Positions 1 through 64,000 of a DNA stretch of 64,000 nucleotides are shown in pieces. The notes under the pieces were generated by a model. The model was not told the DNA's origin. It searched no databases and was given only the letters and a program-made list of their open reading frames with translations. Each line of letters starts with the position of its first letter. Within the stretch, counting starts at the first letter, position 1. Where the stretch lies: the NCBI GenBank assembly GCA_027484605.1, contig JAIXSR010000087.1, positions 43,898-107,897 on the forward strand, written 5' to 3'. The translations under genes were made by a program, and so were the position numbers. This DNA comes from Hyphomicrobiales bacterium (GTDB taxonomy: Bacteria; Pseudomonadota; Alphaproteobacteria; Rhizobiales; Beijerinckiaceae).

Positions 1-585
1 ACGGTGCTGGCGCTCGTCATCGGTTCGATCATCGGCATTCTCGCCGGATGGTATGGCGGCCGCTTCGACATCATCATCATGCAGACGATGGACATGCTGC
101 TGGCCTTCCCGTCGCTGATCCTCGGGCTGATCCTCGTCGCCATGCTCGGCCCGTCGATGACGAACATCATCCTGGCCATCGCGCTGACCTCGATCCCGTC
201 CTTTGCCCGCATTGCCCGCGCCCCGACCATCTCGGTCAAGCAGCGCGAATTCATCGATGCCGGCCGCGCGCTCGGCTTTTCCGATACCCGCCTGATGGTC
301 GGGCATATCCTGCCGAACATCTTTCCGGAAATCCTCGTCATGGGCTCGATGTGGCTCGCCAATGCCATCCGCACGGAGGCCTCGCTCGCCTTCATCGGCC
401 TCGGCGTGAAGCCGCCCATCCCCACCTGGGGGGGCATGATCCGCGAGGGATTCGAGAATATTCTCGACAGTTACTGGCTGGTCCTCTCGCCCAGCATCGC
501 CATCCTCGTCGTGGTGTTCGGCCTTAATATCCTTGGGGATGGCCTGCGCGATGCCATCGATCCCAAGCTGAAGGGCGAGCGATGA
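1..585 (+). CDS. Peptide/nickel ABC transporter permease, DppC/OppC-like (5' truncated by window edge)
   Basis: BPD_transp_1-like sequence with the EAA-type region ([30 protein letters not shown]), open to the window start; overlaps the downstream ATPase start. Confidence 0.9.
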
Positions 586-2399
586 GCCCGCCGCTGCTTT
601 CCGTTCGCAATCTCCGCACCTCCTTCCGCGTCGGCGGGGAATGGCGCAGCGCGGTGGATGATATCTCCTTCGATATCGCCGCCGGCGAAACCGTGGCGAT
701 TGTCGGGGAATCCGGCTCGGGCAAGAGCGTGAGCGCGCTGTCGATCATGCGGCTCATTTCGGCCATCAACGGCAAGGTCGAGGGCGAGGTCCGGCTGGAA
801 GGGCGCGATCTCGTCAGCCTGTCCGAAGACGAGATGCGCAAGATCCGCGGCAATGCCATGTCGATGATCTTCCAGGAACCGATGACCAGCCTCAATCCGG
901 TTCTCACGGTCGGCCAGCAGATCGGGGAGGCGTTGCGCTATCATCGCGGCATGAACGCACGCGAGGCCGAGGCCGAGGCGATCCGGATTCTCGAACGCGT
1001 CCGCATTCCCGCCGCGCGCGAACGGTTCGGCGAATATCCGCACCGGCTCTCCGGGGGCATGCGCCAGCGCGTCATGATCGCCATGGCCCTGGCCTGCAAG
1101 CCGCGGCTCCTCATCGCCGACGAGCCGACCACGGCGCTCGACGTGACGATCCAGGCCCAGATCCTCGATCTGATCAAGCATTTGCAGGAAGAGGAAGGGA
1201 TGGCCGTTCTCTTCATCACCCACGACATGGCCGTGGTGGCGGAGATCGCCGACCGTGTCGTGGTGATGTGGAAGGGCAGGAAGCTCGAGGACGAACCCGC
1301 CGGCACGATCTTCCGCAAACCGAAGAACGGTTACACAAAGGCGCTGCTCTCGGCCGTGCCGAAACTCGGCGAGATGCTTGCCCATCCGCGGCCCCTGCGC
1401 TTCCCGGTGATCGACCCTGCGACCGGTGCGATCGAGGTTCCGGCTTCGCTCGTCCCCGATACGGTGAAGAATGCCGAGCCGCCACTTCTGGATGTCGAGG
1501 GCCTGACGACGCGCTTCCCCATCCATGGCGGGCTGCTCGGCCGTCTCCGCGGGCGCGTCCATGCCGTGGAGAATGTGTCTTTCGCGCTCCGCAAGGGCGA
1601 AACGCTGGCGTTGGTCGGCGAATCCGGATGCGGCAAGTCCACAACTGGCCGTTCGATCCTCCGCCTCGTCGAGCCGACCGGCGGCAAGGTGACCTTCGGC
1701 GGCAGCGACGTCTCCTCCGTCTCCCCGGCGGGATTGCAGCTGTTGCGGCGCCGGATGCAGATGATCTTCCAGGATCCCTTTGCCAGCCTCAATCCGCGCA
1801 AGACCATCGGCGCGGCCATTGCCGAACCGCTGATCGTGCATGGCGTGGCTGACCGGAAAGGCGCCGCCGAACGCACGGCGGCCCTGTTGAAACGCGTGGG
1901 GCTGATGCCGGAAATGGCCGGCCGCTATCCGCATGAATTCTCGGGCGGGCAGCGCCAGCGCATCGCCATCGCGCGGGCCCTCGCGCTCAATCCGGAACTC
2001 GTTGTCGCCGACGAGGCGGTTTCCGCGCTGGACGTCTCGGTCAAGGCCCAGGTGCTGAACCTGATGCTCGACCTCCAGGAGGAGCTGGGCCTTGCCTATC
2101 TCTTCATCAGCCACGACATGGCCGTGGTCGAGCGCGTCAGCCACCGGATCGCGGTGATGTATCTCGGCGAGATCGTCGAGATCGGCTCCCGTGCGGATGT
2201 GCTGCGCAACCCGACCCATCCCTACACGCAGAAGCTGCTCGCGGCCGTGCCGGTGCCGGATCCGGCCCGGCGCAAGAAGCGCGGCGCCCTTGCTGTGGAC
2301 GAATTGCCCAGCCCGATCCGCGCTGCCCATTGGGTGGCGCCGCCCTCGGCCCTGATCGAAGTAGCGCAGGGACATTTCGTTCGCGTCGGCCTGTCCTGA
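582..2399 (+). CDS. Dipeptide/oligopeptide ABC transporter ATP-binding protein, fused DppD-DppF (two NBDs)
   Basis: Two Walker A motifs ([16 protein letters not shown]), two ABC signatures ([16 protein letters not shown]), two Walker B motifs. Confidence 0.95.
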
Positions 2400-2526
2400 G
2401 CCTGTCTGGTCATCGCCCCGGCGATCACGAAATTGTGGGCGGCTGCGACTACACAATCCCGTGACAAGCCGCCACGCTGGGTTAGTCTCGACTCATTACA
2501 GAGAACAAGAATTCAGGGAGGATTGG

Positions 2527-2976
2527 ATGGCCAGGTTGAATGTCAACGGACGCGTCGTCGATATCGATGCGCATCCGGATACGCCGCTGCTCTGGGCTTT
2601 GCGCGAGCAGGCCGGCCTGACCGGCACGAAATATGGGTGCGGCATCGCACAATGCGGCGCCTGCACCGTCCATATCGATGGCGAGCCGGTCCGCTCCTGC
2701 TCGGTCACGCTGGGCTCGGTAACCCCGACCCAGAAGATCGTCACCATCGAGGGGCTCTCGCCCGATATCAGCCATCCGATCCAGAAGGCCTGGCTGGAAC
2801 TCGATGTTCCGCAATGCGGCTATTGCCAGTCGGGCATGATCATGGCGGCGGCGGCGCTTCTCGCGAAGAAGCCCAAGCCGACCGACGCCGATATCGACGA
2901 GGCGATGACGAATATCTGCCGCTGCGGCACCTATAATCGCGTGCGGGCGGGCATCAAGCTCGCCGCCGGCATCTGA
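2527..2976 (+). CDS. (2Fe-2S)-binding subunit of XDH-family molybdenum hydroxylase (IorA-like)
   Basis: Two [2Fe-2S] motifs: [17 protein letters not shown] and CGYCQSG...CRCGTY; ATG at 2527 preferred over the ORF-track start at 2461. Confidence 0.92.
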
Positions 2977-2989
2977 GGGAGAGGCGATC

Positions 2990-5161
2990 ATGGCTGACAA
3001 TGCTGTTCTTTCCCGCCGCTCGCTCCTGAAGGGCTCCGCTGCGGCGGCCGGCGCCTTCACGCTGGGCTTCTCCATCCCCTTCACCGAGGCGCAGGCCCAG
3101 GCCGCGACGCCGGAAGTCAATGCCTGGGTGGTGATCCACCCGGATGACCGGATCGTCGTGCGCATCGCCCGCTCGGAAATGGGGCAGGGCACGTTGACCG
3201 GCCTCGCCCAACTGGTGGCCGAGGAGCTGGAGGCCGATTGGTCGAAGGTGAGCTGGGAATACCCGACCCCGGGCGAGAACCTCCGGCGCAACCGCGTCTG
3301 GCGCAATTTCTCGACCGGCGGTTCGCGCGGGATCCGCGAGAGCCATCAATATGTCCGCGAAGGCGGCGCAGCGGCGCGGATCATGCTGGTCCAGGCAGCG
3401 GCGAAGGAATGGGGCGTACCCGAAGGCGAATGCCGTGCCGCGAAAAGCGTCATTGCCCATGCGCCGACGGGGCGGACGGTCACCTATGGCAAGGTGGCTG
3501 CCGCCGCCGCGAAGCTTGAGGTGCCGAAGGAGGTCAAGCTCAAGCCGGCCAGCGAATGGACGATTGCCGGCAAGTCGGTGAAGCGGCTCGATACGGTCGA
3601 CAAGCTCAACGGCAAGCAGGTCTATGGTGCTGATATCAGGCTGCCGGGCATGCTGAATGCCGCGATCAAGGCCTGCCCGGTCTTCGGGGGCACGCTGGTC
3701 GGCTTCGATGCGGCCAAGGTCACCGGCATGCCGGGCGTGAAGAAGGTCGTGCAGGTCGACAGGCGCACCGTGGCCGTGATCGCGGACCATTGGTGGCAGG
3801 CCAAGACCGCGCTCGATGCCCTGCCCATCACCTGGGATGAGGGGCCGCATGCCAAGGCCTCCTCCGAGACCATCGCCGCCACCTTGCGCGAGGGGCTGGA
3901 CGCCGAGCAGGCTTTCGAGGGCAACAAGGCAGGGGATGCCAAGGGCGCCATCGCCTCGGCAGCCAAGCGTGTCGAGGCGACCTATTCCTACCCGTTCCAG
4001 AACCATGCCTGCATGGAGCCGATGACCGCCACCTCACTCTGGACCCCGGAGAAATGCCAGTTCTGGTGCCCCACGCAGAACGGGGAATCGGCGCTTGCCG
4101 CGGCCATCGAGGCTTCGGGTCACCCGGCTGCGAAATGCGATGTCCACAAGGTCCATCTCGGCGGCGGTTTCGGCCGGCGCGGCCGTTCGGATTATGTCAC
4201 GCAGGCTGTCCTGATCGCCAAGCAGATGCCCGGCACGCCGGTCAAGCTTCTCTGGAGCCGCGAGGAGGACATGCTGCAGGGCACCTACCACCCGATCACC
4301 ATGGCGCGGATGGTCGCCGGGCTGGACAAGGACGGCAATCTCACCGGCCTGCATATGCGGATTTCCGGCCAATCGATCCTCTCGGGCGTCAATCCGCAGG
4401 GGCTTCAGAACGGCCGCGATCCGGTGGTGTTCCAGGGGCTGAATCCGGGCGGGCAGGAAGGCCCCTTCGGCTACGGCATCCCGAATCTGCTGATCGACCA
4501 TGCCATGCGCAACCCGCATGTTCCGCCGGGCTTCTGGCGCGGCGTGAACCTCAACCAGAACGCCATCTATGTCGAATGCTTCATGGACGAGCTGGCGCAT
4601 GCAGCGGGGGTCGATCCGCTCGAATTCCGTCGCAAGCTGATGCGGAATTCGCCGAAGCACCTCGGCGTGCTCGAGGCGGTGGCGAAGGGGATCGGCTGGG
4701 GCACGCCCTCGGCGCCGGGTACGGCAAAGGGCCTCGCCCAGATCATGGGCTTCGGTTCCTATGTTGCGGCGGCGGCCGAGGTTTCGGTGTCGAATGCCGG
4801 AGAGATCAAGGTCCACCGCATCGTCGCGGCCACCAATCCGGGGCATGTGGTCAATCCGGACCAGGTCGCGGCACAGGTCGAAGGGTCCTTCGTCTATGGC
4901 CTCTCGGCGGCGTTCCATCAGGAATGCACGGTGAAGAACGGCCGGATCGTCGAGGAAAACTTCGATACCTACCCCGCCATGCGCATCAACGAGATGCCGA
5001 AGGTCGAGAGTATCCTGGTGCCCTCGGGCGATTTCTGGGGCGGCGTCGGCGAACCGACCATCGCTGTCGCGGCACCGGCGGTGCTGAACGCGATTTTCGC
5101 GGCCACCGGCAAGCGGGTGCGCTCGCTGCCGCTCAAGAACGCGGATCTGCGCCGGGCGTGA
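2990..5161 (+). CDS. XDH-family molybdopterin-binding catalytic subunit (IorB-like), Tat-exported
   Basis: Twin-arginine leader SRRSLLKGSAAAAGAF; GGGFGRRG motif; C-terminal GVGEPTIAVAAPAVLNAIFAATGKR. Confidence 0.93.
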   Translation: MADNAVLSRRSLLKGSAAAAGAFTLGFSIPFTEAQAQAATPEVNAWVVIHPDDRIVVRIARSEMGQGTLTGLAQLVAEELEADWSKVSWEYPTPGENLRRNRVWRNFSTGGSRGIRESHQYVREGGAAARIMLVQAAAKEWGVPEGECRAAKSVIAHAPTGRTVTYGKVAAAAAKLEVPKEVKLKPASEWTIAGKSVKRLDTVDKLNGKQVYGADIRLPGMLNAAIKACPVFGGTLVGFDAAKVTGMPGVKKVVQVDRRTVAVIADHWWQAKTALDALPITWDEGPHAKASSETIAATLREGLDAEQAFEGNKAGDAKGAIASAAKRVEATYSYPFQNHACMEPMTATSLWTPEKCQFWCPTQNGESALAAAIEASGHPAAKCDVHKVHLGGGFGRRGRSDYVTQAVLIAKQMPGTPVKLLWSREEDMLQGTYHPITMARMVAGLDKDGNLTGLHMRISGQSILSGVNPQGLQNGRDPVVFQGLNPGGQEGPFGYGIPNLLIDHAMRNPHVPPGFWRGVNLNQNAIYVECFMDELAHAAGVDPLEFRRKLMRNSPKHLGVLEAVAKGIGWGTPSAPGTAKGLAQIMGFGSYVAAAAEVSVSNAGEIKVHRIVAATNPGHVVNPDQVAAQVEGSFVYGLSAAFHQECTVKNGRIVEENFDTYPAMRINEMPKVESILVPSGDFWGGVGEPTIAVAAPAVLNAIFAATGKRVRSLPLKNADLRRA

Positions 5162-5622
5162 CCGGTCGTCGGGTCTTGAACGGCAAGGGAAAGGGCTGGC
5201 GGTGCATGCTGGCGGCCCTCTTTCTTGGCGGCGTTGGGCCGGCTGCGGCCCAGCCCGCCATGCCGGTCCCGGAAGCGTCGCCGCTGGCTGCCGCCCGCCC
5301 GCCGGATCCGGAAAATGGCCGGCGGATCGTCGTGGACCGGCGGCGGGGCCTTTGCCTGCTCTGCCATTCCGGCCCGTTTCCGGAAGTGCGGTTCCAGGGC
5401 GATCTGGCGCCTTCGCTGGCCGGCGCCGGCAGCCGGTGGACGCCGGCACAATTGCGGGCCCGGTTGATCGACAGCCGGCAGTTCAATGGCGAAACGATCA
5501 TGCCGCCCTATTTCCGGGCGGAGGGTCAGATCCGGGTGGGCCGCGCCTTTTCGGGGCGGAGCATCCTTACGGCCGAGGAGATCGAGGATGTCACGGCGTT
5601 TCTCGCCACCCTTCGCGACTGA
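5158..5622 (+). CDS. soxX: SoxX, monoheme c-type cytochrome of the thiosulfate-oxidising complex
   Basis: GTG start overlapping the previous stop (GTGA); signal peptide; CLLCH heme site; IMPPYFR ligand region; SoxX-like C-terminus. Confidence 0.85.
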   Translation: MTGRRVLNGKGKGWRCMLAALFLGGVGPAAAQPAMPVPEASPLAAARPPDPENGRRIVVDRRRGLCLLCHSGPFPEVRFQGDLAPSLAGAGSRWTPAQLRARLIDSRQFNGETIMPPYFRAEGQIRVGRAFSGRSILTAEEIEDVTAFLATLRD

Positions 5623-6064
5623 AGCCACGCGGCGCACGGTCCTGGCCGGCGCTGCTGCGGTTCTTGGCCTTGTCAGCACGCGCCGGGTCGCGGCTGAGCC
5701 GGAGGACATGGCGCGCGCCATCCTGGACTTTACCGGCGGCATCGAGCCGCGCTCGGGCAAGGTGACGCTCGACATTGCCCCGCTGGTCGAGAACGGGAAC
5801 GCCGTCTCCTTCGAGGTGCTGGTCGATCATCCGATGAAGCCCGAGGATCATGTCCGCGAGATCGCGCTTTTCACTGACAAGAACCCGCTTCCCGATGTCG
5901 CTGTCTTCCGGCTGACGCCGCATATGGGCAAGGCCCATGTCGTGAGCCGGATGCGGCTTGCGACGACGCAGCATGTGACGGCCGTGGCGCGCCTGTCCGA
6001 CGGCTCCTTCTGGGCCGAACGCCGCGAGGTCATCGTCACCATTGCCGCCTGCACGGAGGAATAG
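5588..6064 (+). CDS. soxY: SoxY, sulfur-carrier subunit with variant C-terminus (...TIAACTEE)
   Basis: Tat-like leader TRRTVLAGAAAVLG; SoxY-like domain; position between soxX and soxZ; start overlaps the soxX 3' end. Confidence 0.85.
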   Translation: MSRRFSPPFATEATRRTVLAGAAAVLGLVSTRRVAAEPEDMARAILDFTGGIEPRSGKVTLDIAPLVENGNAVSFEVLVDHPMKPEDHVREIALFTDKNPLPDVAVFRLTPHMGKAHVVSRMRLATTQHVTAVARLSDGSFWAERREVIVTIAACTEE

Positions 6065-6066
6065 CC

Positions 6067-6396
6067 ATGGCCACGGCAATGATCCTGCTGCCGCGTTCCG
6101 CCATCCGGGCGGGGGATCTGATCACCCTCAAGGCGATGATCTCCCATCCGATGGAAACCGGCTTCCGCCGTACCGAGACCGGCGGCGAGATTCCTCGGAA
6201 CATCATCCGGCAGTTTTCCTGCCGTTATATGGGTGAACTGGTCTTTTCCTGCGATTTCCACCCCGCCATCGCGGCCAATCCGTTTCTGGCCTTCCCGCTC
6301 GTCGCTACGCGGACAGGGCCGCTGGAATTCGTCTGGCGGGGGGACAATGGCTTCCTCCATCGCGAGCAGGCCATGCTGCAGGTCTCCGCTTCGTGA
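6067..6396 (+). CDS. soxZ: SoxZ, thiosulfate oxidation carrier complex subunit
   Basis: SoxZ-like sequence (AGDLITLKAMISHPMETGFRRTETG...IPRNIIRQFSCRYMGELVFSCDFHPAIAANPFLAFPLVA). Confidence 0.92.
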   Translation: MATAMILLPRSAIRAGDLITLKAMISHPMETGFRRTETGGEIPRNIIRQFSCRYMGELVFSCDFHPAIAANPFLAFPLVATRTGPLEFVWRGDNGFLHREQAMLQVSAS

Positions 6397-7172
6397 TCAG
6401 GCGGGCCGGCCGCGCCCTTGTGCTGCTGGCGGTTCTCGCCGGCGCTTTGAACGCGGATGAAATCCCGCCGGGCGAACGTCTTTCCGGCTACGATATGATG
6501 GGCGCCGAAGCGCAGGCCATGCAGCGCGATGATTTCGCCAATCCCGCCATGCTGGCCGTCAAGGAAGGCGAGGCCCTCTGGCATGCCGTGCCGGGCGAGG
6601 GGCGTCCTTCCTGCGCTGGATGCCATGGGGATGCCGCCGCGAGCATGAAGGGCGTGGCAGCCCGGTATCCCGCCCGCGACGTGCCATCCGGCCGCCTGTT
6701 CGACCTGCCCGGACGGATCCAGGCCTGCCAGAACGGGCGGCAGGGCATCGCGCCGCAGCCGCGCGAAAGCACCGGTCTCCTGGCTCTCGAGGCTTATCTG
6801 GCTCTGCAATCCCGCGGGATGCCGCTGGCCTCGCCCCGGGCCCGGGGGCTGGATGATGCCGTGCAGCGTGGCGAGGGGCTGTATCGCCAGCGGTTCGGCC
6901 AGCTCGATCTCTCCTGCGCGCAATGCCACAGCCAGAACTGGGGCCGCTCCCTCGCCGGCACCCGGATCCCGCAGGCCCATCCGACCGGCTATCCGCTGTT
7001 CCGGATGGAATGGCAGGCCGTTGGGTCGCTCCAGCGCCGCTTCCGCAACTGCATGACCGGCATCCGCGCCGAGCCGTTCCCGCCGGGTGCTCCGGAATGG
7101 ATCGATCTCGAGATCTATCTCAAGGAACGCGCAGCCGGCATGCGCGTGGATGCACCGGCCGTCAGGCCCTGA
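6393..7172 (+). CDS. soxA: SoxA, diheme c-type cytochrome
   Basis: Two CxxCH motifs (CAGCH, CAQCH); RRFRNCMTGIRAEP segment containing the likely SoxA active-site Cys. Confidence 0.88.
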   Translation: MIRRAGRALVLLAVLAGALNADEIPPGERLSGYDMMGAEAQAMQRDDFANPAMLAVKEGEALWHAVPGEGRPSCAGCHGDAAASMKGVAARYPARDVPSGRLFDLPGRIQACQNGRQGIAPQPRESTGLLALEAYLALQSRGMPLASPRARGLDDAVQRGEGLYRQRFGQLDLSCAQCHSQNWGRSLAGTRIPQAHPTGYPLFRMEWQAVGSLQRRFRNCMTGIRAEPFPPGAPEWIDLEIYLKERAAGMRVDAPAVRP

Positions 7173-7176
7173 GGGG

Positions 7177-7914
7177 CTATTGCGGGGCTTCCGGCACCCG
7201 GACGATGTTCCAGTCACCATCCCAGAGGCCCCGCTGCGCCGCCTGTGCCGCGTCGCGGGCGGTCAGAAACGCGCGGTCCTGCCTTTGGGGGGCCGGCTTC
7301 GCCCACCCGCCTTCAACCAGCAGGAGCGCGAGGTCGCGCCCTTCGACAGTGCAATCCCACTTGGCCGTCCCGGGATCCCTTGCCTTGCGCTGGGGCTGGC
7401 CGGATTGCAGCGTGCAGAGAAGCTCCCTGCCGCGCACGAACCCGTTCAACGCGGCCCGCGCCTGAAGACCACAGGCCCAGAGGCGCTTGTCGCCCCCGAG
7501 ACAGATGGCCGAAGCCGGCGGGGCGACGAGGCCGTCCAGCGCGATGGCCACCTCTTCATTGGTCAGGATGTCCCCGCGCAGCGGCTCGAATGGCCCGGCA
7601 ATCCTTACGGGCCGCGAAAAACGGGAACGATGGCCGAAATCTTTCGGCGTGAAGGGCGAAAGGCGGTCATCGCCCGTCTCCTCGGCAGGGCGGGCCGGAA
7701 CGACAGGCCTCGGCGCTTGCGGTACGCCCACGAGGATATCGGGCGGCGTGGGCCGGAGCGCAGGCACGAAACGATAGGCCGCGAGGCCGATGGCCACGAG
7801 AATCAGGCTGGCCAATGCCGTCAGCGCCAGGCTGGGGAGCTTTGGCCTGTACCTTCGGGGGGCAGGCGTGACACCGTCCCTCTCCACATTGCTGTTGCTC
7901 GGTCTTGGCGGCAT
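7177..7914 (-). CDS. Membrane-anchored thermonuclease (SNase)-like protein
   Basis: N-terminal TM helix; C-terminal CGLQARAALNGFVRGRELLC...LLLVEGGWAKP...FLTARDAAQAAQRGLWDG typical of SNase-fold proteins; catalytic residues not confidently assigned. Confidence 0.55.
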   Translation of the reverse strand: MPPRPSNSNVERDGVTPAPRRYRPKLPSLALTALASLILVAIGLAAYRFVPALRPTPPDILVGVPQAPRPVVPARPAEETGDDRLSPFTPKDFGHRSRFSRPVRIAGPFEPLRGDILTNEEVAIALDGLVAPPASAICLGGDKRLWACGLQARAALNGFVRGRELLCTLQSGQPQRKARDPGTAKWDCTVEGRDLALLLVEGGWAKPAPQRQDRAFLTARDAAQAAQRGLWDGDWNIVRVPEAPQ

Positions 7915-8086
7915 TCGCGCCCCGGGGTGATGTTGGAAGAGGATAAACCCAAACGCGAGCCGCCCGTCCAGCCTTTGCCATGCCCATACATGCGCAATGA
8001 TCCTTGATGAAGGCTCTTCTTTGCTTGCGGAAGCTGCGTCGCTGGAGAACAGTCGGGCAAAGCTCCTGACCGTCGGAATCCTGCCC

Positions 8087-9481
8087 ATGTCCCAAGCTGA
8101 TCGCCGCGCCGCCCTTGCCCGTGCGGCCGAGACCTTCACCTCCGGTGCCTTCCGGGCCAAGCTGGCCCGCCGGATCGCCATTCCCACCGAAAGCCAGAAC
8201 CCCGACCGGGCGCAATCGCTTGCGGCCTATCTCACGGAAGAGATGGTGCCTGATTTCGCCGCCATGGGCTTTTCGACGGAGATCCTCCCGAATCCGAAAG
8301 GCGGCGGGCCTTTCCTGCTGGCCTCCCGGATCGAGGATCCGGCGCTCCCGACCGTGCTTGGCTACGGCCATGGCGATGTCATCCGCGGCATGGACGCCGA
8401 ATGGGCCGAGGGCCTCTCGCCCTGGGAACTCATCGAAAAGGGGGATCGCTGGTATGGCCGCGGCGTTGTCGACAACAAGGGCCAGCACCAGATCAACATG
8501 GAAGCCCTCCGGGCCGTGCTGGAAACGCGCGGCCGGCTCGGCTTCAACGCCAAATACATTATCGAGATGGGCGAGGAGATGGGGTCACCCGGCCTGCGCG
8601 AGATCTGCGAGCAGCACTGCGAACGCCTCTCCGCCGACCTCCTGGTCGCCTCCGACGGGCCGCGCCTCTCGGCCGCCCGTCCGACCATCTTCCTCGGCGC
8701 ACGCGGCGGCTTCACCTTCGATCTCTGGATCGATGCGCGGGATGGCGGGCATCATTCCGGGAATTGGGGCGGGCTGATCTCCAATCCCGGGATCGAGCTG
8801 GCCCATGCCATCGCCTCGCTTGTCGGCCCGACAGGCCAGATCCGCGTGCCCGAATTCGTGCCGAAGGAGATCCCGGCCAATGTCCGCCGCGTGCTGGCGG
8901 ATATCGAGGTCACCTCGAACGAGGGCGGCCCGGCCCTGGAGCCGCATTGGGGCGAGCCCGGCCTGACGCTCGCCGAGAAGGTCTTTGGCTGGTGCAACCT
9001 CGAGGTGCTGGCCTTCGAATGTGGCAACCCGAAAGCGCCGGTCAACGCCATTCCGCCCCGCGCCTGGGCGCGGATGCAGCTGCGTTTCGTTGTCGGTATC
9101 GATACCGACAACCTGATGGCCAACCTGCGCCGCTTCCTCGACCGGCAGGGCTTCGCCCATGTGCGGATCGGCCCCTCGCGCGATTCGATGTTCATCGCCA
9201 CGCGGATGGACCCCGACCACCCGCAGGTGCAATTCGCCATTCGCAGCCTGACGGCGACGCATGGCGCGGCGCCGGCCATCCTGCCAAATCTCGGCGGCTC
9301 GCTGCCCAATGACATCTTCACCGATGTGCTGGGGCTGACGACGATCTGGGTGCCGCATTCCTACCCGGCCTGTTCCCAGCATGCGCCGAACGAGCATGTC
9401 CCGGTCGAGATCATCCGGCAGGGCCTGCAGCTGATGGCCGGCCTCTACTGGGATATCGGCGAGGGCCTTCCGCGCGGCTGA
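8087..9481 (+). CDS. M20 family metallopeptidase
   Basis: M20 motifs: GYGHGDV, WYGRGVVDNKGQ, IEMGEEMGSPGL, C-terminal PHSYPACSQHAPNEH; ATG 8087 preferred. Confidence 0.88.
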   Translation: MSQADRRAALARAAETFTSGAFRAKLARRIAIPTESQNPDRAQSLAAYLTEEMVPDFAAMGFSTEILPNPKGGGPFLLASRIEDPALPTVLGYGHGDVIRGMDAEWAEGLSPWELIEKGDRWYGRGVVDNKGQHQINMEALRAVLETRGRLGFNAKYIIEMGEEMGSPGLREICEQHCERLSADLLVASDGPRLSAARPTIFLGARGGFTFDLWIDARDGGHHSGNWGGLISNPGIELAHAIASLVGPTGQIRVPEFVPKEIPANVRRVLADIEVTSNEGGPALEPHWGEPGLTLAEKVFGWCNLEVLAFECGNPKAPVNAIPPRAWARMQLRFVVGIDTDNLMANLRRFLDRQGFAHVRIGPSRDSMFIATRMDPDHPQVQFAIRSLTATHGAAPAILPNLGGSLPNDIFTDVLGLTTIWVPHSYPACSQHAPNEHVPVEIIRQGLQLMAGLYWDIGEGLPRG

Positions 9482-9487
9482 GGCCCG

Positions 9488-11872
9488 TCAGCCCGGCTGC
9501 AATGTCCAGGTGAAATGCGTGGCCTCCGCAATGGCCGCATCGGAATAGAGCAACGGCACATAGGCGCTCTCGGCCCAGAGCGGCGCGAGATCGGCGTAAT
9601 GCGCCGAGCGCGGATCGCCGGATTGCCCCGGCGCGTTGATCGTGACGGAGCGATCGAGATCGGCGAGATCCACCACCATCCGGAAACTTGCCCCATGCGT
9701 CACGCGGAAATCCGAAGGACGATAGCCGGCATGCATCGGCGAAGAGGCGGATCCGCCTTTCGGCAAGGGCCCGATATCGAGGCTCCGTTCCGGGTTCCGC
9801 TGCAGCAGCGGCGAGAGCGGATGCTCGAATTGCCCGTGATGGAGGCGCCCCCATTGCCAGCTGGCCGGATCGGGGCCCAGCTGCGCGCAGGCCTCGGCCC
9901 AGCCGGCGGCAAGGGTTTCGCAGAGCAGCGCGTCCCGGGCGGCTTCAGGCGCCGCGCCCCAGCGCGAAGCCGGCTTTTCGAGTGCCCGGCAGATCCCCTC
10001 GACATCGCCTGGCAGAAGCAGCTTCCGCACCGCTTCCGGGGCCAGCTCAGCCATGACGGCATGGCGGAGATGGCGCGTATACCAGAGCTCGAACAAGGCG
10101 GCAGGCCCGCTTGCGGCCGAAAGGACATGGTCCCACCCTGCAAGCAGGGCGAGCGCGGGCGCCAGTTCTGCCGGAGGCGCAGATATGGCCTGCAGCAAAC
10201 GGCAGAGGCGGCGGGCCGGCACGGAAAAGGCATCGGTCTGGAGCGTCTGGCTCTCCGCTACGCCGACCCTATGCCCGCCGGCCAGAACCTCGTGGATGCG
10301 CGTCGCGCGGCTGGCCTCGGTCCATTCGAAGCCCACCGGCATCGTCTCGTGCGGCCAGTCCGCCGGAAGGTTCATCTCGTTCGCCGTCGCCACGAAGCCA
10401 GCTTCCGGATTGCGCAGGAACGGCAACCGCGCTGCATCGAGGAATCCGTCCCATTCGTGGCTGCCATCCCCGGGGACCGGAATCAGGCCCTTCCAGTTCC
10501 GCCGGGCCGGCATGAAGCCGCCGGGCGACCAGGCGATCTCGCCCTGCCTGTCGGCATAGACGAGGTTCACCGAGGGCGAGCCCCAGCGTTCGGCGCTCGC
10601 GCGGAAGGATTCCGGCGTGCGCGTCCGCAGCATGGTCAGGCTCTGCAGATACGGCGCCGAGCCCGGCTCGAACCAGACCGACCGCAACGCGACGGCGCGC
10701 GTTCCCTCGGCATTCCGCCACAGGATCGGGCCGTGATGCGAGAAAACGAGGCGGCAGGGCTGCGCCGGATGGCCCTTCACCGGAACCCGCTCCTCCATAA
10801 CGGTCATTGCACGCCAGCCGCTCTCGAACCGGTAATGGTCCGGCCGGGCAGGGTCGGTTTCGAGGAGATAGACATCCTCCTGATCCGCTCCGAAGATCGT
10901 GAGGCCGAAAGCGGCATCGCCGTTATGCCCGATCGAAAGGCCCGGCACACAGGGTTCGCCGCCGCCGATCGCGTCGAAGCCCGGCGCTTTCAGGTGCTGG
11001 ATATAGCGCAGGCTCGGCAGCGAATGGGCGCGATGCGGGTCCGAGGCGAGGATCGGCAGTCCGGTCGGGCTGCGCGCGCCGGCGATCACCCAGTTATTCG
11101 AGCCCGAGGCCTCGGCATCGAACAGCACCTCGTTGAGATCATTGACCTGCCGCCAGCGCGTTGCATCGGCCAGTGCCGCCGCCAGCCGCTCCGGCGAGAA
11201 GGTGACATTGGCCTGGGCCAGCCGGAAGGGCAGCAGGGCCTCGATCGGGCAATCCCCGGCCCGGACACCCTCGGGGAGGGGCGTATCGACCGCGGGATAG
11301 AGATATTTCCGCAGGAGGTCGGTCTCGGCATCGGCGCCGGCCAGGACATGCAGGCGCTGAACTTCCCAGAGGGCGTTCCGCGTCAGCCCATGGCTCCGGA
11401 TCCGGACCACATCCGCGCCCTGCCAGCGTGCCGGCTGCGTGCCGAGCATGGCGAATTCCGGCGGCATCAGCGTGGGCTCGCGTTCGGCCAGGCCGATATA
11501 GGCGTTGATCCCGCCAGCGAAACGCGCACAGATCTCCTCGGCATCAGGCGCATAGGCGGCCCATTCCGCCGCCATATCGCCGCGATAGAGGAACATCCGC
11601 GCCGCACGGTCCTGTTCGAGGAAGCCCGGCCCGAAATCCGCCGCGAGCAGGCCGAGGCCGCGCTTGCGCCAGAGATCGATCTGGAACAGGCGGTCCCGTG
11701 CCGCGTTGAACCCCTGCACGAACCAGAGATCTTCGAGGCTGCCTGCCTCGAGATGCGGAATGCCCCATCGGTCCACCCGGATCCGGCCCGGTCCGACGAG
11801 GCCGGCAACGGCGAAGGACAGGTCGCGTTCGAGCGGCGAGGGCGCGTCGGGGCGGGCAGGCGGCAGGGACAT
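9488..11872 (-). CDS. Penicillin acylase family (Ntn hydrolase) protein
   Basis: N-terminal RIRVDRWGIPHLEA; autocatalytic G|SNNWVIAG nucleophile site; DPHRAHSLPS; about 794 aa. Confidence 0.92.
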   Translation of the reverse strand: MSLPPARPDAPSPLERDLSFAVAGLVGPGRIRVDRWGIPHLEAGSLEDLWFVQGFNAARDRLFQIDLWRKRGLGLLAADFGPGFLEQDRAARMFLYRGDMAAEWAAYAPDAEEICARFAGGINAYIGLAEREPTLMPPEFAMLGTQPARWQGADVVRIRSHGLTRNALWEVQRLHVLAGADAETDLLRKYLYPAVDTPLPEGVRAGDCPIEALLPFRLAQANVTFSPERLAAALADATRWRQVNDLNEVLFDAEASGSNNWVIAGARSPTGLPILASDPHRAHSLPSLRYIQHLKAPGFDAIGGGEPCVPGLSIGHNGDAAFGLTIFGADQEDVYLLETDPARPDHYRFESGWRAMTVMEERVPVKGHPAQPCRLVFSHHGPILWRNAEGTRAVALRSVWFEPGSAPYLQSLTMLRTRTPESFRASAERWGSPSVNLVYADRQGEIAWSPGGFMPARRNWKGLIPVPGDGSHEWDGFLDAARLPFLRNPEAGFVATANEMNLPADWPHETMPVGFEWTEASRATRIHEVLAGGHRVGVAESQTLQTDAFSVPARRLCRLLQAISAPPAELAPALALLAGWDHVLSAASGPAALFELWYTRHLRHAVMAELAPEAVRKLLLPGDVEGICRALEKPASRWGAAPEAARDALLCETLAAGWAEACAQLGPDPASWQWGRLHHGQFEHPLSPLLQRNPERSLDIGPLPKGGSASSPMHAGYRPSDFRVTHGASFRMVVDLADLDRSVTINAPGQSGDPRSAHYADLAPLWAESAYVPLLYSDAAIAEATHFTWTLQPG

Positions 11873-12063
11873 GGGCAGGGGAATCCGGCGGGCGATGCGT
11901 CATCAAACCATCCTGGCTCGCGCCGCGCCACCCCCGGCACGCAGCTTGCTCGGCAAAGCCCCGTCTTGGTTGTTGACTCGTCAGGCTTCGCCCGCCGACA
12001 CTGCGACCAAAGTCGGGGGCCGGGCCAATTGGACGTCGCGGCTCCGCAACGGGAGAATGTCGC

Positions 12064-13578
12064 ATGCGTTTGCTGAACCTCGCCACCCTTGCGCTGGCTG
12101 CCAGCGTCACGTTGACCCCGGCCTTCGCCCAGAAGGCCCAGAATACGGTGCGTTTCGGCTATGATCAGGTGCCGGAGAACATCGATCCGTTTTTCAACAA
12201 TGTCCGGATCGGCGTCATCCTCGGGCAGCATGTCTGGGATACGCTGATCTACCGCGATCCCAACACCAACGAATACAAGGGCCAGCTCGCCAAGACGTGG
12301 AAATGGGTTGATGACAAGACGCTCGAATTCAGCCTCCGCGAGGGCGTGAAATTCCACAATGGCGAGGAATTCGACGCCGACGACGTCGTCTACACGCTGA
12401 ATTTTGTCTCGAAGCCGGAAAACAAGGTCGTTACCCAGACCAATGTGAACTGGATCGACTCGGCCGAGAAAGTCGACAAATACACTGTCCGTCTCAAGCT
12501 GAAGCGCACCTTCCCGGCGGCAATCGAATATCTCGCCGGCCCGGTGGTGATCCATCCGAACGAGTATTACGCCAAGGTCGGCCCCTCGGGCATGAATTCC
12601 GCCGCCATCGGCTCCGGCCCCTACAGGGTGGTCGAGCATGTCGTCGGCAAGTCGGTGCGCCTGCAGCGCAACCCGGATTACTTTAAGGACAGCCCCAAGC
12701 CGCAGCCGAAGCTGGAGCGGATCGAGGTCCGCTTCATTCCGGACCGCCAGACCCAGATGGCGGAAATGCTGGCCGGCGGACTCGATTTCATCATGAATGT
12801 CCCGCCGGATCAGGCGGATCAGCTCAAGGCCGTGCCGCATCTCGCCGTGACCAGCGGCGAGACGATGCGCATCGTCTTCCTCAACCTGAATACGCTGCCC
12901 GACACGCCGGCCCCGGCCCTGCGCGATATCCGCGTCCGGCAGGCGATCCAGCATGCGATCGACCGGCCGACCATGGTGAAGCAGCTGGTGGGCGAGGGCG
13001 CCCGCGTCCTCAACGTGATCTGCTATCCCTCGCAATTCGGCTGTTCGGACGAGAAGGCGAAGAAATTCGACTATAATCCGGCCCGGGCCAGGCAATTGCT
13101 GGCTGAAGCGGGCTTCGCCAATGGCCTCGAGATGGATCTCTATGCCTATCGCGAGCGGCCGCAATCCGAAGCGATGATCAACTATCTCCGCGCCGTCGGC
13201 ATCAAGGTCAATCTGCGCTTCATGCAATATGCCGCCATGCGCGAGCAGGTGCGCGGCAACAAGGCGGCCATGGCGCACCAGACCTGGGGCTCGTTCTCGG
13301 TGAACGATACCTCGGCCTCGACCCCGGTCTATTTCGGGGGTGGGCCGGATGACATCAACAAGGATGCGGAAGTGATCGCTTTGCTCGCCAAGGGCGACAA
13401 TTCGGTCGATCCGGCGGTCCGCAAGGCGGCCTATGCCGACGCGCTCGGGCTGATCGCCGAACGGGCCATGGGCGTGCCGCTCTATGCGCTCGTCACCTTC
13501 TATGTCAGCGGCAAGGGCCTCGACTACAAGACCTATCCCGACGAGATCCCCCGCTTCTGGGAAATGAGCTGGAAGTGA
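12064..13578 (+). CDS. Peptide ABC transporter substrate-binding protein (SBP_bac_5)
   Basis: Signal peptide; DppA/OppA-like motifs (RFGYDQVPENIDPFFNNVR, LREGVKFHNGEEFDADDVVYTLNF). Confidence 0.92.
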   Translation: MRLLNLATLALAASVTLTPAFAQKAQNTVRFGYDQVPENIDPFFNNVRIGVILGQHVWDTLIYRDPNTNEYKGQLAKTWKWVDDKTLEFSLREGVKFHNGEEFDADDVVYTLNFVSKPENKVVTQTNVNWIDSAEKVDKYTVRLKLKRTFPAAIEYLAGPVVIHPNEYYAKVGPSGMNSAAIGSGPYRVVEHVVGKSVRLQRNPDYFKDSPKPQPKLERIEVRFIPDRQTQMAEMLAGGLDFIMNVPPDQADQLKAVPHLAVTSGETMRIVFLNLNTLPDTPAPALRDIRVRQAIQHAIDRPTMVKQLVGEGARVLNVICYPSQFGCSDEKAKKFDYNPARARQLLAEAGFANGLEMDLYAYRERPQSEAMINYLRAVGIKVNLRFMQYAAMREQVRGNKAAMAHQTWGSFSVNDTSASTPVYFGGGPDDINKDAEVIALLAKGDNSVDPAVRKAAYADALGLIAERAMGVPLYALVTFYVSGKGLDYKTYPDEIPRFWEMSWK

Positions 13579-13582
13579 CCGA

Positions 13583-14500
13583 GTGATCGGCTACGCGCTC
13601 AAGCGTCTCGGGCTGGCCCTGCTGGTGGCGCTCGCGGTTTCGGCCGCGAGCTTCGTCCTGCTGCGCCTTTCGGGCGATGTCGCGCTGGCCATTGCCGGCG
13701 AGGGCGCCCGCGCCGAGGATATCGACCTCGTCCGCAAGACCTACGGGCTCGATCGCCCCTTGCTGATCCAGTATGGCGAATGGCTGTTCCGGACCCTCTC
13801 GGGGGATTTCGGCCAGTCGCTTTATTTCAAGACCGGCGTGACCGGGCTGATCCACGCGAAGATCGGCGTGACGCTGGTCCTTGCCCTGGCTTCGCTGGCT
13901 TTGGCCCTGGCCCTCGCAATCCCGCTCGGCGTGCTGGCGGCGCTCTTTCCCAATACCTGGATCGACCGCCTCAGCCTTGCCCTCGCGGTGGCCGGGCAGG
14001 CCCTGCCGAATTTCTTCTTCGCCCTGCTGCTGGTGATGATCTTCTCGATCAAGCTGCGCTGGCTGCCGGTTTCCGGCAGCGAGACCTGGGCGCATTTCGT
14101 GCTGCCCGCGCTCTCGCTGGGCCTCTATATCACGCCGCCCTTCATGCGGCTCATCCGAGCCGGCATGATCGAGGTGCTGGCGGCGGATTACATCCGGACG
14201 GCCCGGGCCAAGGGTTTGTCCCCGGCCAGCGTGGTGCTGAAACATGCCCTGCGGAACGCCCTCGTGCCGGTTGTGGCCCTGGCGGCGGTGCAGCTTGGCT
14301 TCCTGCTCGGCGGCTCGATCGTCATCGAGACGATCTTCGCCCTCGATGGCCTCGGCTATCTCGCCTATCAGTCGATCACCCACAAGGATTTCCCGGTCAC
14401 GCAGGCGGTGCTGCTCATCCTCTCGGTGGCCTATGTCCTGCTCACGCTCTGCGCCGATCTGGTCAATGCCTGGATCGATCCGCGCCTGAGGGTGGCGTGA
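13583..14500 (+). CDS. Peptide ABC transporter permease (DppB-like)
   Basis: DppB-type TM topology; DYIRTARAKGLSPASVVLKHALRNALVPV. Confidence 0.93.
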   Translation: MIGYALKRLGLALLVALAVSAASFVLLRLSGDVALAIAGEGARAEDIDLVRKTYGLDRPLLIQYGEWLFRTLSGDFGQSLYFKTGVTGLIHAKIGVTLVLALASLALALALAIPLGVLAALFPNTWIDRLSLALAVAGQALPNFFFALLLVMIFSIKLRWLPVSGSETWAHFVLPALSLGLYITPPFMRLIRAGMIEVLAADYIRTARAKGLSPASVVLKHALRNALVPVVALAAVQLGFLLGGSIVIETIFALDGLGYLAYQSITHKDFPVTQAVLLILSVAYVLLTLCADLVNAWIDPRLRVA

Positions 14501-15402
14501 TGGCGGGCCTTGCGCAGGCCGGCGCCGCTGCGGCGCCCCCGGAACTGACGCAGCGCGCGCTGCTCTGGCGCCGCATGCGCGGCCACAAGGGCTTCCTCGC
14601 CGGCGCCATCCTGCTGTCGCTGATCATCCTCGCCTCGCTGCTGGCGCCCTGGATCTCCCCGCATGATCCCTATGCGCAGGACCTGACCCGGCGGATGATC
14701 CCGCCGATCTGGGAAGCGCGCGGCCAATGGGCCCATCCGCTCGGAACGGACAATCTCGGCCGCGATTATCTCTCCCGCGTGCTCTGGGGCGGGCAGATCT
14801 CGCTGCTGATCGGCCTCTCGGTCATGGTGATTTCCGGCATCATCGGCGCGGGCCTCGGCCTTGCGGCGGGCTATTTCGGAGGCCGGATCGACCTCGCCAT
14901 CACCTTCATCATCACCACCCGCCTTGCCCTGCCGGTCGTGCTGGTCGCGCTGGCAGTCGTGGCCATGATTTCCGGTTCGCTCCTTGTGGTGATCCTGATC
15001 CTCGGCCTGCTGAAATGGGATCGCTTCGCCGTGGTCATGCGCTCGGCCACGCAGCAGGTGAGGGGGCTCGACTATGTCGCCGCCGCCGAGGCGGCCGGCG
15101 CCTCGACACCCCGGATCATCCTGCGGGAAGTTTTGCCGAATGTCGCGCCCCAGCTCATCGTCGTGGCCACGGTGGAAGCCGCCAGCGCCATCCTGCTGGA
15201 AGCGGCCCTGTCTTTCCTCGGCCTCGGCGTGCAGCCGCCCCTGCCAAGCTGGGGGCTGATGATCTCCGAAGCCAAGGCCTACATGTTCTTCTCGTTCTGG
15301 TTGATCGCCATCCCCGGTTCCGCCCTGGCCCTGCTGGTCCTGGCGATCAACCTTGTCGGCGATGGCCTGCGCGATGTCCTCGCACCGGATGGCCGCGCAT
15401 GA
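14500..15402 (+). CDS. Peptide ABC transporter permease (DppC-like)
   Basis: DppC-type sequence, HPLGTDNLGRD, EAAGASTPRIILREVLPNVAPQLI; start overlaps the upstream stop (GTGATGG). Confidence 0.93.
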   Translation: MAGLAQAGAAAAPPELTQRALLWRRMRGHKGFLAGAILLSLIILASLLAPWISPHDPYAQDLTRRMIPPIWEARGQWAHPLGTDNLGRDYLSRVLWGGQISLLIGLSVMVISGIIGAGLGLAAGYFGGRIDLAITFIITTRLALPVVLVALAVVAMISGSLLVVILILGLLKWDRFAVVMRSATQQVRGLDYVAAAEAAGASTPRIILREVLPNVAPQLIVVATVEAASAILLEAALSFLGLGVQPPLPSWGLMISEAKAYMFFSFWLIAIPGSALALLVLAINLVGDGLRDVLAPDGRA

Positions 15403-16364
15403 CCCTGCTCGCGGTCGAGAATCTCCGGGTGGATCTCGCGACGCCGCGCGGCACGCTCCATGCCGTGCGCGGCATTTCCTTTTCCGTGGCGCGGGGCGAG
15501 ACGCTCTGCATCGTCGGCGAGAGCGGTTGCGGCAAGTCCATGACCTCGCTTGCCCTCATGAACCTGCTGCCGAAAACCGCGACCCGCCGGGCCGACAGGC
15601 TGGAATTCGACAGGCAGGATCTCATGGCCCTTTCGGCGCCTGCCATCAATGCCTTGCGCGGCAACCGCATGGCGATGATCTTCCAGGAGCCGATGACGGC
15701 GCTCAACCCCGCCTACACGATCGGCAACCAGATGGTGGAGGGCTATCTCCGGCACAAGGGGGCAAGCCCGGCCGAGGCGGAAGCCCGCGCTGTCGAATTG
15801 TTGGGCCGGGTGGGCATTGCCAATGCGCGCCAGCGCCTCGGCCAGTACCCGCACCAGCTCTCCGGCGGCCTGCGCCAGCGCGTGATGATCGCCATGGCTC
15901 TGATGTGCGGGCCGGACCTGCTGATCGCGGACGAGCCGACAACCGCGCTCGATGTCACCATCCAGGCCCAGATCCTCCGGCTTCTGGCCGATCTCGCCCG
16001 GGAATTCGGCCTCGCCCTCATCCTGATCACCCATGATCTCGGCCTCGTGGCGCGGATCGCCGACAAGGTTGCCGTGATGTATGCCGGCGAGATCGTCGAA
16101 AGCGCGCCGGTGGCCGATCTTTTCGCGCGGCCGCGCCATCCCTATACGCGCGGGCTGATCGAATGCATCCCAGTTCCCGGCCGCACGGCGCGCGGGGCCC
16201 GGCTCGGGGCGATCCCCGGCACCGTGCCCTCGCTGGTCGGCGACCTGGAGGGCTGCATGTTCCGCGCGCGCTGCGCCGAGGCAAGACTGGCCTGCGAGGG
16301 GCCGATCCCGTGGCAGGAGGCGGCCGGCGGCCATGGCATGCGCTGCGTGCTGGAGGGCCGATGA
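15399..16364 (+). CDS. Peptide ABC transporter ATP-binding protein (DppD-like)
   Basis: [35 protein letters not shown] overlap with the upstream gene. Confidence 0.94.
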   Translation: MTLLAVENLRVDLATPRGTLHAVRGISFSVARGETLCIVGESGCGKSMTSLALMNLLPKTATRRADRLEFDRQDLMALSAPAINALRGNRMAMIFQEPMTALNPAYTIGNQMVEGYLRHKGASPAEAEARAVELLGRVGIANARQRLGQYPHQLSGGLRQRVMIAMALMCGPDLLIADEPTTALDVTIQAQILRLLADLAREFGLALILITHDLGLVARIADKVAVMYAGEIVESAPVADLFARPRHPYTRGLIECIPVPGRTARGARLGAIPGTVPSLVGDLEGCMFRARCAEARLACEGPIPWQEAAGGHGMRCVLEGR

Positions 16365-17338
16365 CGATCCTGCTCGAAGCCCGGGATGTGACGCGCAGCT
16401 TCCAGGTCAGCCGTGGCCTTTTCGCGCCAAAGCGCCGGCTCCATGCGGTCAATGGCGTTTCGCTCGCCGTCGAGGAGGGCGAGATCCTTGCCATTGTCGG
16501 TGAAAGCGGCTGCGGCAAATCCACGCTCGCGCGGATGCTGCTGGGACTGCTCCCGGCGAGTTCAGGCGAGATCCGGCTGGGCGGGCAGGACATGCGCGCC
16601 ATGGGGCGGCTCGACATTGCCCGCCGCGTCCAGCCCGTCTTCCAGGACCCGTATTCCTCGCTCAATCCGCGCCGCCGGATCGCCGAGATCGTCGCATTGC
16701 CGATGGAGGTGCAGGGCAAGGCCGATGCCGCCACCTGCCGCCGCGCGGCACTCGAAATGCTCGAGCGCGTCGGTTTGCCGGAGCGTTTCGCGCAGGCCTA
16801 TCCGGCCCAGCTTTCCGGCGGTCAGCGCCAGCGCGTTGCGATCGCACGCGCGCTCGTGATGCGGCCGGAACTGGTGATCTGCGACGAGCCGACCTCGGCA
16901 CTCGACGTCTCTGTCCAGTCGCAGATCCTCAATCTGCTCATGGATCTCCGGCGGGATTTCGGCACGACGTTCGTTTTCATCAGTCACAATCTGGCTGTGG
17001 TCGAGCATATCGCGAGCCGTGTGGCCGTGATGTATCTCGGCCAGGTGGTGGAACTGGCGGAGACCGCTGCCCTGTTCGAGGCGCCGCGCCATCCCTACAC
17101 GCAGGCCCTCCTGGCCTCGGCGCTGACACCGGAACCCGGCCTCGGCATCCCAGAAACCGGCCTCGGACTGGCTTTTCCCGATCCGCTCGATCCACCGCCG
17201 GGATGTCCGTTCCATCCGCGTTGCCCGAAACGTATTGCCCCCTGCGACAGCCTTGCCCCGCCGGTGATCCGGGAGGCGGGCCGCCTTGTCGCCTGCCATT
17301 TCGCAGCTCAGCCGCCGGGCACCAGCGTCACGCCGTAA
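16361..17338 (+). CDS. Peptide ABC transporter ATP-binding protein (DppF-like)
   Basis: [32 protein letters not shown]-terminal oligopeptide-type Cys motif. Confidence 0.94.
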   Translation: MTILLEARDVTRSFQVSRGLFAPKRRLHAVNGVSLAVEEGEILAIVGESGCGKSTLARMLLGLLPASSGEIRLGGQDMRAMGRLDIARRVQPVFQDPYSSLNPRRRIAEIVALPMEVQGKADAATCRRAALEMLERVGLPERFAQAYPAQLSGGQRQRVAIARALVMRPELVICDEPTSALDVSVQSQILNLLMDLRRDFGTTFVFISHNLAVVEHIASRVAVMYLGQVVELAETAALFEAPRHPYTQALLASALTPEPGLGIPETGLGLAFPDPLDPPPGCPFHPRCPKRIAPCDSLAPPVIREAGRLVACHFAAQPPGTSVTP

Positions 17339-17425
17339 CCGGCGAAGGTGAGATCGGGATGATGGCCGGGACAGGCGCATTTCCGGATCGTCCTGGTGCT
17401 TCAGCGGCTTGCTGGACTGCCGGGG

Positions 17426-17470
17426 CTTGACTTGAGCGCCCGCAATGGAAACGCTCGCCGCCACGTCAAG
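17426..17470 (+). promoter_or_regulatory. Nested inverted repeat in the leader of the class III ADH gene
   Basis: CTTGAC(17426-17431)..GAGCG(17434-17438)...CGCTC(17452-17456)...GTCAAG(17465-17470), ending at the putative SD AAGGAG 10 nt before the ATG. Confidence 0.4.
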
Positions 17471-17479
17471 GAGATCCCC

Positions 17480-18607
17480 ATGAAGACCCGCGCCGCCGTC
17501 GCCTGGGAGGCCAAGGCGCCTCTCACCATCGAGACCATCGACATTGCCGGCCCGAAACCGGGCGAGGTTCTGGTGGAGATCATGGCAACGGGCATCTGCC
17601 ACACCGATGCCTACACCCTGTCCGGCCTTGATTCGGAGGGGAAATTTCCGGCGATCCTCGGCCATGAGGGTGCCGGGATCGTCCGCGAGGTCGGCGCCGG
17701 CGTGACCGGCCTCCGGCCGGGCGATCACGTGATTCCGCTCTACACGCCGGAATGCCGCAGCTGCAAGACCTGCCTTTCCCAGCGCTCGAATCTCTGCACG
17801 TCCATCCGGGCAACGCAGGGCCAGGGCCTCATGCCGGACGGGACCAGCCGCTTTTCCTGCGAGCCGGTCGGGCCGCGGCAGGGCGAGATCTTCCACTACA
17901 TGGGCTGCTCGACCTTCTCGAACTTCACCATCCTGCCCGAGATCGCCCTCGCCAAGGTCCGCGAGGACGCGCCTTTCGACAAGATCTGCTATATCGGCTG
18001 CGGCGTCACCACCGGCATCGGTGCGGCGATCTATACGGCGAAGGTCTGGCCAGGCGCGAATGTCGTCGTCTTCGGGCTCGGGGGCATCGGCCTCAATGTC
18101 ATCCAGGCGGCCCGGATGGTCGGCGCGGACCGGATCATCGGCGTCGATCTCAACCCCGCCAAGGCGGTGATGGCGCGCAAATTCGGGATGACGGACTTCG
18201 TGAATCCCGACGAAGTCGGCCGCGACAAGGTGGTCCAGGCCATTGTCGACCTGACCGGCGGCGGCGCGGATTTCTCGTTCGAATGCATCGGCAACACCAC
18301 CACGATGCGGCAGGCGCTGGAATGCTGCCATCGCGGCTGGGGTGAGAGCATCATCATCGGCGTGGCGCCCTCTGGGGCCGAGATCTCCACGCGGCCCTTC
18401 CAGCTTGTGACCGGAAGGGTCTGGAAAGGCTCGGCTTTCGGCGGCGCGCGCGGCCGGACGGATGTCCCCCGGATTGTCGATTGGTACATGGAGGGCAAGA
18501 TCAACATCGATGATCTGATCACCCACACCATGCCGCTGGAGGAGATCAACACTGCCTTTGACCTCATGCATGAGGGCAAGAGCATCCGCTCCGTCGTCCT
18601 GTTCTGA
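17480..18607 (+). CDS. frmA: S-(hydroxymethyl)glutathione dehydrogenase / class III alcohol dehydrogenase
   Basis: AVAWEAKAPLTIETIDIAGPKPGEVLVEI; GHEGAGIV; four-Cys zinc motif CRSCKTC...C; GCGVTTGIGA. Confidence 0.95.
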   Translation: MKTRAAVAWEAKAPLTIETIDIAGPKPGEVLVEIMATGICHTDAYTLSGLDSEGKFPAILGHEGAGIVREVGAGVTGLRPGDHVIPLYTPECRSCKTCLSQRSNLCTSIRATQGQGLMPDGTSRFSCEPVGPRQGEIFHYMGCSTFSNFTILPEIALAKVREDAPFDKICYIGCGVTTGIGAAIYTAKVWPGANVVVFGLGGIGLNVIQAARMVGADRIIGVDLNPAKAVMARKFGMTDFVNPDEVGRDKVVQAIVDLTGGGADFSFECIGNTTTMRQALECCHRGWGESIIIGVAPSGAEISTRPFQLVTGRVWKGSAFGGARGRTDVPRIVDWYMEGKINIDDLITHTMPLEEINTAFDLMHEGKSIRSVVLF

Positions 18608-18612
18608 CGCGT

Positions 18613-19740
18613 TCAGGTTTCGCTGCCGAACAGGTCGAGCTGCGGGACATCCGGTTCATCGGGCGCGTCGAAGGAGGAGAGCGTCACGCCCAGCAGGCGG
18701 ATATCCTTGGCCAGCGGAAAGAGCGGGCCGAGAAGCTGCAGGACCGCCGCTTCCAGCGCGGCAGGGGCGGAGAAAGGCCGGGGCAAGGTCCGGCTGCGGG
18801 TGATCAGCTGGAAATCGGTGAATTTCACCTTGAGCGTCACGGTCCGCGCCTGCAGCCCGTGCCGTTCGCAATGGGCCCAGACCTTGGCCATCAGCGGCTG
18901 CAGCCCGGCACTGGCGCCTTCGAAATCGCTGATATCGTTGGAGAACGTATCTTCTGCCCCGACGGATTTGCGCACGCGTTCGGGGCGGACGGGCCGATGG
19001 TCGATGCCGCGCGCCAGCCAGTAATAATAGGGTCCGGACTTGCCGAAATGCTCCTGCAGGAAGGCGAGGGTCCGCCCCTTCAGATCGGCGCCCAGGCGGA
19101 TGCCCAGCCTGTTCATCCGCGCCTCGGTGGCCGGGCCGATGCCGTGGAACTTCCCGATCGGGAGGGTCTCCATGAAGGCGGGTCCGGCCTGTGGCGGAAT
19201 GACGAATTGTCCGTCGGGCTTGCGCTGCCCCGAAGCCATTTTCGCGAGGAATTTGTTATAGCTGATCCCTGCCGAGGCTGTCAGCGCGGTCTCCTCGCGG
19301 ATGCGGGCGCGGATCCGGCTCGCCACCTCGGTTGCGGTCGGCAGCCCGGCGAGGTTCTCGGTCACGTCGAGATAGGCCTCGTCAAGCGACAGAGGTTCGA
19401 TCAGTGGCGTAAACTCAGAGAATATCTCGTGAATCTGGTTCGAAACGGCGCGGTAGGTTTCGAAGCGCGGCCGCACGAAGATGAGGTCCGGGCATTTGCG
19501 CAGGGCCGTCACCGAGGGCATGGCCGAATGAACGCCGAAGCGCCGGGCCTCGTAGCTCGCGGCGGCGACCACGCCGCGCTTGGCGCCGAAGCCCACGGCG
19601 ACCGGCTTTCCCCGCAATTCAGGATTGTCCCGCTGCTCGACCGATGCATAGAAGGCATCCATGTCGACATGGATGATCTTACGGATATCCTTGAGGAAAT
19701 CCGGGCTGGTGACAGCCGGGGAAAGGGGCTCTTCGCTCAT
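18613..19740 (-). CDS. dinB: DNA polymerase IV (Y-family)
   Basis: IIHVDMDAFYASVEQRDNPELRGKPVAV; SLDEAYLDVT; SYNKFLAKMAS. Confidence 0.95.
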   Translation of the reverse strand: MSEEPLSPAVTSPDFLKDIRKIIHVDMDAFYASVEQRDNPELRGKPVAVGFGAKRGVVAAASYEARRFGVHSAMPSVTALRKCPDLIFVRPRFETYRAVSNQIHEIFSEFTPLIEPLSLDEAYLDVTENLAGLPTATEVASRIRARIREETALTASAGISYNKFLAKMASGQRKPDGQFVIPPQAGPAFMETLPIGKFHGIGPATEARMNRLGIRLGADLKGRTLAFLQEHFGKSGPYYYWLARGIDHRPVRPERVRKSVGAEDTFSNDISDFEGASAGLQPLMAKVWAHCERHGLQARTVTLKVKFTDFQLITRSRTLPRPFSAPAALEAAVLQLLGPLFPLAKDIRLLGVTLSSFDAPDEPDVPQLDLFGSET

Positions 19741-19858
19741 GCCCTAGGCAATGCCGTCTTCCTGCAACGACGGCGATTCCTAGCATGAATGCTGTTCCTG
19801 AACGAGCCTTCCGGCGGCCGCCTTCGCCATTCCCGACGCGCGTTGTCAGGAGTCCCGC

Positions 19859-21802
19859 TCAGGCGCGCGGCAGCAGGATCCGGTCGAGGAAGGCCGCGAT
19901 TTCGGCATGGGCATCGAGCGGGAAAACGCCCGAAACGAACTGGTCCGGGCGCAGGATGACCACGCAACCGCGCGCGGAATCGACCCCGCGATTGACAAAA
20001 ATATTTTGACCATCGGCCGGATCGATGCAGAAAATTTTCTCATAATCCCGCAGCTGGAGGCGGCCGGTCATCGGCAGGAGGAAGGCCGGCATCCGCTCGA
20101 TCGCGAGGGCGCGGTGCGGCTTCTGGAAGATCGCGCGGAGATCGATCACCGCATCCGCATCGGCACCCGGCGGGGTGAACCGGCGCACCGGCGAATCCAC
20201 CGAGTCGAGGAAGGCGCAGAGCCGGGCGATCCCGTCTTCCGGGTTGCCATCATCGCCGGCGCCGGCAAAGGCGAGCAGCCGCCAGCGCCCGTCGGCCTTG
20301 GCGACATGGCCGAGATGCATCGGCCTGGCATCGGCCAGCCGGATGACGGGCGCGGAATGGAACCGCGTGCCGATGGCGAAGCCCGGCGCCAGCGCCTGAT
20401 GCCGGGTATCGTCGGTCAGCAGCGAGGGCCGGTATTGCGTGGCCGTGCCGGCGGTGTAGCGGCCATGCTGCACGAAGTAACGCTGCGTCTCGGAAGGATC
20501 GTAGGGCAGGCCTGCCGCCGCGGCTTCCTTCGCCTTGCCGAGGATGCCGGCCCATTCGCGGTCGAACGCGATCAGTTCCCCTGCAATGGCCTGCCGTTCC
20601 TCGGAATAGGTGGCGAGCAGCTCCGGCCGGGCCGTGCCGCGCAGAACCTGCGCCAGCTTCCAGCCGAGGTTGAAACTGTCCTGCATGGACACGTTCATGC
20701 CCTGGCCGGCCTTGGGGCTGTGGGTATGGCAGGCATCGCCGGCAATGAAGAGCCGGGGCAGGCGGCGGGCCGGTGCACCTTCGGGCCGGTCGTCGAAGCG
20801 CGGGCAGAGCCGCTGGCCGATCTCGTAGACCGACCACCACGGAATGTCCTTCACCTCCAGCGTGTGGGGATGGAGGATGCGCCGGGCGGTGGCGACAAGA
20901 TCGTCGGCGGCAATCGCGCGCTGGCTCACGCGCTCGCCCTCGCCCAGCTTGTCCAGCTCGACATAGAGCCGGACCATGTGGCCGCCTTCGCGCGGGATCA
21001 GCACCATCGAACCGTCGCGGGCGGACTGGATGAGCGCCTTCATCCGGATATCGGGAAAATCCGTCACGGCGAGGAGATCCATCACGCCCCAGGCCTGATT
21101 GGCGGAATCGCCCTCGAGCGCGAGGCCCATGGCCTTGCGGACCGCGCTGCGGGCGCCATCGCAGCCCACGACGAAACGTGCGTGGATCGTCTCGGTCCTT
21201 CCATCATGCGAGGGGTCGAGCCGTTCCAGCGTGGCAGTGACGGGGTAACTCTCCCGGACCTGTGCCGAAGCGGCTGTCTCGTCGACGGCGAGGGAAAGAA
21301 GGCGGCGGCTGTAATGCGGCGCCAGCCGGGCAGGGGCCTTGCGCATCACATCGAGGAAGAAATCCTGCACGCGGGCCTGGTTGAGGATGACATGCGGGAA
21401 TTCCGACAGCCCATCCTCCGTGTCCTGCACCCGCCCGGAGCGGGCGATCTGGTCGGGGCGGGTTTCGTCCGGCTTCCAGAAGGTCGTTTCGAGGATCCAG
21501 CAGGCCTCGCGGGCAACACGTTCGGCAAATCCGAAAGCCTCGAACATCTCCATGGTGCGGCAGGCAATGCCATCCGCCTGCCCGCGATAGAGGCGGGTCG
21601 GGCGCTGCTCGACGATGCAGGTCCGGATATCGGGGAAGGCCGCCAGCTGGGCCGCCAGCGTCAGCCCGGCCGGGCCGGTGCCGACGATCAGCACATCCAC
21701 CTCTGCGGGAACCGGCCCGACAGCGCCGCCATGGCGATAGCGCCCGGCGGGATCGTGGTTTTCGGGGTCGCCGGGCTCGTAGCCATTCTGGTGGAATTGC
21801 AT
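19859..21802 (-). CDS. FAD-dependent monooxygenase, 3-hydroxybenzoate 4-monooxygenase (MobA)-like / phenol 2-monooxygenase family
   Basis: GTGPAGLTLAAQLA; ADGIACRTMEMFEAFGF; GDACHTHSPKAGQGMNVSMQD; C-terminal thioredoxin-like dimerisation domain. Confidence 0.85.
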   Translation of the reverse strand: MQFHQNGYEPGDPENHDPAGRYRHGGAVGPVPAEVDVLIVGTGPAGLTLAAQLAAFPDIRTCIVEQRPTRLYRGQADGIACRTMEMFEAFGFAERVAREACWILETTFWKPDETRPDQIARSGRVQDTEDGLSEFPHVILNQARVQDFFLDVMRKAPARLAPHYSRRLLSLAVDETAASAQVRESYPVTATLERLDPSHDGRTETIHARFVVGCDGARSAVRKAMGLALEGDSANQAWGVMDLLAVTDFPDIRMKALIQSARDGSMVLIPREGGHMVRLYVELDKLGEGERVSQRAIAADDLVATARRILHPHTLEVKDIPWWSVYEIGQRLCPRFDDRPEGAPARRLPRLFIAGDACHTHSPKAGQGMNVSMQDSFNLGWKLAQVLRGTARPELLATYSEERQAIAGELIAFDREWAGILGKAKEAAAAGLPYDPSETQRYFVQHGRYTAGTATQYRPSLLTDDTRHQALAPGFAIGTRFHSAPVIRLADARPMHLGHVAKADGRWRLLAFAGAGDDGNPEDGIARLCAFLDSVDSPVRRFTPPGADADAVIDLRAIFQKPHRALAIERMPAFLLPMTGRLQLRDYEKIFCIDPADGQNIFVNRGVDSARGCVVILRPDQFVSGVFPLDAHAEIAAFLDRILLPRA

Positions 21803-21891
21803 GATGCCTCGCCTCCCGCACGATTGAGGATCGGCGCTGTTCCGCGCCCTTCGATCCGCTATGGCTGGACGCCCGGGCGGATAAATGATAT

Positions 21892-21912
21892 GCATACTGA
21901 TTATCAGCATAC
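21892..21912. promoter_or_regulatory. Candidate MarR-type operator (imperfect 21-bp palindrome, core CTGATTATCAG) in the divergent promoter
   Basis: GCATACTGATTATCAGCATAC read directly between the divergent monooxygenase and MarR genes. Confidence 0.6.
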
Positions 21913-21937
21913 TGTCAATTAGCGGGTGGGAATTGAT

Positions 21938-22063
21938 GGCGTTGCGAGGGACCAAGAGGAAACCCGCCCATGACCGATTTCCGGGCATGGGCCAGGCGCG
22001 AAGGCGCCGCCGAGCAGCCGCTTTCTGGCGGCGTTGCGAGGGACCAAAAGGAAAAGACCCATG
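21938..22063. repeat. Two direct copies of GGCGTTGCGAGGGACCAA[G/A]AGGAAA...CCCATG, 92 bp apart, upstream of the marR start
   Basis: Copy A starts at 21938 and copy B at 22030; the shared core is near-identical and each runs into an ATG. Confidence 0.8.
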
Positions 22064-22522
22064 TCCGATCATGCCGTGATGCCCGGCCATCTCGCGCGCC
22101 GCTTCCAGCAGATCGCGGTGGCGATTTTTCATGCCGAGGTCGAGGCGGCGGGGTTTGACCTGACGCCGGTGCAATATGTGGCGCTCGCGGTTCTGCGGCA
22201 TCATCCCGGTATCGACCAGGCGACATTGGCCGGCCTGATTGCCTATGATCGCACCACCATCGGCGGGGTGATCGACCGGCTCGTGCAGAAGGGGCTGATC
22301 GTCCGCGCCGTGAGCCCGCGGGACCGGCGGGCCCATGTGCTGCATCTCGCGGAAGCCGGCCTGGCGACGCTGGAGGGCATCCAGCCGGCGGTCGAGGCCG
22401 CGCAGCGCGAGATGGTTGCCGGGCTCGATGCGGCGGAGACGGTGGAGTTCATCCGCCTGTTCCGGAAGGCGATTGCCGCCGCCAACGAACGCAGCCGCGC
22501 CCCGATGAAGCCGGCTCCATGA
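22061..22522 (+). CDS. MarR family transcriptional regulator (MobR-like)
   Basis: wHTH: GIDQATLAGLIAYDRTTIGGVIDRLVQKGLIVRAVSPRDRRAHVLHLAEAG. Confidence 0.92.
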   Translation: MSDHAVMPGHLARRFQQIAVAIFHAEVEAAGFDLTPVQYVALAVLRHHPGIDQATLAGLIAYDRTTIGGVIDRLVQKGLIVRAVSPRDRRAHVLHLAEAGLATLEGIQPAVEAAQREMVAGLDAAETVEFIRLFRKAIAAANERSRAPMKPAP

Positions 22523-22534
22523 GGGCCGGGTCGC

Positions 22535-23413
22535 CTATCCCACGGGGATGACATCCACCGTGTGGTGGCCGGATTGGCCGCCGACCATCCGGCTGACGCC
22601 GCGGATCGGCGCGACATCCGCATAATCACGCCCGTAGCCGACGAGGATATGGTCATCCGCCACGGCCATGGCATTGGTCGGGTCATATTCCAGCCAGCCG
22701 ATCCCGTCGCCGCACCAGATGCGCACCCAGGCATGCATGGCATCCGCGCCCGGCAGCCGTTCCTGCCCCGGCGGAGGAATGGTGCGGAGGAAGCCGCTGA
22801 CATAGCCGGCGGGAATGCCGAGGGCGCGCAGGCTGCCGATCATGATCTGGCTGTAATCCTGGCAGACGCCGCGCCCGGCCTCGAAAGCAACGAGCGGCGG
22901 CGTGTCGACATCGGTTGCCTCGTCATCGAAGGTCATATGGGCCGAGAGCGCCGCGCCGAGGGAACGCATGGCCTCGACCGGGCTCATGCCCGGCGCGAGG
23001 GCCGCCATGGCGAATTCACGGAACGGCGCGAGATCGGGAATGCGGGGCGAGGCGCCGAGGAAATGGAGCGGCGAATCCGGGCCGAGTTCGCTCCGCTGGG
23101 CGAGTTCATTCCGCATCTGGTCGAGCGTCGGCGCGACATCGAGCACGGGCAGCGCGCTCTGCCGCTCCACATAGGCGAGCAACTCGATATCGAATTCGGC
23201 ATGGTCCTCGTGGAAATGCAGGGCATGGACGATATTGCCGAAGAAATCCGTCCGGACTTCCCGCTCCGGCGGTTCGGGGCGGATATCGAGCCGCGCTCCG
23301 ACCAGCCGCTGCATGCCCGGCACGCTGCGCGGCTGGAGGCGCAAAAGGTGCCGCGCCTGTGCGACCGGATGGGCATAGGCATAGCCGAGGCGGAGGGTGA
23401 TCTCGTATTGCAT
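22535..23413 (-). CDS. Transglutaminase-like family protein
   Basis: MQYEITLRLGYAYAHPVAQARHLLRLQP start; GRGVCQDYSQIMIGSLRALGIPAGYVSG; DAMHAWVRIW. Confidence 0.88.
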   Translation of the reverse strand: MQYEITLRLGYAYAHPVAQARHLLRLQPRSVPGMQRLVGARLDIRPEPPEREVRTDFFGNIVHALHFHEDHAEFDIELLAYVERQSALPVLDVAPTLDQMRNELAQRSELGPDSPLHFLGASPRIPDLAPFREFAMAALAPGMSPVEAMRSLGAALSAHMTFDDEATDVDTPPLVAFEAGRGVCQDYSQIMIGSLRALGIPAGYVSGFLRTIPPPGQERLPGADAMHAWVRIWCGDGIGWLEYDPTNAMAVADDHILVGYGRDYADVAPIRGVSRMVGGQSGHHTVDVIPVG

Positions 23414-23421
23414 CGGCCCGC

Positions 23422-25806
23422 TCAGGCGAAGTACGTGTCGGTCAGGGCATCGGAGAGCCCCGCGATCCGCCACTTCAGTTCGCCCAGCCATTCCGGCGTG
23501 ATCGCCTCGACCGGCATCGTCGCCACATCGGCCCGCAGCTTCAGCAGCGCCTGCCCGAGCGGGGAGAGGCGGTTCTCCCGCCGCGAACCGGGCAGCAGGT
23601 CGATATGGCCCTGCATGCGCTCGAGTTCGAACAGCACGGAGCGGGGGTTCAGCCCGTCGAGCACCAGCAGGTCGCACACGCTTTCGGGCACGGCCATCGC
23701 GTAGCGGCGCCGATGCGTCATCACGCTGTCGCCGATCTCGATCATCAGGTCGAGCGCGCCATCCGGGGCATCGGCGGGGATCATCGCGGCCAGCCAGGCG
23801 GCCATGCCGATCGCCCGTTCCATGGCTTGCCCGATCGTCAGGAAGCGCCAGCCCATGGCGCGGTACATGTTCTCGTTCACCAGCCCGGAAAAGCCGGTGA
23901 GCTTGCGGATCAGCACGCTGATCGCGCGGGCGGCATCGTCGCCGGGCTGGACCTGCCGGCCGATCTGCTCGGCGGAATTGGCAAGATCGACCAGTGCCGA
24001 CCAGCCATCCAGCGAGAACCGGTCGCGGATCTTGCCGGCGCTGGTCACGGCGGACTGGATGCAGGATCCCACCGCCGCAGGCAGCGGCTGGGCGAGATCC
24101 ATGCCATAGGTTTCAAGGAGTTCCGCCACGCGCTGGAGCAGCGGCGCCTCGGCATCGGCATTTTCCGCCAGCCGCCCGTGATAGGCGCGCAAGAGGCGCA
24201 GCATGCCCTCGGTGCGCTCGACATAGCGGCCGAGCCAGAACAGGTTGTCCGCCGCCCGGGCGGGAAGGGTGCCCGGCTGCTTGCGCATGAAGGCGGCGCC
24301 GTCCTTGCGCAGCAGGCTGGGTTCCGGCACCGGCTTGTCGGCGACAATCCAGACATCGGCCACGCTGGAGCCATGGCGCATGGCGATGCTGCCCGGTTCG
24401 AGCGTCTGCCCGACACGGGCGAAGCCGCCGGGCATGGCCTGCCAGCCCTGCGGCGTGCGGGCAAGGAAGACGCGCAGGGTCATCGGGCGCGGCACGAGGG
24501 CGCCGTCCTTCCAGGCCGGCGTTGTCGAAAGGCGCACCGCCTCCTGCCCGACAAGGCCATGGCGTTCCTCGTCGAGCCAGCGATCGAGTTCGCCGGCCCC
24601 GGGGATGAAATGTCCCTGCGGATCGAGCTCGATCGGCAGGCGGTTGGCATTGGCCTTCGAGATCACCAGCTTGTGGCGGTTCTCGCGGACATAGCGATAT
24701 TCCGCGTCCTGCCCGCACCACCAGGTCGCGACATTGGGAATGGCGAGGCTCTCGCCGCGCAAGCGCTCGCAGAGCCGCGGCAGGAAGGCGAGGAAGGCCT
24801 GCGTCTCCAGCGCGCCGGCGCCGAGGGCATTGCCCATCGTCACGTTGCCGGCGCGGATCGCCTCCAGCAGGCCGGGCGTGCCGAGCCGCGAGCGTTCGTC
24901 GAGTTCGAGCGGATCGCACCAGGCGCTTTCCAGCCGGCGCCAGAGCACGCTGATCGGTTGCGGCCCGTCAATGGTCCGGACCTTGAGTTCCTGCCCCTCG
25001 ACAATGAGATCCTCGCCTTCCAGCAGCGACAGGCCGAGATAGCGGGCAATATAGGCCTGCTCGTAATAGGTCTCGTTGAACAGGCCCGAGGTCAGCAGGC
25101 CCACGCTGCCGGTGCCCGGCTGGCGCAGCCGGTCCAGCGCGTCGCGGAAGGCGCCGAAGAAGCCCGCGAGGCGATGGATATTCGACTGCCGGTAGAGCTC
25201 GGCGAAGACGCGCGATGTCGCGACCCGCGTCTCCAGCGCGAAGCCGGCGCCGGAAGGCGCTTCCGTCCGGTCGCCGAGAACCCACCAGCGACCATCCTCG
25301 CCTCGGCCGAGATCCATGGCGATGAAATGCAGGAAATGCCCCGAGGCCGGCTTCACCCCGACCAGCGGGCGCAGCCAATGCGGATTGGAGGCGAGCAAGG
25401 TGCCCGGCAGGTCGCCGCTGGCGAGCAGGGTGTTCTCGCCGTAGATATCGGCCATCACGGCTTCGAGCAGCTCTGCCCGCTGGACCAGCCCGCCGGCCAG
25501 CGCCTGCCATTCGCGCTCCGCGAGGATGACGGGGATATGGCTCAGCGGCCAGTCGCGGCTCGCGACATCGCCCTTGCCGTAATGGCGGTAATAGACGCCG
25601 GCATCGCGCAGATATTGCTCGCCGCGGCCGAACCGGGCTGCGATTTCCGCCGGCGAGAGCGCGGCGAGATGGCTGAGCAACGGCATCCACGGCGCGCGGA
25701 TCCGGCCATCCGGCCCGATCATCTCGTCCGGAATTCCGGCCAGCGGCCGGTAGCCGGCCACGACGGGCAGCCGGCTCTCGACGGTCTCGCGCGAGACCGC
25801 GCTCAT
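23422..25806 (-). CDS. Circularly permuted ATP-grasp type 2 protein fused to an alpha-E domain
   Basis: N-terminal half with the permuted ATP-grasp motifs; C-terminal [28 protein letters not shown] alpha-E start; 794 aa. Confidence 0.9.
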
Positions 25807-28800
25807 GAGACGGGGCTCGACGGCATCCGGAGATCGAGCGTCATCGGGAATTCCGGATGCGGTTGGGTCTGGGCCGGGACATAAGACCCGGCACTGTGGC
25901 CATAAGGCTCGAACCGGGCAAGGCGCCGGGCCTGCGCCTCATTCGAATTGACGGGAAAAGTCTCGTAGTTCCGGCCGCCGGGATGGGCGACATGATAGAC
26001 GCAGCCGCCCAATGCCCGGCCGGAATGGGTGTCGAACACATCGAAGGTGAGGGGCGTATCCACCGGCAGGACCGGGTGCAGCCCGTTCGGCGGCTGCCAG
26101 GCCTTGTAGCGCACGCCGCCCACGCCGATCCCGGACGAGCCGATCCGCGTCATCGGCACCAGACGGCGGTTGCAGGCCACCTTGTAGCGCGCGGGATCGC
26201 CGGTCATCAGCTTGACCTGCAACCGCTCCACCGAGGAATCGACGAAGCGCACGGTTCCGCCGATCGCCCCCGTCTCGCCCAGCACGTGCCACGGCTCCAG
26301 CGCCTGCCGGACCTCCAGCTTGACGCCCTCGAACTCGACCTCGCCGCAGGTGGGGAAGCGGAACTCGAATTGCGCTTCATACCATTCCGGCAGCAGCGGG
26401 AAGCCATGCCGGCCGAGATCATCGAGCACCTCGAGGAAATCGCTCCAGATCATGTGCGGCAGCATGAACCGGTCATGCAATTGCGTGCCCCAGCGCGTCA
26501 GCGGGCCGTCCAGCGGCGCCTGCCACAGCCGCGCGATGAGCGCCCGGATCAGCACCTGCTGCGCCAGGCTCATGCGCGCATTGGGCGGCATCTCGAAGCC
26601 GCGGAACTCGACAAGCCCGAGCCGCCCCGTCGGGCCATCGGGCGAGAACAGCTTGTCGATGCAGATCTCGGCGCGATGCGTGTTGCCGGTGACATCGACC
26701 AGCATGTTGCGGAGCAGCCGGTCGACCAGCCAGGGCGGCGGCGCCTGGCCCTCGCCGGGGCGGGGGATCTGCCGCATCGCGATCTCCAGCTCGTAGAGGC
26801 TGTCATGCCGCGCCTCGTCGATCCGCGGCGCCTGGCTCGTCGGGCCGATGAAGAGCCCGGAAAAGAGATAGGACAGGCTGGGATGGCGGTTCCAGTGCAG
26901 GATCAGGCTGCGCAGCAGGTCGGGCCGGCGCAGGAAGGGGCTGTCCAGCGGCGTCGCGCCGCCCACAACGACATGGTTGCCGCCACCCGTGCCGCAATGG
27001 CGGCCATCGATCATGAACTTGTCGGCACCCAGCCGGCAGAGCCGCGCTTCCTCGTAGATCGCCTCGGTCGTGGCCACGCAGTCCCGCCAGCTCGAGGCGG
27101 GGTGGATATTGACCTCGATCACGCCGGGATCGGGCGCGACCCGGATGACGTTGAGCCGCGGATCATTCGGCGGCGAATAGCCCTCGATATGCACCGCCAG
27201 CCCGCGTGTCGTCACCGAATCCTCGATGATCGAGAGCAATTCGAGATAATCCTCGGCCCGTTCCACCGGCGGCATGAAGATGCAGATCCGCCCGTCGCGG
27301 ACCTCGACCGACATGGCCGTGCGGACGGCCGGACCATCGGTCACCAGCTGCTGCTCCGTCCGCTCCTGGCTTGGGGCGCCGCCTTCCACCGAGACGAAGG
27401 CCTGCCCGGCCGGATCCGGCTGCTGGCGTGCGTCAAAACGCGGCAATTCGCCGGAAATCGCGGTCGGATCGATCGGGTAGGTGTAGGGATAATGCGCCGT
27501 CGGCACATGCGGCAGCGCCTTGAGCGGCAGGCGGAAACCGGCCGGGCTGTCGCCGGGGATGAGCGTCAGCTTGCCGCGCCGCGTCTGCCATTTCTCGCTG
27601 CGCCACGGGCGGTGCAGGGCCTGCGCCCGCTGGACCGGCAGCACGAAGGCGACCGGGTTCACGAGGCCGCGCTCGAAGACCCGCGCAATGCGCGAGCGCT
27701 CCTCGGGATCGGCGAGCTTGGAATCGCCCGGGGTGACATTGGTGGGCAGGTTGGCCTCCTGCATCACCCAGACCGCCGGATCCTCGTAGACCGGCTGCAC
27801 GAAATCCTGCTCGATCCCGAGGCCTGCCGCGATATCGCCGAGAAGGGCGCCGGCATTCTCGACCGTGGCATCGGCGCGCGGCGCCTCGCCGGCAATCCGC
27901 GCCGCATCCTTCCAGACCGGCTGCCCATCACGCCGCCAGTACAGCGAGAAGGTCCAGCGCGGCAAGGTTTCGCCGGGATACCACTTGCCCTGGCCGTAAT
28001 GCAGGAAGCCGGACGGCGCGAACCGGTCCCTCAGGCGGCGGATCAGCGTGTCCGCGAGATCCCGCTTGGTCGGGCCGACGGCATCCGTGTTCCATTCGCC
28101 GGACTGGAAATCGTCGATGGAGATGAAGGTCGGCTCTCCGCCCATGGTGAGCCGCACATCCCCGGCCTGCAGGACGGAATCGACCTTCTCGCCAAGCGTG
28201 TCGAGAGCTGCCCAGGCCTCGTCGGAAAAGGGCCGGGTGATGCGCGGCCGCTCCGCGAAGCGCGTCACCTTCATGTCGAAGGTGAAATCGACATTGGCGA
28301 AGCTGGCGAGGCCGGCAATCGGCGCGGCATTGCGGAAATGGGGCGTCGCCGCCAGCGGGATATGGCTCTCGCCTGCCAGCAGGCCGGAGGTGGGGTCCAG
28401 CCCCACCCAGCCGGCGCCGGGCAGGTAGACCTCGGCCCAGGCATGGAGATCGGTGAAATCGACCTCGGTTCCGGCCGGCCCGTCGAGCGCCTTCAGATCC
28501 GGCTTGAGCTGGATCAGGTAGCCGGAGACGAAGCGGGCAGCAAAGCCGAGATGGCGCAGGGCATTGACCAGCAGCCAGCTGGAATCGCGGCAGGAACCGA
28601 GCGCGGCCTGCAAGGTCTCTTCCGGCGTCTGGACGCCCGGCTCCATCCGGATCGTGTAATTCACCTGCTGCGCCACCCGGGCATTCAGCGCCACCACGAA
28701 ATCGACGGTCGACGGGGCCTCGCGCGGGACCTCCTGCAGGAACCGGGCGAGCAGGGGGCCGGCCGGTTCCACCGCCCGGTAGACAGCGAGATCATCGCGG

Positions 28801-29129
28801 ATATCGGCGGGGTAATGGAACGGATACCGGATCGCCTCTTCCTCGACGAAAAAGTCGAACGGGTTGTAGACGGTCATGTCGGCGACGAGGTCAACCTCGA
28901 TCCGGAACTCCGTGACCGGTTCGGGAAACACGTAGCGTGCCTGCCAGTTGCCGTAGACATCCTGCTGATGGTTCACGAAATGCCCGCCGGGCGACACCTT
29001 GATCGAATGCGAGAGCACGCGCGTGCGGCTGTGCGGCGCCGGACGCAGCCGGACGATCTGGGGGCCGAGCGTGACGGGACGGTCATAATGGTAATGGGTA
29101 AGGTGGTGCAGGCCGGCAAGGATGGTCAT
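25803..29129 (-). CDS. Transglutaminase family protein with C-terminal DUF2126
   Basis: [67 protein letters not shown]; long C-terminal DUF2126-like region ([20 protein letters not shown]). Confidence 0.9.
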
Positions 29130-29247
29130 CGGGATCCAGACTTCAGGAGTGGCGTCCAGTGTGGGCGCATGTCCCGCCACGAAGCAAGCTTATTGCCGGA
29201 ATTCTCACGGGCGGATGCCGGCCTGCGGGCCGTGACGGCGGGGCAGG

Positions 29248-29268
29248 GCTGCCTGTTTTCCAGGCAGC
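29248..29268. terminator. Hairpin downstream of the ankyrin gene (GCTGCCTG-TTTTC-CAGGCAGC)
   Basis: Perfect 8-bp stem just past the 29288 stop; no U-tract on the minus strand. Confidence 0.45.
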
Positions 29269-29287
29269 ATGATCGTCGGCGCGGCAT

Positions 29288-29971
29288 CTATTTCGTCAGC
29301 AGCGCCACCATGGCGGCATAGCCCCGGCTGCGGGCATGGTCGAGCGGCGTCCGCCCTTCGCGATCGGCGAGATCGCGCCGTGCCCCGGCCTCGACCAGCA
29401 GCCGCACGGTCTCGACATGGCGCGGCCCGCCATTGCCGAGTATCACGGCCTCGATCAGCGCCGTCCAGTGCAGGTTGTTCACATGGTCAAGCGGCGCGCG
29501 GGCGCCGATCAGCGTCTTCACCACGCCGTCATGGCCGAGATGCGCCGCCGCGATCAGCGCCGTGCCCTGATAGGGGCTGGTGATCTGCCGCGCGTCGCCG
29601 CCGATGGCGATGGCGGTTTCCAGCGTCGGCACGTCATCGGCCACGGCCGCAATGGTGATGCAATCATAGTTCTGGGCATCGACCGCCTTCGCATCCGCCT
29701 TGCCGGCGACCAGCGCCCGCATCGCCTCGCGCTGCCGGGCATGGCAGGCGACATGAAGCGGCGTGCGCTGCCGGCCGTCGCGCGGATCGGGCGGCGCGCC
29801 TGCGGCCAGCAGCTGGCGGATCCCGGCCACATCGCCCGCATGGGCGGCGCGATGCAGCCCCTGATAGGCCGCGATCTCGTCCGGGCCCGGCGGAACCTGC
29901 GCCGGCAACGGCCCGGCCAGTGCGATGACGGCCAGCGCGAGGCTGCCCCGGAACATGTCTCGACGGTGCAT
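29288..29971 (-). CDS. Secreted ankyrin-repeat protein
   Basis: Signal peptide FRGSLALAVIALAGPLPAQ; ankyrin repeats (GDVAGIRQLLAAGAPPDPRDGRQRTPLHVAC, VRLLVEAGARRDLADREGRTPLDHARSRG). Confidence 0.88.
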   Translation of the reverse strand: MHRRDMFRGSLALAVIALAGPLPAQVPPGPDEIAAYQGLHRAAHAGDVAGIRQLLAAGAPPDPRDGRQRTPLHVACHARQREAMRALVAGKADAKAVDAQNYDCITIAAVADDVPTLETAIAIGGDARQITSPYQGTALIAAAHLGHDGVVKTLIGARAPLDHVNNLHWTALIEAVILGNGGPRHVETVRLLVEAGARRDLADREGRTPLDHARSRGYAAMVALLTK

Positions 29972-30063
29972 GGCGTCTTCCTCTCCGGCCGGGCGGGTGA
30001 CATCCCGCCTCTCTTCGCCCATCGGAGCGCAGAACGCGGCCCCCGGCAAGGGCTTCGGCTGTG

Positions 30064-30441
30064 TCAGGGCTGTTCCCACTGCGCGATCGGCCAGATCTCG
30101 ATCGCGCCCTCGAACATCTCGCCGAGATGGGCGCCGGGATGCATCCGCGCGACGGCCATGGCCTCCTCCATGCTGCCGGCCTCGATCATGAAGAACGCCC
30201 CCGGCGGCTCGGGTGTCGGTTCATAGAGGCCTTTGCCTTCCTGCACGCCGGCGGCCGTGGCCTTGAGCCAGCGGGCCTCCTCGGGCAGGCCGAGCGACCC
30301 CATGATCCGCACATGCCCGCTGGCTTTGAAGGCCTGGTCGAGCGGCGCGCACATCTCGCCGATCCGGTCGAACTGCGCCGAATCCAGCCCGGAAAAGTCA
30401 TCCGCATTGTATCGGCAGAGGCAGAGGAACAGCATCGTCAT
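30064..30441 (-). CDS. YciI-like family protein
   Basis: MLFLCLCRYNADDF...HVRIMGSLG...PGAFFMIEAGSMEEAMAVARMHPGAHLGEMFEGAIEIWPI. Confidence 0.75.
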   Translation of the reverse strand: MTMLFLCLCRYNADDFSGLDSAQFDRIGEMCAPLDQAFKASGHVRIMGSLGLPEEARWLKATAAGVQEGKGLYEPTPEPPGAFFMIEAGSMEEAMAVARMHPGAHLGEMFEGAIEIWPIAQWEQP

Positions 30442-30674
30442 CTCCCGGAAGGGCAGGGGGTGCAAGGCAATCCACAGGCCGGAACCATGGCCTATCCTGC
30501 AACGCCCGCGCCCGGCTTCCAACCCGGGGAGCCCGGTTTTCCAGCCCCGATCCGGCCGCCGGCGGCCCGTCTGCTGCAAGAACGGCCTTGCGCCTTTCGT
30601 CGGAGATTGCAAACATCGGCCCAGCGGCGGGGGCATCGGTGCCCACCGCCTTTGATCATGAAGCGGAGTGTTCC

Positions 30675-31643
30675 ATGTTTCTTTCTCGTCGTGACGCCCT
30701 GAAGGGCGCCGCCGCCCTCGCGGCCCTGTCCGCCACCGGCGGTTCGGCCCTGGCGCAGGCCAAGTTCTTCCGGATCGGCACCGGTGGCACCGGCGGCACC
30801 TATTATCCGATCGGCGGGATCATCGCGAACGCCATTTCCGGCGACAAGCTCAACGCCTCGGCCGTGGCCTCGAACGGCTCGGTCGCCAATGTCAACGCCA
30901 TCGTCGGCGGCGCCTCGGAATCCGGCTTCAGCCAGGCCGATGTCGCCACCTGGGCCTATACCGGCACCGGCATCTACGAAGGGAAGCCGAAGGTCGACGA
31001 ACTCCGCGCCATTGCCAATCTCTATCCCGAGACGGTGCATATCGTCGTCAAGAAGGGCCTCGGCGTGAAGTCGCCGGCCGATATCAAGGGCAAGCGCTTC
31101 TCGGTGGACGAGCCGGGCTCGGGCTCGCTGGTCAATGCGCGCGCCATCCTCGCGGCGTATGGCGTGACCGACCGTGACTACAGGCCGGAATTCATCAAGC
31201 CGGGCCCGGCCATCGAGAAGATGAAGGATGGCTCGCTCGACGGCTTCTTCTTCACCGGGGGCTATCCGTTCGGCGCGCTGACCGAACTCGGCGCCACGCA
31301 GGGCTTTGAACTGGTGGCGGTCGACGGTCCGCAGGCCGAGGAACTGAAGAAGAAGTTCACCTTCTTCGCCGACGACATCATCCCGGACAATGCCTACAAG
31401 GATACCAAGGGCGTGAAGTCGCTCGCCGTTGGTGCCCAGTGGGTCACCACCGCGAAGATCGATGCCGATACGGTCTATGAGGTCACCAAGGGCCTCTGGT
31501 CCGACAAGGCGCGCGCCGCCCTCGATACCGGCCACGCCAAGGGTAAGGCCATCGTGAGGGCCAATGCCCTGGCCGGTCTCGGCATTCCGCTGCATCCCGG
31601 CGCCGAGCGCTTCTACAAGGAAGCCGGCCTCCTGAAGGGCTGA
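30675..31643 (+). CDS. TAXI family TRAP transporter substrate-binding protein
   Basis: Signal peptide; FFRIGTGGTGGTYYPIGGIIANAIS; C-terminal GIPLHPGAERFYKEAG. Confidence 0.94.
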   Translation: MFLSRRDALKGAAALAALSATGGSALAQAKFFRIGTGGTGGTYYPIGGIIANAISGDKLNASAVASNGSVANVNAIVGGASESGFSQADVATWAYTGTGIYEGKPKVDELRAIANLYPETVHIVVKKGLGVKSPADIKGKRFSVDEPGSGSLVNARAILAAYGVTDRDYRPEFIKPGPAIEKMKDGSLDGFFFTGGYPFGALTELGATQGFELVAVDGPQAEELKKKFTFFADDIIPDNAYKDTKGVKSLAVGAQWVTTAKIDADTVYEVTKGLWSDKARAALDTGHAKGKAIVRANALAGLGIPLHPGAERFYKEAGLLKG

Positions 31644-31670
31644 GCCCGCAGGTCGAAGACGGGGTTGATC

Positions 31671-31702
31671 GCCCGCGCGGCAGGGCTGCCGTGCGGGCTT
31701 TT
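31671..31702 (+). terminator. Rho-independent-type terminator/attenuator between the TAXI SBP and TRAP permease
   Basis: GCCCGCGCGGCA-GGGC-TGCCGTGCGGGC-TTTT: 12-bp stem with one G:U, then T4. Confidence 0.75.
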
Positions 31703-31765
31703 CCATGGGAATACGGGGAGGGGCCGGCTTGATGCCGGGTCCGTTCGGGCTTTTGGGGGGCGCGA

Positions 31766-33949
31766 ATGTCGACAGCCAGTTCACCGATCGGGGATCTCGA
31801 TCTCAAGAAGGCGCAGGAACTCGAGGAAAGTCTCGACCACGAGATCCGGTTCCGCCCCCTCCTGCCGCTGACCGGCTGGATCGTTGCCGGAATGCTGCTG
31901 GCCCTGTCGCTCTTCCATTACTACACGGCTGGCTTCGGCCTGCTGCCGGAAGTCACCCATCGCGGCATCCATCTCGCCTTCGTGCTCGGGCTGATCTTCC
32001 TTGTCTTCTCGGCCAACAAGGCCCGGAACAACCGGCCGCCCGTGGCCTCGCTGTTCCGCCCGCTCGGGATCAGCATCATCGACTGGGCGCTCTTCCTGGC
32101 CGCCGTGGTCTCGAGCCTCTACGTCCCGTGGATCTTCCATGACCTCGTCTTCCGGGTCGGCAACCCCATGCCGATGGATGTGTTCATGGGCTCGCTGGCC
32201 ATTCTCGTGCTGATCGAGGCGACGCGGCGGGCCATCGGCTGGCCGCTGCCGATCATCGCCATCGTGCTGATGCTCTATGCCATGGCCGGGCCGTCGCTCC
32301 CCGGCATCTTCGCCCATCCCGGCAACAGCTGGAAGGCGATCGTCAACCACCTCTATCTGACGTCGCAGGGTGTCTACGGCATCGCGCTGGGCGTGGTGGC
32401 GACCTATGTGTTCCACTACGTCCTGTTCGGCGTGCTGGCGACACGGGTCGGCCTCGGCAAGCTCTTCATCGATCTCGCCATGGCGCTGGCCGGCCGCTTC
32501 TCCGGCGGGCCCGCCAAGGTGTCGATCTTCGCCTCCGGCCTGTTCGGCATGATTTCCGGCTCGTCCATCGCCAACACGGTGACGGTCGGCTCGCTCACCA
32601 TCCCGATGATGATCCGCACCGGCTATCCCCGCCATTTCGCCGGGGCGGTCGAATCCACCGCCGCCACGGGCGGCCAGATCACCCCGCCGATCATGGGCGC
32701 CGCCGCTTTCCTGATGGTCGAGTTCCTGAACCTGCCCTACCAGACGATCATCATCGCGGCGATTGTCCCGGCAGCGATGCATTTCTTCGGCATTTTCTGC
32801 CAGGTCCATTTCGAGGCCAGGAAGCTCGGCCTGAAAGGCGTCCCGAAGGCCGATCTGCCGCGCGCGATGGATGTGCTGGCCGAGGGCTGGCCCTCCATCA
32901 CCCCGCTGGTCGTGCTGCTGGCCGTGCTGCTCTCGGGCTACACGCCCTATCTCGCTGCCTTCTGGGGCATCACCGCCTGCATGGTCGTCGGGCTGACCGG
33001 CCGCAACAAGCTGATCTCCGTGGCCCTGCTGCTGATCATGGTGGCCCTGATCGCCACCGGCGCCATCATCACCGTCTGGGGCCTCGCCATCGCCTTCGGC
33101 TTTTCCGCCATCGCCTCGCTCGCCTTCGTGGCGAAGGACTGGGCGAAGGGCGGCATGGCCCGCGTGATCGACATTTCCGATGCTTTCGTCACCGGCGCGA
33201 AATATGCGATCGGAGTCGGCGCCGCCGCCGCGACGGTGGGCATCATCATCGGCATCGTCACGCTGACCGGCGTCGGCTTCAAGCTGTCGGATATCGTGAT
33301 CGGCTTCGCACGGGACCTGACAACGCTGTCTTCCGCCATCCTGCCGGCCAGCTGGTTCACCCCGAGCACGCTGACGCTGTTCTTCACGCTGGTCATGACC
33401 GGGATCGTCTGCATCCTGCTCGGCTGCGGCATTCCCACCACGGCCAGCTACATCATCATGGTCACCATCGCCCAGCCGGCTCTGGGCAAGCTGGGCGTGG
33501 AGCCCATCGTCTCGCATTTCTTCGTCTTCTATTACGGCCTGCTGGCCGATATCACCCCGCCGGTCGCCCTGGCCGCCTATGCCGGCGCCAGCATGGCCGG
33601 GGCCGACCCGTTCAAGACCGGCAACACCGCGTTCCGCCTTGGGCTCGCCAAGGTGCTGGTGCCCTTCGTCTTCGTCTTCTCGCCGGCCATGCTGATCGTG
33701 ACAAAGGGGTTCACCTGGGGAGATTTCTTCTTCACCACCGGGGGCTGCATCATCGGCATCGTGATGCTCGCCGCGGCCGTGACCGGCTATGGCCTCGCGC
33801 CGATGCGCCGCTGGGAGCAGCTGTTGCTTTTCATCGGTTCCGTGTTGGTCATCGCCCCCAACGTGACGGCCACGGCGGTCGGTGTGGCGCTCGCCATTCC
33901 GGTCATCCTCCGGCAGGTGGCGGCATCGCGGCGGCTGGCACAGGCCTAG
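31766..33949 (+). CDS. TRAP transporter fused permease (DctQM-like), TAXI-type
   Basis: Multi-TM 727 aa; ISGSSIANTVTVGSLTIPMMIRTGYPRHFAGAVESTAATGGQITPPIMGAAAFLM. Confidence 0.94.
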   Translation: MSTASSPIGDLDLKKAQELEESLDHEIRFRPLLPLTGWIVAGMLLALSLFHYYTAGFGLLPEVTHRGIHLAFVLGLIFLVFSANKARNNRPPVASLFRPLGISIIDWALFLAAVVSSLYVPWIFHDLVFRVGNPMPMDVFMGSLAILVLIEATRRAIGWPLPIIAIVLMLYAMAGPSLPGIFAHPGNSWKAIVNHLYLTSQGVYGIALGVVATYVFHYVLFGVLATRVGLGKLFIDLAMALAGRFSGGPAKVSIFASGLFGMISGSSIANTVTVGSLTIPMMIRTGYPRHFAGAVESTAATGGQITPPIMGAAAFLMVEFLNLPYQTIIIAAIVPAAMHFFGIFCQVHFEARKLGLKGVPKADLPRAMDVLAEGWPSITPLVVLLAVLLSGYTPYLAAFWGITACMVVGLTGRNKLISVALLLIMVALIATGAIITVWGLAIAFGFSAIASLAFVAKDWAKGGMARVIDISDAFVTGAKYAIGVGAAAATVGIIIGIVTLTGVGFKLSDIVIGFARDLTTLSSAILPASWFTPSTLTLFFTLVMTGIVCILLGCGIPTTASYIIMVTIAQPALGKLGVEPIVSHFFVFYYGLLADITPPVALAAYAGASMAGADPFKTGNTAFRLGLAKVLVPFVFVFSPAMLIVTKGFTWGDFFFTTGGCIIGIVMLAAAVTGYGLAPMRRWEQLLLFIGSVLVIAPNVTATAVGVALAIPVILRQVAASRRLAQA

Positions 33950-34172
33950 CCGCTGCCGGATCGCACGAGCGCGCCATCCACAGATGTGTGACGGCTCCGT
34001 GTCGAACGATCCGGGTGGGTGTTGGCGCGAATGTCGGATTCGCATCCGTTTCACGGTCCAAAGGGGCTCCTTGCGCGATGCCTGTACCGAAAACGAGCCG
34101 GGATCGCCACAGCCTGTCCTGTCGCGGTGTTGTCACACACTTGTCATCTGCCACTGATTAGCCTTTCATGAG

Positions 34173-34192
34173 CCATTCGAAAAATCGAATGG
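34173..34192. promoter_or_regulatory. Perfect inverted repeat CCATTCGA-AAAA-TCGAATGG upstream of ugpB; candidate DeoR/GlpR-type operator
   Basis: 8-4-8 perfect palindrome 53 bp upstream of the ugpB ATG. Confidence 0.6.
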
Positions 34193-34244
34193 AAGCCATC
34201 CTCATCCTGCTTCCCAACAAGAAGTTCGCCAGGGAGAAATTCTC

Positions 34245-35567
34245 ATGAAATTCGATCGTCGTTCACTGCTCGGCGCTGCGGTACTGGCCGCTTCGCTCGG
34301 CGCTGCGCCCGCGCAGGCGCAGACCGAGATCCAGTGGTGGCATGCCATGACCGGCGCGAATAACGATGTCATCGTCAAGCTCGCCGAGGAATTCAACGCC
34401 AGCCCGAAGGACTTCAAGGTCGTTCCGGCCTACAAGGGTTCCTATGCGGATACGCTGAATGCCGGCATCGCGGCCTTCCGGGCCGGCAATGCGCCGCATA
34501 TCCTCCAGGTCTTCGAGGTCGGCACCGCGACCATGATGGGTGCCCGGGGCGCCATCAAGCCGGTTCAGGACATGATGAAGGAAGCCGGCGAGAGCTTCGA
34601 TCCGAAATCCTATCTCCCGGCCATCACCGGCTATTATTCGACGACCAAGGGCGAGATGCTCTCCTTCCCGTTCAACTCGTCCTCGGCGGTGATGTGGTTC
34701 AACAAGGACAAGTTCCGCCAGGCCGGCCTGAACCCGGACCAGCCGCCCAAGACCTGGCCGGACGTGTTCGAGGCCGCCAAGAAGCTCAAGGCCGTGAGCC
34801 CGACCTGCGGGTTCTCGACGGCGTGGATCACCTGGGTGAACATCGAGCAGCTCGGCGCCTGGCACAATACGCCGCTGGGCACCAAGGCCAACGGGATGGA
34901 CGGCTTCGACACGCAGTTCCAGATCAATTCGCCGCTCTTCGTCCGCCACCTGCAGAACCTGATCGACCTGCAGAAGGACAAGACCTTCGACTATTCGGGC
35001 CGGACCAATACCGGTGAAGGCCGCTTCACCAGCGGCGAATGCCCGCTCTTCATGACCTCCTCCGCCTTCTTCGGCAATGTGCGCGCCAATGCGAAATTCG
35101 AATGGGGCAATTCCGTGCTGCCCTATTACCCGGATGTTGCCGGCGCGCCGCAGAACTCGATCATCGGCGGGGCCTCGCTCTGGGTCATGGGCGGCAAGAA
35201 GGCCGATGAATACAAGGGCGTCGCCAAGTTCTTCACCTTCCTGTCGAATGTCGATCGCCAGGTGAAGCTGCACACGGAATCGGGCTATCTCCCGATCACC
35301 AAGGCGGCCTACGAGAAGGTGAAGGCCTCGGGCTTCTACACGCAGAACCCGCATCTCGAGACGCCTTTGCTCCAGCTCAACAACAAGGAGCCGACGGACA
35401 ATTCCCGTGGCCTGCGCTTCGGCGGGCTCGTCCAGATCCGCGATGTCTGGGCCGAGGAAGTCGAGGCCGCGCTGACGGGCAAGAAATCGGCCAAGGAAGC
35501 GCTGGATTCGGCGGTGAGCCGCGGCAACGACATGCTGCGCCAGTTCGAACGGACGGTGTCGCGCTGA
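34245..35567 (+). CDS. ugpB: sn-glycerol-3-phosphate ABC transporter substrate-binding protein
   Basis: TEIQWWHAMTGANNDVIVKLAEEFNAS; followed by ugpAEC-type genes. Confidence 0.92.
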   Translation: MKFDRRSLLGAAVLAASLGAAPAQAQTEIQWWHAMTGANNDVIVKLAEEFNASPKDFKVVPAYKGSYADTLNAGIAAFRAGNAPHILQVFEVGTATMMGARGAIKPVQDMMKEAGESFDPKSYLPAITGYYSTTKGEMLSFPFNSSSAVMWFNKDKFRQAGLNPDQPPKTWPDVFEAAKKLKAVSPTCGFSTAWITWVNIEQLGAWHNTPLGTKANGMDGFDTQFQINSPLFVRHLQNLIDLQKDKTFDYSGRTNTGEGRFTSGECPLFMTSSAFFGNVRANAKFEWGNSVLPYYPDVAGAPQNSIIGGASLWVMGGKKADEYKGVAKFFTFLSNVDRQVKLHTESGYLPITKAAYEKVKASGFYTQNPHLETPLLQLNNKEPTDNSRGLRFGGLVQIRDVWAEEVEAALTGKKSAKEALDSAVSRGNDMLRQFERTVSR

Positions 35568-35604
35568 TCGCGCGGCATCCGGAAATCCGGCGCGGATGAT
35601 CCCG

Positions 35605-35623
35605 GGGGCGGGGCATCCGCCCC
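35605..35623. other. Intercistronic hairpin 1 (GGGGCGG-GGCAT-CCGCCCC) between ugpB and ugpA
   Basis: Perfect 7-bp stem, 5-nt loop. Confidence 0.5.
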
Positions 35624-35642
35624 GACCGGCACGGCCTTGCGG

Positions 35643-35670
35643 CCGGCCTGACCCGGTTGGGCCAGGCCGG
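35643..35670. other. Intercistronic hairpin 2 (CCGGCCTG-N12-CAGGCCGG) between ugpB and ugpA
   Basis: Perfect 8-bp stem. Confidence 0.5.
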
Positions 35671-35711
35671 TGCTTGCCGGGGCCAATATCTGCATCAGGG
35701 AGAGGGGCACC

Positions 35712-36593
35712 ATGGAGAAGCGCGTCGTTTTCAACGGCAAGCTCCTGCCGTATCTGCTGCTGGCGCCGCAGCTCCTGATCACGCTTGTCTTCTTCTACTG
35801 GCCGGCCGGGCAGGCCGTGCTGCAGAGCTTCCTCGTGCAGGATGCCTTCGGGCTCTCGACCGAGTTCGTCTGGTTCGAGAATTACCAGGTGCTCTTCTCG
35901 AAGCCCGAATATTACAAATCCATGCTGACAACGGCGATCTTCTCCTCGCTGGTCGCCTTCTTCTCGCTGTCCATCGCGCTCCTGCTCGCCGTCCAGGCGG
36001 ACCGGCACATCAAGTTCGCCTCGGGCTACAAGACGCTGCTGATCTGGCCCTATGCGGTCGCGCCGGCCGTGGCCGGGGTGCTCTGGCTCTTCATGTTCCA
36101 GCCCTCCCTCGGCATTGTCAGCCAGTCGATGCGCGTTGCGGGCTTCGAATGGAACCCGCTGCTTAGGCAGGACCATGCGATGATGCTCGTGGTCATGGCC
36201 GCGACCTGGAAGCAGATCTCCTACAATTTCCTGTTCTTCCTCGCCGGTCTGCAGGCCATCCCGAAATCGGTGATCGAGGCGGCCGCCATCGATGGCGCGC
36301 GGCCGGCCCGCCGTTTCTGGACCATCATCTTCCCGCTGCTCTCGCCGACGACCTTCTTCCTGCTGGTGGTCAACATCGTCTACGTGTTCTTCGACACGTT
36401 CGGCATCATCGATGCCGCCACGCAGGGCGGGCCGGCCAAGGGCACCGAGACGATGGTCTACAAGGTCTATTCCGATGGCCGTTCCGGCGGCGATCTCGGT
36501 GGCTCCGCCGCGCAGAGCGTGGTGCTGATGGTGATCGTCATCGCCCTGACGGCGATCCAGTTCCGGTATGTCGAGCGCAAGGTGCAATACTGA
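35712..36593 (+). CDS. ugpA: sn-glycerol-3-phosphate ABC transporter permease
   Basis: UgpA/MalF-like, [25 protein letters not shown]. Confidence 0.92.
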
Positions 36594-37441
36594 TGGTCGA
36601 ACGCCGCCGCCTGCTCGATTTCCTGCCGCATCTGATCCTGATCATCGGCGTGGCCATCGTGGCCTTCCCGGTCTATGTGGCCTTCATCGCCTCGACCTGG
36701 GATGCCGCGACCATCTCCAATGGCTCGATGCCGCTGCGGCCCGGCCCGCATTTCGCCGAGAACTACTACCGGACGATCTTCGTCGGCACCTCGTCCTCGA
36801 CGCGTGAACCGGTCGGCACGATGATGCTCAACTCGCTCATCATGGCGCTGACCATCGCCATCGGGAAGATCGCGATCTCGCTGATCTCGGCCTTTGCCGT
36901 GGTGTATTTCCGCTTTCCCTTCCGGATGACGGCCTTCTGGATCATCTTCGTCACGCTGATGCTGCCGGTCGAGGTGCGCATCTTCCCGACCTACAAGATC
37001 GTCGCCGATCTCAACATGCTCGACACATTCGCCGGCCTGACCATCCCGCTGATCGCTTCGGCCACCGCGACCCTGCTTTTCCGGCAGTTCTTCATGACCG
37101 TGCCGGACGAGCTGGTCGAGGCCTCGAAGATCGATGGCGCCGGCCCGATGAAGTTCTTCGTCGACACGCTGGTGCCGCTCTCGATCACCTCGATCGCGGC
37201 GATGTTCGTGATCCAGTTCATCTATGGCTGGAACCAGTATCTCTGGCCCTTGCTGATCACCACCAAGGACAACATGCAGACCATCGTCATCGCCATCAAG
37301 AAGATGATCGTCACGCAGGATGCCCTGACCGAATGGCAACTGGCCATGGCCACGGCCATCCTTGCCATGCTGCCGCCGGTCCTCGTGGTGGTTGTGATGC
37401 AGAAACTCTTCGTGAAGGGCCTCGTGGAGACCGAGAAATGA
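36593..37441 (+). CDS. ugpE: sn-glycerol-3-phosphate ABC transporter permease
   Basis: UgpE/MalG-like, [23 protein letters not shown]. Confidence 0.92.
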
Positions 37442-38481
37442 GTGATGTTCGCCTCCAGTCCGTCCGCAAGGTCTATCCGGGCGGTGTCGAGGCCGTGAAG
37501 GGCGTAAGCCTCGAGATCGCGGACGGGCAGTTCTGCGTGCTGGTCGGGCCTTCGGGCTGCGGCAAGTCCACCCTGCTGCGCATGGTGGCCGGGCTCGAGA
37601 CCATTTCCGGCGGCACCTGTTCGATCGGCGATCGCGAGGTCAACGAGGTCGAGCCGGCGGATCGCGATATCGCGATGGTCTTCCAGAACTACGCGCTCTA
37701 TCCGCATATGTCGGTCTACGACAACATGGCCTATGGCCTGCGCAACCGCGGTACGCCGAAGGACGAGATCGACCGCCGCGTCCGCGAGGCCGCGCGAATC
37801 CTCGAGGTCGAGCCCTTCCTCGAGCGCAGGCCGCGGGCCCTGTCTGGCGGCCAGCGCCAGCGTGTGGCCATGGGCCGGGCCATTGTCCGCAAGCCGAAGG
37901 TCTTCCTCTTCGACGAACCGCTCTCCAACCTCGATGCCAAGCTGCGCATCCAGATGCGCGTCGAGATCAAGAAGCTGCAGCGCGCGCTTGCCACCACCTC
38001 GATCTATGTCACGCATGACCAGCTCGAGGCGATGACGCTCGCGGACCAGCTCGTTGTCATGAACAAGGGACAGGTCGAGCAGGCCGGCGCTCCCATCACG
38101 CTCTACGAGCGGCCGATAACGATCTTCGTCGCCGGCTTCATCGGCGCGCCGCCGATGAACCTGCTCGACCTGCCGGTCACCGGCCTGCCGGGCCTCGCCC
38201 TGGCGAGCCCGCCTTCGGGGCCGGTCACGCTCGGCATCCGGCCCGAGCATCTCGAGCTCTCGGCAGAGGCCGGGTCGCTGTCGCTCGACCTCACGGTGAC
38301 GGCGGTCGAAGCCGTCGGGGCCGAGAGCTATATCTATGGCGCTTTGGGCGGGCAGGGGCCGGAGATCATCGTCCGGATCCCCGGGCGTGACCTTCCGGCC
38401 ATCGGCACGAGCCTCCGCGCCATTGCCCGGCCGGAGAACCTGCATTTCTTCTCGCGCGAGACCGGCCTGCGCCTGAACTGA
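37438..38481 (+). CDS. ugpC: sn-glycerol-3-phosphate ABC transporter ATP-binding protein
   Basis: [35 protein letters not shown], MalK-type C-terminal TOBE; ATGA overlap with ugpE. Confidence 0.93.
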
Positions 38482-38517
38482 GCCGGCCGCGCGAAGGGCA
38501 AGAGGGAGCCAGAGCGG

Positions 38518-40125
38518 GTGAAGACCGCACCGCACGGATCGACCTGGAGGGCCCTGGCCGGACGCTTCGGGCCGAGCCTCGCCTATTTCGTGCTGTTCGT
38601 GCTTCTGGACAACCTGGCCTACCGGCGGGCGGGCATTGCCGATGACACGGCGATCGTTTCGCTCAATTCCGGCCTGTCCTATATCCTCGTGCTGAATTTC
38701 GGCAGGCCGTTCCTCCCGGCGGTCATTCTCGGGCCGCTGCTTTCCGAACTGCTGCTGGACCAGTCCCGGTTGCCCTGGCTGGTCGAACTCGTCCGTGATC
38801 TCGCGCTGGGATCAGCCACGGCGATCGCGCTGCTGGTTCTCACAAGCCGGCGGTTGCGTTTCGATCCTGCCTTGGCCTCCCTGCGGGATCTCGTGACGCT
38901 GCTTGTCATCGCCGCGATCGAGGCTGCAGCGGCGACAGGCATTGCCAGCCTTGCGCAGACCCTCGGCGGCGGCCTGCAGGCCTCGGACTCCCTGCGGGAC
39001 ATCCTCGATCTCTGGGTCGCGCATTTCCTCGGCGTGGTGATGGTCGCCCCCTTGGGAATCCTCGCCTTCCGGAACCGCTGGCACATCCTCCGCCTGCGCG
39101 ACTGGCTCCTCCATCTCTTGGCGATCCTGGCGGTTTTCCTGACCTTGGGCTTCCTCGACACGACGCAGCCCTTCCAGTCCTTCTATGTCTTCTCGCTGCC
39201 GATCATCTGGATGGCGGCACGCGGCGGCATCGAGGCGGCCAGCGTCGGCCTCGCCGTCACGCAGGCCGGGCTCATCATCGCCTCGCAGACGCTGCCCCAT
39301 GCCCGGATCGACGTGCCCGAATTGCAGGCCCGCCTGCTGGTCCTCACCGTGACCGGGCTCGTCATCGGCGCGCTGGTCGTCGAGCGCCTGCGGTTCGAGC
39401 GGCAGCTCCGGCAACATCAGGAGGCGGTGGAGCGCATGGCGCGCATCGCCAGCATGGGGCAACTGGCCTCCTCCATCGCGCATGAGATCAACCAGCCCCT
39501 GATGGCTGCCGGCACCTATGCGCGGCTGGCCACCAAGGCCCTTGCCGAGGAGGCGCCCAATCTCGCAGATGCCCGGCTTGCCGCGGAAAAGTCCAGCGGG
39601 CAGATCACGCGGGCCGGAGAGGTGGTGCGCCGTCTGCGGGCCCTGTTCAAGCTCGACAAGACGCTGCAGCGCCCGCATGACCTGGCGGAGATCATCGCCA
39701 ATGCGCGTGCGGCCTCCCTCGGCGACCACGGTGCGCGCAATGTCACCTGCCGTGTCCGGATTCCGGTCCCCGCGCCGATGGTCATGGCTGACCAGCTCCA
39801 GATCGAGCAGGTCTTCGTCAACCTGATGCACAATGCCGCACAGGCCATGGGGCAGGGCGGGGAGATCGATATCGAGGTTCTCTCCCCGCGCGAGGGCAGG
39901 GTGGAGATCATCGTTTCCGATAACGGGCCCGGCCTGCCGGAGGAGTTGATCAACGGCGTCCCGATCCCCTTCTTCTCGACCCGGGAGGCAGGCATCGGCG
40001 TGGGGCTTGCCTTGAGCCGCACGATTGTCGAGGCTCATGATGGAACGCTCAGGCTGGGGAATGGCGCAGAAGGCGCCCGGATCGTCGTCACCCTGCCGAC
40101 GGGAAGACCGCAAGGAGAAAGCTGA
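38518..40125 (+). CDS. Membrane sensor histidine kinase with MASE1-like N-terminal domain
   Basis: Multi-TM N-terminus; H-box MASMGQLASSIAHEINQPLMAAGTYARLA (starting from the MARIASMG segment); HATPase_c (VFVNLMHNAAQAM, VSDNGPGLPEE); GTG start. Confidence 0.88.
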   Translation: MKTAPHGSTWRALAGRFGPSLAYFVLFVLLDNLAYRRAGIADDTAIVSLNSGLSYILVLNFGRPFLPAVILGPLLSELLLDQSRLPWLVELVRDLALGSATAIALLVLTSRRLRFDPALASLRDLVTLLVIAAIEAAAATGIASLAQTLGGGLQASDSLRDILDLWVAHFLGVVMVAPLGILAFRNRWHILRLRDWLLHLLAILAVFLTLGFLDTTQPFQSFYVFSLPIIWMAARGGIEAASVGLAVTQAGLIIASQTLPHARIDVPELQARLLVLTVTGLVIGALVVERLRFERQLRQHQEAVERMARIASMGQLASSIAHEINQPLMAAGTYARLATKALAEEAPNLADARLAAEKSSGQITRAGEVVRRLRALFKLDKTLQRPHDLAEIIANARAASLGDHGARNVTCRVRIPVPAPMVMADQLQIEQVFVNLMHNAAQAMGQGGEIDIEVLSPREGRVEIIVSDNGPGLPEELINGVPIPFFSTREAGIGVGLALSRTIVEAHDGTLRLGNGAEGARIVVTLPTGRPQGES

Positions 40126-40736
40126 TGGACCGGACGCGCCTCGCCTTGCTGGACGATGATCCCGCCGTGCTCGACTCGCTCTCGATGTTTTTCGCACAAG
40201 GGGGCCTGGAAACCACCTGCTTCGTGGATGCCGAGACCTTCCTTGCCCGGTTCGACAAGGGACTGGAGCTGGATTGCATCGTGACGTATGTCCGGATGCC
40301 GGGCCTGTCCGGCCTCGATGTCGTCCGCCATGTCGCGGCGCGCCCGGCGGCCCCGCCGGTCATCGTCATCACGGGGCACGGCGACGTGGCCATGGCGGTC
40401 TCGGCTCTCAAGCAGGGCGCCTATGATTTCCTGGAGAAACCGTTCAACGAGACGAGCCTGCTGGCGGTGATCCGGGAGGCGATTGCCGCCACGCAGGACC
40501 GGCGGGCCCGGGAACTGACGCGGCTGGCCCTGCGCGAACAGCTCGAGGCCCTGCCGCCCCGGCAGCGGCAGGTGCTGGTGCTTGCGGCCGAGGGCCTGAG
40601 CACCAAGGAGATCGCGCAGAAGATCAGGATCAGCCCGCGCACGGTGGAGGGCCATCGCGCCTGGGGCATGCAGAAGCTCAAGGCACGCAACCTGGCGGAT
40701 GTCGTCCGGATCGTTCAGGGCTACGCCCAGTCCTGA
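40125..40736 (+). CDS. FixJ/NarL-like response regulator with degenerate receiver (Asp to Tyr at the phospho-acceptor site)
   Basis: LLDDDPAVLDSL; CIVTYVRMPGLSG; ITGHGDVAMAV; EKPF; LuxR-type HTH (LPPRQRQVLVLAAEGLSTKEIAQKIRISPRTVEGHR); ATGA coupling to the kinase. Confidence 0.9.
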   Translation: MDRTRLALLDDDPAVLDSLSMFFAQGGLETTCFVDAETFLARFDKGLELDCIVTYVRMPGLSGLDVVRHVAARPAAPPVIVITGHGDVAMAVSALKQGAYDFLEKPFNETSLLAVIREAIAATQDRRARELTRLALREQLEALPPRQRQVLVLAAEGLSTKEIAQKIRISPRTVEGHRAWGMQKLKARNLADVVRIVQGYAQS

Positions 40737-40793
40737 CCGGGTCGGGCTGGCACGGGCATTGCTGGAGTTGCCTGCTCAAGACAGGAAGGGACC

Positions 40794-41180
40794 ATGGAGA
40801 TCAATATTCCCGATGTGCTGGCCGAGGTGGAAGCCATCTTCGCTTGCTACGAAACCGCGCTCGTCACCAATGATGTCGAAACGCTCGACGCCCTGTTCCT
40901 CGACCGGGACACGACGATCCGCTACGGCGCCACCGAAAATCTCCACGGGTTTGCCGAGATCGCGGCTTTCCGGGCGGCCCGGCCCTCTGTCGGGCTGGCC
41001 CGGCGGCTCGAACGGACGGTGATCACCACCTTTGGGCGCGACTGCGCGACGGCCTGGACGCTCTTCTACCGTGACAGCCAGCCTGGCAAGGTGGGGCGGC
41101 AGAGCCAGGTCTGGGTCCGCACGCCGGAGGGCTGGAAGGTGGCTGCAGCGCATGTCAGCGTCATCGCCGAGGCACTGTAA
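40794..41180 (+). CDS. AtzH/HpxZ-like (DUF3225, NTF2-fold) protein
   Basis: VLAEVEAIFACYETALVTNDVETLDALFLDRDTTIRYGATENLHGFAEIAAFRAARP. Confidence 0.85.
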   Translation: MEINIPDVLAEVEAIFACYETALVTNDVETLDALFLDRDTTIRYGATENLHGFAEIAAFRAARPSVGLARRLERTVITTFGRDCATAWTLFYRDSQPGKVGRQSQVWVRTPEGWKVAAAHVSVIAEAL

Positions 41181-41204
41181 CGCGAGGCACCGTAGCGGCA
41201 GGGC

Positions 41205-42620
41205 TCAGCTGCCGGCCCGCGCGTAGGGGGAGATGTCGCGGCGCAGGAACCCGCCATCGCCCGGCTTGCCGAGCACCTTGCCGTCTTCCACCACGATCCG
41301 CCCGCCGGCAATGGTCATGACGGGCCAGCCGGTCACGGCGAAACCCTCCCATGGCGTGTAATCAGATCCGTGGTGCAGGGCCTCCTGCCGGATTGTTTCC
41401 TTGCGGTTCGGATCCCACAGCACGAGATCGGCATCCGTGCCGACGGCGATCGTGCCCTTGCGGGGATAGAGGCCGTAGATCCGGGCATGGTTGGTCGCGG
41501 TCAGCGCCACGAATTCGTTCGGCGTGATCCGCCCCTTTGCGACACCTTCCGACCAGAGGATCATCATGCGCGTCTCGATCCCGGGAATGCCATTCGGGAC
41601 ATAGCGGAAGGATTCGGCCGAGCGCGGATGGAGCTTGCCGGCGGCGCTGTCGTAGAAGAACGGGCAATGGTCGGAGGAAAAGACCTGGAAAGTGCCGTCT
41701 TTCAGCCCCTCCCAAATCGCGTTCCAGCTGTCATGGTCGCGCGGCGGGGGCGAGCAGACATATTTGCCGCCCTCGAGATTCTCGCCCTTGAGGTCATCGG
41801 CCGTCAGCGAAATGTATTGCGGGCAGGTCTCGGCATAGACCTTGAGCCCGCGCTGGCGCGCCCAGCGGATCTGCTCCATCGGCTCGCGTCCGGAGACATG
41901 GACAATCATGATCGGCACATCGATCAGCTCGGCATGGCTGATGGCACGGTGCGTGGCTTCCCGCTCGATCAGCTGCGGCCGCGAGGCGGCGTGGTAGTAG
42001 GGCGCGGTCTTGCCCTCGCTTTCCAGCTTTTCGGTCAGATATTTGATCGTGTCATAGCCCTCGGCATGCACCATCACCAGCGCCTGCTCGCGCCGTGCGA
42101 CGGCAAAAACGTCGAGCAACTGGCGGTCATTGAGCACGAGATCGTCATAGGTCATGAAGACCTTGAACGAGGTGCAGCCATCGCCGAACAGGGCGGGCAA
42201 TTCCTGGTTGAGCACGCTCGGAGTCGGGTCCGAGACGATCAGGTGGAAGCCGTAATCGATCAGGGCCTTGCCTTCGGCTTTCTTGTGATAGGCCTCCACG
42301 CAGGCGCGCAGCGAGCTGCCCTTCTTCTGCTTCGCAAAGGCGATCACGGTGGTCGTGCCACCGGCCGCCGCGGCCCGCGTGCCGCTCTCGAACCCGTCCG
42401 CCATGCGGATCTCGGGTCCGGAATCCTGATCGAGATGGACATGGCTGTCGATCCCGCCCGGCAATACCATCAGCCCGCTGGCATCGATATCGCGCGTGGC
42501 GCCCGTGATCGCCTCGGCCAGCTGGACAATCCGCCCGCCGCGCACGCCGATATCGCAGCGGATCGTGTCCGAGGCGGTCACCACGGTGCCGTTCCGGATC
42601 GCAAGGTCGAATTCGGCCAT
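41205..42620 (-). CDS. hydA: Dihydropyrimidinase / D-hydantoinase
   Basis: GIDSHVHLDQ; DYGFHLIVSDP...TSFKVFMTYDDL; cyclic amidohydrolase-type sequence throughout. Confidence 0.93.
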   Translation of the reverse strand: MAEFDLAIRNGTVVTASDTIRCDIGVRGGRIVQLAEAITGATRDIDASGLMVLPGGIDSHVHLDQDSGPEIRMADGFESGTRAAAAGGTTTVIAFAKQKKGSSLRACVEAYHKKAEGKALIDYGFHLIVSDPTPSVLNQELPALFGDGCTSFKVFMTYDDLVLNDRQLLDVFAVARREQALVMVHAEGYDTIKYLTEKLESEGKTAPYYHAASRPQLIEREATHRAISHAELIDVPIMIVHVSGREPMEQIRWARQRGLKVYAETCPQYISLTADDLKGENLEGGKYVCSPPPRDHDSWNAIWEGLKDGTFQVFSSDHCPFFYDSAAGKLHPRSAESFRYVPNGIPGIETRMMILWSEGVAKGRITPNEFVALTATNHARIYGLYPRKGTIAVGTDADLVLWDPNRKETIRQEALHHGSDYTPWEGFAVTGWPVMTIAGGRIVVEDGKVLGKPGDGGFLRRDISPYARAGS

Positions 42621-42638
42621 TCTGTCCTCCTGGGTCCT

Positions 42639-43382
42639 TCAGTCTCGATGCTCGAAACGCGCGGCGAGCGCCGGGCTCAGGCCGCTGGTCGGCTTGGCGC
42701 CCGGCCGGCGGAAACCGCCCTCGCGCGCCTTGAGCGGCGCCAGGGCGACAAGCGTCTCGGCCTGCCGCAGGGCCGCCTGGACCTGATCGACAAGCGGCAC
42801 GGGAATGCGCGTGGCGACCTCGCGGGCCAGCCCGGCAAGCGGCGCCCCGGCGAGGATGATCACATCCGCCCCCTGCGCCACGGCCTCGCCGGCCAGCCGG
42901 ACGAGGGCGTCCTGCTTCTCGGCTGCAACATCGGTGATCGAGGTGAAGGGCTCGCTGAGGCAGAACACCCCGGCACAGCGCGGCATGAGCCCGTGGCTCT
43001 CGACGCATTCCTCGTACCAGGGTCCCATCTGGGCCGCGAAACTGACAATGCCGAACCTTTTGCCGAGCATACAGGCCGTGAGCATCGCTGCTTCGGACAT
43101 GCCGATAACGGGTGCATCGAACAGCTCCCGTGCCCCGAACAGACCGGGATCGCCGAAGGCGGCGATGATCGCGGCATCGAACCCGCCCTGCCTTTCGGCG
43201 AGCATCTCGAGCGCGATCGCACCGGCGACCTGCGCCTCTGCCCGGCTGGAAATGTAGGGAAAGCCCCGGGGGGCGGTGGCCGTCACCAGCGTGGTGCCCG
43301 GCGAAAGAACCGGCCGCGCCGCATCGGCCAACCGCTGGGTGACAGCCTCTGTCATGTTGGGGTTGAGCAGCAGGATCCTCAT
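42639..43382 (-). CDS. Asp/Glu/hydantoin racemase family-like protein (catalytic Cys positions not conserved)
   Basis: MRILLLNPNMTEAVTQRL; AAFGDPGL; EAAMLTACMLGKRFGIVSF; ILAGAPLAGLA. Confidence 0.8.
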   Translation of the reverse strand: MRILLLNPNMTEAVTQRLADAARPVLSPGTTLVTATAPRGFPYISSRAEAQVAGAIALEMLAERQGGFDAAIIAAFGDPGLFGARELFDAPVIGMSEAAMLTACMLGKRFGIVSFAAQMGPWYEECVESHGLMPRCAGVFCLSEPFTSITDVAAEKQDALVRLAGEAVAQGADVIILAGAPLAGLAREVATRIPVPLVDQVQAALRQAETLVALAPLKAREGGFRRPGAKPTSGLSPALAARFEHRD

Positions 43383-44764
43383 GGCAGGCCTGTCCAGAGC
43401 CCCGTTTCGGCGAGGATGCGCTCGGCCTCGGCGGCAAAAGCAAGGACGCGGTGATCCTCGCCCACGGCGCCGGCGATCTGCAGGCCGACGGGTAGGCCGT
43501 CGCGGCCCCGACCGCAGGGGATCGAGATGGCCGGGTTCTGCCCGTGGTTGAAAAAGGGCGTGAAGGCCGCATGGCCGCGGGATTCGACCGGCTGGCCACC
43601 GATTTCCGGCGGGCCGAGCTGGGTGTGCGGCCAGGCCACGCAGGGCGTGGTGGGGGAGAGCAGCAGGTCATGCTCCGTGAAGAACGCGCCGAGCGCGCGG
43701 CGGATCTGCTGGCTCGCCTCCAGCCCGAGCGCGACATCCGTGCCCTTCACGGCAAAGCCCTGCTCGATCTGCACCGCCACATCCGGATCCGTCAGGTCCG
43801 GCGCGCGGCGATAGGCTTCGCCATGCAAAGCCGCGAGCCCGGCAAACTGGATGGCCGCGAGGCTTGCCCGAAGCGAGGGCGCCGGCCAATGCGGCGCCGC
43901 AATCGAAGGCGCCAAACCCGCCTCGCGGAGCGCGGCGATGGCGCGCGCGCAGGCTTCTGCCACATCGGGGTCAACCGGCACGTCGAGGCCGAGGGTCGGG
44001 TGCCAGGCCAGGCGGAGGCGCTTCATGTCCTCGCTGCGCGGCGGCATGATCATCCGGCTCTCTGGATCCCGCAGGTCCGGCCCCGCCATCGCGGCGAAGA
44101 GCAGCGCCGCATCGGCAACATCCAGCGTGATCGGCGCGATGCAGGTGACCCACCAGAAGGGCTCTGCAAATCCGAACGGATGCGGGATGGCGCCGTAACT
44201 TGGCTTGAACCCGACAAGGCCGCAATGGGCGGGCGGGCGGCGGCTTGATCCGCCGCCATCCGTACCGATCGACATCGGAACGGCGCCGGCCGCGACGATG
44301 GCGACATTGCCCCCCGAGGAACCGCCCGGCGTGAGTTCGGGATCCATCGGGTGATGCGTCACACCATGGAGCGGCGAGCGGGTATTGCCCTTGCAGGCGA
44401 ATTCCGGGCAATGGCCGATGGCCACGACCACCGCACCGGCCTTGCGCACGCGTTCGACACAGAGCGCGTCGCGCGGGGCAATATGATCGCGGAAGGCTAT
44501 CGAGCCCTGCGTGATCCGCCAGCCGCCGACCCAGATATTGTCCTTCACGACGATCGGCACACCGGCCAGCGGCAGGCTTTCGCCCGCTGCCAGACGTGCC
44601 GGGATCTTCGCCGCCTCGGCTTCGGCGCGCGCGCCGTCAATCACCGTCAGCGCGTTGAGCTGGTCCTGGCTTGCTGCACAGGCCGCCGCGGCCTCCCGTG
44701 CCAGCAGGACGGGGTCGAGCGCGCCCTGCTGAACGGCGGCGGCGATGTCGCGCCCGCGCTTCAT
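43379..44764 (-). CDS. Amidase (AS family)
   Basis: VKDNIWVGG, GGSSGGNVAIVAAGAVPMSIGTDGGGSSRRPPAHCGLVGFKPSYG. Confidence 0.9.
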   Translation of the reverse strand: MKRGRDIAAAVQQGALDPVLLAREAAAACAASQDQLNALTVIDGARAEAEAAKIPARLAAGESLPLAGVPIVVKDNIWVGGWRITQGSIAFRDHIAPRDALCVERVRKAGAVVVAIGHCPEFACKGNTRSPLHGVTHHPMDPELTPGGSSGGNVAIVAAGAVPMSIGTDGGGSSRRPPAHCGLVGFKPSYGAIPHPFGFAEPFWWVTCIAPITLDVADAALLFAAMAGPDLRDPESRMIMPPRSEDMKRLRLAWHPTLGLDVPVDPDVAEACARAIAALREAGLAPSIAAPHWPAPSLRASLAAIQFAGLAALHGEAYRRAPDLTDPDVAVQIEQGFAVKGTDVALGLEASQQIRRALGAFFTEHDLLLSPTTPCVAWPHTQLGPPEIGGQPVESRGHAAFTPFFNHGQNPAISIPCGRGRDGLPVGLQIAGAVGEDHRVLAFAAEAERILAETGLWTGLP

Positions 44765-45726
44765 GGCTCCACCTCGAAAGCTGTTAGGGCCGGGCGCGGC
44801 GACCAGGCGGGAAGGCCCAGACCCGCGCGCCAGGCCATGGCGATCTCGTCGCGCCGGGCGAACCAGACGCCCGGCTTGCCCGCCATATGCGCCAGCAGGC
44901 GCTCCAGCCCGCCGATCCGTGCCGGCCGGCTGATGATCCGGAGATGGAGCCCGATGGACAGCATGCGCGGTGCCGCGGCGCCTTCCTCATACAGGCGGTC
45001 GAAGGCGGCGATGCAATACCGGGCGAAATCGTCGCCATGGACGAAGGCACCGCCGGGCTGGAACCGCATGTCATTCGTGTCGAACGCATAGGGCAGGATC
45101 ACGAGATCGCGCCCACCGTCGCTGGTCATGAAGGGGCAATCATCGTTATAGGCATTGGAATCATACAGGAATCCGCCATGCTCGATCAGCAGGCGGCGGG
45201 TATTGGGCGAGGTGGCCGAGCGCGTATGCCAGCCCCGGGGCGGGTTGCCCGTGCTCGCCGCAATCGCCGTCACGGTGCGGGCGATGGCGCGCCGTTCGGT
45301 GGCCTCGTCCATATGGACATGCCGTTCCCAGCGCCAGCCATGGGCGGAAACCTCGTGGCCGTCGGCCACGGCCTCGGCCCCGATCCAGGGCGAGTAGGCC
45401 AGCGCCCGCCCGCAGGCATTCAGCGTGGCGCGGACGCCATAGGCCTTCAGCGCGGCACGGATCCGGCCCCAGCCGCGCCTTGTGCCATATTCGTAATGGC
45501 TCTCCATGCAGGGATCCCGCACGCCTTCGGTGCGCTCATGGGCTTCGTAGATCGCCTCGTTCGCCTCGTCCCCGGCAGAAATAGCCAGTTCCGCGCCTTC
45601 CTCGACATTGACGACCACCGAAACCGCGAGCCGGGCGCCGCCGGGCCAGCGGATATCCGGTTCGCCATGCCGATAGCCTTCGAAATCGCGATCGGTTGGC
45701 TTGAGCCAGGGCAGGGAAGGCGCCAT
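44761..45726 (-). CDS. Polysaccharide deacetylase family protein, PuuE-like
   Basis: RLAVSVVVNVEEGAE, YGTRRGWGRIRAALKAYGVRATLNACGRAL, GHEVSAHGWRWERH. Confidence 0.85.
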   Translation of the reverse strand: MAPSLPWLKPTDRDFEGYRHGEPDIRWPGGARLAVSVVVNVEEGAELAISAGDEANEAIYEAHERTEGVRDPCMESHYEYGTRRGWGRIRAALKAYGVRATLNACGRALAYSPWIGAEAVADGHEVSAHGWRWERHVHMDEATERRAIARTVTAIAASTGNPPRGWHTRSATSPNTRRLLIEHGGFLYDSNAYNDDCPFMTSDGGRDLVILPYAFDTNDMRFQPGGAFVHGDDFARYCIAAFDRLYEEGAAAPRMLSIGLHLRIISRPARIGGLERLLAHMAGKPGVWFARRDEIAMAWRAGLGLPAWSPRPALTAFEVEP

Positions 45727-45729
45727 CGA

Positions 45730-46530
45730 TCAGAAATCCGCCAGCCGCTTCAGCCCGACCAGCCGGTCGCCGATGATCATGGCCAGAACGGCCAGCAGGA
45801 TGAGCAGGGTCGAGACGGCGGCAATCATCGGATCGGGGCGTTCCTCTACCAGTTGCAGCATCTGGATCGGCAGCGTCTTTGTCCAGGCATCCGTAAAGAA
45901 GATCGAGATCGGATAATTGTCCATAGAGGCGAGGAAGGCGAACATGCCGGAGGTGAGGAAAGCCGGCGCGAGGGCGGGCACCAGAACCTTCCGGATGGCT
46001 TGCAGATACGAGCAGCCAAGCGTGCGTGCCGCCTCGATCAGCGTGAAATCGAACAGGCTGAGCGCCGCGAGCACCGTCCGCACCACATAGGGCATGGTGA
46101 TGACCACATGCGCCACAAGCAGGCTGGTCCAGGTGTCACGCAGGCCGAAGGCGCGGAAACCCTGAAGCATCGCGATGCCGACCACGAGGCCCGGCAGCAT
46201 CAGCGGCGAGATCAGGAAGGTGGTGATCGCCTCGCGCCCGGGAAACGTGCCCCGGACCAGCGCGATCGCGCAGAGCGTCACGAGGATCAGGGCCAGCAGG
46301 GTCGAGAGGCCGGCAATCTGCACCGAGGTCCAGAGCGAGGCGGCAAGGCCGCGCGTCGCGGGCAGGCGCTCGTACCAGCGGAACGACCAGCCCGGAGGCG
46401 GCAGCGAGAACACCGTGGAATCGCCAAAGGAAACGGCCACGGTGATGACGAGCGGCGCCATCAGGAAGATCACCGCGAGGCTGGCAATGGTCCAGATCAG
46501 CGCTGTTGTCGCTTTCTCGATCGCGGTCAT
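45730..46530 (-). CDS. ABC transporter permease (PotC-like)
   Basis: PotC-type TM protein, EAARTLGCSYLQAIRKVLVPALAPA. Confidence 0.9.
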   Translation of the reverse strand: MTAIEKATTALIWTIASLAVIFLMAPLVITVAVSFGDSTVFSLPPPGWSFRWYERLPATRGLAASLWTSVQIAGLSTLLALILVTLCAIALVRGTFPGREAITTFLISPLMLPGLVVGIAMLQGFRAFGLRDTWTSLLVAHVVITMPYVVRTVLAALSLFDFTLIEAARTLGCSYLQAIRKVLVPALAPAFLTSGMFAFLASMDNYPISIFFTDAWTKTLPIQMLQLVEERPDPMIAAVSTLLILLAVLAMIIGDRLVGLKRLADF

Positions 46531-47363
46531 GCCATCCTCCCGATCCGCCGCGAGAGGATCGTCGAGCCGACGACGATCGAGACGGCGAGCACCAGCAGCA
46601 CGACCGCTGTGGCCGAACCGAGCGCCTCGTTGCGCATCAGCAGGAAGGACCGCCCGGTCAGGGTGGCCAGCGTCTGGAACCGGTCGCCCATCAGCAGGCT
46701 CGGAATGACGAACATCGAGACCGAGAGCGAGAAGACGAAGGCCATGCCGCTGATCAGCCCGGGCATGGTCAGCGGCAGGATGATCTTGCGGAACCGGTAG
46801 AACGGGCTCGCGCCGAGGGTCGCTCCGGCTTCGGAAAGGCGCGGATCGATGAGCTTCACAACCGAATAGATCGGCAGGATCATGAAGGGCAGGAACACAT
46901 TGGCGGCGCCGATCACGAGGCCGGGCTCGGTGAAGAGCAGGCGCTGCGGCTCGTCCCAGATGCCGGTGGCGACGAGCAGCTTGGCGATGGCACCATCGCG
47001 CCGCAGCACGATCTGCCAGGCAAAGGCCTTCACCACCACGCCGACGGACAGGGGCAGGATGATGGCCGTCAGCAGCATGACCTGCGCCAGCCCCCGCGCC
47101 CGGGCCAAAGCCAGTGCGACAGGATAGCCGATGACCAGCGAGACGAGCGTCACCAGCAGGGCGATGCGCAGGGTATTGCCGATCACCCGCCAGTTATACT
47201 CATCGGCGAAGAAGCCCGCGAAGAGCGACAGGGTCGGCCCGTTCGGGCCGATCACGCTGCGGCCGAGCAGATAGATCAGCGGCAACGCATAGAAGAAGGC
47301 GAGATAGAGCAGGGCAGGTGCGGCCAGCCACAGCATCCTGTCGCGGGGCAGGAAGCGCATCAT
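46527..47363 (-). CDS. ABC transporter permease (PotB-like)
   Basis: PotB-type TM protein, SEAGATLGASPFYRFRKIILPLTMPG. Confidence 0.9.
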   Translation of the reverse strand: MMRFLPRDRMLWLAAPALLYLAFFYALPLIYLLGRSVIGPNGPTLSLFAGFFADEYNWRVIGNTLRIALLVTLVSLVIGYPVALALARARGLAQVMLLTAIILPLSVGVVVKAFAWQIVLRRDGAIAKLLVATGIWDEPQRLLFTEPGLVIGAANVFLPFMILPIYSVVKLIDPRLSEAGATLGASPFYRFRKIILPLTMPGLISGMAFVFSLSVSMFVIPSLLMGDRFQTLATLTGRSFLLMRNEALGSATAVVLLVLAVSIVVGSTILSRRIGRMA

Positions 47364-48436
47364 GCGGTGGCCAGCGGGTAGGCGATCGTGTCCTCGACCG
47401 CGAAGGAGATCTGCACGGGCACGCCGGGTGCGAGGCCGGCCGGCAGCGCGCCGGATATCTCGATCATGACGGGGTGCTGGTCCGGGCTGGCAAAATGCGC
47501 CTGGATGCGCGCGCCCTGGAAGACGATATCGGACAGGACGGGCGCTGCGACATTCGTCCCGCCTTCCGCGCCGAACCGGATCCGCTCTGGCCGGACACCC
47601 AGCAGCACCGGGCTGCCAACCTCGAAGCGCCCGCGACCCCGGATAGCGCCGAGCGGCGTCTCGACTGTGACGAAGCCGTCCGGATCATAGCCGGACACCG
47701 TGCCGGCAATGCGGGTGGACAGGCCGACAAATTCCAGCGCGAAGGGCGTCGCCGGGCGGGCATAGATTGCCTCCGGCGTGTCGAGCTGCTCGATCCGGCC
47801 GCGATTCATGACGGCGATCCGGTCGGACATGATCAGCGCCTCGTCCTGATCATGCGTCACGAAAATGGCGGTCGTGCCCAATTCCCGCAGCAGGCGGCGC
47901 AGGTCGATCTGCATGGTTTCGCGCAGCTTCCGGTCGAGCGCCGAGAAAGGCTCGTCGAGAAGCAGCAGTTTCGGTTTCGTCGCGAGTGCGCGGGCCACAG
48001 CCACGCGCTGCTGCTGCCCGCCGGAAAGGGCCCTGACCGATCGGTCGGCGAAGGCGGCCATGTGGATCAGTGCCAGGAAGCGCTCCACCGTGGCGCTGAT
48101 TTCCGTCGCCGGCGCTCCCTTGGCCCGCAATCCGAAGGCGATGTTCTCTGCCACCGTGAGATGCGGGAAAAGGGCGTAGTTCTGGAACACCACACCCACA
48201 TCGCGTCGATGCGGCGGCAGGCGCGAAATGTCCTGCCCGTCGAGCGTGACGCTGCCGCCATCAGCCGCGGCAAGGCCGGCAATGATCCGCAGGAGGGTGG
48301 TCTTGCCGCAGCCCGAAGGCCCCAGCAGCGAGATGAACTCGCCGCGCGAGACAGCCAGATCCACCCCGTCAAGAACGGGCCCGGACCCGAAATCCTTGCT
48401 CGCCTTCCGGATATCGAGAAACGGGGCCGGGTTCAT
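47360..48436 (-). CDS. ABC transporter ATP-binding protein (PotA-like)
   Basis: GPSGCGKTTLLRIIAGL, LSGGQQQRVAVARALATKP, TOBE domain. Confidence 0.93.
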   Translation of the reverse strand: MNPAPFLDIRKASKDFGSGPVLDGVDLAVSRGEFISLLGPSGCGKTTLLRIIAGLAAADGGSVTLDGQDISRLPPHRRDVGVVFQNYALFPHLTVAENIAFGLRAKGAPATEISATVERFLALIHMAAFADRSVRALSGGQQQRVAVARALATKPKLLLLDEPFSALDRKLRETMQIDLRRLLRELGTTAIFVTHDQDEALIMSDRIAVMNRGRIEQLDTPEAIYARPATPFALEFVGLSTRIAGTVSGYDPDGFVTVETPLGAIRGRGRFEVGSPVLLGVRPERIRFGAEGGTNVAAPVLSDIVFQGARIQAHFASPDQHPVMIEISGALPAGLAPGVPVQISFAVEDTIAYPLATA

Positions 48437-48482
48437 GGTCGGGCCTGCTCTGGGCGGGGGAGGGAAGGGCGAAAGGCCAGCG

Positions 48483-49550
48483 TCAGCTGGCCATCTCGCG
48501 ATCCCAGCGCTTCACCCATTCATTGCGGTTCTCGGCCACAAAGGCCCAGTCGATCGTGTGGATCTTCGCATCCGTCGGCATGCCCGGCGGAACCGGCGCA
48601 TCGATGTTGGTCGGCATGGCGAAGGTCGGCGGGGCGATCTTCGACTGGACCTCGGCGCCCAGCAATTCGTTGATATAGGCAAAGGCGAGTTCCATGTTCG
48701 GCCCGCCCTTGACGACAGCGATGCCCGAGGGAACCGGGAAGATGCCTTCCTTCGGCGCGGCCATGGAAACCGGCGCGCCGTCGAGCCGGCGCTGCATCCC
48801 GAACGAGGAGAGCGCGCCGAGGATCATATGGGCCTCGCCCTGTTCGAGCAGCGAGAAAGCCTGCGGCATCTGGCTGTAGACCGTCAGCAGGTTCGGCTTC
48901 AGTTTCTTCAGTTCGCGGAAAGCGCCGTCAATGTCCTTGTAGGCTTCGGCCATCGGCTTGCCCGTCGCGAGATGGGCGAACATGAAGAGGTTCGGCAGGC
49001 CTTCCGTGTTCTGCAGCGAGGGCACGATGATCCGGCCCTTGAACTTCGGATCAAGTGCTTCGGCCCATGAGGCCGGCGGCGTCTTCAGAACATTGGTGTT
49101 GTAGGCAACGCCCTGCCAGGGCTGGAGATAGTTCGCCCACATCCCGTCCATATGCACCGTGCCGGGCTTCAGCTTCGCCATGTTCGGCACCTTGGCCGGC
49201 GTGATCGGCTCCAGCAGGCCTTCCTTGACGGCGAGGATCATCACCGGATCGTCCATCTGCACGATGGAGAGATAGGGCTTGTCCTTGTTCTTCTGCATCT
49301 TCTCGAGGTTCACGAGGCTGCGCGTGCCCTCGAAGGTGAGCTTGGCGTTGTACTTCTTCTCGAAGGCCGGCATCACATGGGTTTCCACCCAGGGCTTGTG
49401 GCTGGCGGCGCCGCCGATGACGATCTCGCGCACCTGCGCCCGGAGGATGCCCGGCATGGCAAGGCCGGCCCCGATGGCCGCGCTGCTATGGAGCAAGGTC
49501 CGCCGGCTGAGGCGGAATCCGGCATTGTCGGGGTTCACGGTCTTGGTCAT
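48483..49550 (-). CDS. ABC transporter substrate-binding protein (PotD-like)
   Basis: Tat-like leader SRRTLLHSSAAIGAGLAMPG; SBP fold sequence; upstream of potABC-like genes. Confidence 0.9.
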   Translation of the reverse strand: MTKTVNPDNAGFRLSRRTLLHSSAAIGAGLAMPGILRAQVREIVIGGAASHKPWVETHVMPAFEKKYNAKLTFEGTRSLVNLEKMQKNKDKPYLSIVQMDDPVMILAVKEGLLEPITPAKVPNMAKLKPGTVHMDGMWANYLQPWQGVAYNTNVLKTPPASWAEALDPKFKGRIIVPSLQNTEGLPNLFMFAHLATGKPMAEAYKDIDGAFRELKKLKPNLLTVYSQMPQAFSLLEQGEAHMILGALSSFGMQRRLDGAPVSMAAPKEGIFPVPSGIAVVKGGPNMELAFAYINELLGAEVQSKIAPPTFAMPTNIDAPVPPGMPTDAKIHTIDWAFVAENRNEWVKRWDREMAS

Positions 49551-49734
49551 GCCTAGGCTCTCCTGCTGCTGTGCCGGCCCGCCCGGGGCCCGGTCATTGA
49601 CGCATCAGGAAAGCAAGGGGCATGCCGGGCGGATCTGTATGCCGATCCTGTTCCGGCGACGGCGGGTGCCGGAAAGATAGGCACTTTGCCCACAGGATCG
49701 GCGAACGGCAAAGCGAAAGCTTATATTGTAGACA

Positions 49735-49746
49735 ATCCCCCGGACT
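49735..49746. promoter_or_regulatory. ATTGTAGACAAT palindrome; candidate GntR-type operator of the Pot-like/hydantoinase operon
   Basis: ATTGT-AG-ACAAT upstream (minus-strand sense) of the SBP gene at 49550. Confidence 0.55.
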
Positions 49747-49748
49747 GC

Positions 49749-51134
49749 TCAGCCTTCGACGCTGTTGCCGTCGGCATCGCCCGGATCCTTGCGCAGGCGC
49801 AAGCCGGTCATTTCCGCGCCCGAGAGCAATACCAGCAGCAGAGGCAGCCAGGCGACACGGCCCTGATAGCGGTGGTTCGGGTTCGAGAAGGCCCCGCAGA
49901 CTATGGCATTCCCTGCAAGCGCCAGGAAAACGAAAAGGGCCGCCATGGCGGGCCAGCGACTGCCGGCCAGCCATCGGCCGACGGCAAAGAAGCCGAGCGC
50001 CAGAAGGGCCGTCCAGTAGAGGATCGTGTCCCGCGCGGCATAGGATTGGAAATCGATCACGCGTTGCTGATGCGCTCCGAGGAAATCATCGACAAAATCG
50101 AGATAGAGCCTGCGGATCGGTTTCTCGAGATGCCAATGCATCGGCCGGATGCCATCGCCGGTTTCCACCATCCCGAACTGGACAAGAGCCGCCTTCCCGA
50201 GGCGGCTGAACGTCTCGCCGGGATAGCGGTTCAGGATTTCCCGGATGATCGCCTTGGCCTCCTGCTTGTGCGGTTCGCTGCGCCAGCCCCCGAGCTCGTG
50301 GAAGGGGCCGAACGTGTTCCAGAGATAGGCATTCGCCGTGGTCGGCAGGCGCGTCCTGTAGGGGCAGAGCTGCGAAGCCTTCTCGTTGGCCGGGCAGACT
50401 TCGTCGAGATAGCGCTGGACAAGCCCGGTCTCGACGAACAGGGCCAGCCGGAGATTGGCCGGATCGCGAAAGAGGAAAACCCGGCCCGTCGCGGTGAAAT
50501 TCGCCGTCACCGCAATCACCGTGCTGAGGGCGATGGTCGCGGCGAGATCCCCGAGCCGCAGCGCGACCGAAACCCGCGCGAGGCGCAGGAGGGCAAGGAC
50601 CAGGGCGGCGCAGAGGAACAGGCCGCAAACCACCGCAAGATGGCTGAGATGGAAGGAAATCCCGATCGCCGTCAGCCCCACCAGGAGCAATCGCTGCGCG
50701 GCCGGAAGCTTCTGCCCGCAGAGCAAGGCCACGGTGCCCAGCAGCACGGCGCCGGTGACCGCATCCGCCATGATCTGGCTGACATACCAGGCCCAGCCGG
50801 TGAAGGCCGAGACCAGCGCAGCGCCGAACAGGAAGAGCCAGGGCGACAGCGTCGGCACGAAACTGCGTGCCGAAAGCCAGACCATCGTGGCGACCATGAG
50901 CGCCTGCAGCACCAGCGGCGCCCAGAGGCTGCCGGAAAGCCGGGCGAACCACTGGAACCAGCCATAGGGCGCGGTCCGGAAGACCGGCAGGCGCCCGGTA
51001 AACGGCATCTCGAGATAGTCGACGCTGTCATAATAGAAGAGCGGCGCGCCATTCCACAGGGCCGGCCAGAGCAGCAGGCCGGCCAGAACAGCCAGGGCGA
51101 AGCTTGTTGTCGCTTGGGCCTTGAAGGCGCTCAT
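49749..51134 (-). CDS. Polytopic membrane protein, glycosyltransferase-39-like topology, function unknown
   Basis: Many TM helices; N-terminal FYYDSVDYLEMPFTGRLPVFRTAPYGWF. Confidence 0.6.
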   Translation of the reverse strand: MSAFKAQATTSFALAVLAGLLLWPALWNGAPLFYYDSVDYLEMPFTGRLPVFRTAPYGWFQWFARLSGSLWAPLVLQALMVATMVWLSARSFVPTLSPWLFLFGAALVSAFTGWAWYVSQIMADAVTGAVLLGTVALLCGQKLPAAQRLLLVGLTAIGISFHLSHLAVVCGLFLCAALVLALLRLARVSVALRLGDLAATIALSTVIAVTANFTATGRVFLFRDPANLRLALFVETGLVQRYLDEVCPANEKASQLCPYRTRLPTTANAYLWNTFGPFHELGGWRSEPHKQEAKAIIREILNRYPGETFSRLGKAALVQFGMVETGDGIRPMHWHLEKPIRRLYLDFVDDFLGAHQQRVIDFQSYAARDTILYWTALLALGFFAVGRWLAGSRWPAMAALFVFLALAGNAIVCGAFSNPNHRYQGRVAWLPLLLVLLSGAEMTGLRLRKDPGDADGNSVEG

Positions 51135-51206
51135 CGTATTCTTGTTCCGGGCGCGTTCCCGTTTGAAGGACCTGGGTCGCGCAGGCGGAACCGGCCGACG
51201 GGCGAT

Positions 51207-51236
51207 TTTACAGCGTGCTACCCTTGAGAAAGTCAA
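51207..51236 (-). promoter_or_regulatory. Candidate sigma70-type promoter (TTGACT-N18-TGTAAA on the minus strand)
   Basis: Forward TTTACA at 51207-51212 and AGTCAA at 51231-51236, about 75 bp upstream of the 51134 start. Confidence 0.5.
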
Positions 51237-51329
51237 GCATTGTCGCGCCGGAACCGCAGCCAGGCCACGCCAATGCGCCGAAACCGCGTAGAATCGCGCG
51301 GTTTTTCCGGCCCTGGATACCAAGTCGCC

Positions 51330-52628
51330 CTAGTCGCCCCGGCCGGCTTGCCGCTCTGCCGCACAGGCGGATTCGAGCTCGGGCGACAGCCCGAGGGAGC
51401 GCAGGTAGCAGGGGCGGATCTCGACGTTCCGGAACAGCATGGCCTCGAGATAGGCATCGAGGATGCGCCGCGCCTCCTCCCGCGTCAGTCCGGCACGGGC
51501 GAGGTCCGGCACTGGCATCGAGCCCAGAGCCGCCATCTTGGCCCAGCCCTCGGGTTGCCGGATGCTGGCAATGGTGGAGCGGGAATCGAGGTTCTTGTAG
51601 GTCCAGTAGGACCAGCCGAAACCGTGCCGCTCGTTGAGCAGCCGGTAGGCCTCGTTCCAGCGGTTGTTGAACTCGCCCGCCTCGCCGAGGAAGACCGGCG
51701 CGTTGTTCTTCATCGAGAAATGGATGTAATCCTCGATCGCATCGCGCCGCGTGGACGACCAGAACTGGTGATAGACATAGACGAGGTTGGGCGCGAAAGG
51801 CGGGCCGAAGATCTTCAGGTTCTGGTCCCATTGCGATCCCGCGAGGATGATCACCCGCTGCGGGTCGATCTTGCGGATGGCCGCCACGGCTTCCTTGTAG
51901 AAGGGCTCGAGCAGCCAGTTCAGGCGGTCCTCGTCATGATAGGTCGAGATCGGTTCGTTCAGCAGCTCGAAGCCGAGGATCGTCGGATCGCCCTTGTAGC
52001 GCCGCGCGAATTCCTCCCACCAGGCAATGGTCCGCCGGCCTTCGCGCGGAATGTAGAACATCAGCGGGAAGCCGGTGCCGTCATCATGGTTGATGCCGGT
52101 CTGCCCGCCCGGGGCGGCATGGGCATCGAGAATGACCTTGAGCCCGTATTTGCGGCACCAGCCGATGAAGCGATCGAGCAATGCCCAGCCCGGCCCCTCG
52201 AAGATCAGCGGCTCGTTGCCGCGCACGGTCTGCGCTTCCGGCATGAAGAGCCGGTAATGCAGCGGCACGCGCAGCGTGTTGAACCCGGCTTTCGCGAGGA
52301 AGGCGACGTCTTCCTCGGTGATGTAGTTCTCGCGGAAACGCGTCCAGAACCGGGCCGATTCCTCCTCGCCGATAGCCAGCGCGAACAGGCGGGCGATCTC
52401 GGTCGGCGATCGCGCCTTCTTGAACTTGAACATATAGCCTTCCGGCACCAGCCAGTTGCCGAGCCCGATGCCCCGGATGAGGAACACCTCGCCCGACGGG
52501 CGGACAAGGTCACGGCCGCGCACCTCGATCCGGTCATTGTCCGGAGAGGCAGCGCCCGTAAGGCCCGGAACCAGCAAGCTGCCCAGGCAGGCCAGGGCGA
52601 GAAGGAAGGCACGCAGCGTCAGGGGCAC
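51330..52628 (-). CDS. Secreted glycoside hydrolase family 5-like (cellulase) protein
   Basis: Signal peptide; IRGIGLGNWLVPEGYMF; GFELLNEPIS acid/base; PVFLGEAGEF nucleophile. Confidence 0.9.
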   Translation of the reverse strand: MPLTLRAFLLALACLGSLLVPGLTGAASPDNDRIEVRGRDLVRPSGEVFLIRGIGLGNWLVPEGYMFKFKKARSPTEIARLFALAIGEEESARFWTRFRENYITEEDVAFLAKAGFNTLRVPLHYRLFMPEAQTVRGNEPLIFEGPGWALLDRFIGWCRKYGLKVILDAHAAPGGQTGINHDDGTGFPLMFYIPREGRRTIAWWEEFARRYKGDPTILGFELLNEPISTYHDEDRLNWLLEPFYKEAVAAIRKIDPQRVIILAGSQWDQNLKIFGPPFAPNLVYVYHQFWSSTRRDAIEDYIHFSMKNNAPVFLGEAGEFNNRWNEAYRLLNERHGFGWSYWTYKNLDSRSTIASIRQPEGWAKMAALGSMPVPDLARAGLTREEARRILDAYLEAMLFRNVEIRPCYLRSLGLSPELESACAAERQAGRGD

Positions 52629-52722
52629 GCAAAACTCCGCTTGGAAGGAATGCCGGAAGGGCTTCCGATCCGGCCGCCGGCAATGCTAAGGACACCGGCC
52701 CGCCAAAGGATTAGACTCGCCC

Positions 52723-54027
52723 GTGGATGACGCCAAGTTCCTTCTTCTTTTCGCGCTGGTCGGTTTCACGGCCTTCTTGAGCTTCCGCTACCGCGTCATT
52801 CCCTTCGTGGCGCTGGTGCTGGCCACCTGCCTGTTCTGCCTCGTCCTCCGTGTCGACCTCACCTGGGTTGCGCGCAGCTTCCATAACGGCTTCGGCCAGT
52901 CGCTCGCGGCCGGCGGTCTGACGATCCTCGCCGGCATCCTCGTCAGCTGGATCGGCGCCGGCACCGGTGCTCTCGAACGGTTGCGTGCCGGATTGTCGCC
53001 GGTTTCGCGGCGGCGCCTTCTCTGGCTGCTGGCCCTGCCGGCGGGCATCGGCGGGACGCCGCTCGCCGCCCTGGCCGTCCTGCAGCCGGTGCTCGCCCTT
53101 GTCGAAGCCGGACGCACCCGTGCGGCGCTTGGAGCCGCCGCCATCGTCAATGCGCTGCAGGGAGCGCTGCTGCCGGCCCCGTTGCCCATCGCCGCCATGG
53201 CTGTCCTGCAGGCCGACTGGCGCCTTGTCCTGACATTCGGGGCGCCTTTGGCCATCGTGCAGGCATTGTTCGGCCTCATCATCACCCGCCGCGCGCCGGA
53301 CCTTCCGGCAACCCCGCTGCCCGTGGCACCGCCCGGGCCGGGCCGCGCGGTGATCGGTTACGGGCTCGCCATTCTCTGCCTGCTGGCAATGATCATCCTC
53401 AATGCGCTGGGGCAGATCCCCAGCGAGCCGCTCGGCAGCGGCAATACCCGCGAGCAGATGATCCGGCTCGGCCTGCCGCTGATGCTGCTTGTCATCGGTC
53501 TTGGCTTCGCCCTTCTGCCGGCCGGGTCTGGCGCAATCCGGGAGGCATTGGCCGGGGAGGGCACCGTCGCGCGCGCCATCACGGCCTCCGCCGGACTCCT
53601 GCTGGCCATCGGCGCGGCTGGCGGGCTTCAGCTTGTCCTGCATCAGGACGGATTCGCCAGCCTGGCCGTCGAGGCCGTAGCGGAAGGCCCGGCCTGGCTG
53701 GGGCTGGCCCTGCCGTTCCTCGTGGCGCTTGTCAGCCGCGTCCTTCAGGGCTCTGCCCTGACGGCCACCATCACGGCGGCAGGCGTCATGATCCCGCTTC
53801 TGGGCCCGATGGGCCTGGATGATCCGGAAGGGCGCGCGCTGGTTGTCCTTGCCGTGACCGGCGGTGCCATCGGCGCGCCCCATATCCAGGACGGCTCGTT
53901 CTGGCTTGCCTGCCATCAGGCCGGTTTGCGGGCCGATCAGGGCCTTCGCTGGGTGACCCTGACAGCGCTGCTGCAGGCCCTGCTCGGGCTCCTGTTCCTC
54001 CTGGTCCTGCAGGCCATGATGCGATAG
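52723..54027 (+). CDS. GntP/DUF401-like permease
   Basis: Multi-TM; AGGLTILAGILVSWIGAGTGALERL; C-terminal ALTATITAAGVMIPLLG...GAPHIQDGSFWLACH similar to GntP HxNDSGFW region. Confidence 0.7.
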   Translation: MDDAKFLLLFALVGFTAFLSFRYRVIPFVALVLATCLFCLVLRVDLTWVARSFHNGFGQSLAAGGLTILAGILVSWIGAGTGALERLRAGLSPVSRRRLLWLLALPAGIGGTPLAALAVLQPVLALVEAGRTRAALGAAAIVNALQGALLPAPLPIAAMAVLQADWRLVLTFGAPLAIVQALFGLIITRRAPDLPATPLPVAPPGPGRAVIGYGLAILCLLAMIILNALGQIPSEPLGSGNTREQMIRLGLPLMLLVIGLGFALLPAGSGAIREALAGEGTVARAITASAGLLLAIGAAGGLQLVLHQDGFASLAVEAVAEGPAWLGLALPFLVALVSRVLQGSALTATITAAGVMIPLLGPMGLDDPEGRALVVLAVTGGAIGAPHIQDGSFWLACHQAGLRADQGLRWVTLTALLQALLGLLFLLVLQAMMR

Positions 54028-54078
54028 CGACATCCGGGGCAGTGGCCACCGGCACAGGACTTTGCTACTGCTTGTATG

Positions 54079-54093
54079 GCAGGCATGGCCTGC
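54079..54093. promoter_or_regulatory. Inverted repeat GCAGGC-ATG-GCCTGC upstream of the Crp/Fnr gene
   Basis: Perfect 6-3-6 inverted repeat 20 bp before the ATG. Confidence 0.3.
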
Positions 54094-54113
54094 GGGCCGC
54101 GGGGGCGGGGACT

Positions 54114-54794
54114 ATGCCGGAACTATCTGAAATCGTTCTGTTCGATGGCCTCGATACCGCATCGATCGCTGCGTTGGAACAGGCCGTGATCGTGCGCCGC
54201 TATGCCGCCGGGAAGGCGATCATCAGCACGGACGAACCCAGCACGGACATCTTTTTCGTGCTGACGGGACGTGTCCAGGCCAAGCGCTATGCGCCGGATG
54301 GCCATGAAGTGGTCTATCTCGACATTTCCGAGGGTTCGTATTTCGGGGAATTCGCAGCCATTGACGGTCAAACCCGTTCCGCCGATGTTATCGCTATCAG
54401 CGAGGCCCGGATCGCGCGCATGCGCGGCGACCAGTTCAATGAATTCGTCCTGCGCAACCCACGGATCGGGCTGAATCTTTCCCGCGAGCTGGTCCGCAAG
54501 CTGCGCGACCTTTCCGCCCGCGTCTTCGAATTCACGGTCTATCCCGTGCCGATCCGCATCCGGAAGGCGATCCTCCGTCTCGCCGAACAGGCGCGGCGGC
54601 CGGGCAGCATCTGCATGATCAGGCCGGCGCCGACCCACTACGAGATCGCCGCCCTGACGGCCACGCATCGCGAGGCGGTAACCCGCGAACTGGCTTCGCT
54701 CGCATCGCAGGGCATCCTGAAGACCGGCCGGCAGACGATCGAGATCCTTGACCTGCCCCGTTTGCGCGCCCTGGCCGATCCGGAACAAGACTGA
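54114..54794 (+). CDS. Crp/Fnr family transcriptional regulator
   Basis: cNMP-binding cassette YFGEFAAIDGQTRSADV; HTH YEIAALTATHREAVTRELASLASQGILK. Confidence 0.93.
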   Translation: MPELSEIVLFDGLDTASIAALEQAVIVRRYAAGKAIISTDEPSTDIFFVLTGRVQAKRYAPDGHEVVYLDISEGSYFGEFAAIDGQTRSADVIAISEARIARMRGDQFNEFVLRNPRIGLNLSRELVRKLRDLSARVFEFTVYPVPIRIRKAILRLAEQARRPGSICMIRPAPTHYEIAALTATHREAVTRELASLASQGILKTGRQTIEILDLPRLRALADPEQD

Positions 54795-54812
54795 TCCGGG
54801 CCGGCTGGCCCG

Positions 54813-56903
54813 TCATCCCGGAAGCTGGCCATTGCCCCGTCGCGCATCCGGGGCCGGAACCGGGGCATCCACCAGCATCGATGCGAAGGCCACCTTCGGC
54901 TGGCGGCGCTGGAAGCGTCTGATCGAGCGGGCAATGGCCCGCGTCGCCATGGCAGCGGCCATGCTGGTGCCGTACAGCCGGATCGAGCCGGCAGCCCGCA
55001 TCCCCGAGGACAGGCAGCCCCAGAGCAGCACGGAATCATCGGCGGCCACAAGGCCATCCACGCCGTTCGGCCATTCCGGCCGGCCGCCGCCCGAGTAAAG
55101 CGAGACGTCCACCGGGAAACTGCGCCGCGCCGGGCAGGAGCCGATCACCAGCGTCCGCGGGCCCGTGGCCAGCGCATTCAGCGCGCCGGGGCGCTGGACC
55201 GGGCTGTTCTCCTGCGAGCCATCCCCGGGCTGTCGGGGCGGGTCGAAAGCGCGGTAATCCGGATGGCGGAAGCGCGACTGCCGCGAGGGCCGCGTGGTGG
55301 CGACCGGCAGGTCATCGCGCTGGACCCAGGCCTCGATCGCTTCGTTCCGCAGTAATCCTGTCGCTTCGACCTTGATCTGCCAGGCACCGCTGGCGGCACG
55401 ATGGACGGCATCGGCCTGTGTCGGCCCGACCACAAGCTGGAACAGGCCACGGGGTCGCGAGGCCTGGGGCGCACAAAAGAGCACCATGGCCGCCGGCATC
55501 CCGGAACGGCCGGGCAGTTCCGCGACATCGCCCTTCCTGTTGGCGAGGCGGATCGATTGCCCGGACGGCGCGGTAAGCGTGATATGCGCCTTGCCCCGGA
55601 ACCCGCGGGGCAGCCAGATCTGCACCGAATTCGCGCTGCCATCATCCGGCGGAATCTCCCAGGCAAGGCTGGCCTTGGCCGGATTGGACAGGGCATGGCG
55701 ATCCCATTGGGCAAAGGTCTGCGACTGGTAGCCATTGCCGGCGGGGAGCACGATCACCAGCGGCGAGCGCGGATGCGCGCGGCTCCATAGCGTCTGCATC
55801 TCGAAAAGCGCCTTTTCGAGCGGCCCTTCGCCATCATGCGGGCCGGCATTGAACCCGTAGCTCATGTTGACAACCACCGGCGGCACGCTGCCGACTGGTC
55901 CGGAGGCCTGGCGTGCGGGCTTGCCCTCGTCGAGCACGAAGAGCGGGGAGGGCGGCGGATGCGCCGCGTCCTCCGCTTCGGCGAGGATGAAGCGCATGGC
56001 ATCGAAGGCATGGCCGGAAAGGGCCGCGCCGGAGCTGTCATCCACCGTGGTCTTCGGCAGGTGGACCGCAACAACCGGCTCCGTGCCGTCAAGCGGTGAC
56101 GCAGCTTCGAGAGCCAGTCCGGAGACATGGGCGCCGTGGCTTGCGGAGAGCTGCGTCCAGTAGCTGTCCCGGTCCTGGCTGCGGAAAAGGCCGGCCGAGG
56201 CATAGAACCGGTCTTCGTCGCCATCGACCCTGGCGAGATGGCGCACGATTCCTTCGCCCGTCAGTGCCGCGCCGTAATCGAATCCGGCCGGGTTGGCGAG
56301 GCCGTGGCCGGGATGGGGCGCGACCGGCTTTCCGTCCTGTACCCAGAGGGCACGAACGCGCGTCGCCCAGCCGGAGGGGGTTCCTGCCCGGCGCGAGAAG
56401 ACGGGGCTGGCCACCGGAAAGCCGTGGTCGATGATCCCTGTGAGCACGCGGATCGCGGATGGCGCGCCCATCGGCGCGGCCATGGCCATCGCGTTCGGGC
56501 GGCCGGCGGCCGGTTGGCCATCGATCGCCTGGCAGAGCGTGATTTCGTCGAACAGCGCCTGGACCGAAGTCGAGGCGAGCAGCCAGTCGAAGAAGAGGGG
56601 CAGCGCCCGTGCGGTCAGGTAGCGGGCCTTGGCCCAGGTGCCGCCCGTGGCCTGGGCGCAATCCAGCGTCTGATGCCATTGGGCGATCGTGACGCCGCGG
56701 CCCTGATGGACGAAGAGCCGGTTCGGATCGGCCGCATGCCGGAAGCTCCGCAAGGCTGCGAGGTCGATCCCGTCGGCCAGCCGGATGAGAAGCATGATCC
56801 GCCCGTTCGGCGATCGGGCCGTTTCGGGGCGGATCCAGTCGGCCAGCGGGTCCATGGCCAGCGGGAGCGACTGATAGGCACTGGTTGCGGTCCGCCAGGT
56901 CAT
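54813..56903 (-). CDS. S8 (subtilisin-like) serine protease
   Basis: Catalytic motifs GIIDHGF (Asp), SHGAHVSG (His), YGTSMAAAMA (Ser); no obvious signal peptide. Confidence 0.85.
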   Translation of the reverse strand: MTWRTATSAYQSLPLAMDPLADWIRPETARSPNGRIMLLIRLADGIDLAALRSFRHAADPNRLFVHQGRGVTIAQWHQTLDCAQATGGTWAKARYLTARALPLFFDWLLASTSVQALFDEITLCQAIDGQPAAGRPNAMAMAAPMGAPSAIRVLTGIIDHGFPVASPVFSRRAGTPSGWATRVRALWVQDGKPVAPHPGHGLANPAGFDYGAALTGEGIVRHLARVDGDEDRFYASAGLFRSQDRDSYWTQLSASHGAHVSGLALEAASPLDGTEPVVAVHLPKTTVDDSSGAALSGHAFDAMRFILAEAEDAAHPPPSPLFVLDEGKPARQASGPVGSVPPVVVNMSYGFNAGPHDGEGPLEKALFEMQTLWSRAHPRSPLVIVLPAGNGYQSQTFAQWDRHALSNPAKASLAWEIPPDDGSANSVQIWLPRGFRGKAHITLTAPSGQSIRLANRKGDVAELPGRSGMPAAMVLFCAPQASRPRGLFQLVVGPTQADAVHRAASGAWQIKVEATGLLRNEAIEAWVQRDDLPVATTRPSRQSRFRHPDYRAFDPPRQPGDGSQENSPVQRPGALNALATGPRTLVIGSCPARRSFPVDVSLYSGGGRPEWPNGVDGLVAADDSVLLWGCLSSGMRAAGSIRLYGTSMAAAMATRAIARSIRRFQRRQPKVAFASMLVDAPVPAPDARRGNGQLPG

Positions 56904-56934
56904 GGGCGCCTCCCTTCCGCTGCGTTCAGGGCCG

Positions 56935-58161
56935 TCAGGCCCATTCCGCCAGGGCTTTCTGCCAGAGCCAGGCAAGAATGCCGGACGAGCCGAGCGTCAG
57001 CCGCGCCTGGACGCTCAGGCCTGCCACAACAGCCGGCCCTTCAGCCAGCGGCGGGTTGATCGTCGGGCCATCGGCGATATCCATCTGGCGGACAAGGGCG
57101 GCATGGTCGAAAAACCCGTCAGGCTCATCGTCGCAGAAGGTGGCGGCGTCGAAATGCCAGGAATGGCAGGAAGCTTCCGAGCCCTGGCACCGGGCCGCGA
57201 GATAGCGGGCCAGCGCGATGCCGAGAACGGCGCCGGCGGCGCTGTCGACAGGGTAATGCACCCCCGCCACCATTCGGTTATAGGCAATGCGATCCGCGAG
57301 CTTGAACAGCCTGTCGCGCCACGGGCGATCGGCCTGGCGGGCGCCGGCCTTTTCCAGCAGCGCGACCAGCATGGCCACCATCGCGAAGGATTCGGTCGCA
57401 TGGCCGCTCGGCAACGTCCCATGCAGCGGCGTGGGAATGACCGGGTTGATCTGCGGCGAGAGCTCGTGCGGACGCGGCAGGGAAAAGGCATGCTTGAAGG
57501 CCATTTCCACGAAGACGCAAAGCCGGAACGTGGCCGCCAGAAGTTCCAGCGTCCATTTCGTCCTTTCTTCCGAAAGCGGCACGAACATGCCGAGGAAGGG
57601 CAGCGGAACCGGGATCTGGGCGAGAATTTCATGGATCCGGTCGCCCCGCAGCAGCGCCGCATTGGCCACGAGGGCCAGCTGGCGGTCCCCGAGCTGCGGG
57701 ATACTTGGCGGAACGAGCGTCACGATCGGATCATACTGTGCGGAAAGATGCGGGCCGCCGGGTTCGGTTGTCCAGCTCTGCTGGGCCGAATGGACGACGA
57801 AGGCGCGCGGATGGGCCGGATCCGGCGAGAAGGCGATCTGCGAGAACAACTCGCCATCGAGGATCCGCGCCCGGACATCGCTGGACCAGCGCGCAAGGCT
57901 GTCCTGCTCGGTCGCGGGGACCGGCCCGGGCAGCGTCGCGGGCGGCGCATACAGTCCGGACAGCGCGTCATGGATGGTCAGGACGCTGCCGGGCGAGCCA
58001 TTCCAGCTGCCGGCCAAACCGTTCAATCCGTTGAGGCCATTGAGCCCGTTCAGGCCATTGAGCCCGTTCAACCCGTTGAGCCCGTTGAGTCCGTTCAGGC
58101 CATTGAGCCCGTTCAGTCCGTTGAGGCCATTGAGCCCGTTCAATCCATTGGCAAACGACAT
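56935..58161 (-). CDS. PAP2 / vanadium-haloperoxidase-like phosphatase with N-terminal (Asn-Gly-Leu)15 repeat
   Basis: KHAFSLPRP, LPSGHATE, RMVAGVHYPVD acid-phosphatase/haloperoxidase motifs; N-terminal NGL repeats. Confidence 0.85.
   Translation of the reverse strand: MSFANGLNGLNGLNGLNGLNGLNGLNGLNGLNGLNGLNGLNGLNGLNGLAGSWNGSPGSVLTIHDALSGLYAPPATLPGPVPATEQDSLARWSSDVRARILDGELFSQIAFSPDPAHPRAFVVHSAQQSWTTEPGGPHLSAQYDPIVTLVPPSIPQLGDRQLALVANAALLRGDRIHEILAQIPVPLPFLGMFVPLSEERTKWTLELLAATFRLCVFVEMAFKHAFSLPRPHELSPQINPVIPTPLHGTLPSGHATESFAMVAMLVALLEKAGARQADRPWRDRLFKLADRIAYNRMVAGVHYPVDSAAGAVLGIALARYLAARCQGSEASCHSWHFDAATFCDDEPDGFFDHAALVRQMDIADGPTINPPLAEGPAVVAGLSVQARLTLGSSGILAWLWQKALAEWA
58015..58149 (-). repeat. 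15 tandem 9-bp units encoding Asn-Gly-Leu
   Basis: Counted directly: 135 bp = 15 x 9, all encoding NGL with varying synonymous codons. Confidence 0.97.
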
Positions 58162-58176
58162 GCGGACCTCCTGTCT

Positions 58177-59973
58177 TTAATGTTCTGGTATGCCGGCGCC
58201 GCGCAGGCCTCCGGCGAGCCGGCGGCCGACATCGAAATCGGCGGCCGGGGATTTGGCGAGCCAGCGCTCGACCGTCAGATTGGGCTCGATCATGCGGAGG
58301 GTCTCGGCGGAGGCCCGCGCCTCGGCCGGCCGGCCGAGATGCCAGAGCGCGGCTGTCCTGACACGGCTTCCCGAGGGATAGAGCCGGTTGGCGCGGATCG
58401 CCTCGTCGGCATGGGCGAGGGCGACATCATAGAGACCGGCCGAGAAGGCCGAGGAGGCGGCAATCGCCTCGAAATAGTAGCGATGGGGGTCAAAGGGCGA
58501 GAGCGCCATCGCGCGCCGCGCGATCGGGTAGGCTTCCTCGCCCCGGTCCGTGAATTGCAGCAGCGCCGCATTGTGCAGGAGGGCATAGGTCTCGTTCGGG
58601 TTGAGTTCGCTGGCCCGCTCGAGGAATATCGCTGCCTCGTCGAAATTCCGGGCGAAATTCGTCTCGATCAACCCGGCAACGGCGAGTGCCAGCGGATTGT
58701 CCGGGTCAAGATCCATCGCCCGCCTTGCGAGAGCCTGGGCCTCGCGCCCTTCCGCTGCAGGATCATCGGAAAACCCCTTCTGGACCTTGATCGTGTACCA
58801 GCAGGCGAGCCAGGCCTGCGGCAGTGCCTCGCGGGGATGGCGCTCCGCCAGGGCAGCAAGGATATCGGCCGCATAGGTGAAGTCCTGCCGGGCAGCCCGG
58901 TGCATCATGCTGACCGCGCCGACCAGCAGGGAATGGCTCTCGAGATTCGGCAGCGTCTGACGGCGGACACGCTGGACCTCGTTCCGCAGGACCGCGCGCA
59001 GCAGCCCTGCAATGAACCCGTCGAACCCGTGGAATTCGGACGTGATCAGGGCCTCGGCCGGCATCGAGAAGCGTTGTTCCAGCCGCACCAACCCTGTTTT
59101 CCGTTCGGTCAGTTCCAGCGTCGCCCGAACCCGGTCCTGGATGGCGGAATAGCTGCCCGATACGATGTAGTCGGCCTGCAGGGCCTCTGCCGCGAGGCCC
59201 GGCGACAATGCCCGCTGCCGGGCCACCGAGGCCGAAAGCCGCGAGATGACGTTGAGATAGGGCGATCCGGACAAAGCCGAGATCAGTTCGTCGGCAATGA
59301 TGTCGCCCAGAACGTCTCGCGCCGGGCCGCCCTGGATCGGCATGAGCGGCACCACTGCGATGGTGGGCACGAGCTGGGCATCCTTGCGGGCCGGCATGGC
59401 GGGCGGGCGCCTTATGCCGACGGGACGGAGGGCATAGGCGCGGATGGGAGCCTCCAGATGCTTGAGGTAGCAGGCGCCGAGATCCTCGATATCGGCATCG
59501 ACGCCGTCGACCATCTCGCCGCGCACATCTTCCGAAACGATAATGGCGCTCGGCATGCCGAGCCCGGCAAGCCGCGCCGCGAGATTGACGGCTTCCCCGT
59601 AGACATCCTGCCGGTCCGAGAGGAATTCGCCCCGCGCCATGCCGACACGGATGGCGATCGGCAGGGCGCCGGCCAGATCGGCATTGGCCCGCTCGACAAT
59701 GGCCATCGCCTCGAAGAGCGAACCCATTGCCGCGCGCGGCTCTGAGAACTGGCCGATGATCCCGTCGCCGGTCGAGCGGATCACACGGCCGCCGCCCTTG
59801 GCAAAAAGCGCTTCGATGGCCTGCCGCTGCTCGATCCACCGGGTGATGAACAGCCCGCCATCCCGCGCCGTCAGCCGGACCGATTCCATCACGTCGATAA
59901 AGACGATGACGCCACTCGACCAGGCGAGATCGCCCGTCGCGAACCGATGAAGTGCCGAACCCTCATCCGCCAT
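58177..59973 (-). CDS. Class III adenylate/guanylate cyclase with C-terminal TPR-like region
   Basis: VIVFIDVMESVRLTARDGG, VIRSTGDGIIGQFSEP, YGEAVNLAARLAGLG; then TolB-like and TPR repeats (ARRAMDLDPDNPLALAVAGL). Confidence 0.92.
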   Translation of the reverse strand: MADEGSALHRFATGDLAWSSGVIVFIDVMESVRLTARDGGLFITRWIEQRQAIEALFAKGGGRVIRSTGDGIIGQFSEPRAAMGSLFEAMAIVERANADLAGALPIAIRVGMARGEFLSDRQDVYGEAVNLAARLAGLGMPSAIIVSEDVRGEMVDGVDADIEDLGACYLKHLEAPIRAYALRPVGIRRPPAMPARKDAQLVPTIAVVPLMPIQGGPARDVLGDIIADELISALSGSPYLNVISRLSASVARQRALSPGLAAEALQADYIVSGSYSAIQDRVRATLELTERKTGLVRLEQRFSMPAEALITSEFHGFDGFIAGLLRAVLRNEVQRVRRQTLPNLESHSLLVGAVSMMHRAARQDFTYAADILAALAERHPREALPQAWLACWYTIKVQKGFSDDPAAEGREAQALARRAMDLDPDNPLALAVAGLIETNFARNFDEAAIFLERASELNPNETYALLHNAALLQFTDRGEEAYPIARRAMALSPFDPHRYYFEAIAASSAFSAGLYDVALAHADEAIRANRLYPSGSRVRTAALWHLGRPAEARASAETLRMIEPNLTVERWLAKSPAADFDVGRRLAGGLRGAGIPEH

Positions 59974-60171
59974 CGACGCCCCCTGCCAATCGGATCGGGA
60001 AGCGAGGCTAGGCAGTTTCGAAGCCGATGTCACGCTGTGCCGGCCGGCCACCGGCGCGGCTGTCCGGGCCGGTCGGGGGGGCTGCATCAGGCATTCGGTC
60101 GGAGGTGAGGGCATGATGCTCTGGCTTCGGAACGGCGGGTCCGGCCATCCTTGCATCTCTGCCCGGGCGAT

Positions 60172-60189
60172 CTGTGGGAAAACCCACAG
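60172..60189. promoter_or_regulatory. CTGTGGG-AAAA-CCCACAG perfect palindrome; CRP-like (TGTGG-N6-CCACA) candidate site between cyclase and TMEM43 genes
   Basis: Perfect 7-4-7 inverted repeat in the 370-bp divergent intergenic region. Confidence 0.6.
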
Positions 60190-60343
60190 GTGCGCATGAT
60201 TGCCGCCGGCCGCCTGCCTGAACCGGAATCAACAGCGGATTGAGGGCAGGTTCTGGACAAAGGGCCTTGGCTGTTGCCCGAATTGCCCGGCAGGCATGCC
60301 GGCGGGATGAGTCGGCCTGACCGGCATGAAGCGGGGAGCAATC

Positions 60344-61543
60344 ATGGCTGAAGACGAAAGGTTCAGAACCGAGGAATCATTCACGATCCCTGCCGAAGGG
60401 GCTGCCGGGGAGGATGTACATGCCGCGCCGCAGGGCTTCCTCGAGCGCCTGTCGAACAGTTTCGGCGCCATCCTGATGGGATTGCTGCTGGTGCCGCTCG
60501 CCTGCTGGGGCCTCTTCTGGAACGAGGGCCGCGCCGTCAAGACCGCCCGGGCGCTCGAGGAAGGCCAGGGGCTCGTCCAGTCGGTCGGCACCCAGCGCCG
60601 CGACCCGGCCTTTGACGGAAAGCTCGTCCATGTCACGGGCGCGGTGCGCTCGGACAGCGGCGTGCAGGATGACCTTTTCGGCATCCGGTCGCGGGGGCTG
60701 AAGCTCTATCGCAAGGTCGAGATGCTGCAATGGGTCGAGAAGGAATCCGGATCGGGGCAGGACCGCAAGTTCACCTATTCCCAGGAATGGAGCGACCGGC
60801 CGGTCGATTCCAGCCGGTTCCGCGTGACGCAGGGACACCAGAACCCGCCGATGCGCTGGTCATCCGAGACGTTCTTCGTGCGAGACGCTAGAATTGACTC
60901 CTATCCTATTGGAAACGCCATTCAAAGACTCTCCGGGGCCACGGATTTCCGCCTCGATCCGGCGGTCGTGGAAACGGCCCGCCGCCGCACGGGCTCTTCC
61001 CTGACCATGCGGGACGGGATGCTCTTTCTGGCCAACAACCAGAACGGCACGCAAGTGGGCAGCCTGCGGGTCAGCTACCAGCTCCTGCAGGAAGGCACGG
61101 CGAGTTTCGTCGGACGCCAGACTGCAGATGGAATCGAGCCCTACAAGGCCCGGAACGGCCGCGATTTCCTTCTCGCCGCCAATGGCACGCGCACGACCGA
61201 CGAGATGTTCGAAACGGCCCAGCAGGACAATGCCATCCTGACCTGGATCCTGAGGGCCGTGGGCCTCTTCGTGATGTTCATCGGCTTTTCGTCGCTTTTC
61301 GCGCCGGTCACATTGCTGGCAAGCTATGTTCCGCTGCTCGGAAGCCTTGTCAGCGGCGCTGTAGGCCTCGTGGCCGCGGCCGCGACGGCGATACTCGGGC
61401 CGGCTGTCATCGCCGTGGCATGGTTCGCCTATCGCCCGCTTGTCTCGATCATCGTGCTGGCCATCGGTTTCGGCCTCGCCTTCGGCTTCCGGATATTGCG
61501 CCAGCGCCGGCAGGCCGCAGCGCCGCGAGGCGCCCCGGCCTGA
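60344..61543 (+). CDS. TMEM43 family membrane protein
   Basis: SFGAILMGLLLVPLACWGLFWNEGRAVKTARALEEG; ARNGRDFLLAANGTRTTDEMFETAQQDNAILTWILRAVGLFVMFIGFSSLFAPV. Confidence 0.85.
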   Translation: MAEDERFRTEESFTIPAEGAAGEDVHAAPQGFLERLSNSFGAILMGLLLVPLACWGLFWNEGRAVKTARALEEGQGLVQSVGTQRRDPAFDGKLVHVTGAVRSDSGVQDDLFGIRSRGLKLYRKVEMLQWVEKESGSGQDRKFTYSQEWSDRPVDSSRFRVTQGHQNPPMRWSSETFFVRDARIDSYPIGNAIQRLSGATDFRLDPAVVETARRRTGSSLTMRDGMLFLANNQNGTQVGSLRVSYQLLQEGTASFVGRQTADGIEPYKARNGRDFLLAANGTRTTDEMFETAQQDNAILTWILRAVGLFVMFIGFSSLFAPVTLLASYVPLLGSLVSGAVGLVAAAATAILGPAVIAVAWFAYRPLVSIIVLAIGFGLAFGFRILRQRRQAAAPRGAPA

Positions 61544-61553
61544 CCGTCCGGGC

Positions 61554-62498
61554 CTAGCGGGCCCAGCGAAGGGCCATCACGTCGAGGTCGCGGGCCAGTT
61601 CCAGCAATTGCGCCTCGGCCTCGGCCGAGGGGCGACGCAGCGGATGGCGTACATCATCGCAGGCGATGATGCCGCCGGCCTTCATCAGGATCTTGGCCGT
61701 GATGAGCCCGCATTGCCGGTTCTCGTGGTTGATCAACGGCAGCCAGCGGGCATAGGCGGCGCGGGTGGCGGCCCGGTCACCGCCTGCCCATGGATCCATG
61801 ATCTGGCGGATGCCATCGGGATAGCCGCCGCCGGTCATCGCGCCGGTGCAGCCCGCATCGAGATCGGCCATCAGCGTGATGGCTTCCTCGCCATCCCACG
61901 GGCCTTCGATCGCCGTCCCGCCAAGGGCCAGCAGGTCTCGCAGCTTCGTCGCGGCACCGGCCGTCTCGATCTTGAAATAGGCGACCTGTTCGATCTCTTT
62001 CGCCAGTCGGGCCAGCAGGGCGGGCGGCAGCGGCGTGCCGGCCACCGGCGCGTCCTGGATCATGATCGGGATCGAGATAGCATCGGAGACGACCTTGAAG
62101 AACTCGGCGATCTGCGCATCGCCCACGCGGAAGGTGGCCCCATGATAGGGCGGCATGATCATGACCATGGCCGCGCCCATTTCTTCGGCAGCGCGCGAGC
62201 GCTCGGCGCAGATTCGGGACGAGAAATGGGTCGTCGTGACGATCACCGGCACGCGGCCGGCCACATGGTCAAGGCAGAGTTTCGTCAGCACCTCGCGCTC
62301 GGCATCGGAAAGCACGAACTGCTCGGAGAAATTTGCCAAAATGCAGAGGCCGTGCGAGCCGGCATCGATCATGAAATCGAGGCAACGCTTCTGCCCCTCG
62401 AGGTCGAGGCCGCCCGCCTTGTCGAAGATCGTGGGAACAACCGGGAACACGCCCTTGTAGGGGCGCTGGAACCCGTGCGGAGCCTTGGCCTGGACCAT
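61554..62498 (-). CDS. Dihydrodipicolinate synthase family protein
   Basis: GVFPVVPTIFDKAGGLDLEGQKRCLDFMIDAGSHGLCILANFSEQFVLSDAER; AYFKIE lysine region. Confidence 0.9.
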   Translation of the reverse strand: MVQAKAPHGFQRPYKGVFPVVPTIFDKAGGLDLEGQKRCLDFMIDAGSHGLCILANFSEQFVLSDAEREVLTKLCLDHVAGRVPVIVTTTHFSSRICAERSRAAEEMGAAMVMIMPPYHGATFRVGDAQIAEFFKVVSDAISIPIMIQDAPVAGTPLPPALLARLAKEIEQVAYFKIETAGAATKLRDLLALGGTAIEGPWDGEEAITLMADLDAGCTGAMTGGGYPDGIRQIMDPWAGGDRAATRAAYARWLPLINHENRQCGLITAKILMKAGGIIACDDVRHPLRRPSAEAEAQLLELARDLDVMALRWAR

Positions 62499-62522
62499 CG
62501 AGGTGAACCTCCCTGAAAAACT

Positions 62523-62535
62523 GTATGCAGCATAC
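62523..62535. promoter_or_regulatory. GTATGC-A-GCATAC perfect palindrome in the divergent promoter; candidate operator
   Basis: 6-1-6 palindrome between divergent genes starting at 62498(-) and 62562/62646(+). Confidence 0.6.
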
Positions 62536-62561
62536 TTGCGACCCGGGAACCATTAGCTATA

Positions 62562-63536
62562 GTGGCCCTGCCGTCAATCCGGGAGGCAGCGATTTCACAC
62601 CAGCCAGGGGCAGGATCGGTCAACCAGAACGGGGCTGGACGCGCCGTGGTGGATGCACATCACCATGTCTGGGATCCGGGCCGGAACTATCATCCCTGGC
62701 TGTGCGATGCGCCGCCGATCCGCTTCCGCTACGGTGATTATTCCGCGCTTCGCCGTCCCTACCTTCCCGCCGATTATCGCCGTGATGCCGGGCCCTACCG
62801 CCTGCTCGCCAGCGTCTATGTCGAGGCCGAATGGGACCCGCGTGATCCCGTGGGCGAGATGACCTATATCGCCGCCTTGCGCGAGGAGACCGGTCTTCCC
62901 AGCGTGGCTGTCGCGCAGGCCTGGCTTGACCGGGCCGATTGCGCTTCCGTGCTGGAAAGCCATGCCGCACGCGGTTTCGTCCGTTCGGTCCGCCACAAGC
63001 CGCGTGCCAATGCCGCGCCGGGGGATGGTGCGCCGGGTGGCATGGCCGATCCGCTTTGGCGCGAGGGTTACGCCAGGCTCGCCCCTCTGGGCCTGCGCTT
63101 CGACCTCCAGACGCCCTGGTGGCATCTCGGCGAGGCAGCCCGGCTCGCGGCGGATTTCCCCGAGAGCACCATCATCCTCAACCATACCGGCCTGCCGGCG
63201 GATCGCTCGCCCGAAGGACTGGCGGGCTGGCAAGCTGCCATGCAGGGCCTCGCGGCCTGCCCGAATGTCATGGTCAAGATCTCCGGCATCGGCGTGCCGG
63301 GGCAGGCCTGGACGGCCGAAACCAACCGGGAGATCGTGCTGCGGACCATCGAGGCCTTCGGGACGGAGCGATGCATGTTCGCCTCGAACTTCCCGGTTGA
63401 CTCGCTCTGCGCCGGTTTCCCGACCATCTTCGGCGGTTTCGAAGCCATCGTGGCCGGTTTTCCGCCGGCCGAACAGGAGGCGTTGTTCGTCGAAAACGCC
63501 CGACGCATCTATGCCATAGGAGAGGAACATGCCTGA
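62562..63536 (+). CDS. Amidohydrolase 2 family (TIM-barrel metal-dependent hydrolase); start uncertain, GTG 62562 or GTG 62646
   Basis: VVDAHHHVWDPGRNYHPWL; TIILNHTGLPADRSPEGL; RCMFASNFPVD. Confidence 0.88.
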   Translation: MALPSIREAAISHQPGAGSVNQNGAGRAVVDAHHHVWDPGRNYHPWLCDAPPIRFRYGDYSALRRPYLPADYRRDAGPYRLLASVYVEAEWDPRDPVGEMTYIAALREETGLPSVAVAQAWLDRADCASVLESHAARGFVRSVRHKPRANAAPGDGAPGGMADPLWREGYARLAPLGLRFDLQTPWWHLGEAARLAADFPESTIILNHTGLPADRSPEGLAGWQAAMQGLAACPNVMVKISGIGVPGQAWTAETNREIVLRTIEAFGTERCMFASNFPVDSLCAGFPTIFGGFEAIVAGFPPAEQEALFVENARRIYAIGEEHA

Positions 63537-64000
63537 GACAGGGAACGGGAAGCCGCGGCTGGGCTATCTCGGCGTGGGCCTGATGGGCCTGCCCATGGTC
63601 CGCCATCTGCTGCCGAAGGGCTATACCATCACGGCCTTCGATATCGCGCCCGCCCGGTGCGAGGCTGCGCGCGAGGCCGGGGCAGGGGTGGCTGCGACGC
63701 CGGGCGGTGTTGTGGATGGCGCTGATCTGATCATCCTGAACCTGCCGACCCTGGATGCGGTGGAGCAGGTGATGTTCGGCAGCGGCGGCGTGGCTCAAGC
63801 GATGCAGCCGGGCCAGATCCTTGTCGATTTTTCGACCATTCCGGTCGATGCCTGCCGCCGCCTCGGTGCACGCCTTCTGGCGGAGCGGGGATGCGGCTGG
63901 GTCGACACCCCGGTTTCGGGCGGTCCGCCGGCTTCCGGCACCGGCACGCTGACCGTCATGGCCGGCGGCCGCGAGGTCGATCTCGACCGGATCGCGCCGC
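63529..64000 (+). CDS. NAD(P)-dependent 3-hydroxyisobutyrate dehydrogenase-like protein (3' truncated by window edge)
   Basis: Translated from ATG 63529: MPETGNGKPRLGYLGVGLMGLPMVRHLLPKGYTITAFDIAPARCEAARE; not in the ORF track because it has no stop in the window. Confidence 0.88.
   Translation, partial: MPETGNGKPRLGYLGVGLMGLPMVRHLLPKGYTITAFDIAPARCEAAREAGAGVAATPGGVVDGADLIILNLPTLDAVEQVMFGSGGVAQAMQPGQILVDFSTIPVDACRRLGARLLAERGCGWVDTPVSGGPPASGTGTLTVMAGGREVDLDRIAP

Follow-up and report, generated by a model that had tools for sequence, protein, structure and literature searches.

Introduction

Protein evolution normally keeps the sequence of a motif or lets the motif drift. Among the repeats closest to those described here, the circumsporozoite protein of Plasmodium carries a homogeneous short repeat whose unit differs between species, and the GGX motifs of spider silk and the C-terminal GGM tail of GroEL are short-period, glycine-rich segments of low complexity, for which a threefold or PPII-like conformation has been proposed. 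Elsewhere, low-complexity tracts rich in small residues act as slippery tails, an example being the Gly-Ala repeats of EBNA1. Among the germination proteases of clostridia, CspB cleaves the cortex hydrolase SleC. Finally, two reports describe high-internal-conservation repeats in fungal NLR proteins, which are alike within an array and are used in self/non-self recognition (PMC12222747, PMC4986451).

Here we describe an N-terminal peptide array on a PAP2-fold protein encoded in a window of 64,000 nucleotides, by which we mean the whole stretch of DNA analyzed. In the family to which this protein belongs, exact repetition is under strong selection, and the repeated sequence has been swapped wholesale dozens of times at one orthologous place.

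Results

The window array, (Asn-Gly-Leu)15, lies at 58015..58149 on the minus strand, within an open reading frame running from 58161 to 56935 (-) that reads MSFA-(NGL)15-AGSW and then continues into the PAP2 domain. It spans residues 5-49, and its 135 bp consist of 15 in-frame 9-bp units, each encoding Asn-Gly-Leu, with variable codons for all three residues (AAT/AAC; GGA/GGG/GGC/GGT; CTC/CTG/TTG). A sequence-only reading had reported 15 such units with variable codons directly after MSFA, and its coordinates and codons were exact. There are 9 different DNA units among the 15 copies, which depart from the unit consensus by 25 synonymous and no nonsynonymous differences. The run over which residue i equals residue i+3 is 42 long in the window protein, compared with a maximum of 11 when the same residues are shuffled 100,000 times, so the array is not a product of chance.

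Four nucleotides 5' of the ATG at 58161 is a strong Shine-Dalgarno sequence, AGGAGGT (58166..58172, minus strand; AGGAGGT-CCGC-ATG), and we therefore conclude that the window array is translated, with the start codon upstream of the repeat and not downstream of it. Among relatives, a Shine-Dalgarno-like motif precedes 43 of the 55 starts upstream of an array, compared with 71 of 805 internal methionines. All five Rhabdaerophilum species that share the window gene (identity at least 87-88%) have NGL as their unit, in 15 or 16 copies; a search for (NGL)n in the other proteins of the genome, which the earlier reading had proposed, found no further NGL array. The same genome does encode a true collagen-like ORF (contig C150, L003 1233-1745), in which Gly-X-Y repeats of the GPAGAQ type follow a membrane-anchor-like N-terminus. 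On the strand opposite the operon, an open frame of 947 aa (56902-59745, plus strand) is probably a high-GC artefact.

The protein that carries the array (56935..58161, minus strand) has 408 aa and comes from a relative of Rhabdaerophilum. It had been labeled PAP2/haloperoxidase; haloperoxidase activity is putative, but the PAP2 assignment is correct: the protein matches Pfam PAP2 (PF01569) with 57.3 bits against a cut-off of 27.2, and its motif residues are conserved. The catalytic motifs are K-x6-RP (K223, R230, P231), PSGH (251-254) and R296-x5-H302-x3-D306; K223, R230, P251, S252, H254, R296, H302 and D306 are invariant in 71-74 relatives, and P231 and G253 are present in more than 90% of them. 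AlphaFold2 (AF2) models the core with pLDDT mostly above 90, and the array tail of the monomer, with pLDDT 30-42, is predicted to be disordered. Among the VIA matches, the closest solved folds are class A acid phosphatases, PhoN with Z 18.3 and 7f17 with Z 18.1 and 28% identity; vanadium haloperoxidases come next, with Z of 15 and below. The N-terminus consists of the array and has, on inspection by eye, no signal-like stretch.

Most relatives were gathered with the PAP2 core from which the array had been removed (only a first small set was collected with the whole protein), so the collection is not biased toward arrays. A tandem short-peptide array nevertheless stands at the N-terminus of 113 of 113 homologues with an intact N-terminus, a count in which a few loci were entered twice; their hosts are alpha-, beta- and probably gammaproteobacteria. 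We saw no loss of the array in this family. No intact homologue was array-negative: one negative (L038) ends at a contig edge, and in a wider check the negatives were truncated only, the exceptions besides truncated ORFs being two loci, L031 and L063, with imperfect or short arrays. The repeat is thus found at the same place in every relative with an intact N-terminus, which disposes of the concern, raised in the sequence-only reading, that strains might lack it. The median distance from the initiating methionine to the array is 6 residues, and arrays have 3-18 copies. Their period is 3 in 94 cases, 4 in 16, 6 (built from 3) in two, and 2 in a single array, (NK)n.

The repeated unit itself is highly variable. 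Counting rotations once, we found 51 distinct units in 104 arrays. Examples are NGL, GGL, GGF, GGI, GGV, GGH, GGQ, GAF, GAY, GSF, SGA, SGE, SGD, TGW, NGE, NGY, NAY, NAE, RAQ, AGR, NSF, GMH, GNQ, TGN, DAR and QTQ, as well as SGGx, where x is A, V, I, L, M, T, F, Y or E. Gly, Ala or Ser occurs in 50 of the 51 units, and Pro, Lys and Cys in none; Gly is missing from seven (NSF, RAQ, NAY, NAE, TAM, QTQ and DAR). On a FastTree phylogeny of 104 PAP2 cores, we count at least 62 changes of the unit but three of the period. Cores that are 93% identical carry SGGI x6 and SGGL x8, and cores that are 88% identical carry GGF x12 and GGL x11, in each case across the whole array, so that core identities of 88-93% are compatible with entirely different arrays. 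Because of these many unit changes, the few period changes and the lack of any observed array loss, we conclude that exact short-period repetition is conserved and that the repeated unit is free to change.

In genomes with two copies of the system, the units differ between the copies (L043/L049, L046/L088, L081/L095, L106/L121). We saw no polymorphism of the unit within a species. In 80 long loci, the genes neighboring the repeat-PAP2 contain no matching repeats, and the 777 other ORFs of these loci hold a single real sense array outside the family. This is (PVD)8 (L057, 13521-13593), an unrelated tripeptide linker within a 1255-aa ORF.

Comparison of the copies within arrays points to selection on the peptide. 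Across the 104 arrays, the units depart from the consensus of their array by 1596 synonymous differences and 44 nonsynonymous ones, the latter number being inflated by mixed AGY/TCN serine codons; the synonymous share is 97%, compared with 28% expected by chance. Within arrays, codon homozygosity is 0.34, compared with 0.40 for the remainder of the operon (Wilcoxon p = 1.7e-7); GC3 is also lower, at 0.56 compared with 0.73. The synonymous excess, together with a codon diversity above that of the rest of the operon, argues that the arrays are not fresh products of slippage, and it bears out on a family scale what had been proposed for the window array from its codons, namely, that selection acts on the peptide. 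The repeat at the DNA level may itself be selected against.

At the same time, the arrays turn over. Compared unit by unit, the array DNA of close species is mostly no more collinear than shuffled units are, in a test that leaves synonymous saturation uncalibrated, and we therefore take the arrays to be renewed. Two Microvirga arrays have one GGV among GGI units. The sole clearly fresh expansion that we saw is (GGMS)7 in L052 (1-90), where the seven DNA units are identical. Phaeobacter strains carry (NSF)5-7, with differences of whole units and synonymous changes. Mixed GGI/GGV arrays, the L052 expansion and the Phaeobacter copy variation show a route for such turnover. Copy number thus varies between strains of one homologue by whole units, with no frameshift, and not in the free, frame-breaking manner that the earlier reading had asked about.

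Clustering of ORFs from the 80 long loci defines a conserved trio, in which the repeat-PAP2 is accompanied by a TPR regulator (74/80) and an S8 protease (72/80). In the window, the upstream gene (58177..60156, minus strand) encodes a class III adenylate/guanylate cyclase domain (Pfam Guanylate_cyc) followed by a TPR-like region, and has a homologue in 74 of the 80 loci. In Phaeobacter and Tropicibacter, the same TPR scaffold carries a wHTH DNA-binding domain (Trans_reg_C). Two TPR regulators whose N-termini are SARP-like (L145 and L147) have no PAP2 within the surrounding 9-10 kb, so this type of regulator also serves other functions.

The downstream gene (54813..56903, minus strand), found in 72 of the 80 loci, encodes a Csp-type S8 subtilase with an inserted beta-rich domain, as identified by Pfam, an alignment of 43 members and Foldseek. 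Its D159, H256, S647 triad and the oxyanion residue N390 are invariant in the 43 aligned members. The best Foldseek matches of the model, which contains the insert, are CspB, CspA and CspC (E 6e-22 to 4e-19, with CspB at 6e-22), and the next family follows at 2e-5; the match to these germination subtilases extends over nearly the whole length, insert included. Strong-scoring S8 relatives adjoin a repeat-PAP2, and L127, a distant S8, stands alone. On a deep branch, an A4-family peptidase takes the place of the S8 protease, beside PAP2 proteins with TGN, AGN and TSN tails; the A4 loci are L129 (6259-7350), L166, L167 and L168. In one Phaeobacter locus (L186, P. inhibens M647), the genes for PAP2 and S8 seem to be shortened, the latter being annotated as hypothetical; the array is intact.

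An optional fourth gene encodes a CRP/FNR-family regulator (54042..54794, plus strand; Pfam cNMP_binding and HTH_Crp_2) and lies tail-to-tail with the S8 gene. About 20 of the 80 loci have such a regulator at the same position (L020-L023, L042, L052, L056, L063, L069, L071, L072, L075, L078, L082, L085, L086, L089, L090, L093 and L097). The presence of this gene beside the S8 protease is consistent with cyclic-nucleotide signaling and suggests that the fourth gene is an optional cyclic-nucleotide-responsive component.

The trio is patchily distributed, being present in 14 of 150 relatives and in 20 of 398 genomes sampled from across the phylum. In Phaeobacter it is on plasmids, many of them predicted to be conjugative. 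A phage origin of the gene was ruled out by the lack of any relative in the IMG/VR viral collection and by phage records that gave just two weak partial matches to PAP2. PADLOC anti-phage models matched neither PAP2 nor S8; the resemblance of the regulator to PADLOC PycC is weak and of the kind shown by any class III cyclase. PHROGs gave nothing informative.

Discussion

The sequence-only reading had envisaged an oligomerization or scaffold element, and a putative role of that kind is still the likeliest for the array. In the specific form that we favor, though only tentatively and with less confidence than doubt, the array is a self-matching N-terminal assembly tag, complete with a step of release by protease. 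Such a tag would consist of one short peptide repeated exactly, and only self-matching would matter: any unit would work provided that all copies match. The tails of the same protein would bind each other whatever the register, their small residues at period 3-4 allowing them to pack as extended or PPII/polyglycine-II-like chains, and this association would gather the PAP2 enzyme into a homotypic assembly. As units are duplicated and lost, an altered one could spread along the array. The neighboring Csp-like (or A4) protease, under the same regulator, might then cut the tail and so release or activate the enzyme, a step modeled on the action of CspB on SleC; that the protease may do this is suggested by gene neighborhood and fold.

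Self-association would explain identity without a fixed sequence most directly, because the copies match each other and nothing outside the protein needs to match. The observations that count for the tag are that the array is universal in the repeat-PAP2 family, that its copies are identical as peptide and scrambled as DNA, and that units have been exchanged at least 62 times; they also include the conserved trio, whose protease has its catalytic residues intact, and the retention of a protease when the class changes from S8 to A4. Counting against it, some units are hydrophobic (GGF) and others acidic (NAE) or basic (RAQ), a range for which one packing mode is not obvious, period 4 misfits a three-residue helix, and we saw no species with a polymorphic unit. 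We are more doubtful that the array is a sequence-neutral self-recognition code, in which only the equality of units between two chains matters and lineages switch units at will. If true, this would amount to a module for protein assembly in bacteria that draws its specificity from a short peptide, free to evolve and multiplied into an array, and that is used in an undescribed operon of TPR regulator, PAP2 enzyme and protease.

Other explanations look outward from the tail to its operon partners. The array could be a multivalent ligand read by the TPR superhelix of the regulator, or by the protease, with a binding site that co-evolves with the unit. TPR domains bind extended peptides, which lends this idea some general plausibility, and the three operon genes do diverge together (identity-matrix correlations 0.84-0.90). 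However, loci with the same unit have no region of the regulator that is specifically more alike, the excess being spread over the whole protein and following clades, and the S8 protease has no excess likeness between such loci at all; co-evolution of the unit with either partner thus came down to clade effects only. This lack of region-specific covariation is weak evidence against a partner that reads the array, and each of the unit switches, at least 62 in number, would need a matching change in the partner. We consider such a partner unlikely. Still less likely, in our judgment, is that the array serves as a pro-region, keeping the PAP2 enzyme inactive or masking its N-terminus until the Csp-like or A4 protease removes it at one of many equivalent cut sites. 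The protease gene is nearly always adjacent and can change class, its closest solved S8 relatives are the Csp germination proteases, and one such protease processes a hydrolase zymogen. Yet one type of protease would have to accept GGF, NAE and RAQ alike, and selection for exact identity within the array would be left unexplained.

Three further readings concern the composition or origin of the repeat. A slippery tail that keeps ATP-dependent proteases from gripping the N-terminus would fit both the behavior of small-residue tracts elsewhere, such as the Gly-Ala repeat of EBNA1, and the small residue in 50 of 51 units; slipperiness, however, requires neither exact copy identity nor bulky units such as TGW, NAY, RAQ and QTQ, and we find the idea improbable. 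A collagen-like triple helix has even poorer prospects, and the collagen-like reading first given to the window array is not supported. Glycine does recur at every third residue in NGL and in most units, and the window protein reaches the cut-off of Pfam Collagen, to which 21 of 71 relatives have a match. But the repeat is kept at the same, orthologous place although Gly is absent from seven of the 51 units and Pro from all of them, and although the period is 4 in about 15% of arrays; judged by sequence, Gly-X-Y is not a conserved feature of the family. Last in our ranking is a neutral low-complexity tail, generated by replication slippage on an unconstrained N-terminus. Whole-unit copy number does vary among Phaeobacter strains, and the seven identical DNA units of L052 are what slippage would produce, but this explanation is already contradicted by differences that are 97% synonymous, by a codon diversity that exceeds that of the remaining operon, by universal retention over deep divergence and by a period that is almost only 3 or 4.

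Whatever the tail does, these data suggest that its repetition matters and that the particular peptide does not. In this family, nature supplies a library of self-matching tags, more than 50 of them on one enzyme, which permits a clean test of whether assembly requires a certain peptide or just matching copies. The analysis has also uncovered a widespread, patchy and partly plasmid-borne operon of TPR regulator, repeat-PAP2 and Csp-like or A4 protease.

We know of no case in which, at one orthologous site, the copies are identical as peptides, their DNA is scrambled and the unit is freely exchanged. Bacterial collagen-like proteins (Scl/Lcl, PF01391) resemble the window unit and most others in having Gly at each third residue, and share the Pfam Collagen match; the repeat-PAP2 family differs in its lack of conserved Gly-X-Y or Pro, in its period-4 units and in being a short tail on an enzyme. 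The Plasmodium circumsporozoite protein also carries a homogeneous short peptide repeat with a unit that differs between species, but it is a parasite surface antigen under immune pressure, whereas the repeat-PAP2 is a bacterial enzyme, apparently cytosolic, whose unit has been switched at least 62 times. The GGX motifs of spider silk and the GroEL GGM tail are likewise short-period, Gly-rich and of low complexity; there, however, the unit is not freely exchanged, and composition is the functional feature. Slippage microsatellites or VNTRs have near-identical DNA units, unlike the window array with its 9 DNA units in 15 copies, L052 being the exception.

The enzymes of the operon have known relatives too. 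Class A acid phosphatases (PhoN, 7f17) and vanadium haloperoxidases share the PAP2 fold and its catalytic residues, although in the case of the haloperoxidases the shared fold says nothing on function; to our knowledge, neither group has been described with such an N-terminal repeat or such an operon. The S8 partner resembles clostridial CspB, CspA and CspC in fold (E 6e-22), including the inserted beta-rich (jelly-roll) domain, but those are sporulation proteins of Firmicutes, whereas the S8 partner is proteobacterial, lies beside PAP2 and has 12-17% identity to them. The repeats of fungal NLR proteins are similarly kept alike within an array, but they are long, folded and homogenized in DNA, whereas in the PAP2 arrays the DNA is scrambled and the peptide alone is uniform (PMC12222747, PMC4986451). 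Each of these known kinds of repeat shares one aspect with the PAP2 arrays, and searches of open-access full text found no description of such arrays or of the trio. We therefore regard the array phenomenon as new, with the reservation that its parts (PAP2, S8 protease and TPR regulator) are of known kinds.

Follow-up and report, generated by a model that had tools for sequence, protein, structure and literature searches.

A conserved CRP-like palindrome as the probable operator of a neighbouring Crp-type regulator upstream of a nucleotide cyclase operon in a Hyphomicrobiales bacterium

The site recognized by CRP of E. coli is TGTGA-N6-TCACA. The same motif is protected by CgrA of Rhodospirillum centenum, whose ligand is cGMP, upstream of RC1_3785-gcyB-gcyC-cgrA, where a single site located at -188 and -43 to the two divergent genes activates both of them, with 258 genes altered in all (PMC4681086). 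Clr of Sinorhizobium meliloti, a cyclic-nucleotide-dependent Crp-type regulator, reads GTNNCNNNNGNNAC, a site also occurring in the promoter of the cyaF2 cyclase gene (PMC10127613). CgrA provides the closest known circuit to the one proposed here, and a feedback loop between a cyclase and a Crp-type regulator is already known from it.

The window, that is, the whole stretch of 64,000 nucleotides analysed, carries on its reverse strand a three-gene operon encoding a class III nucleotide cyclase with a TPR-like C-terminus (58177-59973, PF00211), a PAP2 phosphatase-like protein (56935-58161, PF01569) and a subtilase-like S8 protein (54813-56900, weak match to PF00082), with PAP2 following the cyclase and S8 following PAP2 in most homologous loci. 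Convergent with the operon, a Crp-type regulator is encoded on the forward strand (54114-54794), its cNMP-binding (PF00027) and helix-turn-helix (PF13545) domains both scoring well above cut-off; this locus is conserved in all five own-clade genomes as well as in G182, from another family. On the other side of the cyclase, a TMEM43-family membrane protein is encoded by a divergent forward-strand gene (60344-61543, PF07787), its start having been deduced from that of its relatives. The cyclase retains the metal, Asn and Arg residues, and its purine-site Lys is an Arg in the own clade; in the majority of the remaining full-length cyclases from the cluster, the Lys is still present. At its N-terminus, the PAP2 protein carries a long (NGL)n repeat recognised by the Pfam collagen model; in the G006 homologue, the repeat is (GGV)n instead. 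The cyclase/TPR-PAP2-S8 cluster (54813-59973 here) recurs across Alphaproteobacteria (L145, L151, L152, L172-L184, L203-L208), and the TPR protein of several loci differs at its N-terminus, where no cyclase domain is recognisable (e.g., L144:5206-6849). A literature search for a cyclase/PAP2/subtilisin/Crp cluster found nothing.

As in the CgrA circuit, regulator and cyclase are clustered here, and the cyclase operon linked to the regulator is preceded by a Crp-type site situated between divergently transcribed genes. Unlike there, where cgrA follows the cyclase genes within one cluster, the Crp gene is convergent and placed at the far end of the operon, the half-sites end in G instead of the A of TGTGA, and, against the large CgrA regulon (258 genes), only two conserved intergenic candidate sites were found (cyclase/TMEM43 and mucR). 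The 16-bp geometry, the outer TGTG/CACA and the Arg/Glu/Arg of the recognition helix are shared with E. coli CRP, from which the system differs in the fifth base (G, not A), in having no A/T-rich flanks, and in a protein only 26% identical. Clr likewise is a Crp-type regulator with a site in a cyclase promoter, but the palindrome does not fit GTNNCNNNNGNNAC, its half-site TGTGGG being without the required C.

The proposed operator, CTGTGGG-AAAA-CCCACAG with core TGTGG-N6-CCACA, occupies positions 60172-60189, strand unassigned, where CTGTGGGAAAACCCACAG is found exactly, its arms being perfect over 7 bp around the AAAA centre. Within it, TGTGG-GAAAAC-CCACA (60173-60188) presents two symmetric half-sites 6 bp apart that fit TGTGR-N6-YCACA, and a G as fifth half-site base is also seen in several Crp-linked sites elsewhere. 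The sequence-only reading had already described this palindrome and its CRP-like 16-bp geometry, and both hold at these coordinates. The genome scan for TGTGG-N6-CCACA that it proposed returned one exact copy in the 64-kb window and one in the whole 4.0-Mb genome, versus two copies for the backward-read control pattern. The bare 10-base pattern is neither rarer nor more frequent than chance, and counting its exact copies in the own genome tells little; an early palindrome count with one mismatch allowed was flooded by GC-rich palindromes. The site is regarded as more than chance because it is conserved, not because the pattern is rare.

Four relatives, with cyclase identities of 87-88%, keep the entire block from endoglucanase to amidohydrolase, and all five genomes having the locus, which together represent one lineage, carry the palindrome at the orthologous position. 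Its loss from relatives retaining the locus, named beforehand as evidence against Crp control, was thus seen in none of the four. It reads CTGTGGCAAAACCCACAG in three relatives and CTGTGGGAATCCCCACAG in one; three of the four have C/C at the inner pair, and the kept part comprises the six outer pairs and the flanks GAT...G, conserved in all four. CTGTGG-N6-CCACAG occurs once per genome in each of the five, at this locus only. Phylogenetic footprinting of the intergenic region, also suggested earlier, showed palindrome and flanks to be kept while much of the surrounding spacer has diverged. A single match to the pattern in G005 was taken as chance; it overlaps an ORF that we take to read like Sel1 repeats.

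Regarding the regulator, alignment of its FGEF...TRSA with IGEL...ERSA of E. coli CRP indicates that the phosphate-binding cassette GE...RSA is kept, with Leu at the Thr127 position and Ser128 retained. The helix THREAVTREL, previously reported for this protein, was found there and is identical in the five genomes. It does contain the R-E-x-x-x-R pattern by which it had been tied to the palindrome, but as a link this is weak, the pattern being generic in the family and also present in another Crp of the own genome (CRREQITREL). Since R-E-x-x-x-R alone is not diagnostic, the Crp clade was queried for its own motif. Around 34 HREAV-type crp genes, all outside the genus, nine TGTGR-N6-YCACA sites were found at distances of up to 1.5 kb, corresponding to ~7 events as two pairs are not independent (the L199 duplication, and L076 with L079 from the same genus). 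For the same loci, 330 composition- and spacing-matched control palindromes gave a mean of 0.26 and a largest other count of 3, and first-order simulations averaged 0.28 and never exceeded 2, while 17 Crp loci without HREAV yielded one site versus 0.15 expected. A held-out matrix built on ten Crp-linked sites, none from the own genus, gave the palindrome the highest score of the 64-kb window, 19.9 bits, the next match reaching 10.6, and none of 200 simulated windows attained its score. The two sites in L199 (L199:999 and L199:1426) lie in a duplicated stretch just after the HREAV-type crp gene of G289.

The same arrangement is found in G182, where crp (49% identity), S8, PAP2 and cyclase follow each other in the order seen here. 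One site, TGTGATTTAGCCCACA, lies 76 bp upstream of its crp, and a second precedes the cyclase start by 206 bp, the equivalent distance here being 215 bp. In G028, a third lineage, crp is followed by TGTGGCAAAAACCACA and then by a class III cyclase, and the homologous cluster of G258, which has a distant Crp, is preceded by one site at 542 bp. No upstream site was found in 20 homologous clusters without Crp in the locus, some of them with another N-terminal domain replacing the cyclase, nor in G737, where an HREAV Crp is divergent to a cyclase that looks degenerate; similarly, no autoregulatory TGTGG-N6-CCACA was found in the crp promoter of the own genus. The proposed link between palindrome and Crp is carried by the motif enrichment, the held-out matrix and this other-family cluster, not by helix likeness.

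On the cyclase side, the long ORF from 60156 is probably over-extended, and the real start is likely the ATG at 59973, because substitutions in 59974-60156 are without codon periodicity (161/135/145, vs 168/48/954 in the cyclase gene). An N-terminal extension from 60156 was also considered as a coding reason for the conserved spacer, and was rejected for this lack of periodicity and for a 1-bp indel in G015. Counted from the ATG at 59973, the palindrome has its centre 207 bp upstream. A candidate cyclase promoter, GTGACA-N17-TAGCCT (TAGCTT in relatives; 60005-60033, reverse strand), is suggested by the pattern (A/G)TGACA-N17-TAGC(C/T)T, followed by 25 nt from the estimated start point to the ATG, in the five own-clade genomes and G182; a consensus promoter scan found none, this pattern falling below threshold. 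Its -35 is separated from the operator centre by 147-148 bp in the five genomes despite the diverged intervening sequence, and by 138 bp, about one helical turn less, in G182. Measured from the proposed start point, the operator lies ~182 bp upstream, a long way for a directly acting activator. Nearer to it, at ~29-34 bp from its centre and beyond ~10 variable bases, a block AGATGCAAG(G/T)ATG (60146-60158, reverse strand), invariant but for one base in the five genomes, includes a possible weak extended -10, TGC-AAGGAT (60152-60147), in the position expected for the -10 of a class II CRP promoter; a promoter role is possible for this block. Altogether, the intergenic region seems to be under stronger constraint towards the cyclase than towards TMEM43.

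The reading that best accounts for these observations, to which we assign a probability of about 0.75, is that the palindrome serves as operator for the Crp encoded at 54114-54794, which in its cyclic-nucleotide-bound form would control the cyclase-PAP2-S8 operon in a feedback loop. Here, (i) the cyclase (58177-59973) would make a cyclic nucleotide, (ii) Crp would bind it in its intact phosphate-binding cassette, (iii) the Crp dimer would read TGTGG-N6-CCACA through the Arg, Glu and Arg of THREAVTR, and (iv) its binding would alter transcription of the operon, closing the loop, with the divergent TMEM43 gene possibly co-controlled. What genome comparison shows is the conservation of the putative site, its association with the Crp clade and the cluster, its fit to the clade motif and its position ahead of the cyclase gene. 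Activation, as in the feed-forward of nucleotide production by the CgrA circuit, seems likelier than repression, since the proposed cyclase promoter is downstream of the site and not covered by it.

That the local Crp reads the site mainly on behalf of TMEM43 is unlikely, even though the TMEM43 start is nearer to it (~155 bp, against ~200 bp for the cyclase) and one CgrA site activates both of its divergent genes (PMC4681086). Among relatives, the distance separating the site from TMEM43 varies by ~20 bp, against 1 bp for the cyclase promoter; the block conserved beside the palindrome lies towards the cyclase; and the G182 cluster has no TMEM43, yet a site precedes its cyclase; moreover, TMEM43 homologues elsewhere in the genus (58-65% identity) come after a pbpC-like gene with the palindrome absent upstream. 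The sequence-only reading, which had placed the cyclase operon and/or TMEM43 under Crp feedback control, finds support in the genome comparisons, better for the cyclase than for TMEM43.

Recognition by a different regulator of the genome, either another Crp/FNR protein or an unrelated factor, might be expected from the generic nature of R-E-x-x-x-R and from the several other Crp-type helix-turn-helix proteins encoded, but it is rather improbable considering that the motif is enriched near HREAV-type crp genes and not near CRRE-type ones, that the site accompanies an HREAV Crp in another family, and that genus members without the site upstream of TMEM43 have Crp matches of low identity only. 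An RNA hairpin, either terminator or leader element, is very hard to reconcile with the data: the perfect 7-bp arms and the 4-base loop could pair, but neither a T-run terminator nor an Rfam match was found, folding was not clearly better than in shuffles (z -1.2 and -0.5), and the C/C change breaks the inner pair in three of the four relatives while unpaired flanking bases are conserved.

Operation of the palindrome as a Crp operator would give a predicted operator and first targets to an apparently uncharacterised Hyphomicrobiales Crp clade, would name the neighbouring cyclase as its likely input, and would provide the little-studied cyclase-PAP2-S8 cluster with a testable regulatory handle. 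A more specific proposal, doubtful at present, is that Crp forms a private channel with about two conserved operators and a nucleotide that is possibly neither cAMP nor cGMP, linked to MucR; it draws on the Lys to Arg change at the cyclase purine site and on the Leu at the Thr127 equivalent of Crp.

A conserved intergenic TGTGATATTT(G/A)TCACA lies upstream of a ROS/MUCR gene, both in the own genome and in four relatives (L125:4082-4097; G000:C82:20581-20596). With the Crp-clade matrix it scores 27.7 bits, above the cyclase-side palindrome; MucR may be a second Crp target and, because of this higher score, the main target may be other than the cyclase. Finally, TGTGAAAATTATCACA, of which no exact match was found in the own genome, appears in two relatives (L136:4052 and L137:4083) upstream of a gene for a predicted glycine/aspartate-rich, calcium-binding-type repeat protein.
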